The translations under genes were made by a program, and so were the position numbers. A stretch of DNA of 64,000 bases from Planctomycetaceae bacterium (GTDB lineage: Bacteria > Planctomycetota > Planctomycetia > Pirellulales > Pirellulaceae): assembly GCA_002862205.1 (NCBI GenBank), contig PKCN01000199.1, positions 21,658 to 85,657 on the forward strand, written 5' to 3'. Below are positions 1 to 64,000 of the stretch, one piece after another (the stretch's first letter is position 1; the number at the start of each line of letters is the position of its first letter). Below the pieces are notes generated by a model. That model did no database searches. It saw nothing but the letters and a program-made list of their open reading frames with translations, and was not told the DNA's origin.

Positions 1-1
1 T

Positions 2-2287
2 TTTGTGCCGGGGCAAGCTTTGTATGGGCGCGCCCTGCATGAATTGCAACGGACTTCTGAACTTTCTCAGTGGTACAGGACATTGCCGGCGGGTATCGAG
101 AACCAACCACAGTATTGGTTGACGATGGGAGGACTTGCGGAGCAAAACGGAAACCTTCCGATGGCGTCCAGAGCCTACTGGAATGCAGTGCGACTTGATG
201 AGAACAGTGGTGAAGCATTGCTGAAATTGTCTGTCAGCCTGTCGCAGCTGGACAAGCCTGAGGATGCTCGTGTTCTTGCGGAACGCGCTGCTGGGATCAC
301 GGCACTGCGTGACGCAGTGGATTCTCTGTTGTCATGGAAAAGTAATTCCCAGTCAGACGCGGTTGGCATTGCCCGTGGTCTGGAGGCCTTGGGGCGACGT
401 TGGGAAGCTACCGCCTGGTTGCAGGCCGCCTATCGCATGAACCAGAATTTGCAGCAGGATCTCAATGATGTTTACAAGTCGGTTCGGTCCAGCTTGACGG
501 GGACGACACCTTGGCAAATTCCGGAGTTTGCCGTCGCCAAAAAAATTGATCTTTCAGAATATCCCAAGCCCATCTGGCTGGAGTCGGGTAGCGTTGACAC
601 GACGGTGTCTGAGCTTTCCAGTGATCTGGAACTGCAATTTTCTGATCAGGCTGCTCAGAGACAGCTGGTTCATACGTGCCGTTTGAATAAGTTGGTACCC
701 GAGGGAGGTGGCTTGACGATTTATCAGTCCGGGGCTGGCGGTGTTGGGGTGCTGGATTTTGATTTGGATGGTTGGCCTGATCTGTGTCTGACATCCATTG
801 ACGGAAATCCCATGAAAAATGATTCCAGTCCGAATCGTCTGTTTCGCAATCGTGAAGGCATGTTTTTGGATGTGACCGGGGCGTCGGCTTCGGGGGGGCG
901 GGGATTCACGCAAGGAATTGCGGTGGGAGACTACGATGCAGACGGATTTCCCGATCTATTCATTGCGAACATCGGTCGAAATCAGTTGTTGCGCAATAAC
1001 GGCGATGGAACTTTCCGCGATGTCACAGACGAATCAGCCTTGGTCGATGGAGTTTGGACCAGTTCTGCAGCCTTGGCTGACCTCGATGGTGATGGACTGA
1101 CGGATCTGTTTCAGCTCGGCTATTGCGAAACCGGCAAAGCGTTGGAACAGCTTTGTGTTGACGCAGAGTTGAAGGAGCCCAGGTCCTGTGCCCCATTGGC
1201 GTTTGCTGCCCAGCAGGATCGTGTCTGGCGGGGGACAGCTGAGGGAGCTTACGAGGATGTGACTGCCAAATGGTTGACTCAGCATGAAGCTGGGCGGGGT
1301 CTTGGAATCGTTGTCGGCGCGCTTGATAACCGACCAGGCGTGGATGTTTACGTCGCTAACGATATGACCGCCAATCATTACTGGTCGTTAAGTGACAGTG
1401 CCACCAGTGGCAAAAGCCCTGATGGGGCACAACCGCTTGTCCCGGATCACCTTGAGCAGGAATTTAAACTTTCGGAACAGGCAAGTATCCGAGGTCTCGC
1501 AGTGAATGAACGATCTTTGTCACAGGCTTCGATGGGCGTCGCTGCGGGAGATGTTGATCAGGATGGGGATCTCGATTTCCTGCTCACTCATTTTTCGGGT
1601 GATTACAACACTTACTATGAGCAGGTCGCCTCCGGCATGTGGGCTGATCGATCCAAACGGGTGGGTCTGATCGAGCCATCGCAACAGATGTTGGGCTACG
1701 GCACACAGTGGATTGATGCAGATAATGATGGCGCTCTCGAACTCGTCGTTGCCAATGGTGACATTGATGACTTCACTCATCAAGACAGACTGTTCCGGCA
1801 ACCGGCACAGTTGTTTCGACGTCAAACCAATGGCAGTTGGTTGCAGGCGCAAAGCAAGCCCTTGGGTGAGTACTTTGAACGCCAGCATCTGGGACGTGCG
1901 GTTGCCAAGTTGGACGCCAATCGGGATCAGAAACCAGACCTTGTTATCACCCACCTGTTTGAACCGGTTGCGCTGCTGGTCAACGAGTCAAAAACAGACA
2001 ATCGTCAATGCCGCTTTTTCTGTGTTGGGACGGAATCCGGTCGGGATGCGATTGGGACGCGCATCACGCTGCATCGATCAGACGAGTCTCGCGTGGGGCA
2101 TGTGCTGGCCGGTGATGGGTTTCAATGCTCCAACGAACGGTGTGTCAGCTTTGGCTTGGGTCAACAGCAGGCAAGCAGTGACGTGGTCGTGGACTGGCCC
2201 AATGGGACCCGTGAATCATTTGGTAAACATCAGTTGTCTGGTGATTATCTCGTGATTCAGGGAAGTGGGCAGCTTTACGCACGCTAG
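2..2287 (+). CDS. FG-GAP/VCBS repeat protein with TPR N-terminus and ASPIC/UnbV C-terminus (5' partial)
   Basis: The frame is open to the left edge, so the true start lies outside the window; the first in-frame start codon is a GTG at base 5. The first ~160 residues look like TPR helices. Calcium-binding-type FG-GAP/VCBS blades follow, with DFDLDGWPDL, DYDADGFPDL, DLDGDGLTDL, DVDQDGDLDF and DANRDQKPDL, so a beta-propeller is expected. The last ~80 residues match the ASPIC/UnbV domain (RDAIGTRITL ... VVVDWPNGTRE). Such proteins are abundant in planctomycetes and are usually exported; the substrate is unknown. A 14-bp tandem array starts 33 bp after the stop. Confidence 0.9.
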   Translation, partial: FVPGQALYGRALHELQRTSELSQWYRTLPAGIENQPQYWLTMGGLAEQNGNLPMASRAYWNAVRLDENSGEALLKLSVSLSQLDKPEDARVLAERAAGITALRDAVDSLLSWKSNSQSDAVGIARGLEALGRRWEATAWLQAAYRMNQNLQQDLNDVYKSVRSSLTGTTPWQIPEFAVAKKIDLSEYPKPIWLESGSVDTTVSELSSDLELQFSDQAAQRQLVHTCRLNKLVPEGGGLTIYQSGAGGVGVLDFDLDGWPDLCLTSIDGNPMKNDSSPNRLFRNREGMFLDVTGASASGGRGFTQGIAVGDYDADGFPDLFIANIGRNQLLRNNGDGTFRDVTDESALVDGVWTSSAALADLDGDGLTDLFQLGYCETGKALEQLCVDAELKEPRSCAPLAFAAQQDRVWRGTAEGAYEDVTAKWLTQHEAGRGLGIVVGALDNRPGVDVYVANDMTANHYWSLSDSATSGKSPDGAQPLVPDHLEQEFKLSEQASIRGLAVNERSLSQASMGVAAGDVDQDGDLDFLLTHFSGDYNTYYEQVASGMWADRSKRVGLIEPSQQMLGYGTQWIDADNDGALELVVANGDIDDFTHQDRLFRQPAQLFRRQTNGSWLQAQSKPLGEYFERQHLGRAVAKLDANRDQKPDLVITHLFEPVALLVNESKTDNRQCRFFCVGTESGRDAIGTRITLHRSDESRVGHVLAGDGFQCSNERCVSFGLGQQQASSDVVVDWPNGTRESFGKHQLSGDYLVIQGSGQLYAR

Positions 2288-2320
2288 TGCGGTGGGACTC
2301 GCTGGGACGTCGGGAAATAC

Positions 2321-2409
2321 TTGCCAGTACCTGATTGCCAGTACCTGATTGCCAGTACCTGATTGCCAGTACCTGATTGCCAGTACCTGATTGCCAGTAC
2401 CTGATTGCC
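2321..2409. repeat. 14-bp tandem array, about 6.4 copies
   Basis: Unit TTGCCAGTACCTGA is repeated without a base change from 2321 to 2404, followed by TTGCC. It lies between the UnbV gene and the M19-like gene. Identical copies suggest recent expansion. Confidence 0.97.
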
Positions 2410-2465
2410 CCGAGGAACGGATGGATCGTTTAGGATGATGGCCCCCCTAGCCCACGGAGTATCCC

Positions 2466-3863
2466 ATGCCACTGTGTGACCCTTTGAACCGTCGACGTTT
2501 TCTTGGAACAGCAAGTGCTCTTGCGACGGTTGCCGTCAACCAGAGCCTGCAACAACCTTCCGTGGCTCAGGAGCCGTTGGCCAGTGCGGCGGATTCAGGG
2601 GTGCGATTTATTGCGTCAAAGGGGCAGCTTGCCGCGTTGACGGAACGGCTGAACCCCAAAATTACTGCCTCACGACAGGCGGCATTGCAAATTCTGAAAC
2701 CGACACCATCGCAACTTGATCGAGGGTTACGATTGCACGCTGAATCGGTCGTGTTTGACTCCTATGGGTTTTCTCCTCGCGCAGCAGTCGATGGTGAGGC
2801 ACTAGCTAAACTCGTGCAGGACGGTGCTTCGACGATTGAATTGGATGATGTTCGTGAAGACATGATGATGACCCGTGTGGCCACTGATCCTGTTCAGCAA
2901 CAGGAATATCGGGATGCGTGGCGAGCATCAGGAGTCACCTGCATCTTTCAGAATGCAGGAGAGGAAGGGCAGGATCCAATGCGGTTGCTCAAACGACTGG
3001 CACGTTTTACCTATGTCACAGACATGATGCGGGGATTTGTTGCCAAGGCTTCTTCACCACAGGATGTGTTGACGGCCAAGAAAGAGGGTCGGCATTGCCT
3101 GTACATGACAGGCAATGGTGTGCCGTTAACCCAGCAGTGGGTTTCCGTCCCGGATGAACTGAGGTACGTGCGGATCTTTTTCCAGCTTGGTATTCGCATG
3201 ATGCATTTGACTTACCAGAGACGTAACATGATCGGTGATGGTTGTGGCGAAAAAACGGATGCCGGCTTGAGTGATTTTGGCGAGGCGGCAATCGCTGAAA
3301 TGAATCGAGTTGGTGTCATTCCGGACTGTGCTCACAGCGGTTGGCAAACAAGTTTGGAATCGGCACGTGTCTCAACGAAGCCGGTCGTTGCAAGTCACTC
3401 TGTTTGTGGGGCAATTCACCCTCACATTCGTAGCAAGCCTGATGAGGTGATCAAAGCGATTGCCGATTCGGGTGGTTACATCGGCATCTGTTGTATCCCG
3501 AGATTTCTGCGCGGCGCTGGTGACGTCAATGCGCTACTGAATCATGTGGATCATGTGATTCGCAAATTTGGACCTGATCATGTAGCGATTGGGACAGACG
3601 TTGCCTATCAACCCCAAGACGCAGGTCGCGAGAGAGCAAAAGTCCCCGGTCGAGGAAAGCGGCGGCCTGAGTTTCGCTCGTTATGGCCAACAGATGATTA
3701 CCAGACCACCAAACAGGCCAACGAAAGTGTCGCGTGGACCAACTGGCCTCTGTTTACCGTAGGCCTTGTTCAGCGGGGGCATGATGACGATGTCATTCGC
3801 AAAGTCATCGGTGGCAACGTCATGCGTGTTGCCAATGCCACCTTGGGCCAGACGCAGAACTAG
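2466..3863 (+). CDS. Tat-exported peptidase M19 (membrane dipeptidase)-like protein
   Basis: The 465-residue protein begins with a twin-arginine signal (NRRRFLGTAS, residues 8-17); GGAG sits 7 bases before the ATG. The fold signature of the renal dipeptidase/M19 family is clear: the GLSDFGEAAIAEMNRVG helix, DCAHSG, VASHSVCG and HVAIGTDV, corresponding to the His198, His219 and Asp288 regions of human DPEP1. The usual first metal motif HxD near the N-terminus reads VVFDSYGFSP here, and the region of the bridging Glu reads MTGNG, so half of the binuclear zinc site appears to be missing by hand alignment. It may be a catalytically altered amidohydrolase-fold protein rather than a true dipeptidase. 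Confidence 0.85.
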   Translation: MPLCDPLNRRRFLGTASALATVAVNQSLQQPSVAQEPLASAADSGVRFIASKGQLAALTERLNPKITASRQAALQILKPTPSQLDRGLRLHAESVVFDSYGFSPRAAVDGEALAKLVQDGASTIELDDVREDMMMTRVATDPVQQQEYRDAWRASGVTCIFQNAGEEGQDPMRLLKRLARFTYVTDMMRGFVAKASSPQDVLTAKKEGRHCLYMTGNGVPLTQQWVSVPDELRYVRIFFQLGIRMMHLTYQRRNMIGDGCGEKTDAGLSDFGEAAIAEMNRVGVIPDCAHSGWQTSLESARVSTKPVVASHSVCGAIHPHIRSKPDEVIKAIADSGGYIGICCIPRFLRGAGDVNALLNHVDHVIRKFGPDHVAIGTDVAYQPQDAGRERAKVPGRGKRRPEFRSLWPTDDYQTTKQANESVAWTNWPLFTVGLVQRGHDDDVIRKVIGGNVMRVANATLGQTQN

Positions 3864-3970
3864 CGAGATGCTTGTTCAGTGACTTGCACGCGGTTTTCGA
3901 GCCAACCTGCAGGAATCAATCTGTAACCTGCGGATCGTGCTGTGCTGGACGGTGGTTTTTTTCGTCGCAA

Positions 3971-6900
3971 TCAGGCGGCACGAAGTTCACGATTGTACTG
4001 GGCGAAATTGACCCAGTCGCTGACTTCCTCAAGGTCAGGCAAGTTGCCGCCACGGAGGATGCGTTTCCCTTCTTTGCTGCGAGCAATGGGGTCAATGATT
4101 TCAAACAGCTCTTCGGCATCACAGGCAGCAAGGTCTGCTGGTGTGATAATGTCTGCCGCAACGAGCAGTTGGGCGTCATGACCTCGTAGCATTGGGATGC
4201 AGCAGACCAGAGTCGTTTGCTGTTGCCATTGCAACACGGTGTCGGCGTCCACGCGTCGGTGATCCAGTTGCTCAGCGACTTGCTCAGGGTCTGCATCCAG
4301 CAGGTCCTGAATGGTAGAGACACCGATTGCCTGCAGACGTTCCTCCATTCGTTCGCCGATTGACGGTGCATCCACGACCGGAGCATCCTGCTGCAGGTAG
4401 AAGCGTAATTCGCGGATTTCGGTTTCGTCTTGGGTTGCTGCACCAGAGGCATGGCTATTGCCAGTGGTATTCTGATCGAACTGAACAACGTTCGTTCGGT
4501 TGGTTTCAGGCTTGTGGTTGGCACGAGCGTGTTTGCGTTTTTCGCGGCGTGTGTGCTCGCTGCGGCGACTTGGTTTCAAAGCGGGTACGAAATCTGTATT
4601 GTGGCTGGTTGCGGAACTTCTGCGTCCATCATCTTGGACGCTCTTCCCCTCGGACTGATTGCCCTGCCTTGTTCTGTTTGTGATTTGCTCAGACTGCTTG
4701 CTCAAACCCTGGCTGTTGGCGGTTGCAATCCAGCCGGTGATGCGGGCAAGCTCATGACTGCTACCGCTTAGCAACAGTTGTTGGCCCCGGTCCGTCGCAA
4801 GGAATATTTCGACTTTGTGAAGCAGGCGGGTGGGGGCGGTTGCTGCCAACGCCGCTGGCGTCGTGATCCCACACGCGACCAGGATTCTCGCATCAAAGCC
4901 TCGCAGGTTGGGAACGCGGCAAACCAATCGGCATTCTGCTTGCCAACGACGAATCGTATTGGCTTCCACATTTGCCAAGCCCAAAGCATCGGCCAAGCGG
5001 CAGGGGTCCTGTTGCATCAGGTGCACAACATGGCTGACTTGCAAACCTCGTAAACGAGCGGCTGCGACCGCATCGATGGACGGACCCTGGTCAATTGGGC
5101 TGTCTACCGAAAGAAAGAATGGTGAGGCATGAGCCGCAGTTGAAACGTGACGGTTGTTGGACATCCGGGTGTCTTCCTTGGCAGTCGAGGGATGTTGTTC
5201 GTTGCCCGCTGCCGGATTCCCAAGGTCAACGCTGTTTGGCGTTGAGGGGGCAACGGTGCTGTAAGTATCCGTGTAGTAATAGCCATCGCGATAAACGGAT
5301 CCATCACTGGCCCAGTCGGTGGAATCGCTGGGAACGGAATCGCCGGAGTGGTTGATGGCGTTAACGCCCCTGCCTTGAGGATCCTGCCACGCCATGTCAA
5401 AGTGTTGATTTGCGTTCACGTTTGGCATGTAGTTGCTGCCTTTTATGGAAATGGCCTCGTCTGGGATGTCCCGAAGGCCATAGGTATGAGGATGGGGACC
5501 AACATAGTTTTCATTTGCATGGTTCGATTTCCACAGAGGTCTGTGGGGATGAACGATGCGTTCGGCGTGGATTCGCTCGATGCGTGAACCCACCCGTTCG
5601 AGTTGTTCTGTCAGACGGGTGCTGCTCGTCAGTACCAGCACTTGACGCCCTTCGCTGGCGTAGTCATCAAGGGCGGCAGTGAATGCACCATTCACGCTGG
5701 GACGAGTTCCGGCGTGAGCCTGGGCAACGCATCTGTCATGCAACTTTTGATCAACTTCAGCGATCGTTTCAATGACCAGTGGGACATGGCGACCGGAGCG
5801 GGCAAGCACGTCACCAGCGGCCATCCGAACAGCAAGAGCGGCACATGCCCTGTCAAAGTCCGGGTAGTTTGCTTCATTCTGACCGTCAATTTTTACAACT
5901 TCAGTTTCAGCAACCCGGGGGCGATTGAGCCCGGCTTGCTTTGAAGTGAAATTTTCGGTTGACCATTCAAGCCGTTGCAGACGTCCGCCTGTTAAACGTA
6001 CCAGCCACCGACTGGCGTCGTGAGCCAGTGGTGAGGATGTGATTTTTGGGCATGGTAGCCCAAGTTGGTTCAGCATCTGGGTGCGACGGGTCCGAAGCCA
6101 TTGGGCACGGGACAAAGAACTGATGCGGCTGTCAACTTCTTTCAACTCCTTGACCAGCAATTCGCGGTTGCTCCTGGCTGACTCCTCATATTCATCAGGC
6201 CAGTCAATTTTGACATCTGATGACTTACTTGTACTCACGCTTTTGCGTCGCATGTCACGTCGTACTTCAGCAGCTTCACTCAAGCAGATGTCCAAGCTCA
6301 GGGTCACACTTTCAAGCTCGGCAAGACGGTCTTTCCGTTCAAGATTCCATGTCTCCATCTGGCGGTTTTCGGAACTCGACCATTCGCGGTCAGCCACATC
6401 GCGAGATGCGTGAGTTTGACGGAGTACTTCATTTCGATGACGTTTTAGCTGCTTGATGGCAGACAGCAGCCATTGTTCACATCGGCGAGCAAGTGAGAGT
6501 TGGTGCGTGGGAGGATGATCGCCAATCTCGGGGCCCTGTTGGTTACAGGTATGAATCTGTCTCAGGATGCCCCGAATTGTCCTCAGCGTTGAACCCAAAG
6601 TGGTTGTCGTGCCCGGGATGCTGTGGTCCTGTTCATACCACGATCGAGTGACACGGTCTGGTCCAGCGTATCGATCTACAAGCCAGTCAATTTGTCGTGT
6701 TGCAAGCAGGATGTGGTGAGCAATGGAACCACGTCCCCGGCTGAATGTTCTGCCTTCAGCAGCACGCTGCCGATCGGTGGGCTGGGGTTTGTCCAGCGTG
6801 TGTAGGAAACGATCCAGACGCATGCGCCTCAAGGATCTTTCGTCGACAGGCGATGGTGTTGGAACTTGAGCACTCTTGCCAGTGAACAGGCATTGCTGCA

Positions 6901-8068
6901 GGGCAGCAATCTCCATCTGTGCGCGCTGCCAATGAACCACTTGGGCGTCGATGTCTTCCAGATGGCGTTGGGCTTGTGCTCGGTCAGTGGTTGTCGCGTT
7001 CTCTGCATGCTTGCTGGAACGGGACAGCGATGGGTGCTTCCCAAGATCACTGATTCGGTTTCTCAGCTGGTTTCGTTTTGATCGAAGAGTTCTCGCACGA
7101 TCGTGCAGTTCTCGCAGCCGTGATTGAAGATGAGACTGCCGTCCCGGTTCGGAGTCATCGTTTTGGTGAGCGTGCGTGCCTGCGTGCGCACCAGAGACCT
7201 GGGCCTCTGCGAACTGCCCATCGATAGCAACCTTCGATTCATCACTCAGGCACTGAGTTAACCATGATCGCCGCGAAAGCAGTGATTTATGTTCTGCTTC
7301 TTCAAGCGGGCCCGCAACAGCCTGCAAACTTGCAAGCTCAGCTTCGATGTCCGCAATGCCGGCACGAATCTGTTTGACGGTGCGTGGGTGATCTTCGGTA
7401 GGGAGAGAGGGGCCCGTTGGCGTGTGCCGGAATCGCTTGGCGTGCGGTCTCTGTCCAGCAGCAAACGATTTGGATGGGGAATGATCCTCGTACGCCGAGG
7501 CTGTTTCGTTACCATCAGCCGTCAAGTTTGTGAAATCAATGCGGTGGGCGGGGTTTTGTTGCCCTGCATTTTTCTGTCCGTCGAACAGAGGGCTGTCCAA
7601 TCCACTACGCACGCAAGCGGAAACAATACGCGCAACATGGGTAACTGCCGAATCGGTGATGACGCAGTCGGCAATCGCTTCGGGAATTTTTAATGAGGCA
7701 AGGGCTCGGTCAGCATCGTTGCTCTCGCCGATGTTGTGCAACCAGCCGGCATGTTCCACGCCAAAATTGACAGTCTCCGCACCACGCGCTTCGTATTGAA
7801 CTGTTTGCCGACCCTGGGCAGTGCCGTCCTGTTCACGGTAGTAGTGAACAAGTCCATGACGACCTGCAAACACTACACGTCCAGTCGAGGAACTCAGCAT
7901 ACCACGCGGATATTCCCGATCGACCAATGCGTCCCTGAGAAAACGGGTCAAAGCTGTCTTGCCGCTGCCTTGGGGCGCGTTGACGACATTCATCTGTTCT
8001 GAAAATGGCCCCAGTTCGACACGCTGTAGCGGTCCGTGGGTGTCAATGTCGATGCGATCCAACAACAT
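3971..8068 (-). CDS. YhaN/SMC-like ATPase with two C-terminal DUF4332 domains
   Basis: The protein has 1365 residues. The N-terminus (MLLDRIDIDTHGPL) and the P-loop APQGSGKT at residues 31-38 resemble the AAA_27 domain of YhaN and RecF/SbcC-type coiled-coil ATPases. Residues ~230-630 are rich in Glu, Arg and Leu and probably coiled coil. The second ATPase lobe (GGRLQRLEW, then VPLVIETIAEVD as a degenerate Walker B) is near residues 660-830. After a low-complexity stretch, two DUF4332 (helix-hairpin-helix-like) domains follow at ~1000-1110 and ~1230-1350, recognisable by WQAECRLVCRVPNLRG and WQQQTTLVCCIPMLRG. The likely role is DNA binding, repair or chromosome organisation, inferred from the fold only. 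The gene stands alone. Confidence 0.8.
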   Translation of the reverse strand: MLLDRIDIDTHGPLQRVELGPFSEQMNVVNAPQGSGKTALTRFLRDALVDREYPRGMLSSSTGRVVFAGRHGLVHYYREQDGTAQGRQTVQYEARGAETVNFGVEHAGWLHNIGESNDADRALASLKIPEAIADCVITDSAVTHVARIVSACVRSGLDSPLFDGQKNAGQQNPAHRIDFTNLTADGNETASAYEDHSPSKSFAAGQRPHAKRFRHTPTGPSLPTEDHPRTVKQIRAGIADIEAELASLQAVAGPLEEAEHKSLLSRRSWLTQCLSDESKVAIDGQFAEAQVSGAHAGTHAHQNDDSEPGRQSHLQSRLRELHDRARTLRSKRNQLRNRISDLGKHPSLSRSSKHAENATTTDRAQAQRHLEDIDAQVVHWQRAQMEIAALQQCLFTGKSAQVPTPSPVDERSLRRMRLDRFLHTLDKPQPTDRQRAAEGRTFSRGRGSIAHHILLATRQIDWLVDRYAGPDRVTRSWYEQDHSIPGTTTTLGSTLRTIRGILRQIHTCNQQGPEIGDHPPTHQLSLARRCEQWLLSAIKQLKRHRNEVLRQTHASRDVADREWSSSENRQMETWNLERKDRLAELESVTLSLDICLSEAAEVRRDMRRKSVSTSKSSDVKIDWPDEYEESARSNRELLVKELKEVDSRISSLSRAQWLRTRRTQMLNQLGLPCPKITSSPLAHDASRWLVRLTGGRLQRLEWSTENFTSKQAGLNRPRVAETEVVKIDGQNEANYPDFDRACAALAVRMAAGDVLARSGRHVPLVIETIAEVDQKLHDRCVAQAHAGTRPSVNGAFTAALDDYASEGRQVLVLTSSTRLTEQLERVGSRIERIHAERIVHPHRPLWKSNHANENYVGPHPHTYGLRDIPDEAISIKGSNYMPNVNANQHFDMAWQDPQGRGVNAINHSGDSVPSDSTDWASDGSVYRDGYYYTDTYSTVAPSTPNSVDLGNPAAGNEQHPSTAKEDTRMSNNRHVSTAAHASPFFLSVDSPIDQGPSIDAVAAARLRGLQVSHVVHLMQQDPCRLADALGLANVEANTIRRWQAECRLVCRVPNLRGFDARILVACGITTPAALAATAPTRLLHKVEIFLATDRGQQLLLSGSSHELARITGWIATANSQGLSKQSEQITNRTRQGNQSEGKSVQDDGRRSSATSHNTDFVPALKPSRRSEHTRREKRKHARANHKPETNRTNVVQFDQNTTGNSHASGAATQDETEIRELRFYLQQDAPVVDAPSIGERMEERLQAIGVSTIQDLLDADPEQVAEQLDHRRVDADTVLQWQQQTTLVCCIPMLRGHDAQLLVAADIITPADLAACDAEELFEIIDPIARSKEGKRILRGGNLPDLEEVSDWVNFAQYNRELRAA

Positions 8069-8558
8069 ACCGTGGCTCCTCCGTGGCCATTCAGGGACTC
8101 CGTACGCCTTTGCGTTTCAGGGAGTTCCTGCCAATGTGACTTCAGCGACTTCCTTGCCGATGCGACCTCCTCATGTCCGGGCGACCTGAGGGTGTGTTGA
8201 GGCGGAACCTGTGACGGCACGCCAGTTTCGACTGTAGCGAATAGTGCTGTTTCACGGAAAGGGCGAATTTCAGATCCAGCCTTTGGATCGGTTCATGCGG
8301 TGAATCGCTAGCAATTGCATGGTGTCGCTAGCAAACACAGGATGCAACGGCAGGATATCGCCGAGTTGTGCGAAAGTGGTCTTGGCGATGCTGGTTGGCC
8401 TTTGTTACATGGCTTATCAGGTGCCGGTTTCGCGTTCGGGCGGCGGGCACGCGGAGTACCCGTCTGGAAAAATTTCGATACGTTGCGGTCACTGGGCGAT
8501 GTCGGAATCTGTTACTGGCGGCGTGGGATGTTTGGGCCAGACCTATTTGGAATTCAGG
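8069..8558. other. Intergenic, no gene seen
   Basis: This 490-bp stretch separates the divergent ATPase and HEAT lipoprotein genes and should hold both promoters. I see no convincing coding sequence, RNA gene or terminator. The HEAT gene frame is open back to 8319, but it lacks protein-like character before the ATG at 8559. Confidence 0.6.
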
Positions 8559-9296
8559 ATGTCGATTAAGACTCAGTTGCTTTTCTGTTCACGATCATTC
8601 ATGACTGCCTTGGTGGCAACCCTGGTCGTTGCTGCTTGTGGTTCTATCACGGGTTGTCAGGATGGACCTATGTACGCAATGAAAACGGTCAATCCCTACT
8701 ACCAGTTGCACGAGTGGAAGTCGGATGAAGCCTTTGGTGTTACTGAACATGAGCGTCGATCGCAGTTGGGGGAGCTGGCCGAGAACATTGCAGGCTACGA
8801 CAATGCTGGTCAAATCAAGTGGTTGAATGTACTGAGTCAGATCATGGATACGGATGAGAGTCCGGAAATGCGGCGTTTGGCGGTTATGGCAGCGGGTAAT
8901 AGTACCGATCCGGCTGCATTGCAGATTCTTGAAAAGGGGATGGATGATGATAGCGTCAAAGTTCGCATGCAAGCCTGTCGTGGCCTTGGCAATCAAGCGA
9001 CGGACGAGAACGTTCTTCTTTTGGCCAGCGCTGTTGGTTCCGAAACCAGTACAGATGTAAAGCATGCTGCGATGCGGGCTTTGCAGGATCAATCCAGCCC
9101 CAAGGCTGTTGAAGCACTACGTTTAGCACTCTCCGATCGAGATCCCTCTACACAAAATTTGGCAATCACTTCGTTGCGAGGTGTGACTGGCAAAGACTAT
9201 GGCGACGACCCTGAGACCTGGATTGCAGCGTTGGATGGGCAGTCCGTGGAAGAACGCCCAACTCGATTTGCGGATCGCCTGCGAGAGTTGTTCTAG
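8559..9296 (+). CDS. HEAT-repeat lipoprotein
   Basis: I chose the ATG at 8559 because it opens a lipoprotein-type signal peptide with candidate lipobox cysteines at residue 27 (VVAAC) or 33 (SITGC). An upstream in-frame start at 8319 would bury that signal. The 245-residue protein has at least three HEAT-like helical repeats (EMRRLAVMAAGNST, VKVRMQACRGLGNQ, VKHAAMRALQDQSSP). It is probably a periplasmic membrane-anchored scaffold; the partner is unknown. Confidence 0.8.
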   Translation: MSIKTQLLFCSRSFMTALVATLVVAACGSITGCQDGPMYAMKTVNPYYQLHEWKSDEAFGVTEHERRSQLGELAENIAGYDNAGQIKWLNVLSQIMDTDESPEMRRLAVMAAGNSTDPAALQILEKGMDDDSVKVRMQACRGLGNQATDENVLLLASAVGSETSTDVKHAAMRALQDQSSPKAVEALRLALSDRDPSTQNLAITSLRGVTGKDYGDDPETWIAALDGQSVEERPTRFADRLRELF

Positions 9297-9608
9297 GTCG
9301 ATTCTCGGCGTTTGACGTCATCGCCTTGGCCTTGGGATTGCACGGTGATGATCATGCGTGTTGATGCCCATGATCTGCACCATGCTCACTGCGAGGCGAT
9401 GGATGAGGGGTTGCTCGATGTTTCCCCCATGAGGCATTGCCTGTCTGGGCAGAATTAATTGTCTCACGGCCCCAAATGCTGCATTGTGGCAGGTTTTGGT
9501 CATCAGGGGGCAGGATGTCTGGCTCAACCCCCTTCCGTCCGCCTGCAACCTGAAGGAAACTAACCGTTTTCTGATTGGTAGATGAAATACAGAGGCGTTG
9601 TCATCGCG
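9297..9608. other. Intergenic, no gene seen
   Basis: This 312-bp gap separates two plus-strand genes. It has no clear terminator hairpin or repeat. The frame of the next gene is open to 9582, but homology starts at 9609. Confidence 0.5.
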
Positions 9609-10832
9609 ATGAAATATGTAATTGTGATTCCGGATGGTTGTGCCGATGAACCGATCGACGCGCTTGATGGAAAGACACCTCTGGAAACTGCGCGGATGCC
9701 AGCCACCGATGCTCTTGCCAAAGCAGGGGCTTTGGCTTTGGCAAATAACACACCCCGGCATTTACCGGCGGGCAGTGAGGTCGCAAATCTGTGTCTGCTT
9801 GGCTACGACCCTGATGTTTACTTCACTGGGCGGGCTCCGTTGGAAGCTGCTGCCCAGGGAATCACACTGGGCCCCAATGACTGGGCTGTGCGCTGCAATC
9901 TGGTGACCGTGGAAGATCAGGTAATGGTCGATTTCACTGCGGATCACATCACGACGGATGAGGCGAAGGAATTACTGGAATCGGCGCAGGCAGGTTTATT
10001 GGCAGATGATCCTGATGGAGGTCGTTTTGAATTTGTTCCTGGTGTGAGTTACCGGAACCTGTTGGTTTACCGAGGTAAACCGGGGACGCCTCCACCATTT
10101 TCACGTGACACCCGAACACGGGCACCACATGATTTAACCGATCTTTCGGTAACCGATGAGTTTCCGCGTGGTCCCGGCAGTGATTTACTGGTGCGACTGA
10201 TGAGTGGTTCGGTGGAATTGTTTGCCAGCCATCCGATCAATCAGGCTCGTGTTGCCGCCGGTAAGAAACCAGCCACCAACCTTTGGCTGTGGGGATTGGG
10301 CGGCGCTCCAAATTTGCCATCGTTCCATGAACGTTATGCGGTCAACGGTGTCATGATCACTGCGGTCGATTTATTGCGGGGAATTGCGGCTCTGGCCGGT
10401 TGGCCAAGAATCGAGGTAGAGGGTGCGACCGGGTATCTTGATACTGACTACGCAGCCAAGGGTAGAGCAGCGGTATTGGCTTTGAATGAGTACGACGTGG
10501 TCTGTGTTCATATTGAAGCGCCCGACGAAGCATCCCATGAGGGACGTCATGATGCAAAAATCGAGGCTTTGGAGCAGATTGACCAGCACATCGTTGCCCC
10601 GTTGGCAGAAGCGCTTGAGCAGCACGGTGACTATCGCATCCTGATTACACCGGATCATCCGACACCATGTGGCACCAAAAAACATAGTCATGGCATGGTT
10701 CCACTGGTAATAGCCGGTGCTGGCGTACAAGCTGATGAGCAGACCCGTTACGACGAAGTGGCCGCCGAGGCGAGTGGCCGCAGGTTCGATCGGGGCTGGG
10801 ACTTGATGGACGAGTTTATCCAGACGAGTTGA
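9609..10832 (+). CDS. ApgM-type phosphoglycerate mutase family protein, candidate homoserine kinase
   Basis: The 407-residue protein is a member of the alkaline phosphatase superfamily, of the archaeal cofactor-independent phosphoglycerate mutase type. Visible motifs are PDGCADEP near the start, the nucleophile region GSEVANLCLLGYDP, SHEGRHDAKIEALEQID, and the metal-binding TPDHPTPCG and KKHSHGMVPL. A bacterial subfamily of ApgM (TIGR02535) has been proposed to be homoserine kinase from its link to threonine genes. The next gene is aspartate kinase, about 200 bp downstream, which favours that role. The in-frame ATG at 9582 gives a start nine residues longer. Confidence 0.85.
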   Translation: MKYVIVIPDGCADEPIDALDGKTPLETARMPATDALAKAGALALANNTPRHLPAGSEVANLCLLGYDPDVYFTGRAPLEAAAQGITLGPNDWAVRCNLVTVEDQVMVDFTADHITTDEAKELLESAQAGLLADDPDGGRFEFVPGVSYRNLLVYRGKPGTPPPFSRDTRTRAPHDLTDLSVTDEFPRGPGSDLLVRLMSGSVELFASHPINQARVAAGKKPATNLWLWGLGGAPNLPSFHERYAVNGVMITAVDLLRGIAALAGWPRIEVEGATGYLDTDYAAKGRAAVLALNEYDVVCVHIEAPDEASHEGRHDAKIEALEQIDQHIVAPLAEALEQHGDYRILITPDHPTPCGTKKHSHGMVPLVIAGAGVQADEQTRYDEVAAEASGRRFDRGWDLMDEFIQTS

Positions 10833-11028
10833 TTTCATTGATGGTGTCACCAGCCTAGTGTGGGGGACACCAGATAACTTGACAGTTGCCAGGATTCAAG
10901 TGACTGCACTGTTGAGAACGCTGAACTGCTGTCCGGCATTTGGGTGGCATTGAGGAATGATTCGGCACCACGCACTTGATCGTTGTTCCTTTTCCGATTT
11001 ACCACTGGATTACAGTAGCTGAAGTCTC

Positions 11029-12816
11029 ATGTCTTTGATCGTTCAAAAGTTTGGTGGCACAAGTGTTGCGGACGTCGAGAAGATTCAGGCCGCGGCCCGA
11101 AAGGCGATTCGCGCCCAAAGGCAGGGGCACCGTGTCGTCATGGTGGTTAGCGCCATGGGAAAAAACACCGATGCCCTCCTTGGACTGGCGGGTGAAATCA
11201 GCGAGCAACCACCCGCTCGGGAAATGGACATGTTGCTCAGTACAGGCGAGCAGGTCAGTGTCGCGTTGGTTGCCATGGCCATTCACTCGCTCGGAGCCAA
11301 AGCGGTCAGTCTGACCGGTGGGCAGATTGGAATGAAGACTGACAACAGTTTCAGCAAGGCCCGAATCCAGTCGATTTCAACGGAGCGGATTGAGGGACTG
11401 TTGGATGGTGGCAATATTGTCGTCGCTGCAGGTTTTCAAGGGATTGATGACGACTTGAATATCACCACGCTTGGTCGCGGTGGCAGTGATACCACTGCTG
11501 TCGCACTTGCTGCCGTGTTGGGAGCGGATGCCTGTGAGATCTACACGGATGTCGATGGTGTCTATACCACCGACCCCCGGTTGTTGCCGGAAGCCCGGCG
11601 AGTCGATGTGATCAGCTACGACGAAATGCTGGAACTTGCGAGCCTGGGTGCAGGCGTGATGCACAGTCGATCCATCGAGTTTGCCAAGAAGTTTGGTGTG
11701 CCGATCCATGTGAGGAGCAGTTTTTCGGATACCGAGGGCACCATGATTGTTGCCGAGGCGGAATCACAAACGCAGCCCGTGAGCGGAGCGGCAATGACTC
11801 CTGATGAGGCTCGGGTGACTGTGCTTGGTGTTCCTGATGTACCCGGAAAAAGTCAGCAAATTTTCTCTGCCATTGCTGCGTGTAAAATCGCTGTCGATAT
11901 GGTTGTCCAGAATGTTGGAAAAAAAGGACGCGCGAACGTCTCGTTTACCGTTCCCAGCGAGGAATTGGGGGCGACGCTTGCCGCGGTCGAGTCTGTCATG
12001 AAGGCGGTCGGGGCAGATGCGATCACGCATGATGATCAAGTCTCGAAAGTTTCGGTGGTTGGTTCCAATATGGCAACGCAAACCAGCGTCGCTTCTCGAA
12101 TGTTCCGTGCACTCGCCAATGCAGGGGTTAACATTTACATGATCACGACCAGTGAAATCAAAATCTCAACGCTTGTCCCAAAATCACAGGCAGCTCTGGC
12201 TTTGAGGGCCGTCCATGAGGTGTTCGATCTGCACCAACGTCCGCAGGATTCCCAGTCTTGGAGTGAAATCAAGGAAGTTCGCGGTGATAAAGCTGATGTC
12301 GATGCGCTGGTCAGCCGGCTCAGAGATGATGCTCTGGAAGCACTCACGCTGACGGGGATTTCCATCACTGAAAAACAGGCTCGTGTGACGTTGCATGGCG
12401 TGCCAGACGAGCCCGGAGTCGCTGCCGATATGTTTGAGACGATTGGTAAAGCAGGGATCTTTATCGATATGATCGTGCAGGGTTACGATGGAGATGATGG
12501 GTCAACAAGCGTCAGTTTTACCGTCGACGACACTGCCTTGCAGGCCAGTTTGGATGTCGCTCGGGCCATCCTTGCAAAACACGGGATGCGAGATGTTCAA
12601 GGTGGCAGCGAGATTGCAAAGGTTACCGTCAGCGGCATTGGACTGCGAAGCCATACCCACGTGGCAACAATGTTGTTTCAACAGTTGGCTGAGGATGCGA
12701 TCAACGTCGAAATGATCAATACCAGTGAGTTGCAAGTGAACGCTGTCATCGATGCGAAACGTGCGGTTGATGCAGCGGAAGACTTGAAAAGGGCATTCGC
12801 CGAGTCGTTGCTTTGA
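11029..12816 (+). CDS. lysC: Aspartate kinase with four ACT domains
   Basis: The enzyme phosphorylates aspartate, the first step to Lys, Thr, Met and Ile. The kinase domain covers residues ~1-245 (KFGGTSV at 7-13, GRGGSDTTA, EIYTDVDGVYTTDPR). Two tandem pairs of ACT domains follow, at ~265-405 (VLGVPDVPGKSQQIF; MATQTSVASRMFRALA) and ~450-590 (LHGVPDEPGVAADMF; LRSHTHVATMLFQQLA). The total of 595 residues exceeds the usual ~410 and matches the four-ACT form known from cyanobacteria. Feedback control by Lys and/or Thr is expected. It follows the putative homoserine kinase; I see no recognisable lysine riboswitch in the 196-bp spacer. Confidence 0.96.
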   Translation: MSLIVQKFGGTSVADVEKIQAAARKAIRAQRQGHRVVMVVSAMGKNTDALLGLAGEISEQPPAREMDMLLSTGEQVSVALVAMAIHSLGAKAVSLTGGQIGMKTDNSFSKARIQSISTERIEGLLDGGNIVVAAGFQGIDDDLNITTLGRGGSDTTAVALAAVLGADACEIYTDVDGVYTTDPRLLPEARRVDVISYDEMLELASLGAGVMHSRSIEFAKKFGVPIHVRSSFSDTEGTMIVAEAESQTQPVSGAAMTPDEARVTVLGVPDVPGKSQQIFSAIAACKIAVDMVVQNVGKKGRANVSFTVPSEELGATLAAVESVMKAVGADAITHDDQVSKVSVVGSNMATQTSVASRMFRALANAGVNIYMITTSEIKISTLVPKSQAALALRAVHEVFDLHQRPQDSQSWSEIKEVRGDKADVDALVSRLRDDALEALTLTGISITEKQARVTLHGVPDEPGVAADMFETIGKAGIFIDMIVQGYDGDDGSTSVSFTVDDTALQASLDVARAILAKHGMRDVQGGSEIAKVTVSGIGLRSHTHVATMLFQQLAEDAINVEMINTSELQVNAVIDAKRAVDAAEDLKRAFAESLL

Positions 12817-12885
12817 AGCAGCCCGCCGGATAACTGATTTTTGGTTAAGATGTGGAAATCAAATTCCACTCCCGATCATGAGTTA

Positions 12886-14385
12886 ATGATGCCAATTTTG
12901 ATTCGCCCCGCCGCACTCACGCTGATTCTCTGTCTGGGTGCGTTTCTTTTTGGTACCAATCTGTCCCTGGGAAACCAGAAATCCGATTCAGGTGCGGACC
13001 AGCAAACACTCAATGTGCTGTTCATTATCTCTGATGATCTGACAGCGAACGCGCTTTCCTGTTACGGAAACAAGGTCTGCAAAACTCCAAATATCGATGC
13101 CTTGGCAGCACGAGGGACACGTTTCACTCGTGCCTATTGCCAAGGAACTTATTGTGGCCCCAGTCGCGCATCGTTCATGTCTGGTTATTACCCTCATGCC
13201 ACTGGGGTCCTCGGTTACAAAAATCCACGTCCACAAATTGGCGATCGAGCGATGTGGTCCGAGCATTTTAAAAACAACGGGTACTATGCGGCGAGAGTCA
13301 GCAAGATTTTTCACATGGGAGTGCCCGGCGGTGTGCTACAAGGTGGGGATGGTCGTGACCATGACCGCGGGAACGGAGCCGACGATGCGCGTTCATGGAC
13401 GGAAAGGTTCAACAGTTTGGGCCCTGAATGGAAGGCGCCTGGTGATGGCGAGACACTCGAAGGAAATCCGGATGGAAAACGCCCCGTGGTTGGAGGCAAT
13501 ACGTTTGTGGTGGTTGAGGCGGAGGGTGATGATCTGGTTCATTCCGATGGGATGACGTCAGCAAAAGCTGTGGAACTGTTACAGCAACGCGGCAACAAGC
13601 CGTTTTGGTTGGGGGTGGGCTTTGTGCGTCCGCATGTTCCGTTCGTCTCACCACGAAAGTACTACAAACCGTTTTTGCCCTACTCGTCGATGACGCTACC
13701 TGAAAAGCGTTCTGGTGACTGGGAGGACATTCCCAAAGCAGGCATCAATTACAAAACCAGCGTCAATATGAAGATGGATATCCGGAGGCAAAAGAAAGCT
13801 GTTGGTGGCTATTATGCCTCGGTTGCATTCATGGATGCCCAAGTCGGTAAGGTGCTTCACAAACTTGATCAACAGGGTCTCAGGGATAACACCATTGTCA
13901 TTTTTACCAGCGACCATGGTTATCATCTGGGAGAGCATGATTTCTGGGCCAAGGTATCACTCAGGGATGAGTCTGCTGGTGTGCCGCTGATCATTTCGGT
14001 GCCCGGGAAAAAACCGGCGGTTTGTGATAGCCTTGTAGAACTTTTGGATCTTTACCCGACCATTTCCAAACTGTGCGGTTTACCCGTTCAGGAACGACTC
14101 CAGGGCAAGGATATTTCAGCCATGCTCGATGATCCGACTGTTGAGGTTCGTGATGCCGCCTTCAGCGTTGCGCCAATGAGAAAAGGATTCCTGTTACGGG
14201 AAGAACGTTGGGCTTTCATTCAGTATGGTGAAGACGCTTCTCGTGGGATTGAGTTGTTTGATACCGTGGCTGATCCATTGCAATTTGAAAATCTTGCTGA
14301 GTCGAAAAAACATCAAGCGGTGGTAGACAGGATGCGGACGAAAATGGCGGCGAAACTTGCGGAAGTTCGAGCGAATGATTTGTAG
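12886..14385 (+). CDS. Secreted sulfatase, iduronate-2-sulfatase-like
   Basis: The 499-residue protein has an N-terminal signal peptide (ILIRPAALTLILCLGAFLFG). It then shows the sulfatase fold: metal-binding ISDDLTANALSCYG, the active-site motif CGPSR with the Cys to be converted to formylglycine at residue 90, HMGVPGG, GVGFVRPHVPF and FTSDHGYHLGEHDFWAK. The order and the DHGYHLGEH signature match iduronate-2-sulfatase-type enzymes acting on sulfated polysaccharides. A second ATG at 12889 is equally possible. Sulfatases are strongly expanded in marine planctomycetes. Confidence 0.93.
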   Translation: MMPILIRPAALTLILCLGAFLFGTNLSLGNQKSDSGADQQTLNVLFIISDDLTANALSCYGNKVCKTPNIDALAARGTRFTRAYCQGTYCGPSRASFMSGYYPHATGVLGYKNPRPQIGDRAMWSEHFKNNGYYAARVSKIFHMGVPGGVLQGGDGRDHDRGNGADDARSWTERFNSLGPEWKAPGDGETLEGNPDGKRPVVGGNTFVVVEAEGDDLVHSDGMTSAKAVELLQQRGNKPFWLGVGFVRPHVPFVSPRKYYKPFLPYSSMTLPEKRSGDWEDIPKAGINYKTSVNMKMDIRRQKKAVGGYYASVAFMDAQVGKVLHKLDQQGLRDNTIVIFTSDHGYHLGEHDFWAKVSLRDESAGVPLIISVPGKKPAVCDSLVELLDLYPTISKLCGLPVQERLQGKDISAMLDDPTVEVRDAAFSVAPMRKGFLLREERWAFIQYGEDASRGIELFDTVADPLQFENLAESKKHQAVVDRMRTKMAAKLAEVRANDL

Positions 14386-14505
14386 AAGCTGAGCAATGAC
14401 TGGGGTTTGCAGTAATCATTGTCGAGTCGACTCGAGGTTACTTTCTTGTTTGCCAACCATCCAAACGTGGGCATGTTGAGTTGGGTGGGTAGGGCACTTG
14501 TTGGG

Positions 14506-14552
14506 GAGGCGGTCTGCTTGTCTTCATGAGGCGGTCTGCTTGTCTTCATGAG
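14506..14552. repeat. 22-bp tandem duplication
   Basis: GAGGCGGTCTGCTTGTCTTCAT is present twice in direct succession (14506-14527, 14528-14549), downstream of the sulfatase gene. Confidence 0.95.
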
Positions 14553-14615
14553 CTTTTGAGTGACTTGGGGTCATCCTTGTCGAAGGACTTTGCTAAAGTG
14601 ACCGTGTGACGTTCA

Positions 14616-14651
14616 TTCACCTCCTGCCAATTGTTTACCTCCTGCCAATTT
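14616..14651. repeat. 18-bp tandem duplication just before ftr
   Basis: TTCACCTCCTGCCAATTG is followed by TTTACCTCCTGCCAATTT, ending 18 bases before the ftr start codon. Each unit contains CCTCC, an anti-Shine-Dalgarno-like string; whether it affects translation is unknown. Confidence 0.93.
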
Positions 14652-14668
14652 ACCGATCAGAGCATTTC

Positions 14669-15580
14669 ATGACGGATCAAGTTACGATTGATGATACGTT
14701 TGCTGAAGCATTTCCGATGCGCGGCACGCGTTTGATCATCACTGCGGCGGATGCCGAGTTGGCGGAGATTGCTGCGGGAGAATTTTGCGGCAATGCATCC
14801 AGCGTGATTGGATGTGACGCAGAGGCGGGGGTTGAGTGTGTGGTGCCCAGCGATAAAACCATCGATGGTCGGCCCGGAGTTGCGGTGCTGGCTTTTGCTT
14901 TTGATCGGGAATCATTGGAAAAAGCAGTCACTGCCCGCGTCGGTCAAAATGTGCTGACCTGTCCCACCACTGCTTGTTACGCTGGGTTGCAAAGTGATTT
15001 GAAGAAAGATCGAATCAAGGTCGGATCGCAGTTGCGTTTCTTTGGCGACGGTTATCAGTTCTCAAAGAAACTGGAGAATCGGCGATTCTGGCGGGTCCCC
15101 GTGATGGACGGTGAATTTCTGTGTGAAGATGTGGTTGGCACGGTCAAAGGCATTGGAGGAGGCAACTTGCTCGTGTGCGGGCAGTCACAGCGAGAGACAT
15201 TGGCAGCCGTCCGGGCAGCCGTCGCTGCCATCCAGAGGCTGCCTGACGTGATCATGCCTTTTCCTTCTGGGATTGTTCGCAGCGGTTCCAAAGTCGGGTC
15301 CAAGTACAAACCGCTCAAAGCAAGTACGAATGACAAATGGTGCCCATCATTGCGAGGCCAAACCGAAACAGCACTGCGGGATGGAGAGCAAGCCGTCTAT
15401 GAAATTGTGATCGATGGCTTGTCCGAGCAGGCGGTTACTGACGCGATGGCTGCCGGGCTTCAAGCTGCCGCTAAAGCACCGGGAGTGATGCGGATCTCCG
15501 CCGGAAATTATGGCGGCAAACTCGGACCACATCATTTTCATTTGCATCGGTTGGAAACGGGATCCCTTGCGTCCCGTTGA
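14669..15580 (+). CDS. fhcD: Formylmethanofuran:tetrahydromethanopterin formyltransferase
   Basis: The 303-residue enzyme moves the formyl group between (methano)furan and tetrahydromethanopterin in C1 metabolism. It resembles archaeal Ftr and bacterial FhcD along its whole length: MRGTRLIITA at the N-terminus, CPTTACYAG, LRFFGDGYQFSK, GIGGGNLLVCGQS, FPSGIVRSGSKVGSKYK and SAGNYGGKLGPHHFHL at the C-terminus. The ATG at 14669 opens the homologous sequence. It leads the fhc cluster; in Methylorubrum the homologue is part of the Fhc complex. The stop codon lies within a 17-bp direct duplication (15572-15605). Confidence 0.96.
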   Translation: MTDQVTIDDTFAEAFPMRGTRLIITAADAELAEIAAGEFCGNASSVIGCDAEAGVECVVPSDKTIDGRPGVAVLAFAFDRESLEKAVTARVGQNVLTCPTTACYAGLQSDLKKDRIKVGSQLRFFGDGYQFSKKLENRRFWRVPVMDGEFLCEDVVGTVKGIGGGNLLVCGQSQRETLAAVRAAVAAIQRLPDVIMPFPSGIVRSGSKVGSKYKPLKASTNDKWCPSLRGQTETALRDGEQAVYEIVIDGLSEQAVTDAMAAGLQAAAKAPGVMRISAGNYGGKLGPHHFHLHRLETGSLASR

Positions 15581-15605
15581 CTGGTAGATCCCGTTGGCTG
15601 GGACA
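15572..15605. repeat. 17-bp imperfect duplication spanning the fhcD stop
   Basis: TCCCGTTGACTGGTAGA (with the fhcD TGA inside) is followed by TCCCGTTGGCTGGGACA. Confidence 0.8.
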
Positions 15606-15636
15606 GCTCATGCCTGTGGAACCACTCAACCCGCTG

Positions 15637-15673
15637 GGTGAGGGATGCCGGTGAGGGATTCTGGTGAGTGATC
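15637..15673. repeat. 13-bp degenerate tandem repeat, about 2.8 copies
   Basis: GGTGAGGGATGCC, GGTGAGGGATTCT and GGTGAGTGATC follow one another between fhcD and the fwdD-like gene. Confidence 0.8.
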
Positions 15674-15880
15674 AGGGGCAGGGAGGGTTCCTGGCAGCGA
15701 CCAGCGTGCGGCATACGTGCAAAAAATCGCGTCTTTTCTACAAGACGAGTAGGTGCGGTCAGATCATACTGGGATACAACAGGGACGGGTTAGATTGAAT
15801 GGGGCACGATTAGCATTGCGGCAAAATCAGCCCCTTCTTTAAACTGACTTGCCCCGACCATCACCGTGAACGAGCCTGAA

Positions 15881-16246
15881 ATGTCTGCAAAACGCTACCT
15901 GTTGAACCCCATGCGTACGGCCAAACAGGGCGTCCAGGTGAATGTGGGCAAAGAAGGTGATGAGTACATTGAAATCACGACCACTTTGTCGATTCATCCA
16001 GATGATATGGCCGAAATTGGTGTATCTGATGGAGATCGGGTTCTGGTCAAAACCGAGTTTGGTGAGGCTGAATTCGGGTGTCAGACCGCAAAGGTTCCTG
16101 AGGGCATGATTTTTGTTCCCTACGGTCCGCCCACTTGCCAGCTGATGGATGGCGGGACGGATGGCACGGGGATGCCAACGAGCAAGGGTTGGGAAGTCGA
16201 AGTGACGCCGGTTGGCGGATCAAAATTTGAAGAGAAAGCAGAGTGA
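15881..16246 (+). CDS. FwdD-like molybdopterin-dinucleotide-binding subunit of formylmethanofuran dehydrogenase
   Basis: The 121-residue protein looks like the molydopterin dinucleotide-binding domain of archaeal FwdD/FmdD: EYIEITTTLSIHPDDMAEIG, SDGDRVLVKTEFGEAEF and a C-terminal PYGPPTCQLMDGGTDGTGMP. In the archaeal complex FwdD and FwdB together bind the tungsto- or molybdo-pterin. Its place two genes before fhcB supports that partnership. The redox-inactive Fhc complex of Methylorubrum is described with four subunits (FhcABCD) and no FwdD, so this gene argues for a cofactor-containing enzyme. A GTG at 15866 is an alternative start. Confidence 0.85.
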   Translation: MSAKRYLLNPMRTAKQGVQVNVGKEGDEYIEITTTLSIHPDDMAEIGVSDGDRVLVKTEFGEAEFGCQTAKVPEGMIFVPYGPPTCQLMDGGTDGTGMPTSKGWEVEVTPVGGSKFEEKAE

Positions 16247-16256
16247 GGCTGGAAAC

Positions 16257-16409
16257 ATGAGTAACAATAGCAATGTCGGCGGTGAGGATTCACCCCATTT
16301 TCAAGTACCTCAAAGTGGGGATGAAGTGGTCGCTTGGCAGGAGGTTGAGGAGGGTCGTTTCATGCCGCAACGTATTCGAGGCAGCTGTAAGGGACGTGCG
16401 CTTGGCTGA
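16257..16409 (+). CDS. Small protein of unknown function in the fhc cluster
   Basis: The 50-residue ORF starts at an ATG preceded by GGCTGGAA and lies 10 bp after the fwdD-like gene, so co-translation is likely. It is hydrophilic with a basic C-terminus (GRFMPQRIRGSCKGRALG). I do not recognise the family. The stop is a TGA. The same frame continues for 35 more codons of strikingly polar sequence (KSSSSDDNQSSVNDD ... EPSQDETQS) before the next TGA, and a 6-bp hairpin lies 16 nt downstream of the first TGA. A C-terminal extension by UGA recoding is possible but speculative. Confidence 0.6.
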   Translation: MSNNSNVGGEDSPHFQVPQSGDEVVAWQEVEEGRFMPQRIRGSCKGRALG

Positions 16410-16571
16410 ACGTTTACCGTTAAATCGTCCAGTTCGGACGACAATCAATCAAGTGTCAACGATGACACGCATGGCAGCAGCCCCAGTGAGCCCTCCCAAG
16501 ATGAAACTCAATCCTGACACTGTGGTGTCGGTGGTCTGTCTGAAACCTTCATTCACTTTGCGGATAATCTG

Positions 16572-17906
16572 ATGGATTTGAAAGTCATTGATAATGCAAC
16601 GTGTACTTTCTGTGGATGCGTGTGTGATGACATTCAGTTACACGCAGATGAAAACCGTATTCACCAGGCCAAGAAAGCGTGCGTGCTTGGCAAGGCATGG
16701 TTCTTGAACCATACGGCTGAGCGAAAGTATCCCGATGCTTTGATCGACGGCAAGGAAGCAACGCTTGATGAGGCGATCGAGGCGGCCGCTGAGCACCTGT
16801 ATCAAGCTGATATGCCGTTGGTGTATGGCATGAGCAACACAACCTGCGAAGCCCAACGCGAGTGCGTGGAAATGGCCGATCACTTGGGGGCTTTGCTGGA
16901 TAGCCATACTTCCTTGTGACATGGTCCAACTGAAATCGCCGCCCAGTTGGGTGGCAAGGTGACATGCACTCTGGGAGAAGTCAAAAACCGCGCTGACTTC
17001 ATTGTGTATTGGGGTGGGAATCCGGCGGAATGTCACCCACGACATTTCACCAAGTACGCCCTGATGCCGAAGAGCCAGTTTCTGCCTCGTGGTCGTAAAG
17101 ATCGTACGATGGTGCTGGTTGATATTCGCGAAACCAAAAGTGTGAAAGCATCCGATGTCTTTTTGCAGGTTCGCCCAGGGAAAGATTTTGAATTGATCAC
17201 CGTGTTGAGGGCGATGATCAAAGATCAGCCGATCAGTGAAGCACAGATTGCCGAGACAGGGCTGAGCGTGGAGCAGTTGCAGGATTTTGTGGCTCGAATG
17301 AAAGCCGCCAGATTTGGTGTCTTTTTCTTTGGCATGGGATTGTCGATGACACGCGGCAAGCACATGAACTCCGCTGCTTTATTGACACTTGCTGCCGAAA
17401 TGAACGCGTTCACCAAGTTTGTCGCCATGCCTATGCGCGGGCATGGCAATGTCACAGGGGCTGACGTGATCATGCGTTGGCAAACGGGATACCCGTTTGG
17501 AATCTCGTTCAACCGAGGCTACCCCCGCTACAACCCGGGTGAGTTCTCGACCGTCGATGTGCTGGTTCGAGGAGATACCGACTGTGCGTTCATCATTGGC
17601 GCTGATCCGGGGGCGACGATGCCAAAGCCGGCCATTGAGCATTTGAAGCGTGTGCCCACCATCGTGCTCGATCCGCATGTGACACACACCAGCAAGATGG
17701 CACGAGTGCACATCACGACCGCTCCAGCCGGTATCTCGGCACCGGGAACAGCGTACCGAATGGACGAGATACCGCTGCCATTGCGTCCCGCACTTGAGTC
17801 GCCCTATCCTAGTGATGAAGAAGTGGTGAGAAGGATCAAAGAGACCATTCTGAAAAAACCTGACTGGATGGGTGAGCGACCTCAAATGCTCACAACACAG
17901 GTTTGA
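16572..17906 (+). CDS. fhcB: Formylmethanofuran dehydrogenase subunit B, predicted selenoprotein (in-frame TGA)
   Basis: Bases 16572-16916 and 16920-17906 are in the same frame, separated only by a TGA at codon 116. Together they give 444 residues, the normal FwdB/FhcB length. The N-terminus has the 4Fe-4S motif CTFCGCVCDD plus a later Cys (KKACVLG). The TGA lies in HTSL-x-HGPTEIA, where Methanothermobacter FwdB has its tungsten ligand Cys118 followed by the catalytic His, and where some methanogens use selenocysteine. Arg289 (MPMRGHGNVTG) fits the catalytic Arg288. A hairpin begins 4 nt after the TGA. I predict selenocysteine at residue 116. Alternatives are a nonsense mutation (two fragments) or a sequencing error. 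Confidence 0.88.
16917..16952 (+). promoter_or_regulatory. Candidate bacterial SECIS element with UGA(Sec) codon
   Basis: The UGA at 16917-16919 is followed after CAUG by the stem CCAACUG (16926-16932) / CAGUUGG (16944-16950), seven perfect pairs, extended by two G-U pairs (16925/16951 and 16924/16952). The apical loop is 11 nt (16933-16943) and contains a G at +19 from the UGA, within the distance reported for SelB-binding bacterial SECIS loops. The bulged U of the E. coli fdhF element is not obvious. Confidence 0.65.
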
Positions 17907-18029
17907 TCACGGTGTGATTTGTAACTTCATTTGGAAGTGAAGATCCAATTTGTGACTCATCATGTAATGCGTCCCCGTGGATGTGTTCCACGTGGTTGGC
18001 AGTCGGAGAACTTGAAAGGTCCAGATCGA

Positions 18030-19370
18030 ATGCTCCGAATCACTGGTGGAACTGTTTACGATCCAGCCAATGGAATCAACGGCGAAGTACGCGACCTTGA
18101 TGTGGAAGATGGCAAGTTTGTGTCGTCTGTCACGGGCGGGCGTACGATCGACGCTACAGGTTTGGTGATCTTTCCCGAAGGTGTCGATGTCCACACTCAC
18201 GTTGCGGGAGGGTCGATCAATTTCGCCCGCGCGATGACTCCCGAGGATCATCGTCGCACGCAGGCTTTCATTCGCAGTCAGACCCGTCGCAGTGGGCTGG
18301 GGGGAATGGCACCGACGACCTTTGCAACCGGTTACCTGTATGCAGGAATGGGGTTCACTACCGTCAACGAAGCCGCCGTGCCAGTGTTGTCGGCCCCGCA
18401 TACCCATGAAGAAATAGCTGATATTCCGATCGTTGACAAAAGCTGTTTGGTGCTGATGGCCAACAACGAGATCATGCTTGATCTGCTGGAAGCTGGAGAA
18501 TATGAGCGGGCCAAACGTATGGTTGCCTGGCACGTCTGGGCCGCCAAGGCGTATGGAGTCAAGGCAGTCAACCCCGGAGGTGTTGCGGCCTGGAAATGGG
18601 GTAAAGATGCAAAGCAGCGGTCAGAACCTGTGGAGGGTTACAAAAATACAACTCCAGGATCCATTGCGGCCAGTCTGGCCAAGATCATCGATGAATTGGG
18701 CTTACCGCATCCCATTCATTTGCATTGCAATAACTTGGGAGCACCAGGCAATGTCAGCACAACGCTCGAGACGATGAAGCATCTTGAGGGGCATCGAGCC
18801 CATTTGGCTCATCTTCAGTATCACGCTTGCGGAGGTGACGACTGGCATGCGATGAAATTCGAGGCGGCGCAGCTTGCTGAGTATTTCAATGCTCATCCCA
18901 ACATGACCACCGATGCCGGCGCCGTTCTTTTTGGTGACACCGTCACGATCACCGCCGATGGACCCTGGCAGCATTTGCTCTACAAATTGACGGGTCGCAA
19001 ATGGGGGAATCTTGACGTTGAGAATGAGACTGGTTGTGGAATCGTTCCGTCTTCGTACCGCCCCAGCAATCTGGTCAATGCGGTGCAATGGGCAACCGGG
19101 CTCGAACTCCTGTTGCTGATTGATGATGCGTGGCGGGTTTTTCTGTCAACCGATCATCCCAATGGAGCCTGTTTTTGGCGGTATCCGGAAATCATTCAAT
19201 TGCTGATGTGTGCTGACTATCGCAAGGAATGCATGGCCCAACTGCCACCTGAAATCAAAAATCGGATTACCTTGCCGGAAATCGATCGCGAATGCATGTC
19301 GTTTGAAAACTGTCCGGTCGAAATGGAACGAATTGAACGTGCCGAAATTCAGCAATGCATTGCTGCCTAG
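18030..19370 (+). CDS. fhcA: Formylmethanofuran dehydrogenase subunit A (amidohydrolase), C-terminally short
   Basis: The 446-residue protein is of the FwdA/FhcA family, the binuclear-metal amidohydrolase that interconverts formate and formyl-furan. Expected metal-site residues are present: His55 and His57 (DVHTHVAGG), Lys178 (GVKAVNPGG), His230/232 (PIHLHCNNLG), a His in LQYHACGG and Asp375 (STDHPNG). The usual length is about 550. After TLPEIDRE the typical C-terminal segment is missing, replaced by 29 unrelated residues and TAG; no other frame restores it. The start at 18030 (GAAAGG ten bases upstream) matches the family N-terminus. Confidence 0.93.
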   Translation: MLRITGGTVYDPANGINGEVRDLDVEDGKFVSSVTGGRTIDATGLVIFPEGVDVHTHVAGGSINFARAMTPEDHRRTQAFIRSQTRRSGLGGMAPTTFATGYLYAGMGFTTVNEAAVPVLSAPHTHEEIADIPIVDKSCLVLMANNEIMLDLLEAGEYERAKRMVAWHVWAAKAYGVKAVNPGGVAAWKWGKDAKQRSEPVEGYKNTTPGSIAASLAKIIDELGLPHPIHLHCNNLGAPGNVSTTLETMKHLEGHRAHLAHLQYHACGGDDWHAMKFEAAQLAEYFNAHPNMTTDAGAVLFGDTVTITADGPWQHLLYKLTGRKWGNLDVENETGCGIVPSSYRPSNLVNAVQWATGLELLLLIDDAWRVFLSTDHPNGACFWRYPEIIQLLMCADYRKECMAQLPPEIKNRITLPEIDRECMSFENCPVEMERIERAEIQQCIAA

Positions 19371-19426
19371 TGAGAAAGGGGCAATACCTTTCTTGACGTT
19401 ACTGCTGTATCAGAGAATTGATTTGA

Positions 19427-20245
19427 ATGAATAAAATTAAACTCACTCTCAGGGAAAAGCCGGTCGTTGTTTTGGAGGCTGAAGTGATCTCACCTGATCT
19501 CTTTGTCGAACAATCCAATGAAGAGATCCGGGCCAGTGTGGTGTATCACGGAAAACGGCAAAAAAGAATCGATGACTTTTTTGATGTTGAGGGTGAACGT
19601 AGTGACTGCATTGAGATTCATGGGGATCTGAATCGTGTGCGGCATGTGGGACGGGCGATGACCCGTGGAGAAGTGACCATCCACGGTGATGTCGGAATGC
19701 ACCTTGGGGCTCTCATGAAGGGAGGCACCATTGAAGTTCACGGCAACGCAGGCGACTGGGTTGGCGGCGAAATGAAAAAAGGCAAGATTCATATCCACGG
19801 GGATGCCGGGCAACAGGTGGGTGCCGCCTACCGTGGTAGCATTCTCGGGATGCAGGGCGGAACCATTGTGGTTGATGGAAATGCTGGCATCGAAGTTGGG
19901 ATGAGGATGCGGCGAGGCATCATTGTGATTGGTGGAACCGCCCGAGATTTTGTAGGATTGCAAATGAAAGGTGGTACCATCCTCCTTTGCGGTGGTGCTG
20001 AAATTCGCACAGGAGCCTGGATGCAACGTGGCACTATCATCTCGTTGAAAGAACTTGCGTTGATGCCAACGTTTGCGGAAAGTGGTGCGTACAATCCGAC
20101 ATTCCTGAATGTCTACTCCCAACATCTGCAGGCACTTGGGGTGCAGTTGCCATACGCTGAGGCGGACGGCCGGTATCGGCGTTATAGCGGTGATCGGGGA
20201 GTTCCAGGAAAAGGCGAAATCCTGATCTGGGAACCCGCTGTCTGA
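19427..20245 (+). CDS. fhcC: Formylmethanofuran dehydrogenase subunit C
   Basis: The 272-residue protein is made largely of repeated beta-helix turns with the motif GxxGxxxG (GDVGMHLGALMKGG, GNAGDWVGGEMKKG, GDAGQQVGAAYRG, GNAGIEVGMRMRRG, GTARDFVGLQMKGG), the signature of FwdC/FhcC. These are related to the glutamate synthase alpha C-terminal domain and form the scaffold of the complex. It starts 56 bp after fhcA and ends the cluster, before an 18-bp tandem array. Confidence 0.96.
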   Translation: MNKIKLTLREKPVVVLEAEVISPDLFVEQSNEEIRASVVYHGKRQKRIDDFFDVEGERSDCIEIHGDLNRVRHVGRAMTRGEVTIHGDVGMHLGALMKGGTIEVHGNAGDWVGGEMKKGKIHIHGDAGQQVGAAYRGSILGMQGGTIVVDGNAGIEVGMRMRRGIIVIGGTARDFVGLQMKGGTILLCGGAEIRTGAWMQRGTIISLKELALMPTFAESGAYNPTFLNVYSQHLQALGVQLPYAEADGRYRRYSGDRGVPGKGEILIWEPAV

Positions 20246-20256
20246 ATGTCATGGTT

Positions 20257-20312
20257 CCTGCTGTAAGCACGGAACCTGCTGTAAGCACGGAACCTGCTGT
20301 AAGCACGGAACC
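20257..20312. repeat. 18-bp tandem array, about 3.1 copies, after fhcC
   Basis: CCTGCTGTAAGCACGGAA occurs three times, then CC. Its GAACCTGCTGT junction resembles GAACCCGCTGT at the 3' end of fhcC (10 of 11 bases), suggesting that the gene end seeded the array. Confidence 0.95.
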
Positions 20313-20331
20313 GAGTGAAGTTCAGTGCACA

Positions 20332-20784
20332 TCAGTTGACGATGCGTAGCAGTTCGACTTTGAAGTGCAGGGTTGCATTGGGGGGAATCGTGGGCGGGTT
20401 GCCAGCTTCACCGTACCCCAATTCTGGTGGTATTTCCAATTCCATCATCCCACCCTCGCCCAGTAACTGCAGTCCTTCGGTCCAGCCAGGAACGACTTTG
20501 GACAGCACAAAGCTGGCTGGTTTTCGCTGATTGTACGAACTATCGAAAGTGCTACCGTCATCTAGCCAGCCCCGATAATCAACTTCCACGGTGTTGCTTG
20601 GTATCGGTTTGCGACTCTTCGATTTACGCAGAATCCGGTATTTCAGTCCTGAGTCAGTTGTCGTGAATTCCGAGGGAGCGTCTTCATCAATCACCATTGG
20701 GCCGGTGGGTGGTGAGCATCCCATTGCCATGATTGAGATAAATGAAGTCAGCATCAGGCTGGCGAGAGTCGTCGTTTGTTTCAT
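20332..20784 (-). CDS. FKBP-type peptidyl-prolyl isomerase lipoprotein
   Basis: The 150-residue protein has a lipoprotein signal ending in MAMGC (Cys23) and one FKBP domain: VEVDYRGWLDDGSTFDSS, VVPGWTEGLQLLGEGG, IPPELGYGEAG, IPPNATLHFKVELL. These are the classic FKBP active-site segments. It probably assists proline isomerisation in periplasmic or outer-membrane proteins. It converges with fhcC. Confidence 0.95.
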   Translation of the reverse strand: MKQTTTLASLMLTSFISIMAMGCSPPTGPMVIDEDAPSEFTTTDSGLKYRILRKSKSRKPIPSNTVEVDYRGWLDDGSTFDSSYNQRKPASFVLSKVVPGWTEGLQLLGEGGMMELEIPPELGYGEAGNPPTIPPNATLHFKVELLRIVN

Positions 20785-20828
20785 TTCGATTCTTTGGATT
20801 CGTTTTCGAAAGTATGAGCGGAGCCGAA

Positions 20829-22769
20829 TCAGGGTACCTGATTATTAGTATCTTCAAGTTCATTGATGGCTCGATTCGCAACACGGACAATGTACTTATT
20901 GGGTTGGTTTTTGAGTGCCTTTTTCAAGGCTGGCAACGCGGGCCGGGCTTGTTCATCCATTTCGTCCAGAACAATGGCTGCTGCAAGGCGTCCCCATTGG
21001 TGCTCGCTGGCAAGCTCCTGTTTCAGGACACGAATGGCTGCTGCTGAATCACCGAGCTTGGCGATCGCACGTGCGGCTGCGATTCGCACACTGGGCGATC
21101 TGTCAGTCAGTGCTTTTTTAATGGCTGGCTTTGTTGCTGCTGCAGTCCCACCAATATTGCCAATGCCAGTGGCGGCCCAGTATCGGACAGATGGGTCAGG
21201 GTCGTTCAAGCCCGCCGCGAGTTTTTGCAATGCATTGGGGCCGTTTGATGCTTCGGTTGCCATGTCCACCAGCCTGCCAAGGGTCTGGCGGTTTCCTTTG
21301 CCCCCATTAAGGATTTCAAAACGTGAGCCGTTGGACTGTTCCTGGATTTCAATCTCGGCCTCTGGAATCAAGCCGATATCCCCGACTTCGTTTTGCCAAT
21401 CGGCAAGGGCTGTCCGCATTCGCGTCAACCTTTTTTGCTGTTCACGGTCGCCGGCAAGGTTGTGGATTTCCTGCGGATCATTATTCAGGTCATACAATTC
21501 TTCGACAGGTTTTCGTGATGCCGAAAATAAGGCCATCGCCGGGGACAATTCACCTGCTGCCTCGGCTTTGCGTATCTCTCTCATCGTCGCACCCTTTTCC
21601 GGGGTGTTCATGTACTGGTAGTACGGCTTGAGGGGTTCGAAATTGCGGATGTACCGATAGCGTTGATCACGGACGCTGCGGATGATGTCGTAACGCTCAT
21701 CCATGCGGTCCCGTGCACCGTAGATGTAGGCGCGTGAATCTGTCAGGTTCTTGCCCAGGAAAGCACGCCCCTGGGTGTATTTTGGTACTGGTAAACCTGC
21801 CAGGTTCAGGACGGTGGGGCCGAAGTCCACTGAACTGACCAGCTCAGGGTCAACCCGGCCGGGTTCACCCTGACCGTTGACACGCATGGCTTGGGGGATT
21901 CGGACAATCATCGGTATGTGGGTGCCCGAGTCGTAGAGCCAACGTTTGGCACGGGGCAGGCCGACGCCGTGGTCTGACCAAAAGAAGATGATTGTGTCTT
22001 CGTAAAGACCAGCATCTTTGATTTCCTGAATCAGTTCACCTGCCCACGCATCCATCGCCGTGATCAGCTCATAATTCCGTTTCCAGTCTTCCCGTGTGAC
22101 AGCGGTATCAGGGTAATAGTCGGGCAGGGTTGTCAGTTTGTTGGGATCCTGGCGTTGATCAGCCGAAAGCTTTTCGGTCACTGATTTGTATTTGGATGCA
22201 CTGGTAATCCCTGACTCGTGGCAGCCAGTGAAATTGAACACCGCGAAAAACGGCTGGTCTTTTTTCTTTCGATTTTTCCAGTGTCCTTTTCGGCCGGACA
22301 GATCCCAGATTTCCGAGCCAGAAGGATTCTTGAATTGATAGTCGGTCTTACTGTTGTTGGTGCAGTAATAGCCAGCCTGTTTGAGATACATGGGGAATGG
22401 CTTCAGCCAATTCGGCAGTTTGGCATTGCAACGCATGTGATGGGTGCCAATGCTGTTCTGGTACATGCCGGTGATGATCGTCGAGCGGCAGGGGGCACAC
22501 ACGCCAGCGGCAGTGAATGCATTTGAGTACCTCACGCCCTCGGTGGCCATTTGATCCAGGTTCGGAGTGATGGCGTGGGGGTCACCGTAGCACCCCAGAT
22601 GTGCGCTGATGTCTTCGCACGAAATCCACAGGATATTGGGTTGTGCCTGTGACGAATCGGCGGCGACTGCCAGCAAGGGACTCGTTAGTAAAAACGCTGC
22701 CAATAATACCGGCCGTAGAAATGGATGAAATGCAGCTCGCGTTGGTTTGAGTGATGTATTCATTCGCAT
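20829..22769 (-). CDS. Sulfatase with C-terminal HEAT repeats
   Basis: The 646-residue protein has a signal peptide (FLRPVLLAAFLLTSPLLAVA). The sulfatase N-terminal domain carries NILWISCEDISAHLGCYG, the active-site CAPCR with a formylglycine-type Cys, and FFWSDHGVGLPRAKRWLYD. After the catalytic domain (~500 residues) come HEAT-like repeats (DPSVRYWAATGIGNIG, SPSVRIAAARAIAKLG, EHQWGRLAAAIVLDEMD). It resembles heparan N-sulfatase-type planctomycete enzymes. The ATG at 22769 was chosen over 22814 because it directly precedes the signal peptide. Confidence 0.92.
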   Translation of the reverse strand: MRMNTSLKPTRAAFHPFLRPVLLAAFLLTSPLLAVAADSSQAQPNILWISCEDISAHLGCYGDPHAITPNLDQMATEGVRYSNAFTAAGVCAPCRSTIITGMYQNSIGTHHMRCNAKLPNWLKPFPMYLKQAGYYCTNNSKTDYQFKNPSGSEIWDLSGRKGHWKNRKKKDQPFFAVFNFTGCHESGITSASKYKSVTEKLSADQRQDPNKLTTLPDYYPDTAVTREDWKRNYELITAMDAWAGELIQEIKDAGLYEDTIIFFWSDHGVGLPRAKRWLYDSGTHIPMIVRIPQAMRVNGQGEPGRVDPELVSSVDFGPTVLNLAGLPVPKYTQGRAFLGKNLTDSRAYIYGARDRMDERYDIIRSVRDQRYRYIRNFEPLKPYYQYMNTPEKGATMREIRKAEAAGELSPAMALFSASRKPVEELYDLNNDPQEIHNLAGDREQQKRLTRMRTALADWQNEVGDIGLIPEAEIEIQEQSNGSRFEILNGGKGNRQTLGRLVDMATEASNGPNALQKLAAGLNDPDPSVRYWAATGIGNIGGTAAATKPAIKKALTDRSPSVRIAAARAIAKLGDSAAAIRVLKQELASEHQWGRLAAAIVLDEMDEQARPALPALKKALKNQPNKYIVRVANRAINELEDTNNQVP

Positions 22770-23172
22770 GTCGCACCGTTTTCTGAAAGTGAGTGAGCTG
22801 TAGGCTTGCATCAACCAACGGATCGATTGTGTTACCTGAGGAAAAAAACGGCCTCACTGGAGAGAGCGAAGTCCACATGCTTTGGGGCATCGTCCCCACC
22901 GTGGTTTCGCGTTTGTCCGTCTTTCCGCGTCAGTATAACAGCAGGTAGCCATTTTGTTCCTGCTGAGTGGATGTTCTGTTCAGGAATATGGATTCGAGAA
23001 ACCCGGTTTTAACTGTCAAGGTTGGGAGCCAGTGCAAGGTGACCGACGATTGGGTTTCAAGTATAAAATGGGGCTGGTGCTTTTTCGATGCTTGACGTGT
23101 GTTTGAGTTGTGCGTTCAGTTTCGTGAGTGATTTTTTATGCCCATTAACCACAGATAGACCGGTTGATCATC
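22770..23172. other. Intergenic between divergent genes, nothing recognised
   Basis: About 400 bp separate the sulfatase and the GDPD gene. I see no gene, array or strong hairpin; it should carry both promoters. Confidence 0.5.
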
Positions 23173-24000
23173 ATGCGTTTATGGATTCCATGGATTTTGC
23201 TGTTCGTTCTTTGGGCGTCTCCCGGCACAGGTCAGGAAATTGTGGCTCATCGTGGCGCTTCGTTTGACGCACCCGAAAATACACTTGCTGCATTCAGACT
23301 TGCGTGGGAACAAGGCAGTGATGGGGTGGAGGGTGACTTTTATTTGACCCGTGATCATCAGATTGTCTGCATTCACGATCGGAGCACATCACGGACGACA
23401 GGTGTTGGCAAAACCGTTGAGGATTCGACTCTGGCGGAGCTTCGCGAATTGGAGTACGGCAGTTGGAAAGACAGGAAATGGGAAGGTGAAAAAATACCAA
23501 CCTTCGGAGAGGTATACAGGTCTGTTCCTGAGGGCGGGCTGTTTGTGATCGAGTTGAAATCCAAAGCGAAGATTGTTCCCTTTCTTGCTTCGCAGCTGAA
23601 AGTTCTGGATCGAGGTAAAATCAGACTTTTGATTATCAGTTTCGATGCGGCGACCGTGGCTGCCTGCCGCCAACAAATTCCCAATGTGCGCGCTCACTGG
23701 CTGACCAGTTTCAGTAAGGCCAAGAACGCCCAGAACTTAAAGCCCTCTGCTGCTGACATCGCCCGTATTGTGAAAGAAACCGGAGCCGCTGGTGTGGGCA
23801 TGAAAGGGAACCGCGATGTCATCGATGAGCAGTTCATCAAAGAACTCAATGACAAGGGTTGCAAAGAATTTCACGTCTGGACGATCGACAAACCAGAGGA
23901 TGCCGCTTATTTCAAAAAGCTTGGTGCCTACGGAATCACAACCAACAGGCCTGCCCTGATTGGCAAGGTCCGTGATTCAGAAAAAACGGGATCACAATGA
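23173..24000 (+). CDS. Glycerophosphodiester phosphodiesterase, secreted
   Basis: The 275-residue protein has a signal peptide (MRLWIPWILLFVLWASPGTG). It is followed by the GDPD signature HRGASFDAPENTLAAF, EGDFYLTRDHQIVCIHD and the late FHVWTIDKPEDAAYFKKLG segment. It hydrolyses glycerophosphodiesters to glycerol-3-phosphate and an alcohol, likely in the periplasm for phosphate or lipid scavenging. The ATG at 23173 was preferred over the TTG at 23164. Confidence 0.94.
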   Translation: MRLWIPWILLFVLWASPGTGQEIVAHRGASFDAPENTLAAFRLAWEQGSDGVEGDFYLTRDHQIVCIHDRSTSRTTGVGKTVEDSTLAELRELEYGSWKDRKWEGEKIPTFGEVYRSVPEGGLFVIELKSKAKIVPFLASQLKVLDRGKIRLLIISFDAATVAACRQQIPNVRAHWLTSFSKAKNAQNLKPSAADIARIVKETGAAGVGMKGNRDVIDEQFIKELNDKGCKEFHVWTIDKPEDAAYFKKLGAYGITTNRPALIGKVRDSEKTGSQ

Positions 24001-24048
24001 AGGTGATGATTTGCAGGTGCTGATCGTCGCCTTTTTCAAATGCGAGTC

Positions 24049-25251
24049 TCATGGATTCGCATTGGCACCGACAATGGATGCAATTTCACCAGCAAGGCGG
24101 TTCACACTGCCTTTGCCATCAGGGTGCAGGCGATTGCTTAGAAAAATAAAAACACGATCGCTGTCAGGATCAATCCACATCACAGTTCCCGTGAATCCAC
24201 CGTGACCAAAAGCGGAATCAGAAAGTTGGTCGCCGCGATTGCTTGAGTAGGGTGAACGGTGGTCCCAGCCATAGGTCCTTGTGCCAATGGTTTGGGAGGC
24301 GCGATGCACATCGCGGGGGCGAGTCATCATTTTGAATGTTGATTTGGGGAATGGAATGGATTCCTCGTTTCCCGCAATGCTCAACATCTGTTGACCATAT
24401 CGCGTCAGGTCATCAGCGGTTGAAAAAAGGCCAGCGTGTCCTGCGACTCCCTGTAGCAAGTGGGCACGTGGGTCGTGGACTTCACCCTTGATCCACTGGC
24501 CGTCGCGTTGTTCCGTCGGGGCGGTTCGTTTCTTCAGATCTGCCGATGGGTTGAAGGTCGTTTCCGACATTCCCAATGGGGTGAAAATGTGCTGTTGAGC
24601 ATATTGGTCCAATGGTTGTTTACTGACACGCTCAACGACTTTGCCCAGAACAATGAAACCGACATCGGTGTAGGCAAATTTTTCTCTCGGAACTGCGATG
24701 GGTTTCAGTTCACAGATGTTTTTCCATGAGTTCTGGATCCCGTCACGGTAGTCCCTCAGCGAATTGTCGGGGATCAGCCCACCCACATGCAGCAGCAGGT
24801 CCCCAATTGTGATCTCATCTTTGCCGTGTTTTCCAAACTCGGGCAGAACATCGGAGACCTTCTGCTCAGGGGAGAGCAATCCCTCAGCAATCAGTTTCAT
24901 CACCGATGTGGCGGTAGCGACTGGCTTGGTTAGAGACGCGAGGTCGAAAACGGTGTCCACCGTCATCGGCTCGGTGGTTGGTTTTACCTGTCGTTGCCCG
25001 AAAGCACGACGGTAAAGTACACGGTTCCGGTCCGCAATCACCACCACGGCACCCGGCATTTTTCCGTCTTTGATGCCCTGCTTGACAATTGACTCAATCG
25101 CTTCGAAGTCTGTCGGCTCAGAACTCGCCCCTGGATTGTCCGGTCGCTCGGGGGTTGCGGCGAGGGATGATGCAAGGAGGCAACCTTGCAAAAGAAATGC
25201 GAACAAGAGAATCCGTAAGGGCTGGGTGTGATTCGAAACAAAGCTTGGCAT
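24049..25251 (-). CDS. Serine hydrolase of the beta-lactamase class C / esterase family
   Basis: The 400-residue protein has a signal peptide. Its S12-type motifs are SLTK (FDLASLTKPVA, with catalytic Ser and Lys), YTDVGFIVLG in the place of YxN, and GHGGFTG in the place of KTG. Such proteins act as esterases or D-alanyl peptide hydrolases rather than true beta-lactamases. The start at 25251 follows GAGGGATCC and directly precedes the signal. Confidence 0.9.
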   Translation of the reverse strand: MPSFVSNHTQPLRILLFAFLLQGCLLASSLAATPERPDNPGASSEPTDFEAIESIVKQGIKDGKMPGAVVVIADRNRVLYRRAFGQRQVKPTTEPMTVDTVFDLASLTKPVATATSVMKLIAEGLLSPEQKVSDVLPEFGKHGKDEITIGDLLLHVGGLIPDNSLRDYRDGIQNSWKNICELKPIAVPREKFAYTDVGFIVLGKVVERVSKQPLDQYAQQHIFTPLGMSETTFNPSADLKKRTAPTEQRDGQWIKGEVHDPRAHLLQGVAGHAGLFSTADDLTRYGQQMLSIAGNEESIPFPKSTFKMMTRPRDVHRASQTIGTRTYGWDHRSPYSSNRGDQLSDSAFGHGGFTGTVMWIDPDSDRVFIFLSNRLHPDGKGSVNRLAGEIASIVGANANP

Positions 25252-25397
25252 GGTGGATCCCTCCCAGTGAATTGGGTACCCGGGCAAGAGCTTGAATGAG
25301 AGCTGCATGGAAATTCAGTGATCGCCAGACCCCCAAGATAGAGGATCAATCGGAGTGATGTGAGGTTGCGAGTCTGGCTTGATCGTATTTCCGTGAT

Positions 25398-26303
25398 TCA
25401 GGTCTCTTTGGTTGGGAAAACACGATAGGGGCACCATTGCCCTTGCTTGAGACGAACGATCGCGCGCAGTTGCCCGTTCTGGGTCATTGCAGCAGCTTCT
25501 GTGATGTCTTGATCTTTGCCCGCATCTGTTTCGCTGAAATCCAGTTCATTCGGGCACAATCCATGCCCCAAACGGGTTGCATCCTCGTTGGTAACTTGCA
25601 CGCGAGGAAGGTGCCCTACTGCCAGAGATACTGGCAACAAATGTGGCTCAAGTTCATCCTTTCTGAGCGTCTCGATGGAAACCGAATTTTGCAACAGAAA
25701 GGGGCCGACTCCAATTCTTGAAAGGAACGACATGACAGCTGTGGATCCTGCGTTGACAGCTAAGTCGATTCCCAGTGTGCGAATGTAGGTGCCCGAACCA
25801 CAAATGATGTTGAGATCGACTTCTGGAGAGTCATATCGCGTGATCTCCAGAACATCGATTTGAACTTTTCTCGAAGGCATCTCAAATTCTTCACCTGCAC
25901 GAATGCGACGATAGGCGCGCTGCCCGTCGACCCATATGGCTGAGTGGGCTGGGGGAACCTGCTCGATCTCACCGGTCAAGGTTTGGGCCGCATTTTCAAG
26001 TTGATCGCGTGTGGGAACCGGTAGATCCGGGAAGTCAGTGATCTCCCCCTCCAAGTCTCCTGAAATGCTCGACGAGCCGATGCGAAATGTTGCTTGATAA
26101 TGCTTGGGTTGCTGTTGCACATAAGGTACAAGACGTACAGCAGGGCCAACACCCAAAACGAGCACACCCTCTGCCAGCGGGTCGAGTGTGCCTGCGTGCC
26201 CCACCTTGGTCTTGCGAGGAAGACGACGCTGAACAACATTGACGACATCTCGCGAGGTCATTCCAGGGGGTTTGTTGCAGCAGAGAAATCCAAAGGGCGT
26301 CAC
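25398..26303 (-). CDS. truB: tRNA pseudouridine-55 synthase
   Basis: The 301-residue enzyme makes pseudouridine 55 in the T-loop of tRNAs. It starts with GFLCCNKPPGMTSRDVV and carries the catalytic GHAGTLDPLAEGVL with Asp. IWVDGQRAYRRIRAGE and GSGTYIRTLGIDL are also typical, and the length fits the family. Confidence 0.97.
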   Translation of the reverse strand: MTPFGFLCCNKPPGMTSRDVVNVVQRRLPRKTKVGHAGTLDPLAEGVLVLGVGPAVRLVPYVQQQPKHYQATFRIGSSSISGDLEGEITDFPDLPVPTRDQLENAAQTLTGEIEQVPPAHSAIWVDGQRAYRRIRAGEEFEMPSRKVQIDVLEITRYDSPEVDLNIICGSGTYIRTLGIDLAVNAGSTAVMSFLSRIGVGPFLLQNSVSIETLRKDELEPHLLPVSLAVGHLPRVQVTNEDATRLGHGLCPNELDFSETDAGKDQDITEAAAMTQNGQLRAIVRLKQGQWCPYRVFPTKET

Positions 26304-26559
26304 GGTCAGATCAATTCAAGGTGGAATGGCAAAATGGGCATGTCGGGGGTGCTGTTGTCGGCACAGCATTTTCGATAGCTTTACATGGGAACGACAGAGA
26401 TACAATCATGGATATAATCATGGTGTGTTTCGCTGCCGGCTACTGATACGCAAGGAAACGTTTCGAAGCGGCGTTGACGTAGCAGCAACGGCGGTTGAAT
26501 CTGACCTTGATTTTTCCTTCACCATGCCGTGAATCAACATTTGGAAGCGAGCGGAATTG

Positions 26560-27087
26560 ATGGCAAATAATGAACGACTCGTTTTGGAAGGTGAGCGGTT
26601 CAACGTTTACCAGATGGAGTTGAATGGCAGTGATGGCAGGATTTATCATCGTGAAGTGATTCGTCATCCTGGCGCAGTGGTTCTGTTGCCTTTGGTCGAT
26701 CCCGATACCGTGGTGCTGATTCGAAATCACCGTGTAACCGTGGGTGAGACCTTGCTGGAATTGCCTGCTGGAACCCGTGAACCTGATGAGTCACCCGAGC
26801 AGACCGCGGCCCGTGAGTTGATCGAAGAGACAGGATATCGTGCGGGAACCTTGCATTCACGAGGCGAGTTCTATTCTGCACCGGGAATTTGTGATGAATT
26901 GATGCACCTTTTCGTGGCCACTGATCTGACGGCCGGGCAACATGCCCGGGAGGCCGTCGAGCAGATTGAGAACCAGCTGGTTCACCGAGATGAAGTTCGT
27001 GAACTGATCGCTGATGGTGCGATTCGAGATGCGAAAACACTGGTGGGTTTGTATGGCTTTCTGTTCGCAGATCGATTGAGTGATTAA
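26560..27087 (+). CDS. Nudix hydrolase, ADP-ribose pyrophosphatase-like
   Basis: The 175-residue protein contains a complete Nudix box (GTREPDESPEQTAARELIEETGY). The N-terminal fold (VYQMELNGSDGRIYHREVIRHPGAV in pieces) and the FYSAPGICDELMHLFVA loop are typical of ADP-ribose pyrophosphatases (NudF family). I chose the ATG at 26560 over the adjacent TTG. Confidence 0.93.
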   Translation: MANNERLVLEGERFNVYQMELNGSDGRIYHREVIRHPGAVVLLPLVDPDTVVLIRNHRVTVGETLLELPAGTREPDESPEQTAARELIEETGYRAGTLHSRGEFYSAPGICDELMHLFVATDLTAGQHAREAVEQIENQLVHRDEVRELIADGAIRDAKTLVGLYGFLFADRLSD

Positions 27088-27146
27088 AACTAGTATCGCT
27101 GTGGCCCTTTTTTCTGTTTTCTGATCTTTGTTCGACCCGAATCACG

Positions 27147-27833
27147 ATGAATGAATCACTTACCCGCCGCTGTATTGCTGAGTTCTTGAGCACATTCTGC
27201 CTTGTGTTGTTGGGGTGTGGAGCAATGGCCGTGGATTCGCGGACTCAGGCCTTGACTAATGTTGGCGTGGCGATTGCGTGGGGGCTTGTCGTGATGGTGA
27301 TGATTTACGCCGTCGGCGGTATCAGTGGTGCGCACATGAATCCAGCGGTGACCATTGGGTTTACCACTCTGGGACGCTTGCCTTTGAAAGATGCTTTGGC
27401 CTATATACCCGCTCAGTGTTTGGGAGCTCTGGCCGGGGCCTTGGCGATTCGGGCGGTGCTGGGAGTTGATCAATCCATGTTGGGCAGCACGAATGTTCAG
27501 TTGGACCTGGGGCTGACAGCTGGGCTTGTGATTGAATTTGGTTTGACCTTCATTTTGATGTTTGTGGTGATTGGAGTTTCCACCGGGGCCAAAGAAGAAA
27601 CGATCACGGCTGCACTGGCTGTCGGCTCGACCATCGCCCTGGCAGCCATGGTTGCGGGACCATTGACAAAAGCATCCATGAATCCGGCTCGTAGTCTGGG
27701 GCCAGCAGTGATTGCTGGAGACATTAGCGAATTGTGGCTTTACTGCGTTGGGCCGATTGCCGGGGCCATTGCTGGTGGTATCACGGCACAGGTGTTGCAT
27801 GCAGGGCGAAACCAGACGATTGACGATACCTGA
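27147..27833 (+). CDS. Aquaporin / MIP family channel
   Basis: The 228-residue protein has six hydrophobic segments and both NPA boxes (HMNPAVTIGF and SMNPARSLGP). The overall size and RCIAEFLSTFCLVLLGCG start resemble AqpZ. In my hand alignment the His of the AqpZ selectivity filter, 12 residues before the second NPA, is replaced by Ala, so selectivity for water versus glycerol or other small solutes is open. Confidence 0.94.
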   Translation: MNESLTRRCIAEFLSTFCLVLLGCGAMAVDSRTQALTNVGVAIAWGLVVMVMIYAVGGISGAHMNPAVTIGFTTLGRLPLKDALAYIPAQCLGALAGALAIRAVLGVDQSMLGSTNVQLDLGLTAGLVIEFGLTFILMFVVIGVSTGAKEETITAALAVGSTIALAAMVAGPLTKASMNPARSLGPAVIAGDISELWLYCVGPIAGAIAGGITAQVLHAGRNQTIDDT

Positions 27834-27866
27834 TTCGCCCGTTTCTTTGCCAATCGACCGTTGCCC

Positions 27867-30335
27867 TCATTTGACCAGTCGCCAGCAGCGATGGATTCTG
27901 CGGTTTCGGTAATCTTCGGGAACGGTTTGCTTGGAAATCTCGTGGATTTCCTTCAATGGCAACGCCGTTTCATCAAATTTGAAACGGCGAAAATTCGTCG
28001 AGAAGTAGATCACTCCATCAGGTTTCACGAGTGGGAGTAGCTCCGCGATCAGCGGGATCGCGTCCTTCTGAACATTCCAGTCGTTTTCTGTTCGCTTGCT
28101 ATTGGAAAAGGTAGGTGGATCCAGCACGACGAGGTCGTAAGTTTCCACTTTCGGCTGTTCGCGGATGAATTGCCCGACATCGTTGGCCACAAACCGGTGT
28201 TGGTTGCCCTTGAAACCATTGAGCCGCATGTTTTCCCATGCCCAGTCGAGGTACGCCTTGGACAGGTCAACGGTGGTGGTTTCTTGGGCACCGCCGGCAG
28301 CCGCATAGACACTGAAGGAACCGGTGTAGGCAAACAGATTCAAAAAGTTGGTGCCGCTTGCGATGTCCTTGACCATTTGCCGGGTCACCCGATGATCCAG
28401 GAATAATCCCGTGTCCACGTAGTCCTGAAGGTTGACCAGGAACTTGAGACCTCCCTCATGGACTTCAATCCGTGCGTTTGTCTCGGCAATTTTTTGGTGT
28501 TGTGTCTTGCCTCGTTGGCGCAAACGACTTTTGAAGTGCACGTGTGAGGGTGGGACTTCTAGAGTCGCCCCCGCCGTTTGAACCATCAGGTCCAGCCAGT
28601 TGGCGTGTTGGGCAGGATCGCGGTCATGCGGCCGTTCGTATTCAGTGATGTGAAGCTGATCTTCATATCGATCAACGATGAGGGGGATTTCGGGTACGTC
28701 ACGTTCGTAAAGACGAAAACAGGTGATCCCGCGTTTCGTTGGCCATCGACGTAAATGTTTCACACGCTTTTTCAGGCGTGCCGCAAACAACTCCGCTTGC
28801 ACATAGGCTTTGTCTCCCAGATGCCCAAATGCAGCATCACCTGCAGCGTGAATGTAGGGTTTGGGAGCGGGCGTGCTGTTGTCAGGACTTGTCTGGGGAG
28901 CCGCCTCTTGGCTTGTGTTTTCTGCTGATGGAGCTTCATCGACACGTTCGCTCTCTTCGACTGCCGTTTCTGTTGTCGCATTGTCGGTTGGCCAAATGTT
29001 GGCACCATTGGCAGGCAGTTTTGATGCCGGCTTCGCTGTCGTTTCTGCTGGCTGACTTTTCTGCTCGGGACCTTTGCCAACGACTGGCTTGGGACCATGG
29101 TATTGGAAATAGGTGCACTCAATTCGACCGTTGTACAGCTTTCGCCGGCGATCCGCTTGCCGGCCCATGGTGTGTTCAAATTCAGGAAAGGCAGTGAGAA
29201 AATAATGCGACCAAGTGGGTAACTTTCGCAGTACATTGGGGATGGTTTGATATAAAAACTCCAAATCATAATCCCGACCAACACGCTGTCCGTAAGGTGG
29301 ATTTGTGATCAGGCACCCGAAACGTCGCTTGCTGGTAACCGATTCCATCGGTGTGGCTTGAAAGTGAATGTCGGAGGCGACGCCAGCCCGCTCGGCATTT
29401 TCGCGAGCAGCTCGCAGCACCCTTGAGTCGATGTCGCTGCCCTGAAGTTTTTCTTCCAGTGGATCGAGGATCGCAGCATCGGCAGTCTCTCGCGCGGCTT
29501 GCCATGTTTCCGTGGGAAAGTCTGTCCATTCTTCACAGGCGAAGTCGCGGTTCAGGCCGGGGGCCATGTTGCGGCCGATTCGTGCTGCTTCGATGGGAAT
29601 GGTGCCGCTTCCACAAAAAGGATCCAGTAAAGGACGCCCACTGCGCCAGTAGCTCAGTAGCACCATTGCAGCAGCCAGTGTTTCTTTTAGTGGAGCTTTG
29701 GAAATATGGGTGCGATAGCCACGACGGTGCAAGCTGCGCCCGGTCGTGTCGAGGGTTAACGTAGCAACGTCTTTTAAAATCGCGATGTCGACTTTGTATT
29801 CAGCACCTGTTTCTGGCAACTCATTGGTCTGATGATCTCGACGCAAAGCGTCAACCATGGCCCGCTTTACCGCTCGCTGACACGCAGGCACGCTTGTCAG
29901 TGTTGACTTGATTGATCGACCGGTGACGGGAAAAGCAGCATCGCTGGGAAGCAGTTCCCCCCATGTGATCTGTTTGGTTGTTTCAAATAATGCATCAAAA
30001 TCTGCCGCTGGGAACTCAGACACACGAATCAGAATCCGGTCGGCTGTGCGAAGCCAAAGGTTGGCTTGGCAAATGGTCGCTACGTCCCCCTTGAAGTGGA
30101 TGCGTCCCGACTCGCCAATTGTCGAAGCAATCCCCATCTCCTCAAGCTCCCGACGTACCACGGCTTCAAGGCCGAAGGCGCAGGCCGCGATCAAATCAAA
30201 CGTCTGGTTTTTCAACGGATTGCCTGCCCTGCACAAGGTGGAAGCGTCACCAACGACAGGTGACTTGGGTGGATCATTTGATTCAGCCGGATTTCGACTG
30301 CAATGGATTTGATGTTTGGACCAGCTCGCGAGCAC
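27867..30335 (-). CDS. rlmL: Bifunctional 23S rRNA methyltransferase RlmK/RlmL
   Basis: The 822-residue protein combines a THUMP domain and RlmL (G2445 N2) methyltransferase with LITNPPYGQRVG, then RlmK (G2069 N7) methyltransferase with NLFAYTGSFSVYAA and VVLDPPTFSNSKR. Family members are near 700 residues. The excess is mostly an acidic, Pro/Ala/Thr-rich linker of about 100 residues between the two halves (around 415-510). The first ~40 residues are not typical, so the true start may be an internal GTG or TTG before FDLIAACAFGLEAVV. Confidence 0.95.
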   Translation of the reverse strand: MLASWSKHQIHCSRNPAESNDPPKSPVVGDASTLCRAGNPLKNQTFDLIAACAFGLEAVVRRELEEMGIASTIGESGRIHFKGDVATICQANLWLRTADRILIRVSEFPAADFDALFETTKQITWGELLPSDAAFPVTGRSIKSTLTSVPACQRAVKRAMVDALRRDHQTNELPETGAEYKVDIAILKDVATLTLDTTGRSLHRRGYRTHISKAPLKETLAAAMVLLSYWRSGRPLLDPFCGSGTIPIEAARIGRNMAPGLNRDFACEEWTDFPTETWQAARETADAAILDPLEEKLQGSDIDSRVLRAARENAERAGVASDIHFQATPMESVTSKRRFGCLITNPPYGQRVGRDYDLEFLYQTIPNVLRKLPTWSHYFLTAFPEFEHTMGRQADRRRKLYNGRIECTYFQYHGPKPVVGKGPEQKSQPAETTAKPASKLPANGANIWPTDNATTETAVEESERVDEAPSAENTSQEAAPQTSPDNSTPAPKPYIHAAGDAAFGHLGDKAYVQAELFAARLKKRVKHLRRWPTKRGITCFRLYERDVPEIPLIVDRYEDQLHITEYERPHDRDPAQHANWLDLMVQTAGATLEVPPSHVHFKSRLRQRGKTQHQKIAETNARIEVHEGGLKFLVNLQDYVDTGLFLDHRVTRQMVKDIASGTNFLNLFAYTGSFSVYAAAGGAQETTTVDLSKAYLDWAWENMRLNGFKGNQHRFVANDVGQFIREQPKVETYDLVVLDPPTFSNSKRTENDWNVQKDAIPLIAELLPLVKPDGVIYFSTNFRRFKFDETALPLKEIHEISKQTVPEDYRNRRIHRCWRLVK

Positions 30336-30383
30336 AGCATCACAGCGTCACGGCATCACAGCGTCACTGCATCACAGCGTCAG
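30336..30383. repeat. 16-bp tandem array, 3 copies
   Basis: AGCATCACAGCGTCAC, GGCATCACAGCGTCAC and TGCATCACAGCGTCAG lie immediately upstream of the rlmKL start. Confidence 0.93.
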
Positions 30384-30965
30384 CTTCTGTCATCAACCCC
30401 AGTCGCATGACAATCCAAACGTCAAGCCTAGTCGATCTTGCTCGTTTTCGAGAGGGGATGGAACCGCTGCCGGAGTTGATGATGTAGACAGGCAATTTGA
30501 TCTCTCAGGCTCCCAGTGCAGCCTGCGCCACACGGTAAGCCTTGTGTGAGCGGAATATGGGAACGGTAAATCGGGTTGAATTTTTTGGCCGTACTTTGGC
30601 GGGAATCCAAGCTTGGGGTCGATAGTTCCACCGCTTCTGTCTCTCCATGTCTGGCGACATAGGACCAGAAATGACAGCTTTCAGGACTCGCTTGCTCAGG
30701 CTTCGGCACACCGATGAGAATGTCACCCACCTTCAATGCTCTTGTGCGTTGACTCTCTTGTCCAAAACACAGTCGAGTCGACCACCGGTGTGTTCCTCTT
30801 CTCTTCCGAGATGAAGCGGAGTCGACCTGTGACTCATTTTTGCCGATGCATTCTTCCGTGCTTTGAACCGTTCTGCACGAGGAACTCTTTCAATGAACTC
30901 TGTGGATCACGCGAGAGGTGATTGGATTTTTCTGGTCACCGGCTGGTCCATGATGCAGTCGCGAA
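30384..30965. other. Intergenic, no supported gene
   Basis: About 580 bp separate rlmKL and the membrane protein gene. Short frames are open on both strands, but none has a ribosome site or recognisable protein character. Confidence 0.5.
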
Positions 30966-32267
30966 TTAGCCGAATTCCAACGCCCGTTCCGCATTGTCAC
31001 GTTCAACCACATCAGTGGTCAGCGTGATTCCCAGTTTCCCAGCGAGTATTTGCAATGTTTCTGTGTTGTAACGTCGGCTGAACGTCAGGCATTCCTGCTT
31101 GTCATTGTTTGTGAATTCCACGGAATGCATGATCCAGCCCAGGTGGATTTCCAAGCTGGTGTCGGGTTCAAGGAGATGTTCTCTTTGGGGCAGCCACCAA
31201 CGTGATTCCTGCAGAACCCATCCTGCAGATTGATCGTCACGGCGTTTCAGCCGGAGTCGACTTTTCGCGGGGAATTCTGCCAGTTCACTGCGGTTGAACA
31301 CAACCAGTTCTACGCCTCGCGGTTTTGCGTGAGGTGGCCATAGCCGAGCAAGCACCGGGTCAAGAATCATGGTGCGATAGAACAATGTACGCCGATAGAT
31401 CCAACGAAATATGATCAGTGCAGCGATAAAGAATGCCAGATTGATCAAGGTTGCCAATGTCGGGCTGAATGCGTAAATCGCCATCAGACCAAGGCATAGA
31501 GTTTTGTTGCACAGTTCAAAGACGGCGTCCATGAAAGGAATGGGCGTCAGCCATGCCAGGAATTCAAAGAAGAATTTTACACTGTTGATGATCAGGATAT
31601 TGATGACCATCGCGATCGCCAGAAACGTGTCAAAACTTAGGCTGAGGACACCCATCTGTACCATAGCAACAGGCGCGTCGCCGGGGGCCTCCATGGCGGC
31701 AGTGATTTTAATCACCAGCAGCATGATGATCACCGCGTATGCTTCCAGTCGATCCACGGCTTGAGCAAACGGTTTGCTGACTTTGGTGAAGCGAGGAATG
31801 CTACTTAGGATCGTCAGTAACAGAAAGCTGATGAAAATGGTTTCACTTCGGAGGGCTCCGTTAGCCCCAAGCATCGGGCTGCTACTTGCCCATTCGGGCC
31901 CCCATAGCGAAATTGCCGAAAGGCATGTCACGCCGAAAAAGGGTGACAGGGCGAGAGGCGTCAAAGGACCCAGTAATTCAGTGAGACCGCTTGCTTGAAT
32001 CCAGCCCGTCGTGGTTGCAATGGCTTCAGCATCAACGCCCTTGGTATCAAGTGGGCCGACCAGATTCTCAAGCAGGGCTTGGGGGTCTGCTTCCTGTGTT
32101 TTTTCTGTTGGGATGGACGACCCGTCAGCACTCGGGGCCTGAGCTGAACTTTTTGCTTCGCCAATTTTTCCGCGCGTTGTTTCGTTGTCCTGCGCATAGC
32201 CATCACTCTGGTATGACGGAGGTGAAATGACCAGAAGAAAAATCAGCAGGCACAGGAGTCGATTCAT
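30966..32267 (-). CDS. Exported polytopic membrane protein of unknown function
   Basis: The 433-residue protein has a signal peptide (MNRLLCLLIFLLVISPPS) and a ~70-residue polar linker. Around five or six membrane segments follow (e.g. FISFLLLTILSSIP, YAVIIMLLVIKITAAM, LAIAMVINILIINSVKFF, LINLAFFIAALIIFRWIY), then a soluble C-terminal domain of about 130 residues. I do not recognise the family. The upstream start at 32333 was rejected because the signal begins at 32267. Confidence 0.8.
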   Translation of the reverse strand: MNRLLCLLIFLLVISPPSYQSDGYAQDNETTRGKIGEAKSSAQAPSADGSSIPTEKTQEADPQALLENLVGPLDTKGVDAEAIATTTGWIQASGLTELLGPLTPLALSPFFGVTCLSAISLWGPEWASSSPMLGANGALRSETIFISFLLLTILSSIPRFTKVSKPFAQAVDRLEAYAVIIMLLVIKITAAMEAPGDAPVAMVQMGVLSLSFDTFLAIAMVINILIINSVKFFFEFLAWLTPIPFMDAVFELCNKTLCLGLMAIYAFSPTLATLINLAFFIAALIIFRWIYRRTLFYRTMILDPVLARLWPPHAKPRGVELVVFNRSELAEFPAKSRLRLKRRDDQSAGWVLQESRWWLPQREHLLEPDTSLEIHLGWIMHSVEFTNNDKQECLTFSRRYNTETLQILAGKLGITLTTDVVERDNAERALEFG

Positions 32268-32377
32268 TTTTTTGATGCCAGAAAAATGTTCGTTGGCGAC
32301 GACGAAAGAAGCCGGGAATGGTACGGGATTCAATGTGAATGGGATGGGGATGAGTGTAGAACATTTGTCGGGTGTTA

Positions 32378-33967
32378 TCAGTCTTCTTCACTTTCCATGT
32401 CTGGTGCTTGCCCGACTCGACCCGCCGCCCAACGACGTAACCCTTCCAGACGCTGTCTGCCTCGCACATAGTACGCCTCGCCAAGCCCAGCAAGGTGTTG
32501 TTGTGCCAAGGCTTCGAAACGCTGTTCTGCCAACAGGGCGTCTTGCGGAAGTGGCAGACCAGAGAATAGACCATTTTGAATCATGTTATCCGCAATGGCT
32601 TTGCCGAGAACTTGATGCCCTCTTATCGAAGGATGCAGGTGGTCAACAAAAAACTCGGGATCAACAATGCCATCGGGAAGTTGATTCCCATGAATGTCGC
32701 GTTGATCGAACAGGTCAGGAGTCGGGATGATCGGAATGTTTTCCTGCATGGCAATCTGGACGACTGATTGTTCGATGGCCGTGGTTGCTCTTAATGGGCA
32801 GACGTCAAAATCTTTCGCCAAAATCAAGTGCTCCTGTGCCTCCTCAACGTTCCCCTGCTCGTAGAACAGTCTTCCGGCAACATAATGTGCACCCGCGTCG
32901 AGTGGGTCCATTGCCAGGCAATCCTTGCATGCCGCAAGACGTTGTTGGGACGGTAATTGATCGTTGTTGGCAATCTCCCACCATGCTTGCCATTGGTTAC
33001 GTTGACTTTTCGAAAGTTCCTTTGCCAACTCAACTTTGAATGGCGGTGTGTTGACCAGTTCGCAAGTCGGTATGCAAACCCACAAAGGAACCTCGGCATC
33101 TTTGATCTGACGAACCATGCCCAGAAACGTCGCGTCAAAATGCTGCTCGACCCCGTTCCGCCAACCGGGATCGCGATGGTACTTTTCAAGTCCACCCCTA
33201 TGGTCCAATCTGGCATTCACTTCAGTCGGCATCGTGGCGGTGGATGTTGTGGTGGTGGTTTTGAAACGTTCCTGTAGCCACGAAACCATGCGGATTTTTC
33301 CCGCCATGCTGGAAAGCCATGTCTGCACCGGACCGGCATCCAACAGGGCTCCGTATTCGCGATCCTCAAGAAACTCATTGTGTCCGGTATACAACACAAG
33401 GGCGTCCGGTTCGTACTCCATCACCTCGCTGACAAGTTTCGAAACGCGGTAGCTGGCATAGGAGATTCCACCCACATTGATGACCTCAAAGTCGACTTGC
33501 GGAAATACAGCGCGAAGTCGTAGCTCCAGCCAGATTGGAAAAGCCGTTTCCGTCGAAAAGGGTCTTCCCTGTACCGTCGAACCACCGAGGATGAAGATCC
33601 GTTGAGTCCCGTCATCCTTGCTGGCTGAAAATGCAGCCGGTCGGAAGAAATTCATCCGCTGTTCGGGGATTCGCCGCTCGTTGGATGAGGTATCCAACTC
33701 AAACAGAGGTTGCAGTTGCTGTAAATCAACGTAGGGGTCAACGGCTAGCTCGTCGATCGATTGTGGCACAGCGATTCGCAAGACCGTTTCCAGAATTGCA
33801 AACGGCAGCAGTGCCAGGACGATGGCTGCCAAACGCATCCAGCATCCGCGATGCCGCCGAGAAGCGGATGCGAGAGAGATATCAGATTCAGACGCTGAAT
33901 CACCACCCACGTCTTCGGCTTGGTTGTGCGGCGATGCGGATCCATCAGGTTTGGGTTGCGTGTCCAA
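32378..33967 (-). CDS. Membrane-anchored SGNH/GDSL hydrolase-like protein with TPR-like segment
   Basis: The 529-residue protein has a polar N-terminus, one membrane segment (LAAIVLALLPFAILETVLRI), then SGNH blocks: block I ILGGSTVQG, block II-like NVGGISYASYR, block III GHNEFLEDREYG, and the C-terminal DHLHPSIRGHQVLGKAI with catalytic Asp and His. Residues ~360-410 resemble a TPR hairpin (MDPLDAGAHYVAGRLFYEQG). It probably deacylates an extracytoplasmic polymer; the substrate is unknown. It is in tandem with the membrane protein downstream. Confidence 0.85.
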   Translation of the reverse strand: MDTQPKPDGSASPHNQAEDVGGDSASESDISLASASRRHRGCWMRLAAIVLALLPFAILETVLRIAVPQSIDELAVDPYVDLQQLQPLFELDTSSNERRIPEQRMNFFRPAAFSASKDDGTQRIFILGGSTVQGRPFSTETAFPIWLELRLRAVFPQVDFEVINVGGISYASYRVSKLVSEVMEYEPDALVLYTGHNEFLEDREYGALLDAGPVQTWLSSMAGKIRMVSWLQERFKTTTTTSTATMPTEVNARLDHRGGLEKYHRDPGWRNGVEQHFDATFLGMVRQIKDAEVPLWVCIPTCELVNTPPFKVELAKELSKSQRNQWQAWWEIANNDQLPSQQRLAACKDCLAMDPLDAGAHYVAGRLFYEQGNVEEAQEHLILAKDFDVCPLRATTAIEQSVVQIAMQENIPIIPTPDLFDQRDIHGNQLPDGIVDPEFFVDHLHPSIRGHQVLGKAIADNMIQNGLFSGLPLPQDALLAEQRFEALAQQHLAGLGEAYYVRGRQRLEGLRRWAAGRVGQAPDMESEED

Positions 33968-34405
33968 AGTGCTGTTTTCCAGAACTTCATGATCGAAATT
34001 TGCAGTTAAACGGATTCACTGCTTGCCTGCGCTGACTCATGTTCCGGCGGAAGCTTCGTTGGCGGCTATCCTTGGGAGATGGGGTTTCAGCATAGCTTGG
34101 TTTACTTTCCCGTGGGGCGGAACCTCTCGGTCATAACCCCACCCGATCACCCGGTTCAGGCTGACCGGTGAAGTGATCACCCCATGACGAATCGCCGCTG
34201 TTTTGGCCTTCGTGAGTCGGCGGATCGCTATGATGACCGGTTGCCAGACTGGAATCGTCTCGGCGTTTGGATGCGGCTGATCAAGTCGGTGGGAGAGGCG
34301 GAGATGTCATGCCTCGCCTGTGCCGAGGCTGCGGAGCTGAATCTCGTTACTGAATCTCGTTACTGGGCCTCGCTCTTTTGCCGGCTGTTTCACAGAATGG
34401 TGTCC
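33968..34405. other. Intergenic, no supported gene
   Basis: This region separates the divergent SGNH and shikimate kinase genes. It contains a 13-bp duplication (34337-34362) and a short inverted repeat (CCGGT...ACCGG near 34150-34167). The aroK frame is open to 34184, but the extension lacks homology. Confidence 0.5.
34337..34362. repeat. 13-bp tandem duplication
   Basis: CTGAATCTCGTTA occurs twice, directly repeated, about 45 bp before the aroK start. Confidence 0.9.
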
Positions 34406-34963
34406 ATGGGCAATACAGAACACATTTACCTGACCGGTTTTCGTGGTACGGGCAAGACGTCAGTCGGCACTTTGCTTGCACGGTCACTGGGCCGCACCGT
34501 GGTTGATTTGGATGGCGTGGTGTCGGCTAACGCGGGCAAGTCAATCCGTGAAATCTTTCAGGATGGCGGGGAAGCCGCCTTTCGGGAGCTCGAAAGCAGT
34601 GCTTTGGAGTCGGTGGCTCAGGCGGAAAATACCGTAATTTCGCTTGGTGGTGGAGCGATTTTACGGGACGTCAATCGAACCGTCATTCGTTCCACGGGGA
34701 CGTGTTTTTGGCTCGACTGTGATGCGGAGACCATCGCCCAACGACTACAGCAGGACGAGGGCAGTGCCGAGCAGCGGCCCGCGTTGACCCCGCTGGATGA
34801 ATTGGAGGAAATTCGCGAGCTGCTCAAGGCTCGCCATGCCTTGTACCAAGAGGCGGCCGATCATCGTATTGATACTACGGGCAAGACGATTGTTCAGGTC
34901 ACTCAGCAGATCATCGAGTGCTTGCAAGCTAGTGAGCCCCTGCAAGGTAATGGGGGGGCTTGA
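34406..34963 (+). CDS. aroK: Shikimate kinase
   Basis: The 185-residue enzyme phosphorylates shikimate in aromatic amino-acid synthesis. It has the P-loop GFRGTGKTS, VVDLDGVV (shikimate-binding Asp), FRELESSAL, SLGGGAILRD and the lid Arg in EQRPALTPL. The ATG at 34406 gives a normal-length N-terminus; 34397 is an alternative. The gene stands alone rather than with aroB. Confidence 0.95.
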   Translation: MGNTEHIYLTGFRGTGKTSVGTLLARSLGRTVVDLDGVVSANAGKSIREIFQDGGEAAFRELESSALESVAQAENTVISLGGGAILRDVNRTVIRSTGTCFWLDCDAETIAQRLQQDEGSAEQRPALTPLDELEEIRELLKARHALYQEAADHRIDTTGKTIVQVTQQIIECLQASEPLQGNGGA

Positions 34964-35161
34964 TCTCGACCTGAGTACCAGAAAGGTCTTGGGATGCAGA
35001 ATGCTGAAAAGTCTTGCCGAAAATTGGAAACAAGCCGTTCATGGTCCGGATCGGTCTGTTGCGACAGGGGGTGAAATCGGTAAGCTGTCACGAGCAAGCA
35101 ATTTAGCCCCTTTGGGCGAAATTGTGGCAGCCCCGATCATGACGCCCGTCTGATCAACAAT

Positions 35162-35193
35162 GATATCATTCGGTATCGATATCATTCGGTACA
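35162..35193. repeat. 16-bp tandem duplication
   Basis: GATATCATTCGGTATC is followed by GATATCATTCGGTACA, about 80 bp before the TIM-barrel gene. Confidence 0.9.
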
Positions 35194-35271
35194 ACCCGAT
35201 GGCCCGACTGTAAGGGCGATTGGCCGTTGTCAGGGTCTGATGGATTCAAGGTAGTTAGGAAGGATTGCAAC

Positions 35272-36018
35272 GTGTTTGTAGCAGCGTCGACTGAGTGCTG
35301 GCCCGAGATGGAATTTGAAGAGGCCATCGAGGTGCTCACTGATCTTGAATTTTCGGCCGTTGAAATAGCGGTTCACGAATCCGGTACGCTCAAGCCAAGT
35401 CTGCTTTTGGCGGACCCCGATCGAGCGGTCCAGATTTTGAGGCATACTCATCGTCTGGATATCTCCAGTTACAGCTTGGAACTGGAGACCAAGGGGGATC
35501 AACATTATGAGGATTTCAAAGAGTTTTGTCGCATCGCCAAAACAACCAAAGTGGTCAATGTGACTGTTCCTTCGGGAGAGCATGGTACTCCTTTCAACGA
35601 AGAAGTTGAGCATCTGCAGCAACTCGTAACGATCGCTGAAGGCGAGGGGGTACGCGTTGCAGTGCGAAGCCAGTTGGGGTGCCTCAGCGAGGATCCGGAC
35701 ACGTTGATGGTTTTGTGCAACAACATTGATGGTTTGGGTCTCACGCTCGACCCGAGTGTTTACATCTGCGGCAGTGCAAACGGTAAAAACCTCGACAAAA
35801 TCCTCAAGTTTGTCTGCAATGTGCAACTCCGTGATTCCCGGCCTGATGCATTCCAGGTCAGTGTGGGTCAGGGCGAGGTTGATTACGGAAAATTGGTCAC
35901 GCAGCTTGAGCGAGACAAATACGATCGCGGGCTGGTCGTTCACATGACTCCTTGCGATGAGATGGATCAACGCGTTGAGTTAAGAAAGCTGCGACGTTTG
36001 CTTGAGACATTGATGTAA
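35272..36018 (+). CDS. TIM-barrel sugar phosphate isomerase/epimerase-like protein
   Basis: The 248-residue protein starts at a GTG with a strong AGGAAGGA Shine-Dalgarno about 8 bases upstream, which decides the start. It resembles xylose isomerase-like TIM barrels (AP endonuclease family 2): strand-helix units such as VEIAVHESG, VVNVTVPSG, VRVAVRSQLG, LGLTLDPSVYICG, VQLRDSRPD and a GQGEVDYGKLV end. Substrate and pathway are unknown. Confidence 0.82.
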   Translation: MFVAASTECWPEMEFEEAIEVLTDLEFSAVEIAVHESGTLKPSLLLADPDRAVQILRHTHRLDISSYSLELETKGDQHYEDFKEFCRIAKTTKVVNVTVPSGEHGTPFNEEVEHLQQLVTIAEGEGVRVAVRSQLGCLSEDPDTLMVLCNNIDGLGLTLDPSVYICGSANGKNLDKILKFVCNVQLRDSRPDAFQVSVGQGEVDYGKLVTQLERDKYDRGLVVHMTPCDEMDQRVELRKLRRLLETLM

Positions 36019-36071
36019 GCGTTCTGTGAATCATGGAAATATGCTCCATCGGCAAATGACGTGGCAGGTGC

Positions 36072-36812
36072 ATGTCGGTTTCTCGTACTGCAATTGATCG
36101 AATGGGTGCCCGCCTGAATGATGGCACGCCATTGCCGCGGCCCAAATTGGTGCCGGAACTTTCCTATGGACGGCATCGAGGGCCAGCGAGACCGCAATCA
36201 CGGATCGCTGCTGTCGCGGTGACGTTGTATTGCTGCCCGGCACAGGGTTGGGTGATTCCTTTGACACTGCGTCCTCAGAGTCTGCAGCATCATGCAGGCC
36301 AGGTGTGTTTCCCCGGCGGACGTGTCGAAGCTGGCGAGACGATGTCGGAAGCTGCTTTCCGCGAGTTTCGAGAAGAATTGGGGGTCGAGGCAAATATCAC
36401 CACCCACTGTGGTCTGCTCTCGCCGCAGTATGTTTACGCAAGCGACAATTTGGTGCATCCCGTTGTGGCCATCATCGAGCATCCTGAGCCTTGGAATCCA
36501 GACCCTGTCGAGGTTGCTGAGGTGATCACGCTGCCATTGGAACGGCTGAGCCAAGTGATGGCAGGTGGTCAGGCAAAGCATTTGCAGGCCCGGCAAAATT
36601 CGGATGGAAAGGAAGATTTCAAGTCCGCCGAGTCAAATGATCGGCCGGATGGTTCGCCCCACTACGTGATCAAGCAACGTGGGGTGGTGGCGGATACCGG
36701 CGAGATTGATCAGCTGCGATTTCGTGCTCCCGCTGTCACCCATCAAGGACATCAGATTTGGGGAGCCACGGCCTTGATTCTGGACCAATTGGCCCAAGTC
36801 TTGCATGAGTAG
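36072..36812 (+). CDS. Nudix hydrolase, CoA pyrophosphatase-like
   Basis: The 246-residue protein has the Nudix box GGRVEAGETMSEAAFREFREEL in two overlapping parts. It is preceded by the CoA-specific pattern LTLRPQSLQHHAGQVCFPGG, so hydrolysis of CoA or its derivatives is the best guess (NudL/YeaB group). It lies 53 bp after the TIM-barrel gene on the same strand, possibly co-transcribed. Confidence 0.9.
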   Translation: MSVSRTAIDRMGARLNDGTPLPRPKLVPELSYGRHRGPARPQSRIAAVAVTLYCCPAQGWVIPLTLRPQSLQHHAGQVCFPGGRVEAGETMSEAAFREFREELGVEANITTHCGLLSPQYVYASDNLVHPVVAIIEHPEPWNPDPVEVAEVITLPLERLSQVMAGGQAKHLQARQNSDGKEDFKSAESNDRPDGSPHYVIKQRGVVADTGEIDQLRFRAPAVTHQGHQIWGATALILDQLAQVLHE

Positions 36813-36913
36813 GGTTGAGACCAAGGGAATCGCTGCCAACGCGTCAGTTGCACTCGATTTTGGGCTGCGACGTCAGCCACGGCTTGCGAATCCCATCATG
36901 GATCGAAAAAAAT

Positions 36914-36934
36914 GCCGTTTGACAGACGGTTTTT
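36914..36934 (+). terminator. Weak candidate terminator
   Basis: CCGT-TTGACAG-ACGG is flanked by an A-run and followed by TTTTT, about 100 bp after the CoA-type Nudix gene. The stem is short. Confidence 0.4.
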
Positions 36935-37090
36935 GCTGCCCAAGCGGTTTTACATCAAATTGACACCGACGCCGCGGTTCCTACAATCTTGCAGACAGTA
37001 CGAGTGATGGCTGTCGCTGCCACTTGAGGCGTTGGCAGGTAGGAAAACGACCTGAACGACGATTTACCAGTAAACGAAGGAAAGCAGACG

Positions 37091-37420
37091 ATGGCTTCTG
37101 ATGCCGTAAAAGAATTCACTGATGACAATTTTGACGCTGATGTGCTGAAGGCCGATGGGGCAGTCCTCGTTGATTTTTGGGCACCCTGGTGCGGACCCTG
37201 CCGTCAAATCGCTCCCATGATCGATGAACTGGCCAGCGAGAATCCGACTGTCAGTATCGGCAAAGTGAATATTGACGATAACCCAGGCGTTGCACAACGC
37301 TTTGGTATCACCAGTATCCCCACCTTGCTGCTCTTCAAAGGGGGCGAGCCCGTTGAGAGTTTCGTGGGTGTTCGACCCAAAACTGCTCTGCAGGAAGCAC
37401 TCGACTCGGCGTCTGCCTGA
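37091..37420 (+). CDS. trxA: Thioredoxin
   Basis: The 109-residue cytoplasmic protein disulfide reductase has the active site WAPWCGPCRQ and the conserved cis-Pro segment ITSIPTLLLFKGG. AAGGAAAG before the ATG is a good ribosome site. Length and motifs fit classical thioredoxin 1. Confidence 0.98.
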   Translation: MASDAVKEFTDDNFDADVLKADGAVLVDFWAPWCGPCRQIAPMIDELASENPTVSIGKVNIDDNPGVAQRFGITSIPTLLLFKGGEPVESFVGVRPKTALQEALDSASA

Positions 37421-37811
37421 GAGACCTGGCCTTGGTCTGAGATCCGAACGTGACACGCCAGTGGGGCCAGCGATGACCACAAGGGACGTCGTTGGCTTGG
37501 TTACCACGGCAGGACGAGCGGTTGATGCCAGAGAAGTGATGCCAGAGAAGCGATGCCAGACGTTGAAGTGCCAGCAACCCCTGCTCACGGTACTGCATGG
37601 GCACATCGGTCTGCTCATCAGACGGACCACCGAACCCAAATTTTGGGAAGTTTGTCGACGGGCTGCCTGATGGCAGCCTGTTTTCATACCTGCCTGTCAT
37701 CCGGTTCACCTTGTGGCGGGTGCGAATTGCCAACTTTCTCTTTACCCGTGGTCAAAGCCACATTTGAGGCTGTACGGGATAATCTGTGATTCATTTTCGA
37801 GCGAGGCCAAT
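37421..37811. other. Intergenic with a short array
   Basis: The spacer between trxA and hemL holds a 14-bp array (37523-37560). I see no gene or clear terminator. Confidence 0.5.
37523..37560. repeat. 14-bp tandem array, about 2.7 copies
   Basis: TGATGCCAGAGAAG occurs twice, followed by CGATGCCAGA. Confidence 0.92.
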
Positions 37812-39119
37812 TTGAGTACGACAACGGTTCACAATATCGGCGACCGCAGTGCGGCTGCTTTCGAGCGAGCTCGAAAACTGATGCCCGGTGGCGTTAACAG
37901 TCCGGCACGAGCTTTTGGAGCGGTCGGCGGTACGCCTCTATTTATCGATCATGCCAAAGGTCCCTACCTGTACGACATCGATGGTCGGAGGTATCTCGAT
38001 TACATCGGCTCGTGGGGGCCCATGATTCTGGGGCATGCCCATCCGGAGGTGATCGAAGCGATTACACAGGCCGCGCAACGTGGCACCAGTTACGGGGCTC
38101 CGACTGAGGCTGAATCAGGCTTGGCAGAGCAAATCATCGAAGCGGTCGATAGTGTTGAAAAGGTTCGTCTGGTCAACAGTGGTACTGAAGCCACCATGAG
38201 TGCAATTCGTGTGGCTCGTGGGGCGACAGGGCGAGATAAGATCATCAAGTTCGCAGGCAACTACCATGGCCACGTCGACAGTCTGCTGGTTGCCGCGGGG
38301 AGTGCAGCAGCAACGTTGGGGGTGCCTGATTCACCCGGCGTCACGGCGGGTGCGGGCCAGGATACAATCGTGCTGTCCTACAACAGTTGCGAACAGGTAG
38401 CCGCTACTTTTGCTGAATTCCCAGGGCAGATTGCAGCGGTCATCCTTGAACCTGTTGTGGGAAATATGGGGTGTGTCCCGGCGACTGCTGAGTTCATGGC
38501 CTGTTTGAGAAGTGAAACTGAGAAAGATGGCGCGATCCTGATTTTTGATGAGGTCATGACGGGTTTCCGATTGGCTTTGGGCGGAGCACAAGAGCGTTAT
38601 GGGATTCGCCCTGACATGACCACACTCGGAAAAATTGTCGGTGGTGGCATGCCCTTGGGAGCCTACGGTGGCCGCGCGGACATCATGAACCAGGTCTTGC
38701 CTGCTGGCAAGGTTTTTCAGGCCGGAACGTTGAGTGGAAATCCCGTTGCTGTCGCTGCGGGCAGCGCTACGCTGCGTCTGTTGCGTGAGGATCCTCCCTA
38801 TGAGCAGTTGGAAACACGTGGCAAACAGTTGGCTCAAGGTCTGGATCGTGCGGCGACCGAAGCCGGTATCCCACACCAGGTGCAGCAGGTCGGAAGCATG
38901 GTCACCCTGTTCTTTAATCCTGATCCCGTTCATGACTGGCAAGGCGCGGATCGTTGCGATCGAGAGGCATTTGGTCGCTACTTCTGGGGATTGATCAACG
39001 AAGGCATCTACATGCCGTGCAGCCAGTTCGAATCTCTCTTCTTCAGTCGACTTCACACCGAGGCGATGATCGAGGAGACGATTGATGCTGCTGCAAAGGT
39101 GCTAAAAACGATCGCCTGA
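37812..39119 (+). CDS. hemL: Glutamate-1-semialdehyde 2,1-aminomutase
   Basis: The PLP enzyme makes 5-aminolevulinate in the C5 route to haem. The 435-residue protein shows LMPGGVNSPARAF, GSWGPMILGHAHP, NSGTEATMSAIRVARG, FAGNYHGHVD, IFDEVMTGFR and the PLP lysine in TTLGKIVGGGMPLGAYGG. A TTG at 37812, with GAGG upstream, opens the family N-terminus; the longer ATG-initiated frame from 37713 carries unrelated sequence. Confidence 0.97.
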   Translation: MSTTTVHNIGDRSAAAFERARKLMPGGVNSPARAFGAVGGTPLFIDHAKGPYLYDIDGRRYLDYIGSWGPMILGHAHPEVIEAITQAAQRGTSYGAPTEAESGLAEQIIEAVDSVEKVRLVNSGTEATMSAIRVARGATGRDKIIKFAGNYHGHVDSLLVAAGSAAATLGVPDSPGVTAGAGQDTIVLSYNSCEQVAATFAEFPGQIAAVILEPVVGNMGCVPATAEFMACLRSETEKDGAILIFDEVMTGFRLALGGAQERYGIRPDMTTLGKIVGGGMPLGAYGGRADIMNQVLPAGKVFQAGTLSGNPVAVAAGSATLRLLREDPPYEQLETRGKQLAQGLDRAATEAGIPHQVQQVGSMVTLFFNPDPVHDWQGADRCDREAFGRYFWGLINEGIYMPCSQFESLFFSRLHTEAMIEETIDAAAKVLKTIA

Positions 39120-39142
39120 TTCCAGCGACCATCGCCCACTTA

Positions 39143-39178
39143 CGTTCCGGCATGCAAGTTCGTTCCAGCATGCAAGAC
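39143..39178. repeat. 18-bp tandem duplication
   Basis: CGTTCCGGCATGCAAGTT is followed by CGTTCCAGCATGCAAGAC, between the convergent hemL and aldehyde dehydrogenase genes. Confidence 0.9.
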
Positions 39179-39271
39179 GCCTGCTGGATCAGGCTGACCT
39201 GCGAGTACTGTTGCCGAAGCGTTTCATGCTGACTGCTCGGGAGTCGAAACCGACAGCCATCTCAACGGGCC

Positions 39272-40708
<1,437 letters not shown>

Positions 40709-41015
40709 GGCTGTGACTCCAAGGAGGCGGCTTACGATGATTTTGATCCATGGTGTCCAACGATGAGCCGCCGGTGATCAATTGATTCCCTGTCATCCTA
40801 AGCATGGTTGACGTTTGTTCAATGCCTGCGATCCCGTGCACCAGCGGCAACATTCGATGGCTCCATCAAACACGCGTCTTGCAATCCAAACATCCGCAAC
40901 GCAAACAATCTCGGTGAACCTGCCTTGGGATCCAGTGGTATTTCCAACCCGCGGTCCTGCCTGCATTGACGCGGCTAACAGAGAGCCGATTTGAGAACCT
41001 CGAGTGGCTCTTGGC
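40709..41015. other. Intergenic, nothing recognised
   Basis: The 300 bp between the aldehyde dehydrogenase start and the 20-bp array shows no gene. Confidence 0.45.
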
Positions 41016-41105
41016 GGCGGGCATCACAGTGAGCTGGCGGGCATCACAGTGAGCTAGCAGGCATCACAGTGAGCTGGCAGGCATCACAGTGAGCTGGCAG
41101 GCATC
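41016..41105. repeat. 20-bp tandem array, about 4.5 copies, abutting the fliN stop codon
   Basis: GGCGGGCATCACAGTGAGCT and near-identical copies (GGCGGG, AGCAGG or GGCAGG at the start) end inside the fliN stop codon. Read on the minus strand, each unit begins with TGA, the first TGA being the fliN stop. Confidence 0.96.
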
Positions 41106-41370
41106 ATTGGGATGACGGTGGCGCGAATACTTCGCGAACCCGGATTCCAAACTTGTCACCAATCTTGACGGTTTCACCTGTCGCAATCGGGGATCCGCCT
41201 GCTTCCAGAGTGAGCGGTTCGTCGCAGTGCACGTCAAAAGTCAGCATCGCACCGGGAACCAGATTCACGATGTCTTCCAACGAGACGCTTTTTCGAGCCA
41301 ACGTCACACAAACGGGGGTTTGGATCGAAAGAACGGCGCGAGTGTAGTTTGGGTTTGAATCGACACTCAT
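41104..41370 (-). CDS. fliN: FliN-like flagellar motor switch protein (SpoA domain)
   Basis: The 88-residue protein is essentially one SpoA/FliMN C-terminal domain: VCVTLARKSVSLEDIVNLVPG, FDVHCDEPLTLEAGG and GETVKIGDKFGIRVREV. It would form part of the C-ring torque and switch complex on the cytoplasmic face of a flagellar motor. No other C-ring gene is adjacent. Its stop codon is the first unit of the 20-bp array. Confidence 0.9.
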   Translation of the reverse strand: MSVDSNPNYTRAVLSIQTPVCVTLARKSVSLEDIVNLVPGAMLTFDVHCDEPLTLEAGGSPIATGETVKIGDKFGIRVREVFAPPSSQ

Positions 41371-41657
41371 AAGGGCGTCTTACTTTTCCTAGCGGCGATG
41401 GTGGTCTGGGTAGTTTGAGATGAACCCTAATCGCTATTATCGGCATGCTGATGCTCAAAGCTTGCCCAGACTCCTCTAATCGGTACCAAAAACACTGGGA
41501 AAGCAAGCATTTAATCAACTTACCCCCCAGCAGAGGGTATGGAGAGGCCAGTCGCGGGGATACATTATGCCCTGCCTGAAGTGTGGGTTCATTTTTCACA
41601 CACACCTCAGCAACGCATTTTGATTATCACTGTTCTTTTGAAATAGAAAGCTGCGAG

Positions 41658-42437
41658 ATGTGCCTACTGGCTGTTCAGTACCGCTTGGTCCCCGAAAGTC
41701 CCATTCTTGTCGCAGCGAACCGCGAGGAGTACGTCGACCGGCCGAGCCTTCCTCCGTCCATTCAATCCGGCAAACCACGTGTCCTTTGTGGCATCGATCA
41801 GAAAGCGGGAGGCTCCTGGTTGGGGGTCAATCAAAACGGTTTGTTTGTCGGACTCTGTAACCGTGCAACCGCAACGCCGCTGTTCGGGCAACGTTCTCGC
41901 GGTTTGCTAGCTTTGGACCTGCTTCGCTGTACTTCGGCGAGTCGTGCTCTGGAAAAGGCTGAAACGGAATTTGCCAAGACTCGTTACGACGGTTGCAATA
42001 TCCTGATTGCGGATGCCAAGAACGGATATGCGATCCATGCTGATGAGCGTCAGGAAGTCGTGGAGCTCCAAGATGGATTGAACATCATTGGTGCCCGCAA
42101 CCTGAACGATCCCGATGATCAGCGTGTGCAGATGGCGAAACGGTTGTTGACGCTTCAGACATTGGATTCACCCGTCAAGTTTCTCGCTGTCGCCAGTAAA
42201 GTATTCGCCAGATCACCAGTTGGGCCAGGGCGTCCAAGCATGGTTGTTCGAAATGGTGATTATGGAACTGTCAGCAGCACGCTGATCGCTCTGGGAGTCA
42301 AGCCCCGTGATGCGATTTATCAGTTCAGCAATGGAGCACCTGATCAGTCCAAGTACGAGGATTTTTCGCCCATGCTGCGAGATATCCTGAGCCGCGGACT
42401 TCGCGAGGCTCGAACCAAGGCCAAAGCCCAAGGTTAG
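41658..42437 (+). CDS. NRDE (TANGO2-like) family protein
   Basis: The 259-residue protein has the family N-terminus MCLLAVQYR with Cys2 as candidate N-terminal nucleophile, and AANREEYVDRPSLPP in place of the usual NRDE. GGSWLGVNQNGLFVGLCNR and GTVSSTLIAL follow. The biochemical role is unsettled; NTN-hydrolase folding is inferred from the family. The start was placed at the ATG that exposes Cys2. Confidence 0.9.
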   Translation: MCLLAVQYRLVPESPILVAANREEYVDRPSLPPSIQSGKPRVLCGIDQKAGGSWLGVNQNGLFVGLCNRATATPLFGQRSRGLLALDLLRCTSASRALEKAETEFAKTRYDGCNILIADAKNGYAIHADERQEVVELQDGLNIIGARNLNDPDDQRVQMAKRLLTLQTLDSPVKFLAVASKVFARSPVGPGRPSMVVRNGDYGTVSSTLIALGVKPRDAIYQFSNGAPDQSKYEDFSPMLRDILSRGLREARTKAKAQG

Positions 42438-42480
42438 CCCGTGTGTTGGTTGCGGTTGTGGGTTTTCTGTCAGGGAAGCC

Positions 42481-42545
42481 CAGCTGCCGCCCAACCAAAC
42501 CAGCTGCCGCCGAACCAGCTGCCGCCGAACCAACAGCCGCCGATC
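42481..42545. repeat. 15-bp tandem array, about 4 copies
   Basis: CAGCTGCCGCCGAAC is present twice exactly, with degenerate copies before (CAGCTGCCGCCCAAC) and after (CAACAGCCGCCGATC). Confidence 0.9.
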
Positions 42546-42854
42546 CTGCCCAGCGTGCATCGCACTTGCGTGTGCCAAGCGGGAATTCGGCAGGTGGGCA
42601 GACAACTCGACCACGCGTTCACTTGCGGTTGATTCTACGCCACTGTGTCGGAGGCTTTCCCATCCTTTTTTTGATGGGTTGCATTTCAGAATCTTCCTCC
42701 CAGCCGGCCACCGCGCGGGATGGAATTGCTGGGTTGGGGGGGATTCAGGCCTGCGTTGATGTTGCCATCCAGATTGGAATGTTTCAAGCCAGTTGTCGAT
42801 TCCAAGCAGCAGCAGCTTGGTTTTAAGGCGGCAATGCTGGTGGCAGGGTTCCAA

Positions 42855-42886
42855 ACCTCGTTATTTCAGGACCTCGTTATTTCAGG
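42855..42886. repeat. 16-bp perfect tandem duplication
   Basis: ACCTCGTTATTTCAGG occurs twice without a gap. Confidence 0.93.
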
Positions 42887-42960
42887 TAGGTTTTTTGGCC
42901 GGGAAACGCCACGATTGTGTTCATGATCGGATCACTTGAGTCCGTTTTGCATGTTCCCAT

Positions 42961-42995
42961 GGTGTGCTTCTGGTGTGCTTCTGGAGTGCTTCTGG
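42961..42995. repeat. 11-bp tandem array, about 3 copies
   Basis: GGTGTGCTTCT, GGTGTGCTTCT and GGAGTGCTTCT follow one another. Confidence 0.9.
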
Positions 42996-43166
42996 CTGGC
43001 GTGATGGGGGCGATCGAATCGCTTTCCAGTTAGATTGGCTCAATGTGGGGAGATCAACGCTTGCATCTGGCCGGGTTTCAGCCATTGTTGAACGAGGCGT
43101 TTCAGTATTTTCTTCTTTCCTGACGCCAACCATTCTTTTCCTGTTTTCATTTCAGTCTGGATTCTG

Positions 43167-44135
43167 ATGTCATCTGATTTAAAGCGTTCGATCGAGGGTT
43201 CGCGTTGTTTGGTCACGGGGGGAGCTGGTTTCATCGGTTCTCATTTGGTGGATGGATTGTTGGCAGCGGGCGGCAGCGTTCGTGTGCTGGACAACTTCAG
43301 TACAGGGTTTCGGCACAACCTTGAGCATTTTGAGTCCAGTCAGGTTGAGCTCATTGAGGGCGACGCATCCGATATCGAGGTTGCCAGGCAGGCGGTAGCC
43401 GACGTCGATCTGGTGTTTCATGCGGCGGCGATGGCGAGTGTGCCACGTAGCATGCGTGAACCGGATTTGTGCCATGCGTGGTGTACCACCAGCACCGTGA
43501 ATTTGCTGCAGGCCTCAGCCGCGGCGGGTGTCCGCCGTCTGGTGTTATCCTCGACCAGTGCAGCTTACGGGGACTCCATCTTTGTATCCAAGCGTGAGAC
43601 TGACCCATCGGCACCACTTTCGCCGTATGCTGCTGCAAAGTTGGCGGCAGAGTCTTATTGCCAAGCGTTTCAACGAAGTTTTGAGATTGAAACCGTGGTC
43701 CTGCGTTACTTCAATGTCTTTGGCCCTCGTCAGGATCCGCAAAGCGAGTACAGCGCGGTGATTCCGAAGTTCGTCTCCATGATTCTTTCAGGTCAACGTC
43801 CTGTCATTTACGGTGACGGTCAGCAATCACGAGATTTTGTATTCGTCAAAGATGTGATGCAGGCAAATCTGCTGGCAGCGACGACGGCAGATGCTCCTGG
43901 GAGAACCTTCAACATAGGACGTGGCGAGCGTACCACCTTGCTGGAACTGCTAACCAATCTGCGAGAGATTCTTGGCGAGCACATTGAACCCATCCATGAA
44001 CCGCCCAGAGCGGGTGACGTGCGTGATTCGCTTGCCGATATTTCCGAAGCCCGGAACCGATTGAATTTCGAGCCGGCAACGACGATCGCTGAGGGGCTTC
44101 GGCAGAGCGTGGAGTATTATCGCAGTGTGGTTTGA
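43167..44135 (+). CDS. NAD-dependent sugar-nucleotide epimerase/dehydratase
   Basis: The 322-residue short-chain dehydrogenase-type enzyme has TGGAGFIGSHLVD (NAD binding), LVLSSTSAAYGD, the catalytic pair in SPYAAAKLAAE (YxxxK) and RYFNVFGPRQDP. It looks closest to UDP-GlcNAc/UDP-glucose 4-epimerases of the WbpP/GalE type, used for surface polysaccharide. The last codons and TGA form the first unit of a 16-bp tandem array. Confidence 0.94.
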   Translation: MSSDLKRSIEGSRCLVTGGAGFIGSHLVDGLLAAGGSVRVLDNFSTGFRHNLEHFESSQVELIEGDASDIEVARQAVADVDLVFHAAAMASVPRSMREPDLCHAWCTTSTVNLLQASAAAGVRRLVLSSTSAAYGDSIFVSKRETDPSAPLSPYAAAKLAAESYCQAFQRSFEIETVVLRYFNVFGPRQDPQSEYSAVIPKFVSMILSGQRPVIYGDGQQSRDFVFVKDVMQANLLAATTADAPGRTFNIGRGERTTLLELLTNLREILGEHIEPIHEPPRAGDVRDSLADISEARNRLNFEPATTIAEGLRQSVEYYRSVV

Positions 44136-44214
44136 TCGCAGTGTGGTTTGATCGCAGTGTGGCTTGAACGCAGCGTGATTTGAACGCAGCGTGATTTGAA
44201 CGCAGCGTGGTTTG
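44119..44214. repeat. 16-bp tandem array, 6 copies, starting inside the epimerase gene end
   Basis: ATCGCAGTGTGGTTTG (44119-44134) is repeated as ATCGCAGTGTGGTTTG, ATCGCAGTGTGGCTTG, AACGCAGCGTGATTTG (twice) and AACGCAGCGTGGTTTG. The first unit encodes the end of the protein and most of its TGA stop. Confidence 0.96.
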
Positions 44215-44235
44215 ATTCCCCCCAACGCCACCGTG

Positions 44236-46239
44236 TCAAATGTTGGGCGGTGGGATGGGTTTGACCGAAGCTGGCAGGGTCTTGTAAGGCAGATGGTAGT
44301 CTGCGAACAAATCTGCTCCGTAGCCTCGCCGCATCTCCCATTTTGCACGTGCTGCCCAAGGCGAGCCAGGGTGATTTTTGACCACTGCGGTGAATTGTTC
44401 GTTTGCCCGTTCGACATACGGCTTTGCGTCTTCTGTCCGGATTTTTTTCACCGTCCGAAGATCCCAATGAACCAGTCGTCTCTTCCCTTTCATGGGCGCA
44501 GCGATTTTGGGATTCGCGATGAAGGCATCCAACGCAACACCATATTCATAGATCCTTGCTTGGTAGGCGATCAGTTGGGCGAGAATCAGATCGTAATTGG
44601 CTTGCCACCGTGGATCAGGTTCCTGCTCTCTGAGGTGCTGGCCGGAAAGCAGTGCCTGTTCGGCTTCGGCCATGTACCGAAGATGCATCTTTGCTTTTTC
44701 CTGTTCACGTCTTGCCTGTTTGATGAAGTCCTGCGGTTTGAGCGAAAATGTCAAACGCATCTCGATTGCTTTTTTGTTCGCTTCGGCATAGGGATTCAAG
44801 TCCTGAATCACTTGCCAGATCAGTGATCGCAGGGGAAATTCACTTCGATCAGTCAGGACTTCAATTTTGGCACGCAAATCTGGCCGGTAGGGGCGTAAAG
44901 CCTCCATGTCGTACTTCTCTTTGTAGCGGCCCACCAATTCAGCCTCGGCGCTTGGCAGCATGAAGAAGATGCCATTGGTCTCCCGCGCCAAACGTGATTG
45001 TTCGTACGGGCCAAAACCACTTCCAAACGCATCGCGTCTGCGATGGAAACCATTGGTTTGCAACTGCTCTGGAAAGGCGGTTTCTGGCCCCCGGTCCATG
45101 CGCAGATAATGGTGCCGATTGGTCTGTGGGTGTTGCCAGTGAAGAAAGGCGTACGGCGAACCAAAGACAGATTCACGACCCAGCACATAGACTTTGCAAT
45201 CCGCGGCCTTGGCGACGCTGATTGCCTGTTCGATGTATCCATCGTTGTTTTGCCGGTCACCACTTTCGTCGCTGACCAGAACGACTGCCATTTTGCGACC
45301 CCTGCGGGCCAGATCACGATAAATACCAATCGCCCGTCCCACGGCTGAACTCATCAATTCACGACCCGTTGTATCAACCGGAATTGAATCGATGGCGTTC
45401 CGAATCTGGTCACGATCAGCGGTCGGTTGATGCAGAGTGTGATCGATGAACATTTCACCGTAGCTTGTCACTGCCGTCATCAAAGCTGTTTTGGTTGACT
45501 TGTTCTCCGTGCGGCCGACGATGCCCAGTTGTTCGTAAACCGTTTCAATCCGGTCACGAATTTCCTTTTGATCGTCCTTCATGCTCTTGGATTGATCAAA
45601 GCACCAGACCACCAGCACTGGGCTTTCATCCAGCATCCAAACCAGTTCCTGGGATAAACGATCGAGGGCATTCTGATAACTGTCAACGATATCTCGCGCT
45701 TCGCCTTTGACTTCTCCGTCAGGCACCGCTTCGATCAAAGCAACAGAATCGGGAATGCCAATCGTCGGCGCGGCGATGCTCAGTTGAGACGTGTTGGCTT
45801 TCGCCATCAACGACTGGTCCAGGGTAGGCAGATTGGCTGCGGCAGAAGCGGCGCTGACAGGAGCGGGAGCTGAGTTGAAGAGAGCCACATTATCAAGTAC
45901 CACGTCAATCTCTGGATCCAATTCGACTTCGACTGGAGGATCTTCTACGCGATCAGGCGCAGGTATGGCAATGAATCTGGCCGCTTCCTGCTCGATCTCC
46001 TCGTAGGTCACCACTGCCAACAACAACAGAATTGCAGTGTGGACAAGCAGAGAGATGGTGGGTGGCATCATCCCCATCAACCGGTCGCGAAAAGTCAGCG
46101 GCTCATCGTGCCAGTCATCAGCTTTGACCTGCAGATCAGGGCTCTTGGTTGTCGTGTGTGTGTTACCAAACGGGACTTGGGAAGACATCAAACGTTCTCG
46201 GGCTATGGAAATGGCATTCTTCTTTGAGCTCAGTTCCAT
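44236..46239 (-). CDS. Membrane-anchored von Willebrand factor A domain protein
   Basis: The protein has about 667 residues with a single membrane segment (TISLLVHTAILLLLAVVTYEE), a Pro/Asp/Glu-rich linker and a VWA domain with MIDAS motif FDQSKSMKDD and VVLVSDESGD. A long helical C-terminal region follows (KAKMHLRYMAEAEQALLSG, WAARAKWEMRRGYGAD). The likely role is a metal-dependent protein-binding scaffold at the membrane; the partner is unknown. ATGs at 46299, 46239 and 46188 are all possible. Confidence 0.87.
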   Translation of the reverse strand: MELSSKKNAISIARERLMSSQVPFGNTHTTTKSPDLQVKADDWHDEPLTFRDRLMGMMPPTISLLVHTAILLLLAVVTYEEIEQEAARFIAIPAPDRVEDPPVEVELDPEIDVVLDNVALFNSAPAPVSAASAAANLPTLDQSLMAKANTSQLSIAAPTIGIPDSVALIEAVPDGEVKGEARDIVDSYQNALDRLSQELVWMLDESPVLVVWCFDQSKSMKDDQKEIRDRIETVYEQLGIVGRTENKSTKTALMTAVTSYGEMFIDHTLHQPTADRDQIRNAIDSIPVDTTGRELMSSAVGRAIGIYRDLARRGRKMAVVLVSDESGDRQNNDGYIEQAISVAKAADCKVYVLGRESVFGSPYAFLHWQHPQTNRHHYLRMDRGPETAFPEQLQTNGFHRRRDAFGSGFGPYEQSRLARETNGIFFMLPSAEAELVGRYKEKYDMEALRPYRPDLRAKIEVLTDRSEFPLRSLIWQVIQDLNPYAEANKKAIEMRLTFSLKPQDFIKQARREQEKAKMHLRYMAEAEQALLSGQHLREQEPDPRWQANYDLILAQLIAYQARIYEYGVALDAFIANPKIAAPMKGKRRLVHWDLRTVKKIRTEDAKPYVERANEQFTAVVKNHPGSPWAARAKWEMRRGYGADLFADYHLPYKTLPASVKPIPPPNI

Positions 46240-46467
46240 TGTAGCGGAGAGGTTCCACGGCGAGACGTCATTTTTGGTGCAATTCTTCCATCCAATCATC
46301 CAGTTGCCGGCGATTTTGAGCGGTTTGCCATCCGCTCGAGCCTCTTTCTCAGACTTTTGCCGCGCAGCGACCTTCTGACCATGTCACCAAGATCCTGCTG
46401 GTTGGACTCCATCCTGCCTGCATGCATTGGAAATCAAAGGCTTGCCAAGTCATCAAAATCCCAACCT

Positions 46468-46531
46468 GAAATCACAACGCAGCGAAATCACAACGCAGCG
46501 AAATCACAACGCAGCGAAATCACAACGCAGC
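46468..46531. repeat. 16-bp perfect tandem array, 4 copies
   Basis: GAAATCACAACGCAGC is repeated four times without change. It shares the core AACGCAGCG with the 16-bp array at 44119, on the other side of the VWA gene. Confidence 0.96.
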
Positions 46532-46608
46532 GGTGGGGCCAATCAGGGGAGTTGACGGTTTGAAACCTCGCCGCCTGGTTGACCGTTGTCTTCAACTGGC
46601 AGTGCGAC

Positions 46609-46654
46609 CGTGTGACTCTAGCGACTGTGCGACTCTAGCGACTGTGCGACTCGC
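46609..46654. repeat. 17-bp tandem array, about 2.7 copies
   Basis: CGTGTGACTCTAGCGAC, TGTGCGACTCTAGCGAC and TGTGCGACTCGC follow one another. Confidence 0.92.
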
Positions 46655-46709
46655 CTGCTGAGTGTTGTTCTCTTGTCTGGCGGTCGGCCTGTTCAGCGTT
46701 GGTTGCCAT

Positions 46710-47864
46710 TCATGATGGCGGAGACATCCGTTTCTGGTATTCGCTTAATCCATGCAAGGCGTGGTAGAGAACGCCACATTCCAGATCAACATCGGAACAC
46801 TGCTCCAAAACCTCACACAATCGACGGACGCTTCGTTGCACCCAGGGTTCAGCGAGGGTTTGTGTTGGTGCTGCGAGGGCAAGAAATTCAAGCACATGGC
46901 CGGTGCTACCGAGCGTTTCACCCATGTCACGAGTCCAGCCTGGTCGATGAAGGTAAGCGACCGAGTAGGAGCCGTCAGGATTCTGGTTCTGTTTGGCCAG
47001 CTGAATCGCTGCTTGAACTACCGCAGCGGCTTCTGCCCAGACACCGGTGATTGGCTGCCCTTCGATTCTTCTTTGGTTCAAAGCCATGGCCATGCCGATC
47101 AATCGATGTGTGCCACCACAAACACTGTCGGTCAAACTCTGTTCCAGTTCAGAGCCCAGCAGTGACTCGGTCGAGTATTGGGCACCATCGCGTCCCAGCC
47201 AGCGATGATCGGTTTTGCGGTAAGCGGTTAGAGCGATCAGCGACCAACTGAACTCGCGTTCCATATTTCGAGGGATATCAAACTCTGCCTGACGCATCCA
47301 GTCTTCGAGCATAAATGTTTGGTTTCTGCCTTGGATTTCGGTGTTCAGTGGGAGTCCTGATTGGGCGATGACTGCCAGCCATTGATCACGATGACCTTGG
47401 CCAATCTTGGTCGATGGCTGCATGGCCATTCGCAGCCCGGGGCGTTTCAATGCCCCAAGTTCATCTCCCGGTTCCGGCTCAAACCCGCCAACAGTTTGAC
47501 CTGATAACAGGTAAGCCAACGCAGGCTGTGGCCCGGTTGGTGTTTGAAGCTCGAAGTCCGAACCATAGGCGAGGATGCCGTGCAGTACCTGCCACGCGCC
47601 ATGAGTGGAACTGGACAGTTCACGTTGACGCAGGTTCTGCTCCAGCGTTCGCGAGACCAGTTCATTGAGTGGTTCAGTTGCCGTGCCCTGTGCGTTCAAC
47701 ACGGAACCTGAGTTATCGTCCCCGGTCTCTTGGTCAGATTCGGCGTTTGATTTCAGCGATGAGTCGGATTGTCCAGAGTACGACACGCGACTGGGACTGC
47801 TCAGGGGGCAGCCCGCCACGAGCAGGGCAGTGATGGCAGACATTAGAAAAAGAAGGTGACGCAT
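46710..47864 (-). CDS. Lipoprotein with alpha/alpha-toroid (terpenoid cyclase-like) character
   Basis: The 384-residue protein has a lipoprotein signal ending in ALLVAGC. The body has repeated helix pairs and QNPDGSYSVAYL and GSTGHVLEFLALA segments reminiscent of squalene/terpenoid cyclase or prenyltransferase-type toroids, without their catalytic Asp motifs. Function is unknown. It is on the same strand as the VWA gene downstream and may be functionally linked. Confidence 0.78.
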   Translation of the reverse strand: MRHLLFLMSAITALLVAGCPLSSPSRVSYSGQSDSSLKSNAESDQETGDDNSGSVLNAQGTATEPLNELVSRTLEQNLRQRELSSSTHGAWQVLHGILAYGSDFELQTPTGPQPALAYLLSGQTVGGFEPEPGDELGALKRPGLRMAMQPSTKIGQGHRDQWLAVIAQSGLPLNTEIQGRNQTFMLEDWMRQAEFDIPRNMEREFSWSLIALTAYRKTDHRWLGRDGAQYSTESLLGSELEQSLTDSVCGGTHRLIGMAMALNQRRIEGQPITGVWAEAAAVVQAAIQLAKQNQNPDGSYSVAYLHRPGWTRDMGETLGSTGHVLEFLALAAPTQTLAEPWVQRSVRRLCEVLEQCSDVDLECGVLYHALHGLSEYQKRMSPPS

Positions 47865-48102
47865 GACGACTCTTAGCCTGCGTCGAGCGTCCAGCGATGT
47901 CAACTTGGCGATTCAGTTTCCATGCGATTTCTTCGCTCTTTGCCCAAATTCACTCAGGCTGTGAAGGTCATTCAGCATGGACTCGTATCTCTGCGTGCCA
48001 GATCGGGGGCATTCAAGCGTATTGGATCTCACGCACGATTGGCGATGTTGGCCCCTTGCCGTGGCTGGAAGGGTTGCCCAACACGTCCCCAAGGGAAACG
48101 AC

Positions 48103-49872
48103 TCACTCGCTGACGGCGGAGTCTGCGGTGGACGCCACAGAAGGATCGGACGTATCGTTTTGGGCTGCCGCGTTGTTGGAGGCCTCATCCGTGGCGGACT
48201 CTATTTCTTCTTCTTCGTCACGGTGATAGACGCGAACCGCTGCTGGCAAGGGATCAATCGCCAATTGATCCGACAGGTAGCCTTTGGCTTTTGCCATTCG
48301 CAGGATCGAGATCACATCGCCGTAGCCGCCGCCCACCGCTACGATCCCGCCGAGGACCGATGCCAAAGAGTCGGAAACGGTAACACGTTTATCATCAGCG
48401 TTGACTTGGAATCGGCTGATTTTCAATTTGCCCGGCTCGCTGAGGTCTGGTTTCAGGAGCAAGCCATTGGGGCCTCGCAAAAACTGGGGGATGTCCATTC
48501 TGCCGGAATCACCGAACAGGACGACCTCGGGCGAATCACGCAGGGAAACGACCACGGCAGGTTTTACCGTGGATGGGATTTGATACAGGTAAAACGATTT
48601 GAGTGCTTTCCCGCCCAACATGCTCTTGCCTTCGACTCCTTGGCGACGGATGGCACAGAATGAGCCGTATCGGGTTTCGATACTCGCTTCATTCATCAAA
48701 CGCATCAGTGCATCGATGGCAAGCTGGTGATCCATGCCTTGCAAAGCCAACAAGGACGGATGCCGGAATGCAGCTGTTTCTCGAATCGCCGTTTCCAGCG
48801 ATTCAATCGCTTCTGTGCGGTCAAGATAGGCGAGTGCTTCAGCAGCGTAGAAACGCAATTCCGGGTTGGTTGAGTTCAATGCGTCGATCAGAATCGGGAC
48901 TGCACTTTCACCCATCGCTTCCAGTTGCAAAGCAGCGTCTGCAGCAGTGGTAGGATCGCTGAGCTTGCTGGCAAGTTCTGAAAGTCTGATTTGAGTTGCG
49001 GATGATTCTGGGGCTGTACTGATCGCCTGGATTACCGCCATCATCCGTGGGATGTTGTTGCGGTAACGTGGATGAGTCTCCATTTCAAGAAAATCATCTT
49101 CCTTTGCTTTGGCGATTCCCTGTCGTGTCGTGCCGTCAAAGAAAAAGAAGCGTCGGTTGATCGCTGCAGCTAATGCGCTTGATGTTTTGGCGTGCTGGTA
49201 CTCGGGGCTCAATACCAGTCCCAACTTACGAGTGATTTGAATTCGACCGCCTGACAAAATGGTGCCTTCGGTTTTTAACGTTCCGTCTTCGCCCGGGGTG
49301 TAGCTGCCACGTGTCAGGACGGGTCCTGTACCAACCGCCATCACTTCACTTTTGCGGATCTTGTTTTGCAGGAATCGCTGTTGTCGGAGGCGAGTGTCCA
49401 GCAACCAGCCATCATTCAAGTCGAAAACAACGCTCTCGTTGGGCGCACGGACGATGAGGTCAACGGGATCGTTGCGGCGGGCGCCAGGTGGGATCGTCGC
49501 CTGAATCCTGACCAACGCCGTGTTATCAAGCTCCAGAAAGTTATTCGGATCTTTGATGTCACGCCGCTTCATCTCCTCGAGCAGTTCGTCGCGGAACTGA
49601 GATGGATTGGCTGGCCCGCCTGTATTGGGAAGTCCATTGACGAGGCCCACTCCAATCACCTGAATCGGCTGCAAACCCTGAACCATGGTTGCTTCACGGA
49701 TTAAATCAGGCAGCTTTGGAACCTTCATCAATTCCTGAAGCTTTGTATTGCTGTCTTTCTCTCCCTTGCCGGGCAGCAGGTTGCAGCCCAACGGCAAGGC
49801 AAATAAAGAAAACAGAAATGCACTCAAGGCAACTCTGGAAACGGTAATCTGAGAGTGAATGAACTGGGGCAT
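48103..49872 (-). CDS. FlgI-like P-ring domain lipoprotein with inserted HEAT repeats
   Basis: The protein is about 589 residues long. The signal ends in a lipobox (ALPLGC, Cys30). The first half matches FlgI (VQGLQPIQVIGVGLVNGLP, NTALVRIQATIPPGARRND, GTILSGGRIQITR), as does the end (VSDSLASVLGGI, YGDVISILRMAKAKGYLSDQL). Between them, around residues 270-420, lies a HEAT-like insertion (AADAALQLEAMGESAVPILIDAL split over helices). FlgI is normally ~370 residues and not a lipoprotein. It may form a planctomycete P-ring variant or an unrelated envelope ring. Confidence 0.83.
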   Translation of the reverse strand: MPQFIHSQITVSRVALSAFLFSLFALPLGCNLLPGKGEKDSNTKLQELMKVPKLPDLIREATMVQGLQPIQVIGVGLVNGLPNTGGPANPSQFRDELLEEMKRRDIKDPNNFLELDNTALVRIQATIPPGARRNDPVDLIVRAPNESVVFDLNDGWLLDTRLRQQRFLQNKIRKSEVMAVGTGPVLTRGSYTPGEDGTLKTEGTILSGGRIQITRKLGLVLSPEYQHAKTSSALAAAINRRFFFFDGTTRQGIAKAKEDDFLEMETHPRYRNNIPRMMAVIQAISTAPESSATQIRLSELASKLSDPTTAADAALQLEAMGESAVPILIDALNSTNPELRFYAAEALAYLDRTEAIESLETAIRETAAFRHPSLLALQGMDHQLAIDALMRLMNEASIETRYGSFCAIRRQGVEGKSMLGGKALKSFYLYQIPSTVKPAVVVSLRDSPEVVLFGDSGRMDIPQFLRGPNGLLLKPDLSEPGKLKISRFQVNADDKRVTVSDSLASVLGGIVAVGGGYGDVISILRMAKAKGYLSDQLAIDPLPAAVRVYHRDEEEEIESATDEASNNAAAQNDTSDPSVASTADSAVSE

Positions 49873-50100
49873 CCTGCCACACATCCGTTTGTGATTTGGC
49901 TTCGAATTCGAAAAGCTTCCGACTACATACGATTCATAGCCTCCAGCGACCCAGCGGGGCAAGGTCAGCACTCAGCCCGTGGCGATCCGGATTGGCGGCC
50001 AGTTCATTGGGGTGTCTCCAAGCTGCGGCTTGGTTACTCTGGCGATGAAGCACGATCATTTCATCGACTTACCTCTGCGGAGGGGGGTGTGGTGGCCAGG

Positions 50101-50130
50101 GGAGGTGTTCTGGTGTGGGAGGTGTTCTGT
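50101..50130. repeat. Short direct repeat, 17-bp period
   Basis: GGAGGTGTTCT recurs after 17 bp (50101 and 50118). Confidence 0.75.
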
Positions 50131-50149
50131 AGAAAAGTTCTGGTAGGTA

Positions 50150-50183
50150 GGGCACTCTGGGTCTCCGGGCACGCTGGGTGTCC
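50150..50183. repeat. 17-bp tandem duplication
   Basis: GGGCACTCTGGGTCTCC is followed by GGGCACGCTGGGTGTCC, upstream of rpsL. Confidence 0.88.
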
Positions 50184-50464
50184 GGAAAAATGGGGGGATT
50201 AGGTCGGATCGTCGCTCTTGGAGTGGATCTTCTAAAAAAGACATGGAAAACCGCAGGACGGGAGCTCTTGACAGAAAATCAAGGACTGGGATACTTTCCC
50301 GCCTGCCCGCCACCTGAGCGTGGTTTCGCATTATTTCTGGGTCTTGATCCTGTTCAGCACCACTGGGCAGCAGTCTTGGGAAAATGTCGGGCATGCCTCC
50401 GCCTGTCTGCGTGAGGTTCAGTTCACCCTTATTTGTGTGGGTTTACCCACATCACACGACTTCC

Positions 50465-50830
50465 ATGCCAACAATCAATCAACTCGTCCGCAAGCGACGC
50501 AAACTGAAAAAGAGCCAGAGCAAGGCTCCTGTGCTTGAAAAGTGCCCTCAAAAGCAGGGTGTCTGTTTGCAAGTCAGGACGATGACACCGAAGAAGCCGA
50601 ACTCCGCTCTGAGAAAGATTTCGCGTGTTCGTCTCAGTAACGGCAAGGAAGTGACGGTCTACATTCCCGGTGAAGGTCACAATCTTCAGGAGCACTCGAT
50701 TGTGCTCGTTCGGGGTGGTCGCGTTCGTGACTTGCCGGGTGTTCGCTACCAAGTGGTCCGCGGTTCGCGTGACGCACTCGGTGTAGAAGGGCGAAAGCAA
50801 TCACGCAGCCGCTATGGTGCGAAGAAGTAA
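50465..50830 (+). CDS. rpsL: 30S ribosomal protein S12
   Basis: The 121-residue protein of the decoding centre begins [13 protein letters not shown] and contains [13 protein letters not shown] and [19 protein letters not shown], which are nearly invariant. The ATG at 50465 gives the universal N-terminus. It is followed by rpsG after about 100 bp, as in the str operon. Confidence 0.99.
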
Positions 50831-50932
50831 CGGTGCGAAGAAGCAAACATGCCTTCTCGCGAGGCATCAACGTTCGCCAAGTAGTAGTATTCTGAACAAC
50901 AGCAATCCAGCCATTACAGTCAAAGTTAAAGA

Positions 50933-51409
50933 ATGGGACGAATCACAGCCAGCCGCACCCAGCTCAAGGGCGATCCGCGGCACAACTCGATGCTCGCCAG
51001 CAAGTTCATCAATTGTTTGATGCTTGACGGTAAAAAGACGACTGCTCAACGTGTTTTCTATGATGCACTTGAAGAGATTAGTCGTCGAAATGAGATCGCC
51101 GATCAGACGCCCATCGAGGTTTTCGAGATGGCGGTCGAGAACGTGAAGCCATACATCGAAGTTCGAAGTAAGCGTGTGGGTGGTGCAAGTTATCAGGTGC
51201 CCATGCAAGTCAATCGTGCTCGTCAGCAGAGTTTGGCATTGCGTTGGTTGCTCGGTGCTGTCCGCGAGAAGAAAGGGCGTCCCATGCACTTGAAGCTTGC
51301 GGACGAACTGCTGGCAGCCTGCAAGAAAGAAGGGGTTGCTTACACCAAGCGAGAAAATACCCACCGAATGGCAGACGCCAACAAGGCGTTCGCTCACTTC
51401 GCTTGGTAA
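50933..51409 (+). CDS. rpsG: 30S ribosomal protein S7
   Basis: The 158-residue protein has typical S7 segments ([48 protein letters not shown]). It initiates 30S head assembly. A strong intrinsic terminator follows, so fusA is probably transcribed separately. Confidence 0.99.
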
Positions 51410-51434
51410 TCCGATACAAATTCAATCACAAATC

Positions 51435-51472
51435 ACCGCGATACGGCAGATGTCCGTGTCGCGGTTTTTTTT
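51435..51472 (+). terminator. Rho-independent terminator after rpsG
   Basis: ACCGCGATACGG and CCGTGTCGCGGT form a 12-bp stem with one imperfect position and a 7-nt loop, followed by eight T. Confidence 0.93.
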
Positions 51473-51652
51473 GCGCGGCGTTACGCTAGTGGGCTCATGA
51501 AGCTTGGGCGACTTGGCTTCATGATAGCTCGGGGGTTTCGCCTTGAACGAGTGTTTTCGGTGGCCCGCGTGGCCGGATTGCAATACCATCCTGTCTGGCA
51601 GTTTCACCAAGGTGGTGGATCGTGCTGGGCAACGTGCCGTCCCACCAATGTC

Positions 51653-51786
51653 GTTGGCGGTTTCAGTCGTTGGCAGTGACAGTCGTTGGCGGTTTCAGTC
51701 GTTGGCGGTTTCAGTCGTTGGCGGTGTCAGTCGTTGGCAGTGACAGTCGTTGGCGGTGACAGTCGTTGGCAGTGACAGTCGTTGGC
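51653..51786. repeat. 16-bp tandem array, about 8.4 copies, upstream of fusA
   Basis: Units alternate between forms such as GTTGGCGGTTTCAGTC, GTTGGCAGTGACAGTC and GTTGGCGGTGACAGTC. Variation is confined to the middle; the flanks GTTGGC and CAGTC are constant. The array ends about 70 bp before fusA. Confidence 0.97.
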
Positions 51787-51857
51787 CGGGGCTTTGCCGT
51801 TTGGCGAATGATCCAGTTTTTCCGTATTCCGAATCGTTCCATCCGTGAATCGTTTTC

Positions 51858-53951
51858 ATGACTTTTGATACCTCAAAACTTCGCAACATCGGCATCATCG
51901 CGCACATCGATGCCGGGAAAACGACCGTCACTGAAAGGATGCTCTTTCTCAGTGGTGCCAAGCACCGTGTGGGGCGGGTGGATCATGGCACGACCGATAC
52001 CGACGATGACCCTGAGGAACAGGAGCGGGGAATCACCATCTTCAGCGCTTGCGTGAAGTACGCATGGAAAGGCTACAACATCAACCTGCTGGATACTCCG
52101 GGGCACGTTGATTTCACTGCTGAGGTAGAGCGTTGTTTACGGGTGCTCGATGGTGCTGTGGTGGTCTTTTCCGCTCGCGAGGGGGTCGAAGCACAGAGTG
52201 AAACGGTCTGGCGACAAGCTGACCGGTATCATGTTCCGCGGATCGTTTTCATCAATAAGATGGATCGTGAGGGTGCGGATTTCGAAACCGTATTCAACGA
52301 CATCGAACCACGTTTGGGAGGTTGCCCTCTCGCTGTGGAGTTGCCGGTTGGTCAAGGCCCTCCGCACGTCGCCAACCCGTTTCGCGGAGTGATCGATCTG
52401 GTCGACATGAAGATGCTCGAGTTTGACCCGGAGACCGAAGGCAAAGAGGTCAAAGAAACAGAGATTCCTGAGGACCAAATGGATGAAGCTCTGTTCTGGC
52501 GAGAGCAGATGCTGGAAAAGGTCTACGATCTCAGTGAGGAAGCAGCCAACCTGGCGATGGAGGAACAAGAGGTGCCGCGCGAACTGATCGTGAAAGCGTT
52601 GCGGCAGGGGTGTATTGATCGGGTTATCCAGCCCGTCCTGTGTGGATCAGCTTTGCATGGCATTGGTGTGCAGCCCCTGATGACAGCGGTTGGCAACTTC
52701 TTGCCAAGTCCGCTTGATCGACCACCTGTGGAAGGCATCGATCCCAGCAAAAACGATCAGGTCCTGATTCGTAAGCCAAATTCCAAGGATCCGTTCTGTG
52801 GGCTTGTCTTTAAAATCCTTCCCGCCAAGACCGGAGACAATTATTGGATTCGCGTTTACAGCGGGCAGCTCAAACAGAATTCAAGGGTGCAATGTCCCAA
52901 CCGGAATAAAAAAGAAAACATCGCCCAGTTATGGCAGATTCATGCCACCAAGAAGGATCGTGATGGGCAAATTGATTCGGTCGAAGCCGGTGATATCTGT
53001 TGTGTGATCGGTCCCCGATTTGCCATCACTGGTGATACCGTTTGCGACACGCGTGAGATGATTGAGCTGCCGAGCATCAACTTTGCGGATACGGTTATCT
53101 CAATGGCGATTGAGTCGGAAAGCACGGGTGATAAAAAGAAGCTTGAAGAAACGCTTGATATGCTGCGGCGTCAGGATCCCACCTTTCGTGCAGTCGAAAA
53201 CGAGGAAACCGGCCAGACATTAATCAGTGGCATGGGTGAGCTGCATCTTGAGGTGATCCAGCATCGTCTGACCCGGGACTTTGGACTCAACGTCAAGTTT
53301 TACAAACCACGCGTTAACTATCGTGAAACCGTGGCTGCCAAGGCGGACGTGGTTGGGCAGTGCAATCGACAGATTGGATCAACACAGATGTTCGCCCGAC
53401 TCAATGTCAGTGTGTCACCCTTGGAGGATGTGTCAGCCCCGGTGCTGGTATTTGATCGATTGCCACCCGAGGTAGGGTTGCCCAATGCCGTCAGGCAGGC
53501 CGCCATGGACGAAATACGTGAACGAGCTGCTGGCGGAGGCTTGCTGGCAGGGTTTCCACTCTCAGGAGTTCGTATTGATGTCACTGATGCCGAGATGCAT
53601 GAAGAGGGTAGCGACGAGGTCGCCTTTCGGATTGCGGCCGGTGATGCTTTCGATCGCAGCATGGAAAAGGCGGGGCCGGTCCTGCTGGAGCCTGTGATGA
53701 AGGTCGAAGTGACCACTCCCGAAGATTACATGGGTGAGTTGGTCGGGGATTTACAGCAGCGGCGAGCCATCATTTCCGCGACTGAAACCCGTGGTACCAT
53801 GACCGTGATCATTGCGCATGCTCCTCTCAAAGAGTTGTTTGGATACTCAGGAGCTGTTCGTAGTTTGAGCCAAGGGCGAGCCGCTGGCAGCATGGAACCG
53901 CTCAGTTATCAGGCAGCACCCAAAGAAGACGCTGAAGGTTTCATGTTTTAA
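51858..53951 (+). CDS. fusA: Elongation factor G, divergent (spd-type)
   Basis: The 697-residue translocase GTPase has the P-loop AHIDAGKTT, DTPGHVDF, NKMDREGAD and five EF-G domains. The switch I region reads DTDDDPEEQERGITIFSA rather than the canonical MEQEQERGITI form. This points to one of the spirochaete/planctomycete/deltaproteobacterial EF-G paralogues (spdEFG), inferred from memory of the families. It follows rpsG but after a terminator and a 16-bp array; no tuf gene follows. Confidence 0.97.
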   Translation: MTFDTSKLRNIGIIAHIDAGKTTVTERMLFLSGAKHRVGRVDHGTTDTDDDPEEQERGITIFSACVKYAWKGYNINLLDTPGHVDFTAEVERCLRVLDGAVVVFSAREGVEAQSETVWRQADRYHVPRIVFINKMDREGADFETVFNDIEPRLGGCPLAVELPVGQGPPHVANPFRGVIDLVDMKMLEFDPETEGKEVKETEIPEDQMDEALFWREQMLEKVYDLSEEAANLAMEEQEVPRELIVKALRQGCIDRVIQPVLCGSALHGIGVQPLMTAVGNFLPSPLDRPPVEGIDPSKNDQVLIRKPNSKDPFCGLVFKILPAKTGDNYWIRVYSGQLKQNSRVQCPNRNKKENIAQLWQIHATKKDRDGQIDSVEAGDICCVIGPRFAITGDTVCDTREMIELPSINFADTVISMAIESESTGDKKKLEETLDMLRRQDPTFRAVENEETGQTLISGMGELHLEVIQHRLTRDFGLNVKFYKPRVNYRETVAAKADVVGQCNRQIGSTQMFARLNVSVSPLEDVSAPVLVFDRLPPEVGLPNAVRQAAMDEIRERAAGGGLLAGFPLSGVRIDVTDAEMHEEGSDEVAFRIAAGDAFDRSMEKAGPVLLEPVMKVEVTTPEDYMGELVGDLQQRRAIISATETRGTMTVIIAHAPLKELFGYSGAVRSLSQGRAAGSMEPLSYQAAPKEDAEGFMF

Positions 53952-54438
53952 GTCGCTTGTGGGCAGATTTTCCTGTCAAAACAGGTGCGTTCCAACTCTC
54001 GCGAGAGCGGTCTCTCGATTGCTTGGAACCGAAACCCGGAGTTTGGCAATTTGGCCAATGACGGCGATTCCATCAAAATCATTCTGCGATGCTGATGTTT
54101 GAATTCCAAATCCCGCTAAATTGCTCGCTCCACATGCTCAACGGGAGCCGGGAACGCCATGAAAAGCGAAAGAATTGCCCGGCTCGGGCAACGCGATGGG
54201 TGAGCCGTGTGCCCGGGTGATTGGGCCCCGTGCGGACTCTTGGGGCCGTTGACGCGATATCTTCTGTCCGCCACTTACCGCTCCGCCGGCTTGGTAGACT
54301 ATTGAGAAAACGCAGTTGCTCCATTTTTGCCGCTCTCCTACTATTCACCGTCGGCGAAAGAGTGGGGGGGTGCGATGGCTCTCCCCGTTTTCGCTCATCA
54401 TTCAAGCTTCATCGAATCAAACCTACTGGGATTTCATC
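53952..54438. other. Intergenic, no supported gene
   Basis: The ~490 bp between fusA and the S41 protease contains a small CCTGT/ACAGG hairpin near 53975 without a T-run; nothing else is recognised. Confidence 0.5.
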
Positions 54439-56580
54439 ATGGTCAGGCGTTCGCATCAATTTTCAGAGTCCAAAGATACCGCGGCTCGGCCGGTGATTCG
54501 CGGCAAACGCCGATACCTGGCTGCCTCCAATTTGACGTTGTTTGGCTTCGTTGCTGCATTGCTGCTCGTTGCCAGTCCCCTTCCTGCCACTGCTCAGGTG
54601 GCACAGCAGGCTCCCAATCAACTCGTCAAACCGGCCGCCAACGATCGAATCGTTGCCCGCTTGATCGCACAGTTGATGCCCAAGAATCATATCTCAGCCA
54701 AGGGCTTGGATGACACGATCAGCCAGCGTGCACTCGCGATCTTCACCAAATCGCTGGATCCGCTCAAACTCTACTTCTATCAGGGTGACATTGACGAGTT
54801 CAATCGAGATGCCCGGCAGATAGATGACATGGTTCAAAAGGGTGATCTTTCGCTCGCATACAAAATCTTCGGACGCTTCATTCAACGCGTGGATGAACGG
54901 GTCGCTGTTGCACAGGAGTTACTCAACAGTGATTTCGATTTCTCCAAAGATGAAACCATCGTTGTCGATCCGGAAGCCGCCCAGTACGCCAAGACACCCG
55001 CCGATGCGAAAGACCGTTGGCGTCGCCAGATCAAGTACGCTCTGCTTGATCTGAAAGATGAGGGCAAGGTTGGCGACGAGGCTGTCGATACGCTGCGTCG
55101 TCGGTATGGTCGCTATGCACGACGATGGAAAAAGACTGACAGTGACGATCTGTTGGAGATGTTCTTGACGTCCGTCACCAACGGCTATGACCCTCATTCA
55201 ACGTACATGTCGCCATCGACGCTTGAGGATTTTCAGATTCAGATGAGTTTGAATCTCGACGGAATTGGCGCCCAACTTCGCGAGAAAGATGGTAACACTG
55301 TGGTCTCCAGAGTCATTCCTGGGGGCGCCGCTGCCAAACACGGAAAGCTCAAGTCCGATGATGTGATCGTGACGGTAGGTCAAGGCAAGTCAGGTGACTC
55401 GGTTGATATCGTTGAAATGCCACTTTCGGATGTCGTCGACCTGATCCGTGGTAAAGCCGGAAGCACGGTTCGTCTTGGAGTGAAACCGGGCGGAGTAGGA
55501 AATGTTGAGGAGTTTCAAATCGTTCGTGCCACCATCGCACTGGAAGAGTCGGCTGCACGCGGTGAGATCATCGAACATGCAAATCCTGACGGAGGGAAAA
55601 AACTCAAAATTGGCTACATCAATCTGCCCAGCTTCTACCTGGACATGGATGCGGCACGAAGAGATGAGAAAAACTACCGCAGCAGCACGCGGGACGTGCG
55701 ACGCATCATTGAGGATTTCAAGACCAAAGAGGTTGATGGGATCGTGCTCGATCTCAGCAAGAACGGCGGAGGAAGTCTGACTGAAGCGATCAACTTGACT
55801 GGTTTGTTCATCGATAGCGGGCCTGTCGTTCAGGTTAAAAATTCAGATGGTTCGGTTCAGGCTTATGCCGATGAAGATAGTGGAACCGCATGGAGTGGGC
55901 CGCTGGCTGTTCTGGCCAGTAAGTTCAGTGCGAGTGCCAGTGAAATTTTCGCTGGTGCGATTCAGGACTACAAACGGGGAATCGTCATTGGTGATCCCGC
56001 GACTCACGGAAAAGGCACCGTCCAGACCCTGATGAACTTGGGACAACGATTGTTCGGTAACAATCGACAGAATTACGGTGCACTCAAAGTCACGTTGCAA
56101 CAGTTCTATCTGCCCGATGGTGAAAGCACTCAGCTCAAGGGTGTTTTGTCCGACGTCATCCTGCCAAGTCTTACGGCGAAAATGGACGTCGGAGAAGGGG
56201 ACTTGAAGTACGCTCTTGAGCACGACACCGTCCCTGTAGCAAGGCACAATCTTTACAGCATGGTGCCGGCAGAATTGGTGAACCAATTGCGTAAGAAATC
56301 AGCCAAGCGGGTCGAGAAAGACGAAGACTTTGCCGACCTCTTGAGACGCGTTGAGCTCTATGTGAATCAAAAGGATCAGGAAACGGTTTCGCTCGAAGAA
56401 GAAACTTTCCTTGCTCGACGCAAGGAACTTGATTCCCAGAAAGAGGAAGAAGAAGAACTGGAGCAGCAAATTGAAGATGCGGTGATTTTCAGAGAGAACT
56501 ACTACAACAGTGAAGTCTTGAATATCGTTGCAGACTACATCGACGGTCTCCGCAAAGAAAACCTGGCCAAAGCGAACTGA
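54439..56580 (+). CDS. Carboxy-terminal processing (tail-specific) protease, S41 family
   Basis: The 713-residue protein has a signal peptide and an N-terminal helical domain with the Prc-type LDPLKLYFYQGD and YDPHSTYMSP. A PDZ domain follows (GIGAQLREKDGNTVVSRVIP). The S41 catalytic core has SKFSASASEIFAGA (nucleophile Ser) and THGKGTVQ (catalytic Lys), and a C-terminal coiled helical tail completes the protein. It is of the Prc/Tsp type acting in the periplasm. The ATG at 54439 precedes the signal; a strong terminator follows. Confidence 0.96.
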   Translation: MVRRSHQFSESKDTAARPVIRGKRRYLAASNLTLFGFVAALLLVASPLPATAQVAQQAPNQLVKPAANDRIVARLIAQLMPKNHISAKGLDDTISQRALAIFTKSLDPLKLYFYQGDIDEFNRDARQIDDMVQKGDLSLAYKIFGRFIQRVDERVAVAQELLNSDFDFSKDETIVVDPEAAQYAKTPADAKDRWRRQIKYALLDLKDEGKVGDEAVDTLRRRYGRYARRWKKTDSDDLLEMFLTSVTNGYDPHSTYMSPSTLEDFQIQMSLNLDGIGAQLREKDGNTVVSRVIPGGAAAKHGKLKSDDVIVTVGQGKSGDSVDIVEMPLSDVVDLIRGKAGSTVRLGVKPGGVGNVEEFQIVRATIALEESAARGEIIEHANPDGGKKLKIGYINLPSFYLDMDAARRDEKNYRSSTRDVRRIIEDFKTKEVDGIVLDLSKNGGGSLTEAINLTGLFIDSGPVVQVKNSDGSVQAYADEDSGTAWSGPLAVLASKFSASASEIFAGAIQDYKRGIVIGDPATHGKGTVQTLMNLGQRLFGNNRQNYGALKVTLQQFYLPDGESTQLKGVLSDVILPSLTAKMDVGEGDLKYALEHDTVPVARHNLYSMVPAELVNQLRKKSAKRVEKDEDFADLLRRVELYVNQKDQETVSLEEETFLARRKELDSQKEEEEELEQQIEDAVIFRENYYNSEVLNIVADYIDGLRKENLAKAN

Positions 56581-56611
56581 GATTGGTTGCTGTCAGATTA
56601 AGATCTTGATG

Positions 56612-56653
56612 CCCCGGTAGTCGCTTGAACCGCGATTGCCGGGGTTCTTTTTT
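56612..56653 (+). terminator. Rho-independent terminator after the S41 protease gene
   Basis: CCCCGGTAGTCGC pairs with GCGATTGCCGGGG (two wobbles) around a TTGAACC loop and is followed by TTCTTTTTT. Confidence 0.92.
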
Positions 56654-56786
56654 GAAACCCCATAGAAGAGTTGTCGGGTGGCGGCAGGTGGTCGACTCCT
56701 TGAACCACGGCAAGTGCGGACAAAGAGGAGCTCAAAACGATGGCGGCGAGTGTTTGGCAGACGCCGGTCCGCGCATTGCTGTTTGC

Positions 56787-56835
56787 CAGTTGCCTGCTGT
56801 TTTTCAGTTGCCTGCTGTTTTTCAGTTGCCTGCTG
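56787..56835. repeat. 18-bp tandem array, about 2.7 copies, overlapping the pgl stop
   Basis: CAGTTGCCTGCTGTTTTT occurs twice, then CAGTTGCCTGCTG. On the minus strand the partial copy is the coding end of pgl (GCAGGCAAC TGA), so the gene end is the apparent seed. Confidence 0.95.
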
Positions 56836-57526
56836 CGTCGCGTGTCACCAGCCAGCGGGTGGCGTTGATCCTTTGTGATGGGTAGAGGCGGGGATTGTCT
56901 GGTCCACTGAGAACTGTTTTCAGGGCTTGTTGTTTGCCTTTCCCGGCAATCATGAACCAGATTTGTTGAGCTGAATTGATTGCTGGAAATGTCAGCGTGT
57001 ATCGGTAGCTGTCAAGTTTTTCAACCCAATTTTCGACAAACCAACGTGCTTGTTCCTGCAATGCGTTTGTCTCGGGAAAAAGAGATGCCGTGTGTGCATC
57101 GTCTCCCATTCCCTGCAACGCCAGATCCCACGTCGGAAACGCTTCGTGTTGGAAGTGGTCACGCAGGATTTGTTCGTATTGTCTGGCAGTTTCGTCAGGT
57201 GTTTCGACGTTGACGGGAACTTCATGGATGTTCGAACGCGGAATCGGGACACGGTCCAGCAATGCCTCGTGAACCATCCGGGCGTTGCTATCGGCATGGT
57301 CCAGCGGCACGTTGCGTTCATCACCCCAGAACCAGTGAATGCTGGTCCAGTCCAGATCACGTTCGGCGATCAGTTCGTAGACGCGTTTTGGCGTCGAACC
57401 ACCTGACAGTGTGACACGGAAGATGCCGTTCGATTCGATGCTTGATTTTGCCAAGTCGCAAAAGGCCTGCGTGGTCGCTTCGTGCAATTGACCCAATTCA
57501 TCAAAGATTTCCATGTCATGGCTCAT
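56822..57526 (-). CDS. pgl: 6-phosphogluconolactonase
   Basis: The 234-residue DevB-type enzyme of the oxidative pentose phosphate pathway has VTLSGGSTPKRVYELIA, WFWGDERNVPLDHADSN, LALQGMGDDAHTASLFP and WFMIAGKGKQQAL. The ATG at 57526 gives the family length; the open frame extends to 57700 but would overlap panB. panB lies 34 bp upstream on the same strand, so the two may be co-transcribed. The stop codon is within the 18-bp array. Confidence 0.95.
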   Translation of the reverse strand: MSHDMEIFDELGQLHEATTQAFCDLAKSSIESNGIFRVTLSGGSTPKRVYELIAERDLDWTSIHWFWGDERNVPLDHADSNARMVHEALLDRVPIPRSNIHEVPVNVETPDETARQYEQILRDHFQHEAFPTWDLALQGMGDDAHTASLFPETNALQEQARWFVENWVEKLDSYRYTLTFPAINSAQQIWFMIAGKGKQQALKTVLSGPDNPRLYPSQRINATRWLVTRDAAGN

Positions 57527-57528
57527 TT

Positions 57529-57552
57529 CAAGTGGCGGAACAAGTGGCGGAA
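57529..57552. repeat. 12-bp tandem duplication between panB and pgl
   Basis: CAAGTGGCGGAA occurs twice, just upstream of the pgl start on the minus strand. Confidence 0.88.
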
Positions 57553-57560
57553 CGTGGGAC

Positions 57561-58376
57561 TTACTGAAAGGATTCCCCGCTTGCCGGGAAATCACCCGTC
57601 TGGATTGATTTCCGGTAGGCAACCGCCGCATCACGGATGGTCGTTCTGACATCTGAGTACTGACGAACGAAGCTTGGCAGGTAGCCCGAGTTGAACCCAA
57701 TCATGTCGTGGGTGACCAGCACCTGACCGGTCAGGTGAGGGCCTGCGCCAATTCCGATGGTTGGGACGTTGATGGCTTCGGTGATCGCTTGCCCGAGATC
57801 ACTGGGAACACATTCCACCAGAACGGCGAAGGCGCCTGCCTGTTCTGCGGCAATGGCATCTTCAATCAATGTCGGCATGTCTCTTTGGACTCGATAGCCA
57901 CCATCAACATGGATGTTCTGGGGGCGTAATCCGACATGGGCCATGACGGGAATCCCAGCGGTAACAATGGTCTCGATCCGCTTGGCCTGTTCTGCGCCGC
58001 CCTCAAGTTTGACGGCATGACAAGTTGACTCTTTGAGCACACGGGCTCCGGCCTCAACACTGCGTATGATTTCAAGTTGCCCTTCCGGAAAAGGCAAGTC
58101 CACGACGACCATTGCCCGTTTGGCGGCACGCCCCACCATCTTGGCGTGATAGATCATGTCGTCCAAGGTGACCGGCAGAGTGGTATCGTGGCCCTGCACG
58201 ACCATCGCCAGAGAATCACCCACCAGCAGGATGTCGATTCCAGCTTCATCCAGAACTTCGGCCGTCGGATAGTCATAAGCGGTCAACATCGAAATGTTAC
58301 CACCATCTTTACGGATTTTTTGCAAACTACGTGTTGTGACACGCGGGAGCGGATTTTCGGAACTCGATGCGGCCAT
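57561..58376 (-). CDS. panB: 3-methyl-2-oxobutanoate hydroxymethyltransferase
   Basis: The 271-residue enzyme makes ketopantoate for pantothenate and CoA, using methylene-folate. MLTAYDYPTAEVLDEAGID, LVGDSLAMVVQGHDTTLPV, HVGLRPQNIHVDGGYRVQ and IGIGAGPHLTGQVLVTHDM match PanB throughout, including the Mg-binding Asp of GDS. Confidence 0.97.
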   Translation of the reverse strand: MAASSSENPLPRVTTRSLQKIRKDGGNISMLTAYDYPTAEVLDEAGIDILLVGDSLAMVVQGHDTTLPVTLDDMIYHAKMVGRAAKRAMVVVDLPFPEGQLEIIRSVEAGARVLKESTCHAVKLEGGAEQAKRIETIVTAGIPVMAHVGLRPQNIHVDGGYRVQRDMPTLIEDAIAAEQAGAFAVLVECVPSDLGQAITEAINVPTIGIGAGPHLTGQVLVTHDMIGFNSGYLPSFVRQYSDVRTTIRDAAVAYRKSIQTGDFPASGESFQ

Positions 58377-58517
58377 GGGATGATCCGGCGATCTTGATGC
58401 GGGCGAAGATTTGTCGTTTTGGGTTGACTGGTCTGTAGCTACAATGGAACAACCTAACCGTACACCAACGGGCGTCTACCCACCTGCCCGCTGACGAACT
58501 CAATTGTGAGCAAGTAA

Positions 58518-59333
58518 ATGTTGAATCAATCCATATTTTTCTGTCATCCGAGGCTACCCGCCGGCCTTTGGCGTAACCTGGCCTGCTGGTGCGCCGTCTC
58601 GCTTGGATTGGCATTGGTTGATCCTCAGGCCTCAGCAGATGATCCGCCTGGATTTGTCTTCAAAGGCGCCAACCAGAATATGAATATTGAGTTCGAAGGC
58701 AAACTTGCCGGAATCAAACAGGGCATGTTACTGGTTACACGCAGTGACGGCACAGAGGTGTCTGTAAAGCCACCTGAGGATGCATTGGGATTTGATTTCC
58801 AAGCACCCATTGACGTCAGCTTCCTGCAACGCGGCATGATGGTCCGCTTCAACGGCAATTTCAATCAGGCTGGTGTCCCCACGGATCCTATCGATGGGCT
58901 CACTGTCTTTTTACCACTCAATGACAAACTCGCCAAAAAAAAATCCGATGAGTTTGTGCCCGGTGTTTATCCAGGTGAGAAAAAATCGAACCTTCCCGAT
59001 GGTGTTTCAAATTACAAGGTTGTTGGAAAATTGATGGGGTGGGATGCCACCGGGCAGATCGCAGTCCAAGCTGGTAGGCGACCGTTGCGTGTCCAGTTAG
59101 CCGAAAAAGCAACCATGGGGCTTCGCTTCAATCACCTTAACCTCGCACAGCAGGGTGATGCTGTCACAATCAATGGCACGTATCGACTGCCGGATGACAC
59201 CAAGGTGGTCGGCAAAACCATCGCAGTGAGCACGGATCGAGTACAAACCGGTACGGCTACCAGCACACCGGCGACTGAACGCTCCAAACGTGGAAGACGT
59301 GGTGCGGATGACGATGCAGGAGATGAGAAGTGA
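58518..59333 (+). CDS. Exported protein of unknown function
   Basis: The 271-residue protein has an N-terminal signal (LACWCAVSLGLALVDPQASA). Two similar beta-rich halves seem to follow (FEGKLAGIKQGMLLVTRSDG; VVGKLMGWDATGQIAVQAG), and a charged C-terminal tail ends the protein (SKRGRRGADDDAGDEK). I do not recognise the family; an envelope location is inferred from the signal. Confidence 0.82.
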   Translation: MLNQSIFFCHPRLPAGLWRNLACWCAVSLGLALVDPQASADDPPGFVFKGANQNMNIEFEGKLAGIKQGMLLVTRSDGTEVSVKPPEDALGFDFQAPIDVSFLQRGMMVRFNGNFNQAGVPTDPIDGLTVFLPLNDKLAKKKSDEFVPGVYPGEKKSNLPDGVSNYKVVGKLMGWDATGQIAVQAGRRPLRVQLAEKATMGLRFNHLNLAQQGDAVTINGTYRLPDDTKVVGKTIAVSTDRVQTGTATSTPATERSKRGRRGADDDAGDEK

Positions 59334-59776
59334 ATCACGTGTCGCGAACGCACCAGGTGTCGACCGCATGACGGTGGCGGTGCCAGGTAAACAATCTCCT
59401 GTCAGCATCCATCAATCAAGCAGGAATCACTACTCAACCTGAACCTTGTTTCAGGCAAAGTCGTGATATTGAACGGAGAGAAATGTTGGAAATAGATCTT
59501 TTTCCAACAATTATTTCTCGAAACCGACTTCAGGAAGCGTCAAGCGACTGGGCGAACCGAGTGGTTGCTGCGTAGCATGTAGCAGTGACGGATCTCAGGC
59601 TTGAATCACTGAGCCGAAAAACTTCCGTCCGCTGCTGCAAGGGCAGGACGGGAGCAATGGTGGAGGCGGTTTTTCAGGAGAGGCACCCCGAACTGCACTG
59701 GCACCCCGAGCTGCACTGGCACCCCGAGCTGCACTGGCAAACTATCCGTATTCACTCCCACACGAGTTCACCAGCA
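59334..59776. other. Intergenic with an 18-bp array
   Basis: The spacer before the TlpA-like gene holds the array at 59683. The downstream gene frame stays open back to 59585, but this part lacks homology. Confidence 0.5.
59683..59739. repeat. 18-bp tandem array, about 3.2 copies
   Basis: GCACCCCGAACTGCACTG is followed by two copies of GCACCCCGAGCTGCACTG. In the downstream gene frame it would encode HPELHW three times. Confidence 0.95.
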
Positions 59777-60928
59777 ATGAAAACAACGCACATGAAATTT
59801 CGATTGATGTTGACGGTTCTGATGTGTTGCGCAGTCGGATTTTGGACTCTGATGCCGAATGGGGCGTCTGCCCAGGACTTGGGAATCGGTTCCAAGGCTC
59901 CAGCGTTGAACATTGAGCATTGGGTTCAGGACGGCAACGGTTTTTTCAAACCTGTCACTGAATTTGAAAAAGACAAAGTTTATGTGGTTGAGTTTTGGGC
60001 AACTTGGTGCGGCCCTTGTATTCAAAGTATGCCTCATCTGGCTGAGCTGCAAAATAAGTATCGTGGCAACGGGGTGCAAATTATCAGTGTCTCTGATGAG
60101 TCCCTTGATGAGGTTAAAGATCTTCTTGGAAAGAAAAACGAGGATGTTGGAAAAACGTTTGCTGAGGTCACGGCTCCTTACTCGTTGACAACTGATCCTG
60201 ATCGCTCGGTCTACAAAGACTACATGACGGCGGCAAAGCAGCAGGGGATTCCGACTGCCTTTTTGGTAGGGAAGACGGGACTCGTGGAGTGGATTGGTCA
60301 CCCAATGGAAATGGATGGACCGCTCGCTGCTGTTGTTGAGGGGAAATGGGATCGAGAAGCATTCCAGCAAAAGATGGTTGTGGAACAGGAAATGCAGGTA
60401 AGCATGCGGCGTCTGTCGATGTTGGCATCCACTGGAAAGTTTGCCGAAGCGATTGAGTTAGCTGAGACTCAAGAAAAGGCCGCGACGACAGATGCCAGCA
60501 AGCAGCAGTGGGTGGAAATCAAGCACAGCCTGAAATTGTCAGGTGGATTGCTTGACGATGAATCTCTCGCCTTTTTTCGCAAGCGGATCAAGTCACTGAA
60601 AGGTGACCCCTATGGTTTGGCAAGGTTTGGCTACTCACTTTACGGGCAGGCTCAGCAAGGCGTTGACGTCAAGCCGCTGCTGGGCGTTGTGATGGCTGCG
60701 ATTGATTCTGAAATGAAGGATGCAGATCCGCAGATGAAACCGTTGATGTTCAACACGCTGGCCATGCTGGCTAGTGAAGCAGGTGATCTGAAAAAAGCGA
60801 TCGCTGCACAGCAAGCGGCTGTGGATGCTACTGATGATGAACGTCAAAAGAAGCGTTTGATGGTCATGCTTGATGAACTCAAGCAAAAGGCTGACGGGGA
60901 CAAGGACGGCGACACGAGCAACAAGTAA
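59777..60928 (+). CDS. TlpA-like periplasmic thioredoxin-fold protein
   Basis: The 383-residue protein has a signal peptide (LMLTVLMCCAVGFWTLMPNG). A TlpA/AhpC-type thioredoxin domain follows, with FWATWCGPCIQSMPHLAEL and the cis-Pro segment GIPTAFLVGK. A ~190-residue helical C-terminal region (TPR-like) completes it. The start at 59777 directly precedes the signal. It probably acts as a periplasmic disulfide reductase. Confidence 0.92.
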   Translation: MKTTHMKFRLMLTVLMCCAVGFWTLMPNGASAQDLGIGSKAPALNIEHWVQDGNGFFKPVTEFEKDKVYVVEFWATWCGPCIQSMPHLAELQNKYRGNGVQIISVSDESLDEVKDLLGKKNEDVGKTFAEVTAPYSLTTDPDRSVYKDYMTAAKQQGIPTAFLVGKTGLVEWIGHPMEMDGPLAAVVEGKWDREAFQQKMVVEQEMQVSMRRLSMLASTGKFAEAIELAETQEKAATTDASKQQWVEIKHSLKLSGGLLDDESLAFFRKRIKSLKGDPYGLARFGYSLYGQAQQGVDVKPLLGVVMAAIDSEMKDADPQMKPLMFNTLAMLASEAGDLKKAIAAQQAAVDATDDERQKKRLMVMLDELKQKADGDKDGDTSNK

Positions 60929-60997
60929 ACTTGTCGTTGTTCTGTTCGCTTGCCAAGTTTGGCTGGCCGATTGGGGTGCATGTCACTCGAAGTGGAT

Positions 60998-62779
60998 TTA
61001 CTCGGGTGGCATGTCGAGCGCTATGTCGAAACGACGCCAGCATAGTGTTGCGGCTGCCAAACCTATCATGGCTGCGATCCATGTCGCAGTGATCGATCCC
61101 AGCACGTAGCAGGCTGTGGCATAAGGTTCGGGCAGCAGGCTCTGGCAGAGCGTTGCCCACAGGACCAGCAAGCAGAGGCCGAACAGTATCACTGTTCCCT
61201 TGCCGAGGAATGTCAGTTTTGTCCTCAGTATCATCGCGATGCCCTCGTTACGTTGGTGGTGAGGGTAAACCAGAAATAGTGCGTTCTCGCTTGCAAACGT
61301 CACAATTGCCAGAGCAAACAGCATGCCTGTCCACAGGATCATCTGCTCCCAACCTGGCTGGACGACCAGCGCCGCAATCGTCAGCGTTGTCAATTGAAAT
61401 GCCCAGGTGATAAGGATTGGCAAGGTCAATTGGCCTACCACCATGGAAAATGGTTTGACCGGCAGTGAACGAAGTAGCACCATGCGTTTCAAGTCACGTC
61501 GAAAGTCGATGCGTAACGCGGGCGGAGCCAGCAGGATGGTGCATAACGCGATCCCTCCCACCACATAAAACCACTGTTCAACGATCCGACCCATGAACAG
61601 AGGAGATAAGCAGAGTGCTGTGGGTAACAGCAGGCTGACTGCGATGTTGAATCGGTAGTGTCGAACACTGATGGCTTGCCTGAAAATCAGATTCAATGCA
61701 TCGCGGGCAATCCCAGGAGTACAGGACTCAAGCAAAGTCAGTAGACGATTTGTCTGCAGCCCACTGTAGGTTTGTGGTTGCGAGTCCCGTGTTTCGTATC
61801 GACCTGCTGCAAGGCGTGATTCCTCACTTTTTTGCTCCTGCCTCAGGCTCCAACGATCTGCCTTGACCAACAGAATCATTGACAGAGGGAAAATGCCCAG
61901 GGCAGCAAGCAATTGCAGGGCAGTCAGCGGCTGCAAACTTTCAGTGACAGCCAAGTGGGCTGCCGCAATCCATGGTATCGATAAAAACTGAATCATTGGT
62001 GTCGATGCGATTTCACCCAGCCCCCGAAAACTATTGATCACGTAGAGCCACATCGGAGAACCCGATGGGGTCAAGGTATGCACACAGGCGAGCAATTGAA
62101 TCACGAGTACCATCGCGGTGGAGGTTGTGATCAAGCGGAACCAGCCCCGCTGTCGACGGTTCATGCCACTGGCCAGACGACCCAGCGTCAGGCGAACCAT
62201 TTCCAGAAGCACCAGAGAGGTGAATGTTCCGATGATCAACAGCAACGGAAAGTTTACATCGCGCGCCAGCAGAATGGACAGCATCATTGTTTTTAAGGCT
62301 GCTGGCAGCAGCAGGTTTCCAACATGGTAAATCGCCAGAGTTGAGCGACATATTGGCGAGTTGCCAAGCCAAAGAGTCTCCGCATCTGAGAGTTCCAAAT
62401 CGAGCCGTGTGCTGGACCATGCGCACTTGACCAAGTGGTAAATCATGTAAATCACCATTCCACCTGATAGCCAAAGCCGCAAATGAAGAGGATCAGTGGC
62501 TGCACGTGCAGACAGAATGAATATTCCGTTGATGACATAAAATGAAAAGAACAGCACCACAAGCGATGTCGCGATCAGTCGACGAGGAGATCGAAGACGT
62601 CGCAGAAATCTCTCGGCACGAAAACTGTTTCTTTTGAACGCCAGCCAGGCCAATTGTTTGTGGCGATACAGCGAGTCCCATTGCAGGTCGCGTGCAGGTT
62701 GGTCTTCGCGAGTGGAAACGCGGTCTTCGACAGATGATCGGTTGTCGGTTCTGCTGATCCATCTGGCGAGAAGATTCAC
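60998..62779 (-). CDS. ABC transporter permease (exporter type)
   Basis: The 593-residue protein has about 10-12 hydrophobic segments in two groups separated by a polar stretch (RQEQKSEESRLAAGRYETR). Its start overlaps the end of the ATPase gene by 4 bp, so translation is coupled. It is the membrane part of a two-gene ABC exporter; the substrate is unknown. Confidence 0.88.
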   Translation of the reverse strand: MNLLARWISRTDNRSSVEDRVSTREDQPARDLQWDSLYRHKQLAWLAFKRNSFRAERFLRRLRSPRRLIATSLVVLFFSFYVINGIFILSARAATDPLHLRLWLSGGMVIYMIYHLVKCAWSSTRLDLELSDAETLWLGNSPICRSTLAIYHVGNLLLPAALKTMMLSILLARDVNFPLLLIIGTFTSLVLLEMVRLTLGRLASGMNRRQRGWFRLITTSTAMVLVIQLLACVHTLTPSGSPMWLYVINSFRGLGEIASTPMIQFLSIPWIAAAHLAVTESLQPLTALQLLAALGIFPLSMILLVKADRWSLRQEQKSEESRLAAGRYETRDSQPQTYSGLQTNRLLTLLESCTPGIARDALNLIFRQAISVRHYRFNIAVSLLLPTALCLSPLFMGRIVEQWFYVVGGIALCTILLAPPALRIDFRRDLKRMVLLRSLPVKPFSMVVGQLTLPILITWAFQLTTLTIAALVVQPGWEQMILWTGMLFALAIVTFASENALFLVYPHHQRNEGIAMILRTKLTFLGKGTVILFGLCLLVLWATLCQSLLPEPYATACYVLGSITATWIAAMIGLAAATLCWRRFDIALDMPPE

Positions 62780-63573
62780 GAAACAGCCTCGGTCACTGCC
62801 CCGGGCGTAGTTGCATCGTTGCCGCTGTTGATGTGCTGCGTCACAGCAGGTGTGGCGGAATGGGTGGCAGCAAAGTAGGCGTCTTCAAGAGTCTCGGTGT
62901 GTGGGAACTGCAGGCGTAATGTCTGGGTGTCCCCAAAGTACTTGGTTTTGCCATTCTGCATGACGAGCAGGTGGGTACAGATGGGAGCGATCATGGCTAG
63001 CAGATGACTGCTGATCACAATTGTTGCGCCCGCTGAAGCCCTTGCACGGACCGACTCCAGTAATGTGCGGATGGCGGGTGGATCCAAACCCGTCAACGGT
63101 TCGTCTAGCAGAATGACCGATGGCGAGTATAGATACGCGCAACAGACGGCCAGTTTTTGTCTCATGCCGCGTGATAGCGTGGTGGCACCTGCTTTGTACT
63201 TGTCCAAAAGTTCAAATTGGCGGAGCAACTCGATCGCTTTGTCGTGGTGATCAGGGACCCGGTAAAGGCGTCCGATGAATTCCAGATGCTCTCCAACGCT
63301 GAGGTCGTCAAACAGTGGAGGATCATCAGGCACGTAGGCAAGACGGGTTTTCAGGAGGTTCAGATTGCTCCGCACGCAGCAGTCTGCGACTTTCAACGAA
63401 CCAGAAGTGGCTGAAATCAGGCCAGAAAGACAACGCATGGTGGTGGTTTTTCCTGCACCATTGGGGCCAATCAAACCGCAAATCTGGCCCGCTTCCATCG
63501 AGAAACTGACGTTATCGACGGCCAAATAGCTGTCATACAATTTTCGAAGACCATCGACTTCAATCATTTGCAA
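62776..63573 (-). CDS. ABC transporter ATP-binding protein
   Basis: The 265-residue ATPase has Walker A GPNGAGKTTT, the signature TLSRGMRQKLA, Walker B SVILLDEPLTGLD and the H-loop SSHLL. It is of the DrrA/CcmA-like export class and pairs with the permease immediately downstream. Confidence 0.96.
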   Translation of the reverse strand: MQMIEVDGLRKLYDSYLAVDNVSFSMEAGQICGLIGPNGAGKTTTMRCLSGLISATSGSLKVADCCVRSNLNLLKTRLAYVPDDPPLFDDLSVGEHLEFIGRLYRVPDHHDKAIELLRQFELLDKYKAGATTLSRGMRQKLAVCCAYLYSPSVILLDEPLTGLDPPAIRTLLESVRARASAGATIVISSHLLAMIAPICTHLLVMQNGKTKYFGDTQTLRLQFPHTETLEDAYFAATHSATPAVTQHINSGNDATTPGAVTEAVS

Positions 63574-63767
63574 AGTCCTGCATCCAAATCGACTGCATTT
63601 TCACACCACAGACAAATCTAGCTCACAATCCACGTCCGAGCAGCGGAAACCCGGGTTTACGGCCGACCTAAACTGGAAGAGGATGCCAGCCCCCGGAATC
63701 GCCGAAATTGGCCCTCTTCCGCTGGTCTGATTCTCAGTTCGCGGCACCACCTCTTCAAAAACACAGC

Positions 63768-64000
63768 ATGCCCGACTCTGAGCCACCATCGAATCAAGCC
63801 GAGGATCTTCATCCCGATTCGCCCGAGCCCGATCCGCCCGAGCCCGAGCCGCCCGAGCCCGATTTGCCCGAGCCCGATCCAGACAGTGCATCGGCGGCTT
63901 CAGCCCATGACGAGCGGCATGATGACGAGCGGCATGATGACGAGCGGCATGATGACGAGCGGCATGATGACGAGCGGCATGATGACGAGCGGCATGATGA
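63768..64000 (+). CDS. Low-complexity acidic repeat protein, 3' partial
   Basis: From the ATG at 63768 the frame stays open to the window end. It encodes an acidic, proline-rich head with four xPEP(D/E) units (residues 18-37), then an HDER/HDDER pentapeptide array from residue 47 onward, at least six units. No family is recognised and no good ribosome site is seen. The absence of stops and a uniform 15-bp period support coding, but repeats can also keep frames open by chance. Confidence 0.55.
   Translation, partial: MPDSEPPSNQAEDLHPDSPEPDPPEPEPPEPDLPEPDPDSASAASAHDERHDDERHDDERHDDERHDDERHDDERHD
63906..64000. repeat. 15-bp tandem array, at least 6 copies, continuing off the window
   Basis: CATGATGACGAGCGG is repeated without change from 63918; the first copy (63906) is 12 bp. 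In the plus-strand frame it encodes HDDER. Confidence 0.96.

Follow-up and report, generated by a model that had tools for sequence, protein, structure and literature searches.

Closest described systems

The Fhc complex of aerobic methylotrophs consists of the subunits FhcA, FhcB, FhcC, and FhcD. In the passages of PMC10100899 that deal with these proteins, the methylotroph FhcB is described as a scaffold without cofactor, bacterial FwdB is traced to a horizontal gain from archaea, and annotation programs are said to truncate selenocysteine (Sec) genes of the FwdB kind nearly always. The closest system with Sec is that of Rhodopirellula 'P2' from Porphyra, for which the text of a 2016 report describes a Sec-containing FmdB, an operon with the order fmdD-fmdB-fmdA-fmdC, and the presence of the sel genes (PMC4807772). 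The model of the bacterial SECIS element, as given in the corresponding part of PMC13188914, is a stem of 4–16 bp with a loop of 3–9 nt and a G in the first two places, positioned 16–37 nt past the UGA.

Here we describe a locus in a stretch of 64,000 nucleotides from a Planctomycetaceae bacterium (contig PKCN01000199.1, positions 21,658 to 85,657 of the forward strand), which is hereafter called the window. It resembles the 'P2' system in the predicted Sec of a planctomycete formylmethanofuran dehydrogenase (FMDH) subunit B, in the subunit operon, and in the sel genes; unlike the window, the text of PMC4807772, where it treats the operon, mentions no second recoded gene. With the archaeal Sec-type FwdB, the window protein shares the UHxP motif, the Mo/W ligand position, and the subunit family (FwdB entries of PMC13188914; PDB 9sfi_Q). 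Archaeal SECIS elements are mostly located in the 3'-UTR according to the section on them in PMC13188914, whereas the fhcB hairpin of the window lies inside the coding region, 25 nt past the UGA. A further difference from the archaeal enzyme is that FwdF and FwdG were not recognized in the flanks; no electron subunit of this type was seen by eye in the 45 largest clusters of open reading frames (ORFs) of at least 70 residues within flanks of up to 6 kb. Compared with the methylotroph Fhc, whose FhcB is cofactor-less in the account of PMC10100899, the window has a Sec ligand column and FwdD, and the loss of the Mo/W ligand that marks a cofactor-less FhcB is not seen, the column being TGA. Comparison of sequences makes it quite probable that this cluster encodes a Sec-dependent FMDH and that UGA is decoded as Sec twice, in fhcB and in a small gene, each time through a separate downstream hairpin.

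Organization of the gene cluster

All features described below are on the forward strand, and the genes follow the order ftr, fwdD, small gene, fhcB, fhcA, and fhcC. The first gene, ftr (fhcD, formylmethanofuran:tetrahydromethanopterin formyltransferase; 14606–15580), matches TIGR03119 with 414 bits and NF002554 with 430 bits. It is followed by a gene for a fwdD-like small subunit with a molybdopterin dinucleotide-binding domain (15866–16246), which was recognized through PF01568 and the FwdD structures in the PDB (2ki8 and 5t5i_D); its score against the FwdD model NF042908 is 77.8 bits, under the curated cut-off of 175. Downstream of the small gene (16257–16517) and fhcB (FMDH subunit B; 16572–17906) are fhcA, which encodes subunit A, a Zn amidohydrolase (17931–19370; TIGR03121, 553 bits; PDB FwdA 8rja_A), and fhcC, which encodes subunit C (19427–20245; TIGR03122, 258 bits). 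Subunits A, C, and D of FMDH thus all accompany subunit B. The presence of fwdD is not peculiar to the window: of the 80 named loci (the best 80 of 411), 73 have this gene upstream of a TGA-type fhcB.

The listed start of fhcA (TTG, 17931–18032) adds approximately 34 residues that fall outside the models and structures of FMDH subunit A. The real start is probably downstream of 17931, because homology to TIGR03121 and 8rja_A begins at residue 35 of the listed ORF. In three loci of close relatives (L079, L081, and L084, with the same fhcB sequence as in genomes G187, G175, and G092, respectively), the operon fhcA is lost or decayed and fhcB and fhcC are kept. Each of these three genomes has an fhcA match elsewhere with 73–75% identity, interrupted by stops in G187 and G175, and the window genome (G000) has a second fhcA copy on contig C99 in addition to the operon copy. 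As candidates for further selenoproteins of the FhcB superfamily, the two other PF00384 genes in the genome were inspected, and neither has an internal stop.

In-frame TGA of fhcB

The preliminary description of this DNA had presented fhcB as a gene split by a single in-frame TGA at the metal-ligand position, and this is what the translation of 16572–17909 gives: one frame of 444 codons, whose sole break is the TGA at codon 116 (16917–16919), within HTSL-*-HGPTEIA. When the TGA is treated as U, the protein matches TIGR03129 (FMDH subunit B) over residues 8–425 with 501 bits (cut-off, 327.8). The top matches in the PDB are 9sfi_Q, which has an X at the Sec column, and 5t5i_B.

The comparison of this column among relatives, which had been proposed as a check, was carried out on 139 loci. 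The codon is TGA in 117 of them, which represent 92 distinct sequences and were reduced to these before further counting; the others have Cys (TGC or TGT; 10 loci), Gly (5), Ser (1), a gap (5), or no coverage (1). The proportion of TGA is not a frequency, because resemblance to the TGA query was the criterion for including a locus. In the surveys of whole genomes, a full-length TGA-type fhcB with at least 72% identity was found in 28 of 199 genomes of the family and in 10 of 392 genomes of the phylum. For fhcB without a stop, the fetched loci, including the 10 Cys loci, are those in which we read the codon at this column. Among the family matches listed, G082 and G124 were considered as further genomes of the TGA type and rejected, their TGA being an ordinary stop. 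The identical TGA is also present in the complete genome CP036526 (K23_9), which carries both recoded genes.

His directly follows the Sec position in all 92 distinct TGA loci, and the Arg motif PMRGHGN is present in 91 of them. Among the 21 non-TGA loci, PMRGHGN is kept in seven, all of which have Cys at the column. The four-Cys motif for a [4Fe-4S] cluster is found in 92/92 TGA loci and also in 21/21 non-TGA loci, ligand-less ones included, and for this reason it cannot distinguish a redox enzyme from a scaffold. We assume that the Cys motif, the His next to the ligand, and the Arg motif have the roles of their counterparts in the archaeal enzyme.

A hairpin with the sequence GCCGCCC-AGUU-GGGYGGC follows the TGA. 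In the window it is located at 16938–16955, with a 7 bp stem (GCCGCCC/GGGUGGC) and the loop AGUU, 25 nt past the TGA, and these values are within the bacterial SECIS model. All 92 distinct loci have AGTT as the loop, and the seven stem pairs are complete in 83. Leu+10, which is encoded in the loop, is TTG in 92/92 sequences, the tightest of 252 degenerate columns, and TTG accounts for 23% of the Leu codons in these genes. In the 21 non-TGA loci, no more than two pairs in a row extend from the loop, with L060 pairing at 6 of 7 places in register. The folding energy of the region has a z value of −1.22 (22 of 200 shuffles as good), and the variation of the stem is one-sided with zero compensatory changes; the argument for the element consequently rests on the synonymous constraint and not on energy.

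Selenocysteine decoding genes

The genome was searched for selA, selB, selC, and selD, as the preliminary description had suggested, and all four were found, each above its cut-off. The tRNA-Sec scores 70.3 bits against a cut-off of 47 and has the anticodon tca, and selA scores 502 bits. The selB, selA, and selD genes are located together on contig C86. Within the family, selA is above the cut-off in 27 of the 28 genomes with TGA-type fhcB, compared with 75 of the 171 others. Within the genus of the window, it exceeds the cut-off in all eight genomes with TGA-type fhcB and in none of the five without it, where the matches are weak at most. Genome G065, which is 86% complete, has both TGA genes yet no selA hit.

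The claim that UGA116 is read as Sec is supported by the sel genes, by the conserved TGA column, and by a hairpin that agrees with the SECIS model, and this reading is almost certainly correct. None of the refuting conditions of the preliminary description that we examined held. The reading is known in kind, because PMC4807772 (2016) already reports a Sec-containing FmdB in a planctomycete.

A probable second recoded gene

A small gene, which the preliminary description did not contain, lies between fwdD and fhcB, just upstream of the latter. It extends from an ATG at 16257 to a stop at 16515–16517 and has an in-frame TGA at 16407–16409, so that its product would have 86 residues including a predicted Sec51. 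We call it GRALG-U-TF after the residues around this position. A 99-residue ORF in another frame (16273–16572) was rejected as a shadow of the small gene, because it is matched in 9 of the 80 named loci whereas the in-frame motif is found in 85 of the 92 distinct loci.

In these 85 distinct Sec-type fhcB loci, a copy of the motif GR-x-LG is present and the codon that follows it is TGA in 85/85. A profile scan added six more copies with TGA: three divergent ones (L048, L132, and L148), a fragment at an edge (L128), and two on other contigs of the genomes of L036 and L038. In L056, 399 bases precede the Sec codon, and its genome (G345) has a copy of the small gene on another contig. At the predicted Sec column, all 91 copies read have TGA, with no TAA and no TAG, and no Cys form was found among these 91 DNA copies. 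The stop that comes next in frame varies among the copies (TGA in 38, TAA in 32, and TAG in 15), and therefore the invariant TGA does not reflect a habit of stop codon usage.

The sequence that flanks the TGA on either side is conserved in the form expected for coding sequence. In an alignment of 39 rows (taken from 54 copies of the window and the named loci), 13 columns show no variation, among them the Sec column and the Phe at +2, which is conserved in 85/85 copies with exchange between TTC and TTT. The core of the protein is basic, with the consensus GR[FY]MPRR[VI]RGS..GRALGU. The variability at codon positions 1, 2, and 3 is 0.32, 0.39, and 1.56 bits in the upstream core and 0.82, 0.60, and 1.30 bits in codons +1 to +4; the first two positions are under constraint and the third is freer both before and after the TGA. 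Coding conservation that flanks an invariant UGA is expected of a selenoprotein gene, and the small gene very probably encodes one.

Searches for relatives of the small protein gave no convincing match. The window copy has no match in Pfam (PF25471 was hit with an E value of 0.056 in 1 of 39 members), its best match in NCBIfam is TIGR01623 (E value, 0.097; 12.6 bits compared with a cut-off of 42), and a profile search against the PDB sequences returned two matches with an E value of 1.6. The AlphaFold2 model has a pLDDT of 63.9 and a pTM of 0.26, with low confidence outside a short hairpin. A very small Sec protein that is tied to one large metalloenzyme, as we propose for the small gene, is known in the VhuU type. 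Set beside VhuU by description, the small protein has a single Sec, no conserved Cys partner, and a variable tail after it. VhuU-type small selenoprotein subunits are listed in Table 1 of PMC13188914 (2026), and none of the 119 families in that table fits the small protein. Literature searches, judged by title and abstract, and the consulted text of PMC4807772 gave no description of it. As far as these literature and database searches reach, we read GRALG-U-TF as a new, undescribed selenoprotein family.

Hairpin of the small gene

The TGA of the small gene is also followed by a SECIS-like hairpin (16425–16441), which has a 6 bp stem (UCGUCC/GGACGA) and the loop AGUUC, 21 nt past the TGA. The folding energy of a 54-base segment of the window (UCGUCC-AGUUC-GGACGA with its surroundings) is −10.0 kcal/mol with a z value of −0.94, and 34 of 200 shuffles were as good. 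When we scanned for the longest stem with a G early in the loop, a stem of at least 5 bp was found in 85/85 copies (best picks). The loop begins 18–22 nt past the UGA in 83 of them and at 14 and 26 nt in the other two, and the spacing and loop are as in the bacterial model.

The copies fall into two registers, which were chosen from the data and leave L033 in neither. In the first register (53 copies), 405 of 424 cells are paired with 33 both-side changes, and in the second register (31 copies), whose outermost pair forms in 15 of 31, 192 of 217 cells are paired with 10 both-side changes. In each case 0 of 1000 shuffles was as good, a control that has to be read with the caveat that kinship among the sequences can beat shuffles without any structure. 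When the partners were slid by one or two places, the number of paired cells dropped to at most 209 and 121, respectively.

Distribution of the two genes

The small gene occurs together with the Sec-type fhcB. In the survey of 199 family genomes, it was found in 28 of 28 genomes with TGA-type fhcB and in 0 of 171 others; the strong matches have E values of 1.1e-18 or better, each with the TGA, and 12 other genomes of the family have weak partial matches only (E values of 1.8e-5 to 0.0095). In the survey of 392 phylum genomes, it was found (E value of 1e-4 or better) in 10 of 10 genomes with TGA-type fhcB and in 0 of 382 others. Up to 30 first-look candidates per genome in the family and 15 in the phylum were scored. 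Because G000 and G040 are common to both surveys, the two genes occur together in 36 genomes, and no surveyed genome was found to carry one without the other. When the 21 FhcB loci that have Cys or have lost the ligand were scanned locally with a profile, mostly over flanks of approximately 1.5 kb, no small gene was detected; fwdD is visible in the flank of 5 of the 10 Cys loci.

In a tree of FhcB that took in 34 of the 92 Sec-type sequences, these and one other (L049, genome G053) form one branch with 100/100 support. The co-occurrence of the two genes could reflect shared descent more than function, because the Sec-type sequences form this single branch. The L049 branch is long, and its exact position inside the Sec clade is poorly supported. 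In this genome (L049/L218), the Sec codon is deleted with two neighbors and PMRGHGN is lost, and the [4Fe-4S] Cys motif and a His are kept. No fwdD was found within 1.6 kb upstream of its fhcB, and no small gene was found in the genome.

Five genomes of the same genus as the window (G142, G151, G159, G181, and G193) have neither a Sec-type fhcB nor the small gene, and selA does not exceed its cut-off in any of them. We considered whether these genomes without selA had kept a Cys form of fhcB; they have no close fhcB, only a distant fhcA with 39–41% identity. The genus would accordingly appear to have switched the trait as a whole. FdhD has no match in the eight genomes of the genus with the Sec type (G000 and seven mates), although these are predicted to have an Mo/W enzyme of the formate type, and has one match, in G193, among the five genomes of the non-Sec type. 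Two loci from metagenome-assembled genomes (MAGs) labeled Acidobacteria (L153 and L155) combine a Sec-type fhcB with an upstream fwdD and small gene, and fhcA and fhcC were seen in L155 only; they may represent transfer between phyla or a binning error.

Proposed redox site of FhcB

In the mechanism that we propose, a formyl group would be passed from tetrahydromethanopterin by Ftr to give formylmethanofuran, which FhcA would cut to formate, and FhcB would oxidize the formate to CO2, or the reactions would run in reverse. Sec116 of FhcB would bind Mo or W beside the catalytic His and would, together with FwdD, make up a complete redox site. The complex would then release electrons by oxidation of the formyl group to CO2 (or take the reverse direction), which goes beyond mere hydrolysis to formate. 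A working Mo/W redox site in FhcB is suggested because the His and the Arg motif are kept and FwdD is found in most of the named loci (73 of 80).

It is improbable that the cluster is instead a plain Fhc formyltransferase/hydrolase complex of the methylotroph kind, in which FhcB would be a scaffold and Sec a relic. In favor of this view, other planctomycete FhcB proteins have lost the ligand (Gly, Ser, or a gap), the methylotroph FhcB is without cofactor in the description given by PMC10100899, and the [4Fe-4S] Cys motif, which is also present in 11 loci with neither Sec nor Cys, proves no redox role. However, the Sec-type sequences retain the His and PMRGHGN, an FwdD accompanies them in most of the named loci, and a decoding system for Sec is costly to maintain. 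The only Sec-less member of the Sec clade, G053, also lacks PMRGHGN and a nearby fwdD, and this protein appears to have turned from a redox enzyme into a scaffold.

Role of the small gene

The small protein likely works with FhcB. Its selenol could act on the metal site of FhcB, the protein being a small dedicated subunit or a factor that finishes the Se-metal center. The most likely role is that of a subunit of the Sec enzyme or of a factor in its maturation. Action on the metal site itself is a tentative proposal to which we give somewhat less than even weight, made because we found the gene only alongside the Sec enzyme and not in the genome whose fhcB lost the Sec codon. In enzymes of this class, sulfur transfer is usually the task of FdhD. 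The more specific idea that GRALG-U-TF is an obligately selenium-using family that builds or completes the Se-metal center of the Sec-type FMDH and replaces FdhD, which has no match in the eight Sec-type genomes of the genus, is speculative and rather unlikely.

The UGA of the small gene might alternatively act as a selenium-sensing leader that sets the translation of fhcB, its peptide having no role otherwise. The usual position of the gene just upstream of fhcB and the hairpin straight after the UGA would fit such a device, but in the core of the protein the first two codon positions are conserved. Moreover, two genomes (G147 and G171) have the small gene beside ftr and fwdD (identified by eye from the ORF lists of L202 and L203) on a contig separate from that of fhcB, and its TGA is retained; this arrangement in trans argues against a leader, for which we see only a slim chance.

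Even less probable is an ordinary stop, with a 50-residue protein that ends at GRALG and a hairpin that serves as an mRNA processing or terminator element. Databases present the protein in this form: 126 of 132 inspected copies (drawn from the best 120 of 2461 proteins and a further set of 29) end at LG before the TGA, as unnamed or hypothetical proteins. One of the 132 is unrelated after its start, and the remaining five entries, read as protein, have Trp (3), Cys (1), or Gly (1) at the Sec column. These five (P0150, P0151, P0152, P0169, and P0204) have the residues that alternative genetic codes give for TGA. Against a stop at this place are the exclusive use of TGA (91/91) while the next stop is mixed, the Phe at +2 in every one of 85 copies despite TTC/TTT exchange, a hairpin whose spacing and loop resemble those of the bacterial SECIS as modeled in PMC13188914, and the failure to find the gene in surveyed genomes without a TGA-type fhcB. 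A pseudogene or sequencing error in fhcB, for which nothing speaks except the in-frame TGA as such, has a negligible chance, given that 92 distinct sequences, the complete CP036526 among them, share the identical TGA and that the remainder of the frame is intact.

Implications

The new part of this locus, and the one that would surprise a specialist, is the small companion selenoprotein and not the Sec of fhcB. If our reading of the small gene is right, a selenoprotein family of planctomycetes and two Acidobacteria-labeled MAGs has escaped notice, because gene callers end the gene at the UGA and leave a stub of approximately 50 residues. The protein would also be a rare handle on what Sec does for, or needs from, a Mo/W site of the formate type, because no Cys form occurs in the DNA that was read and the protein is found only with the Sec enzyme. 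A single genus in which some members have the pair and others lack it would then constitute a natural experiment.
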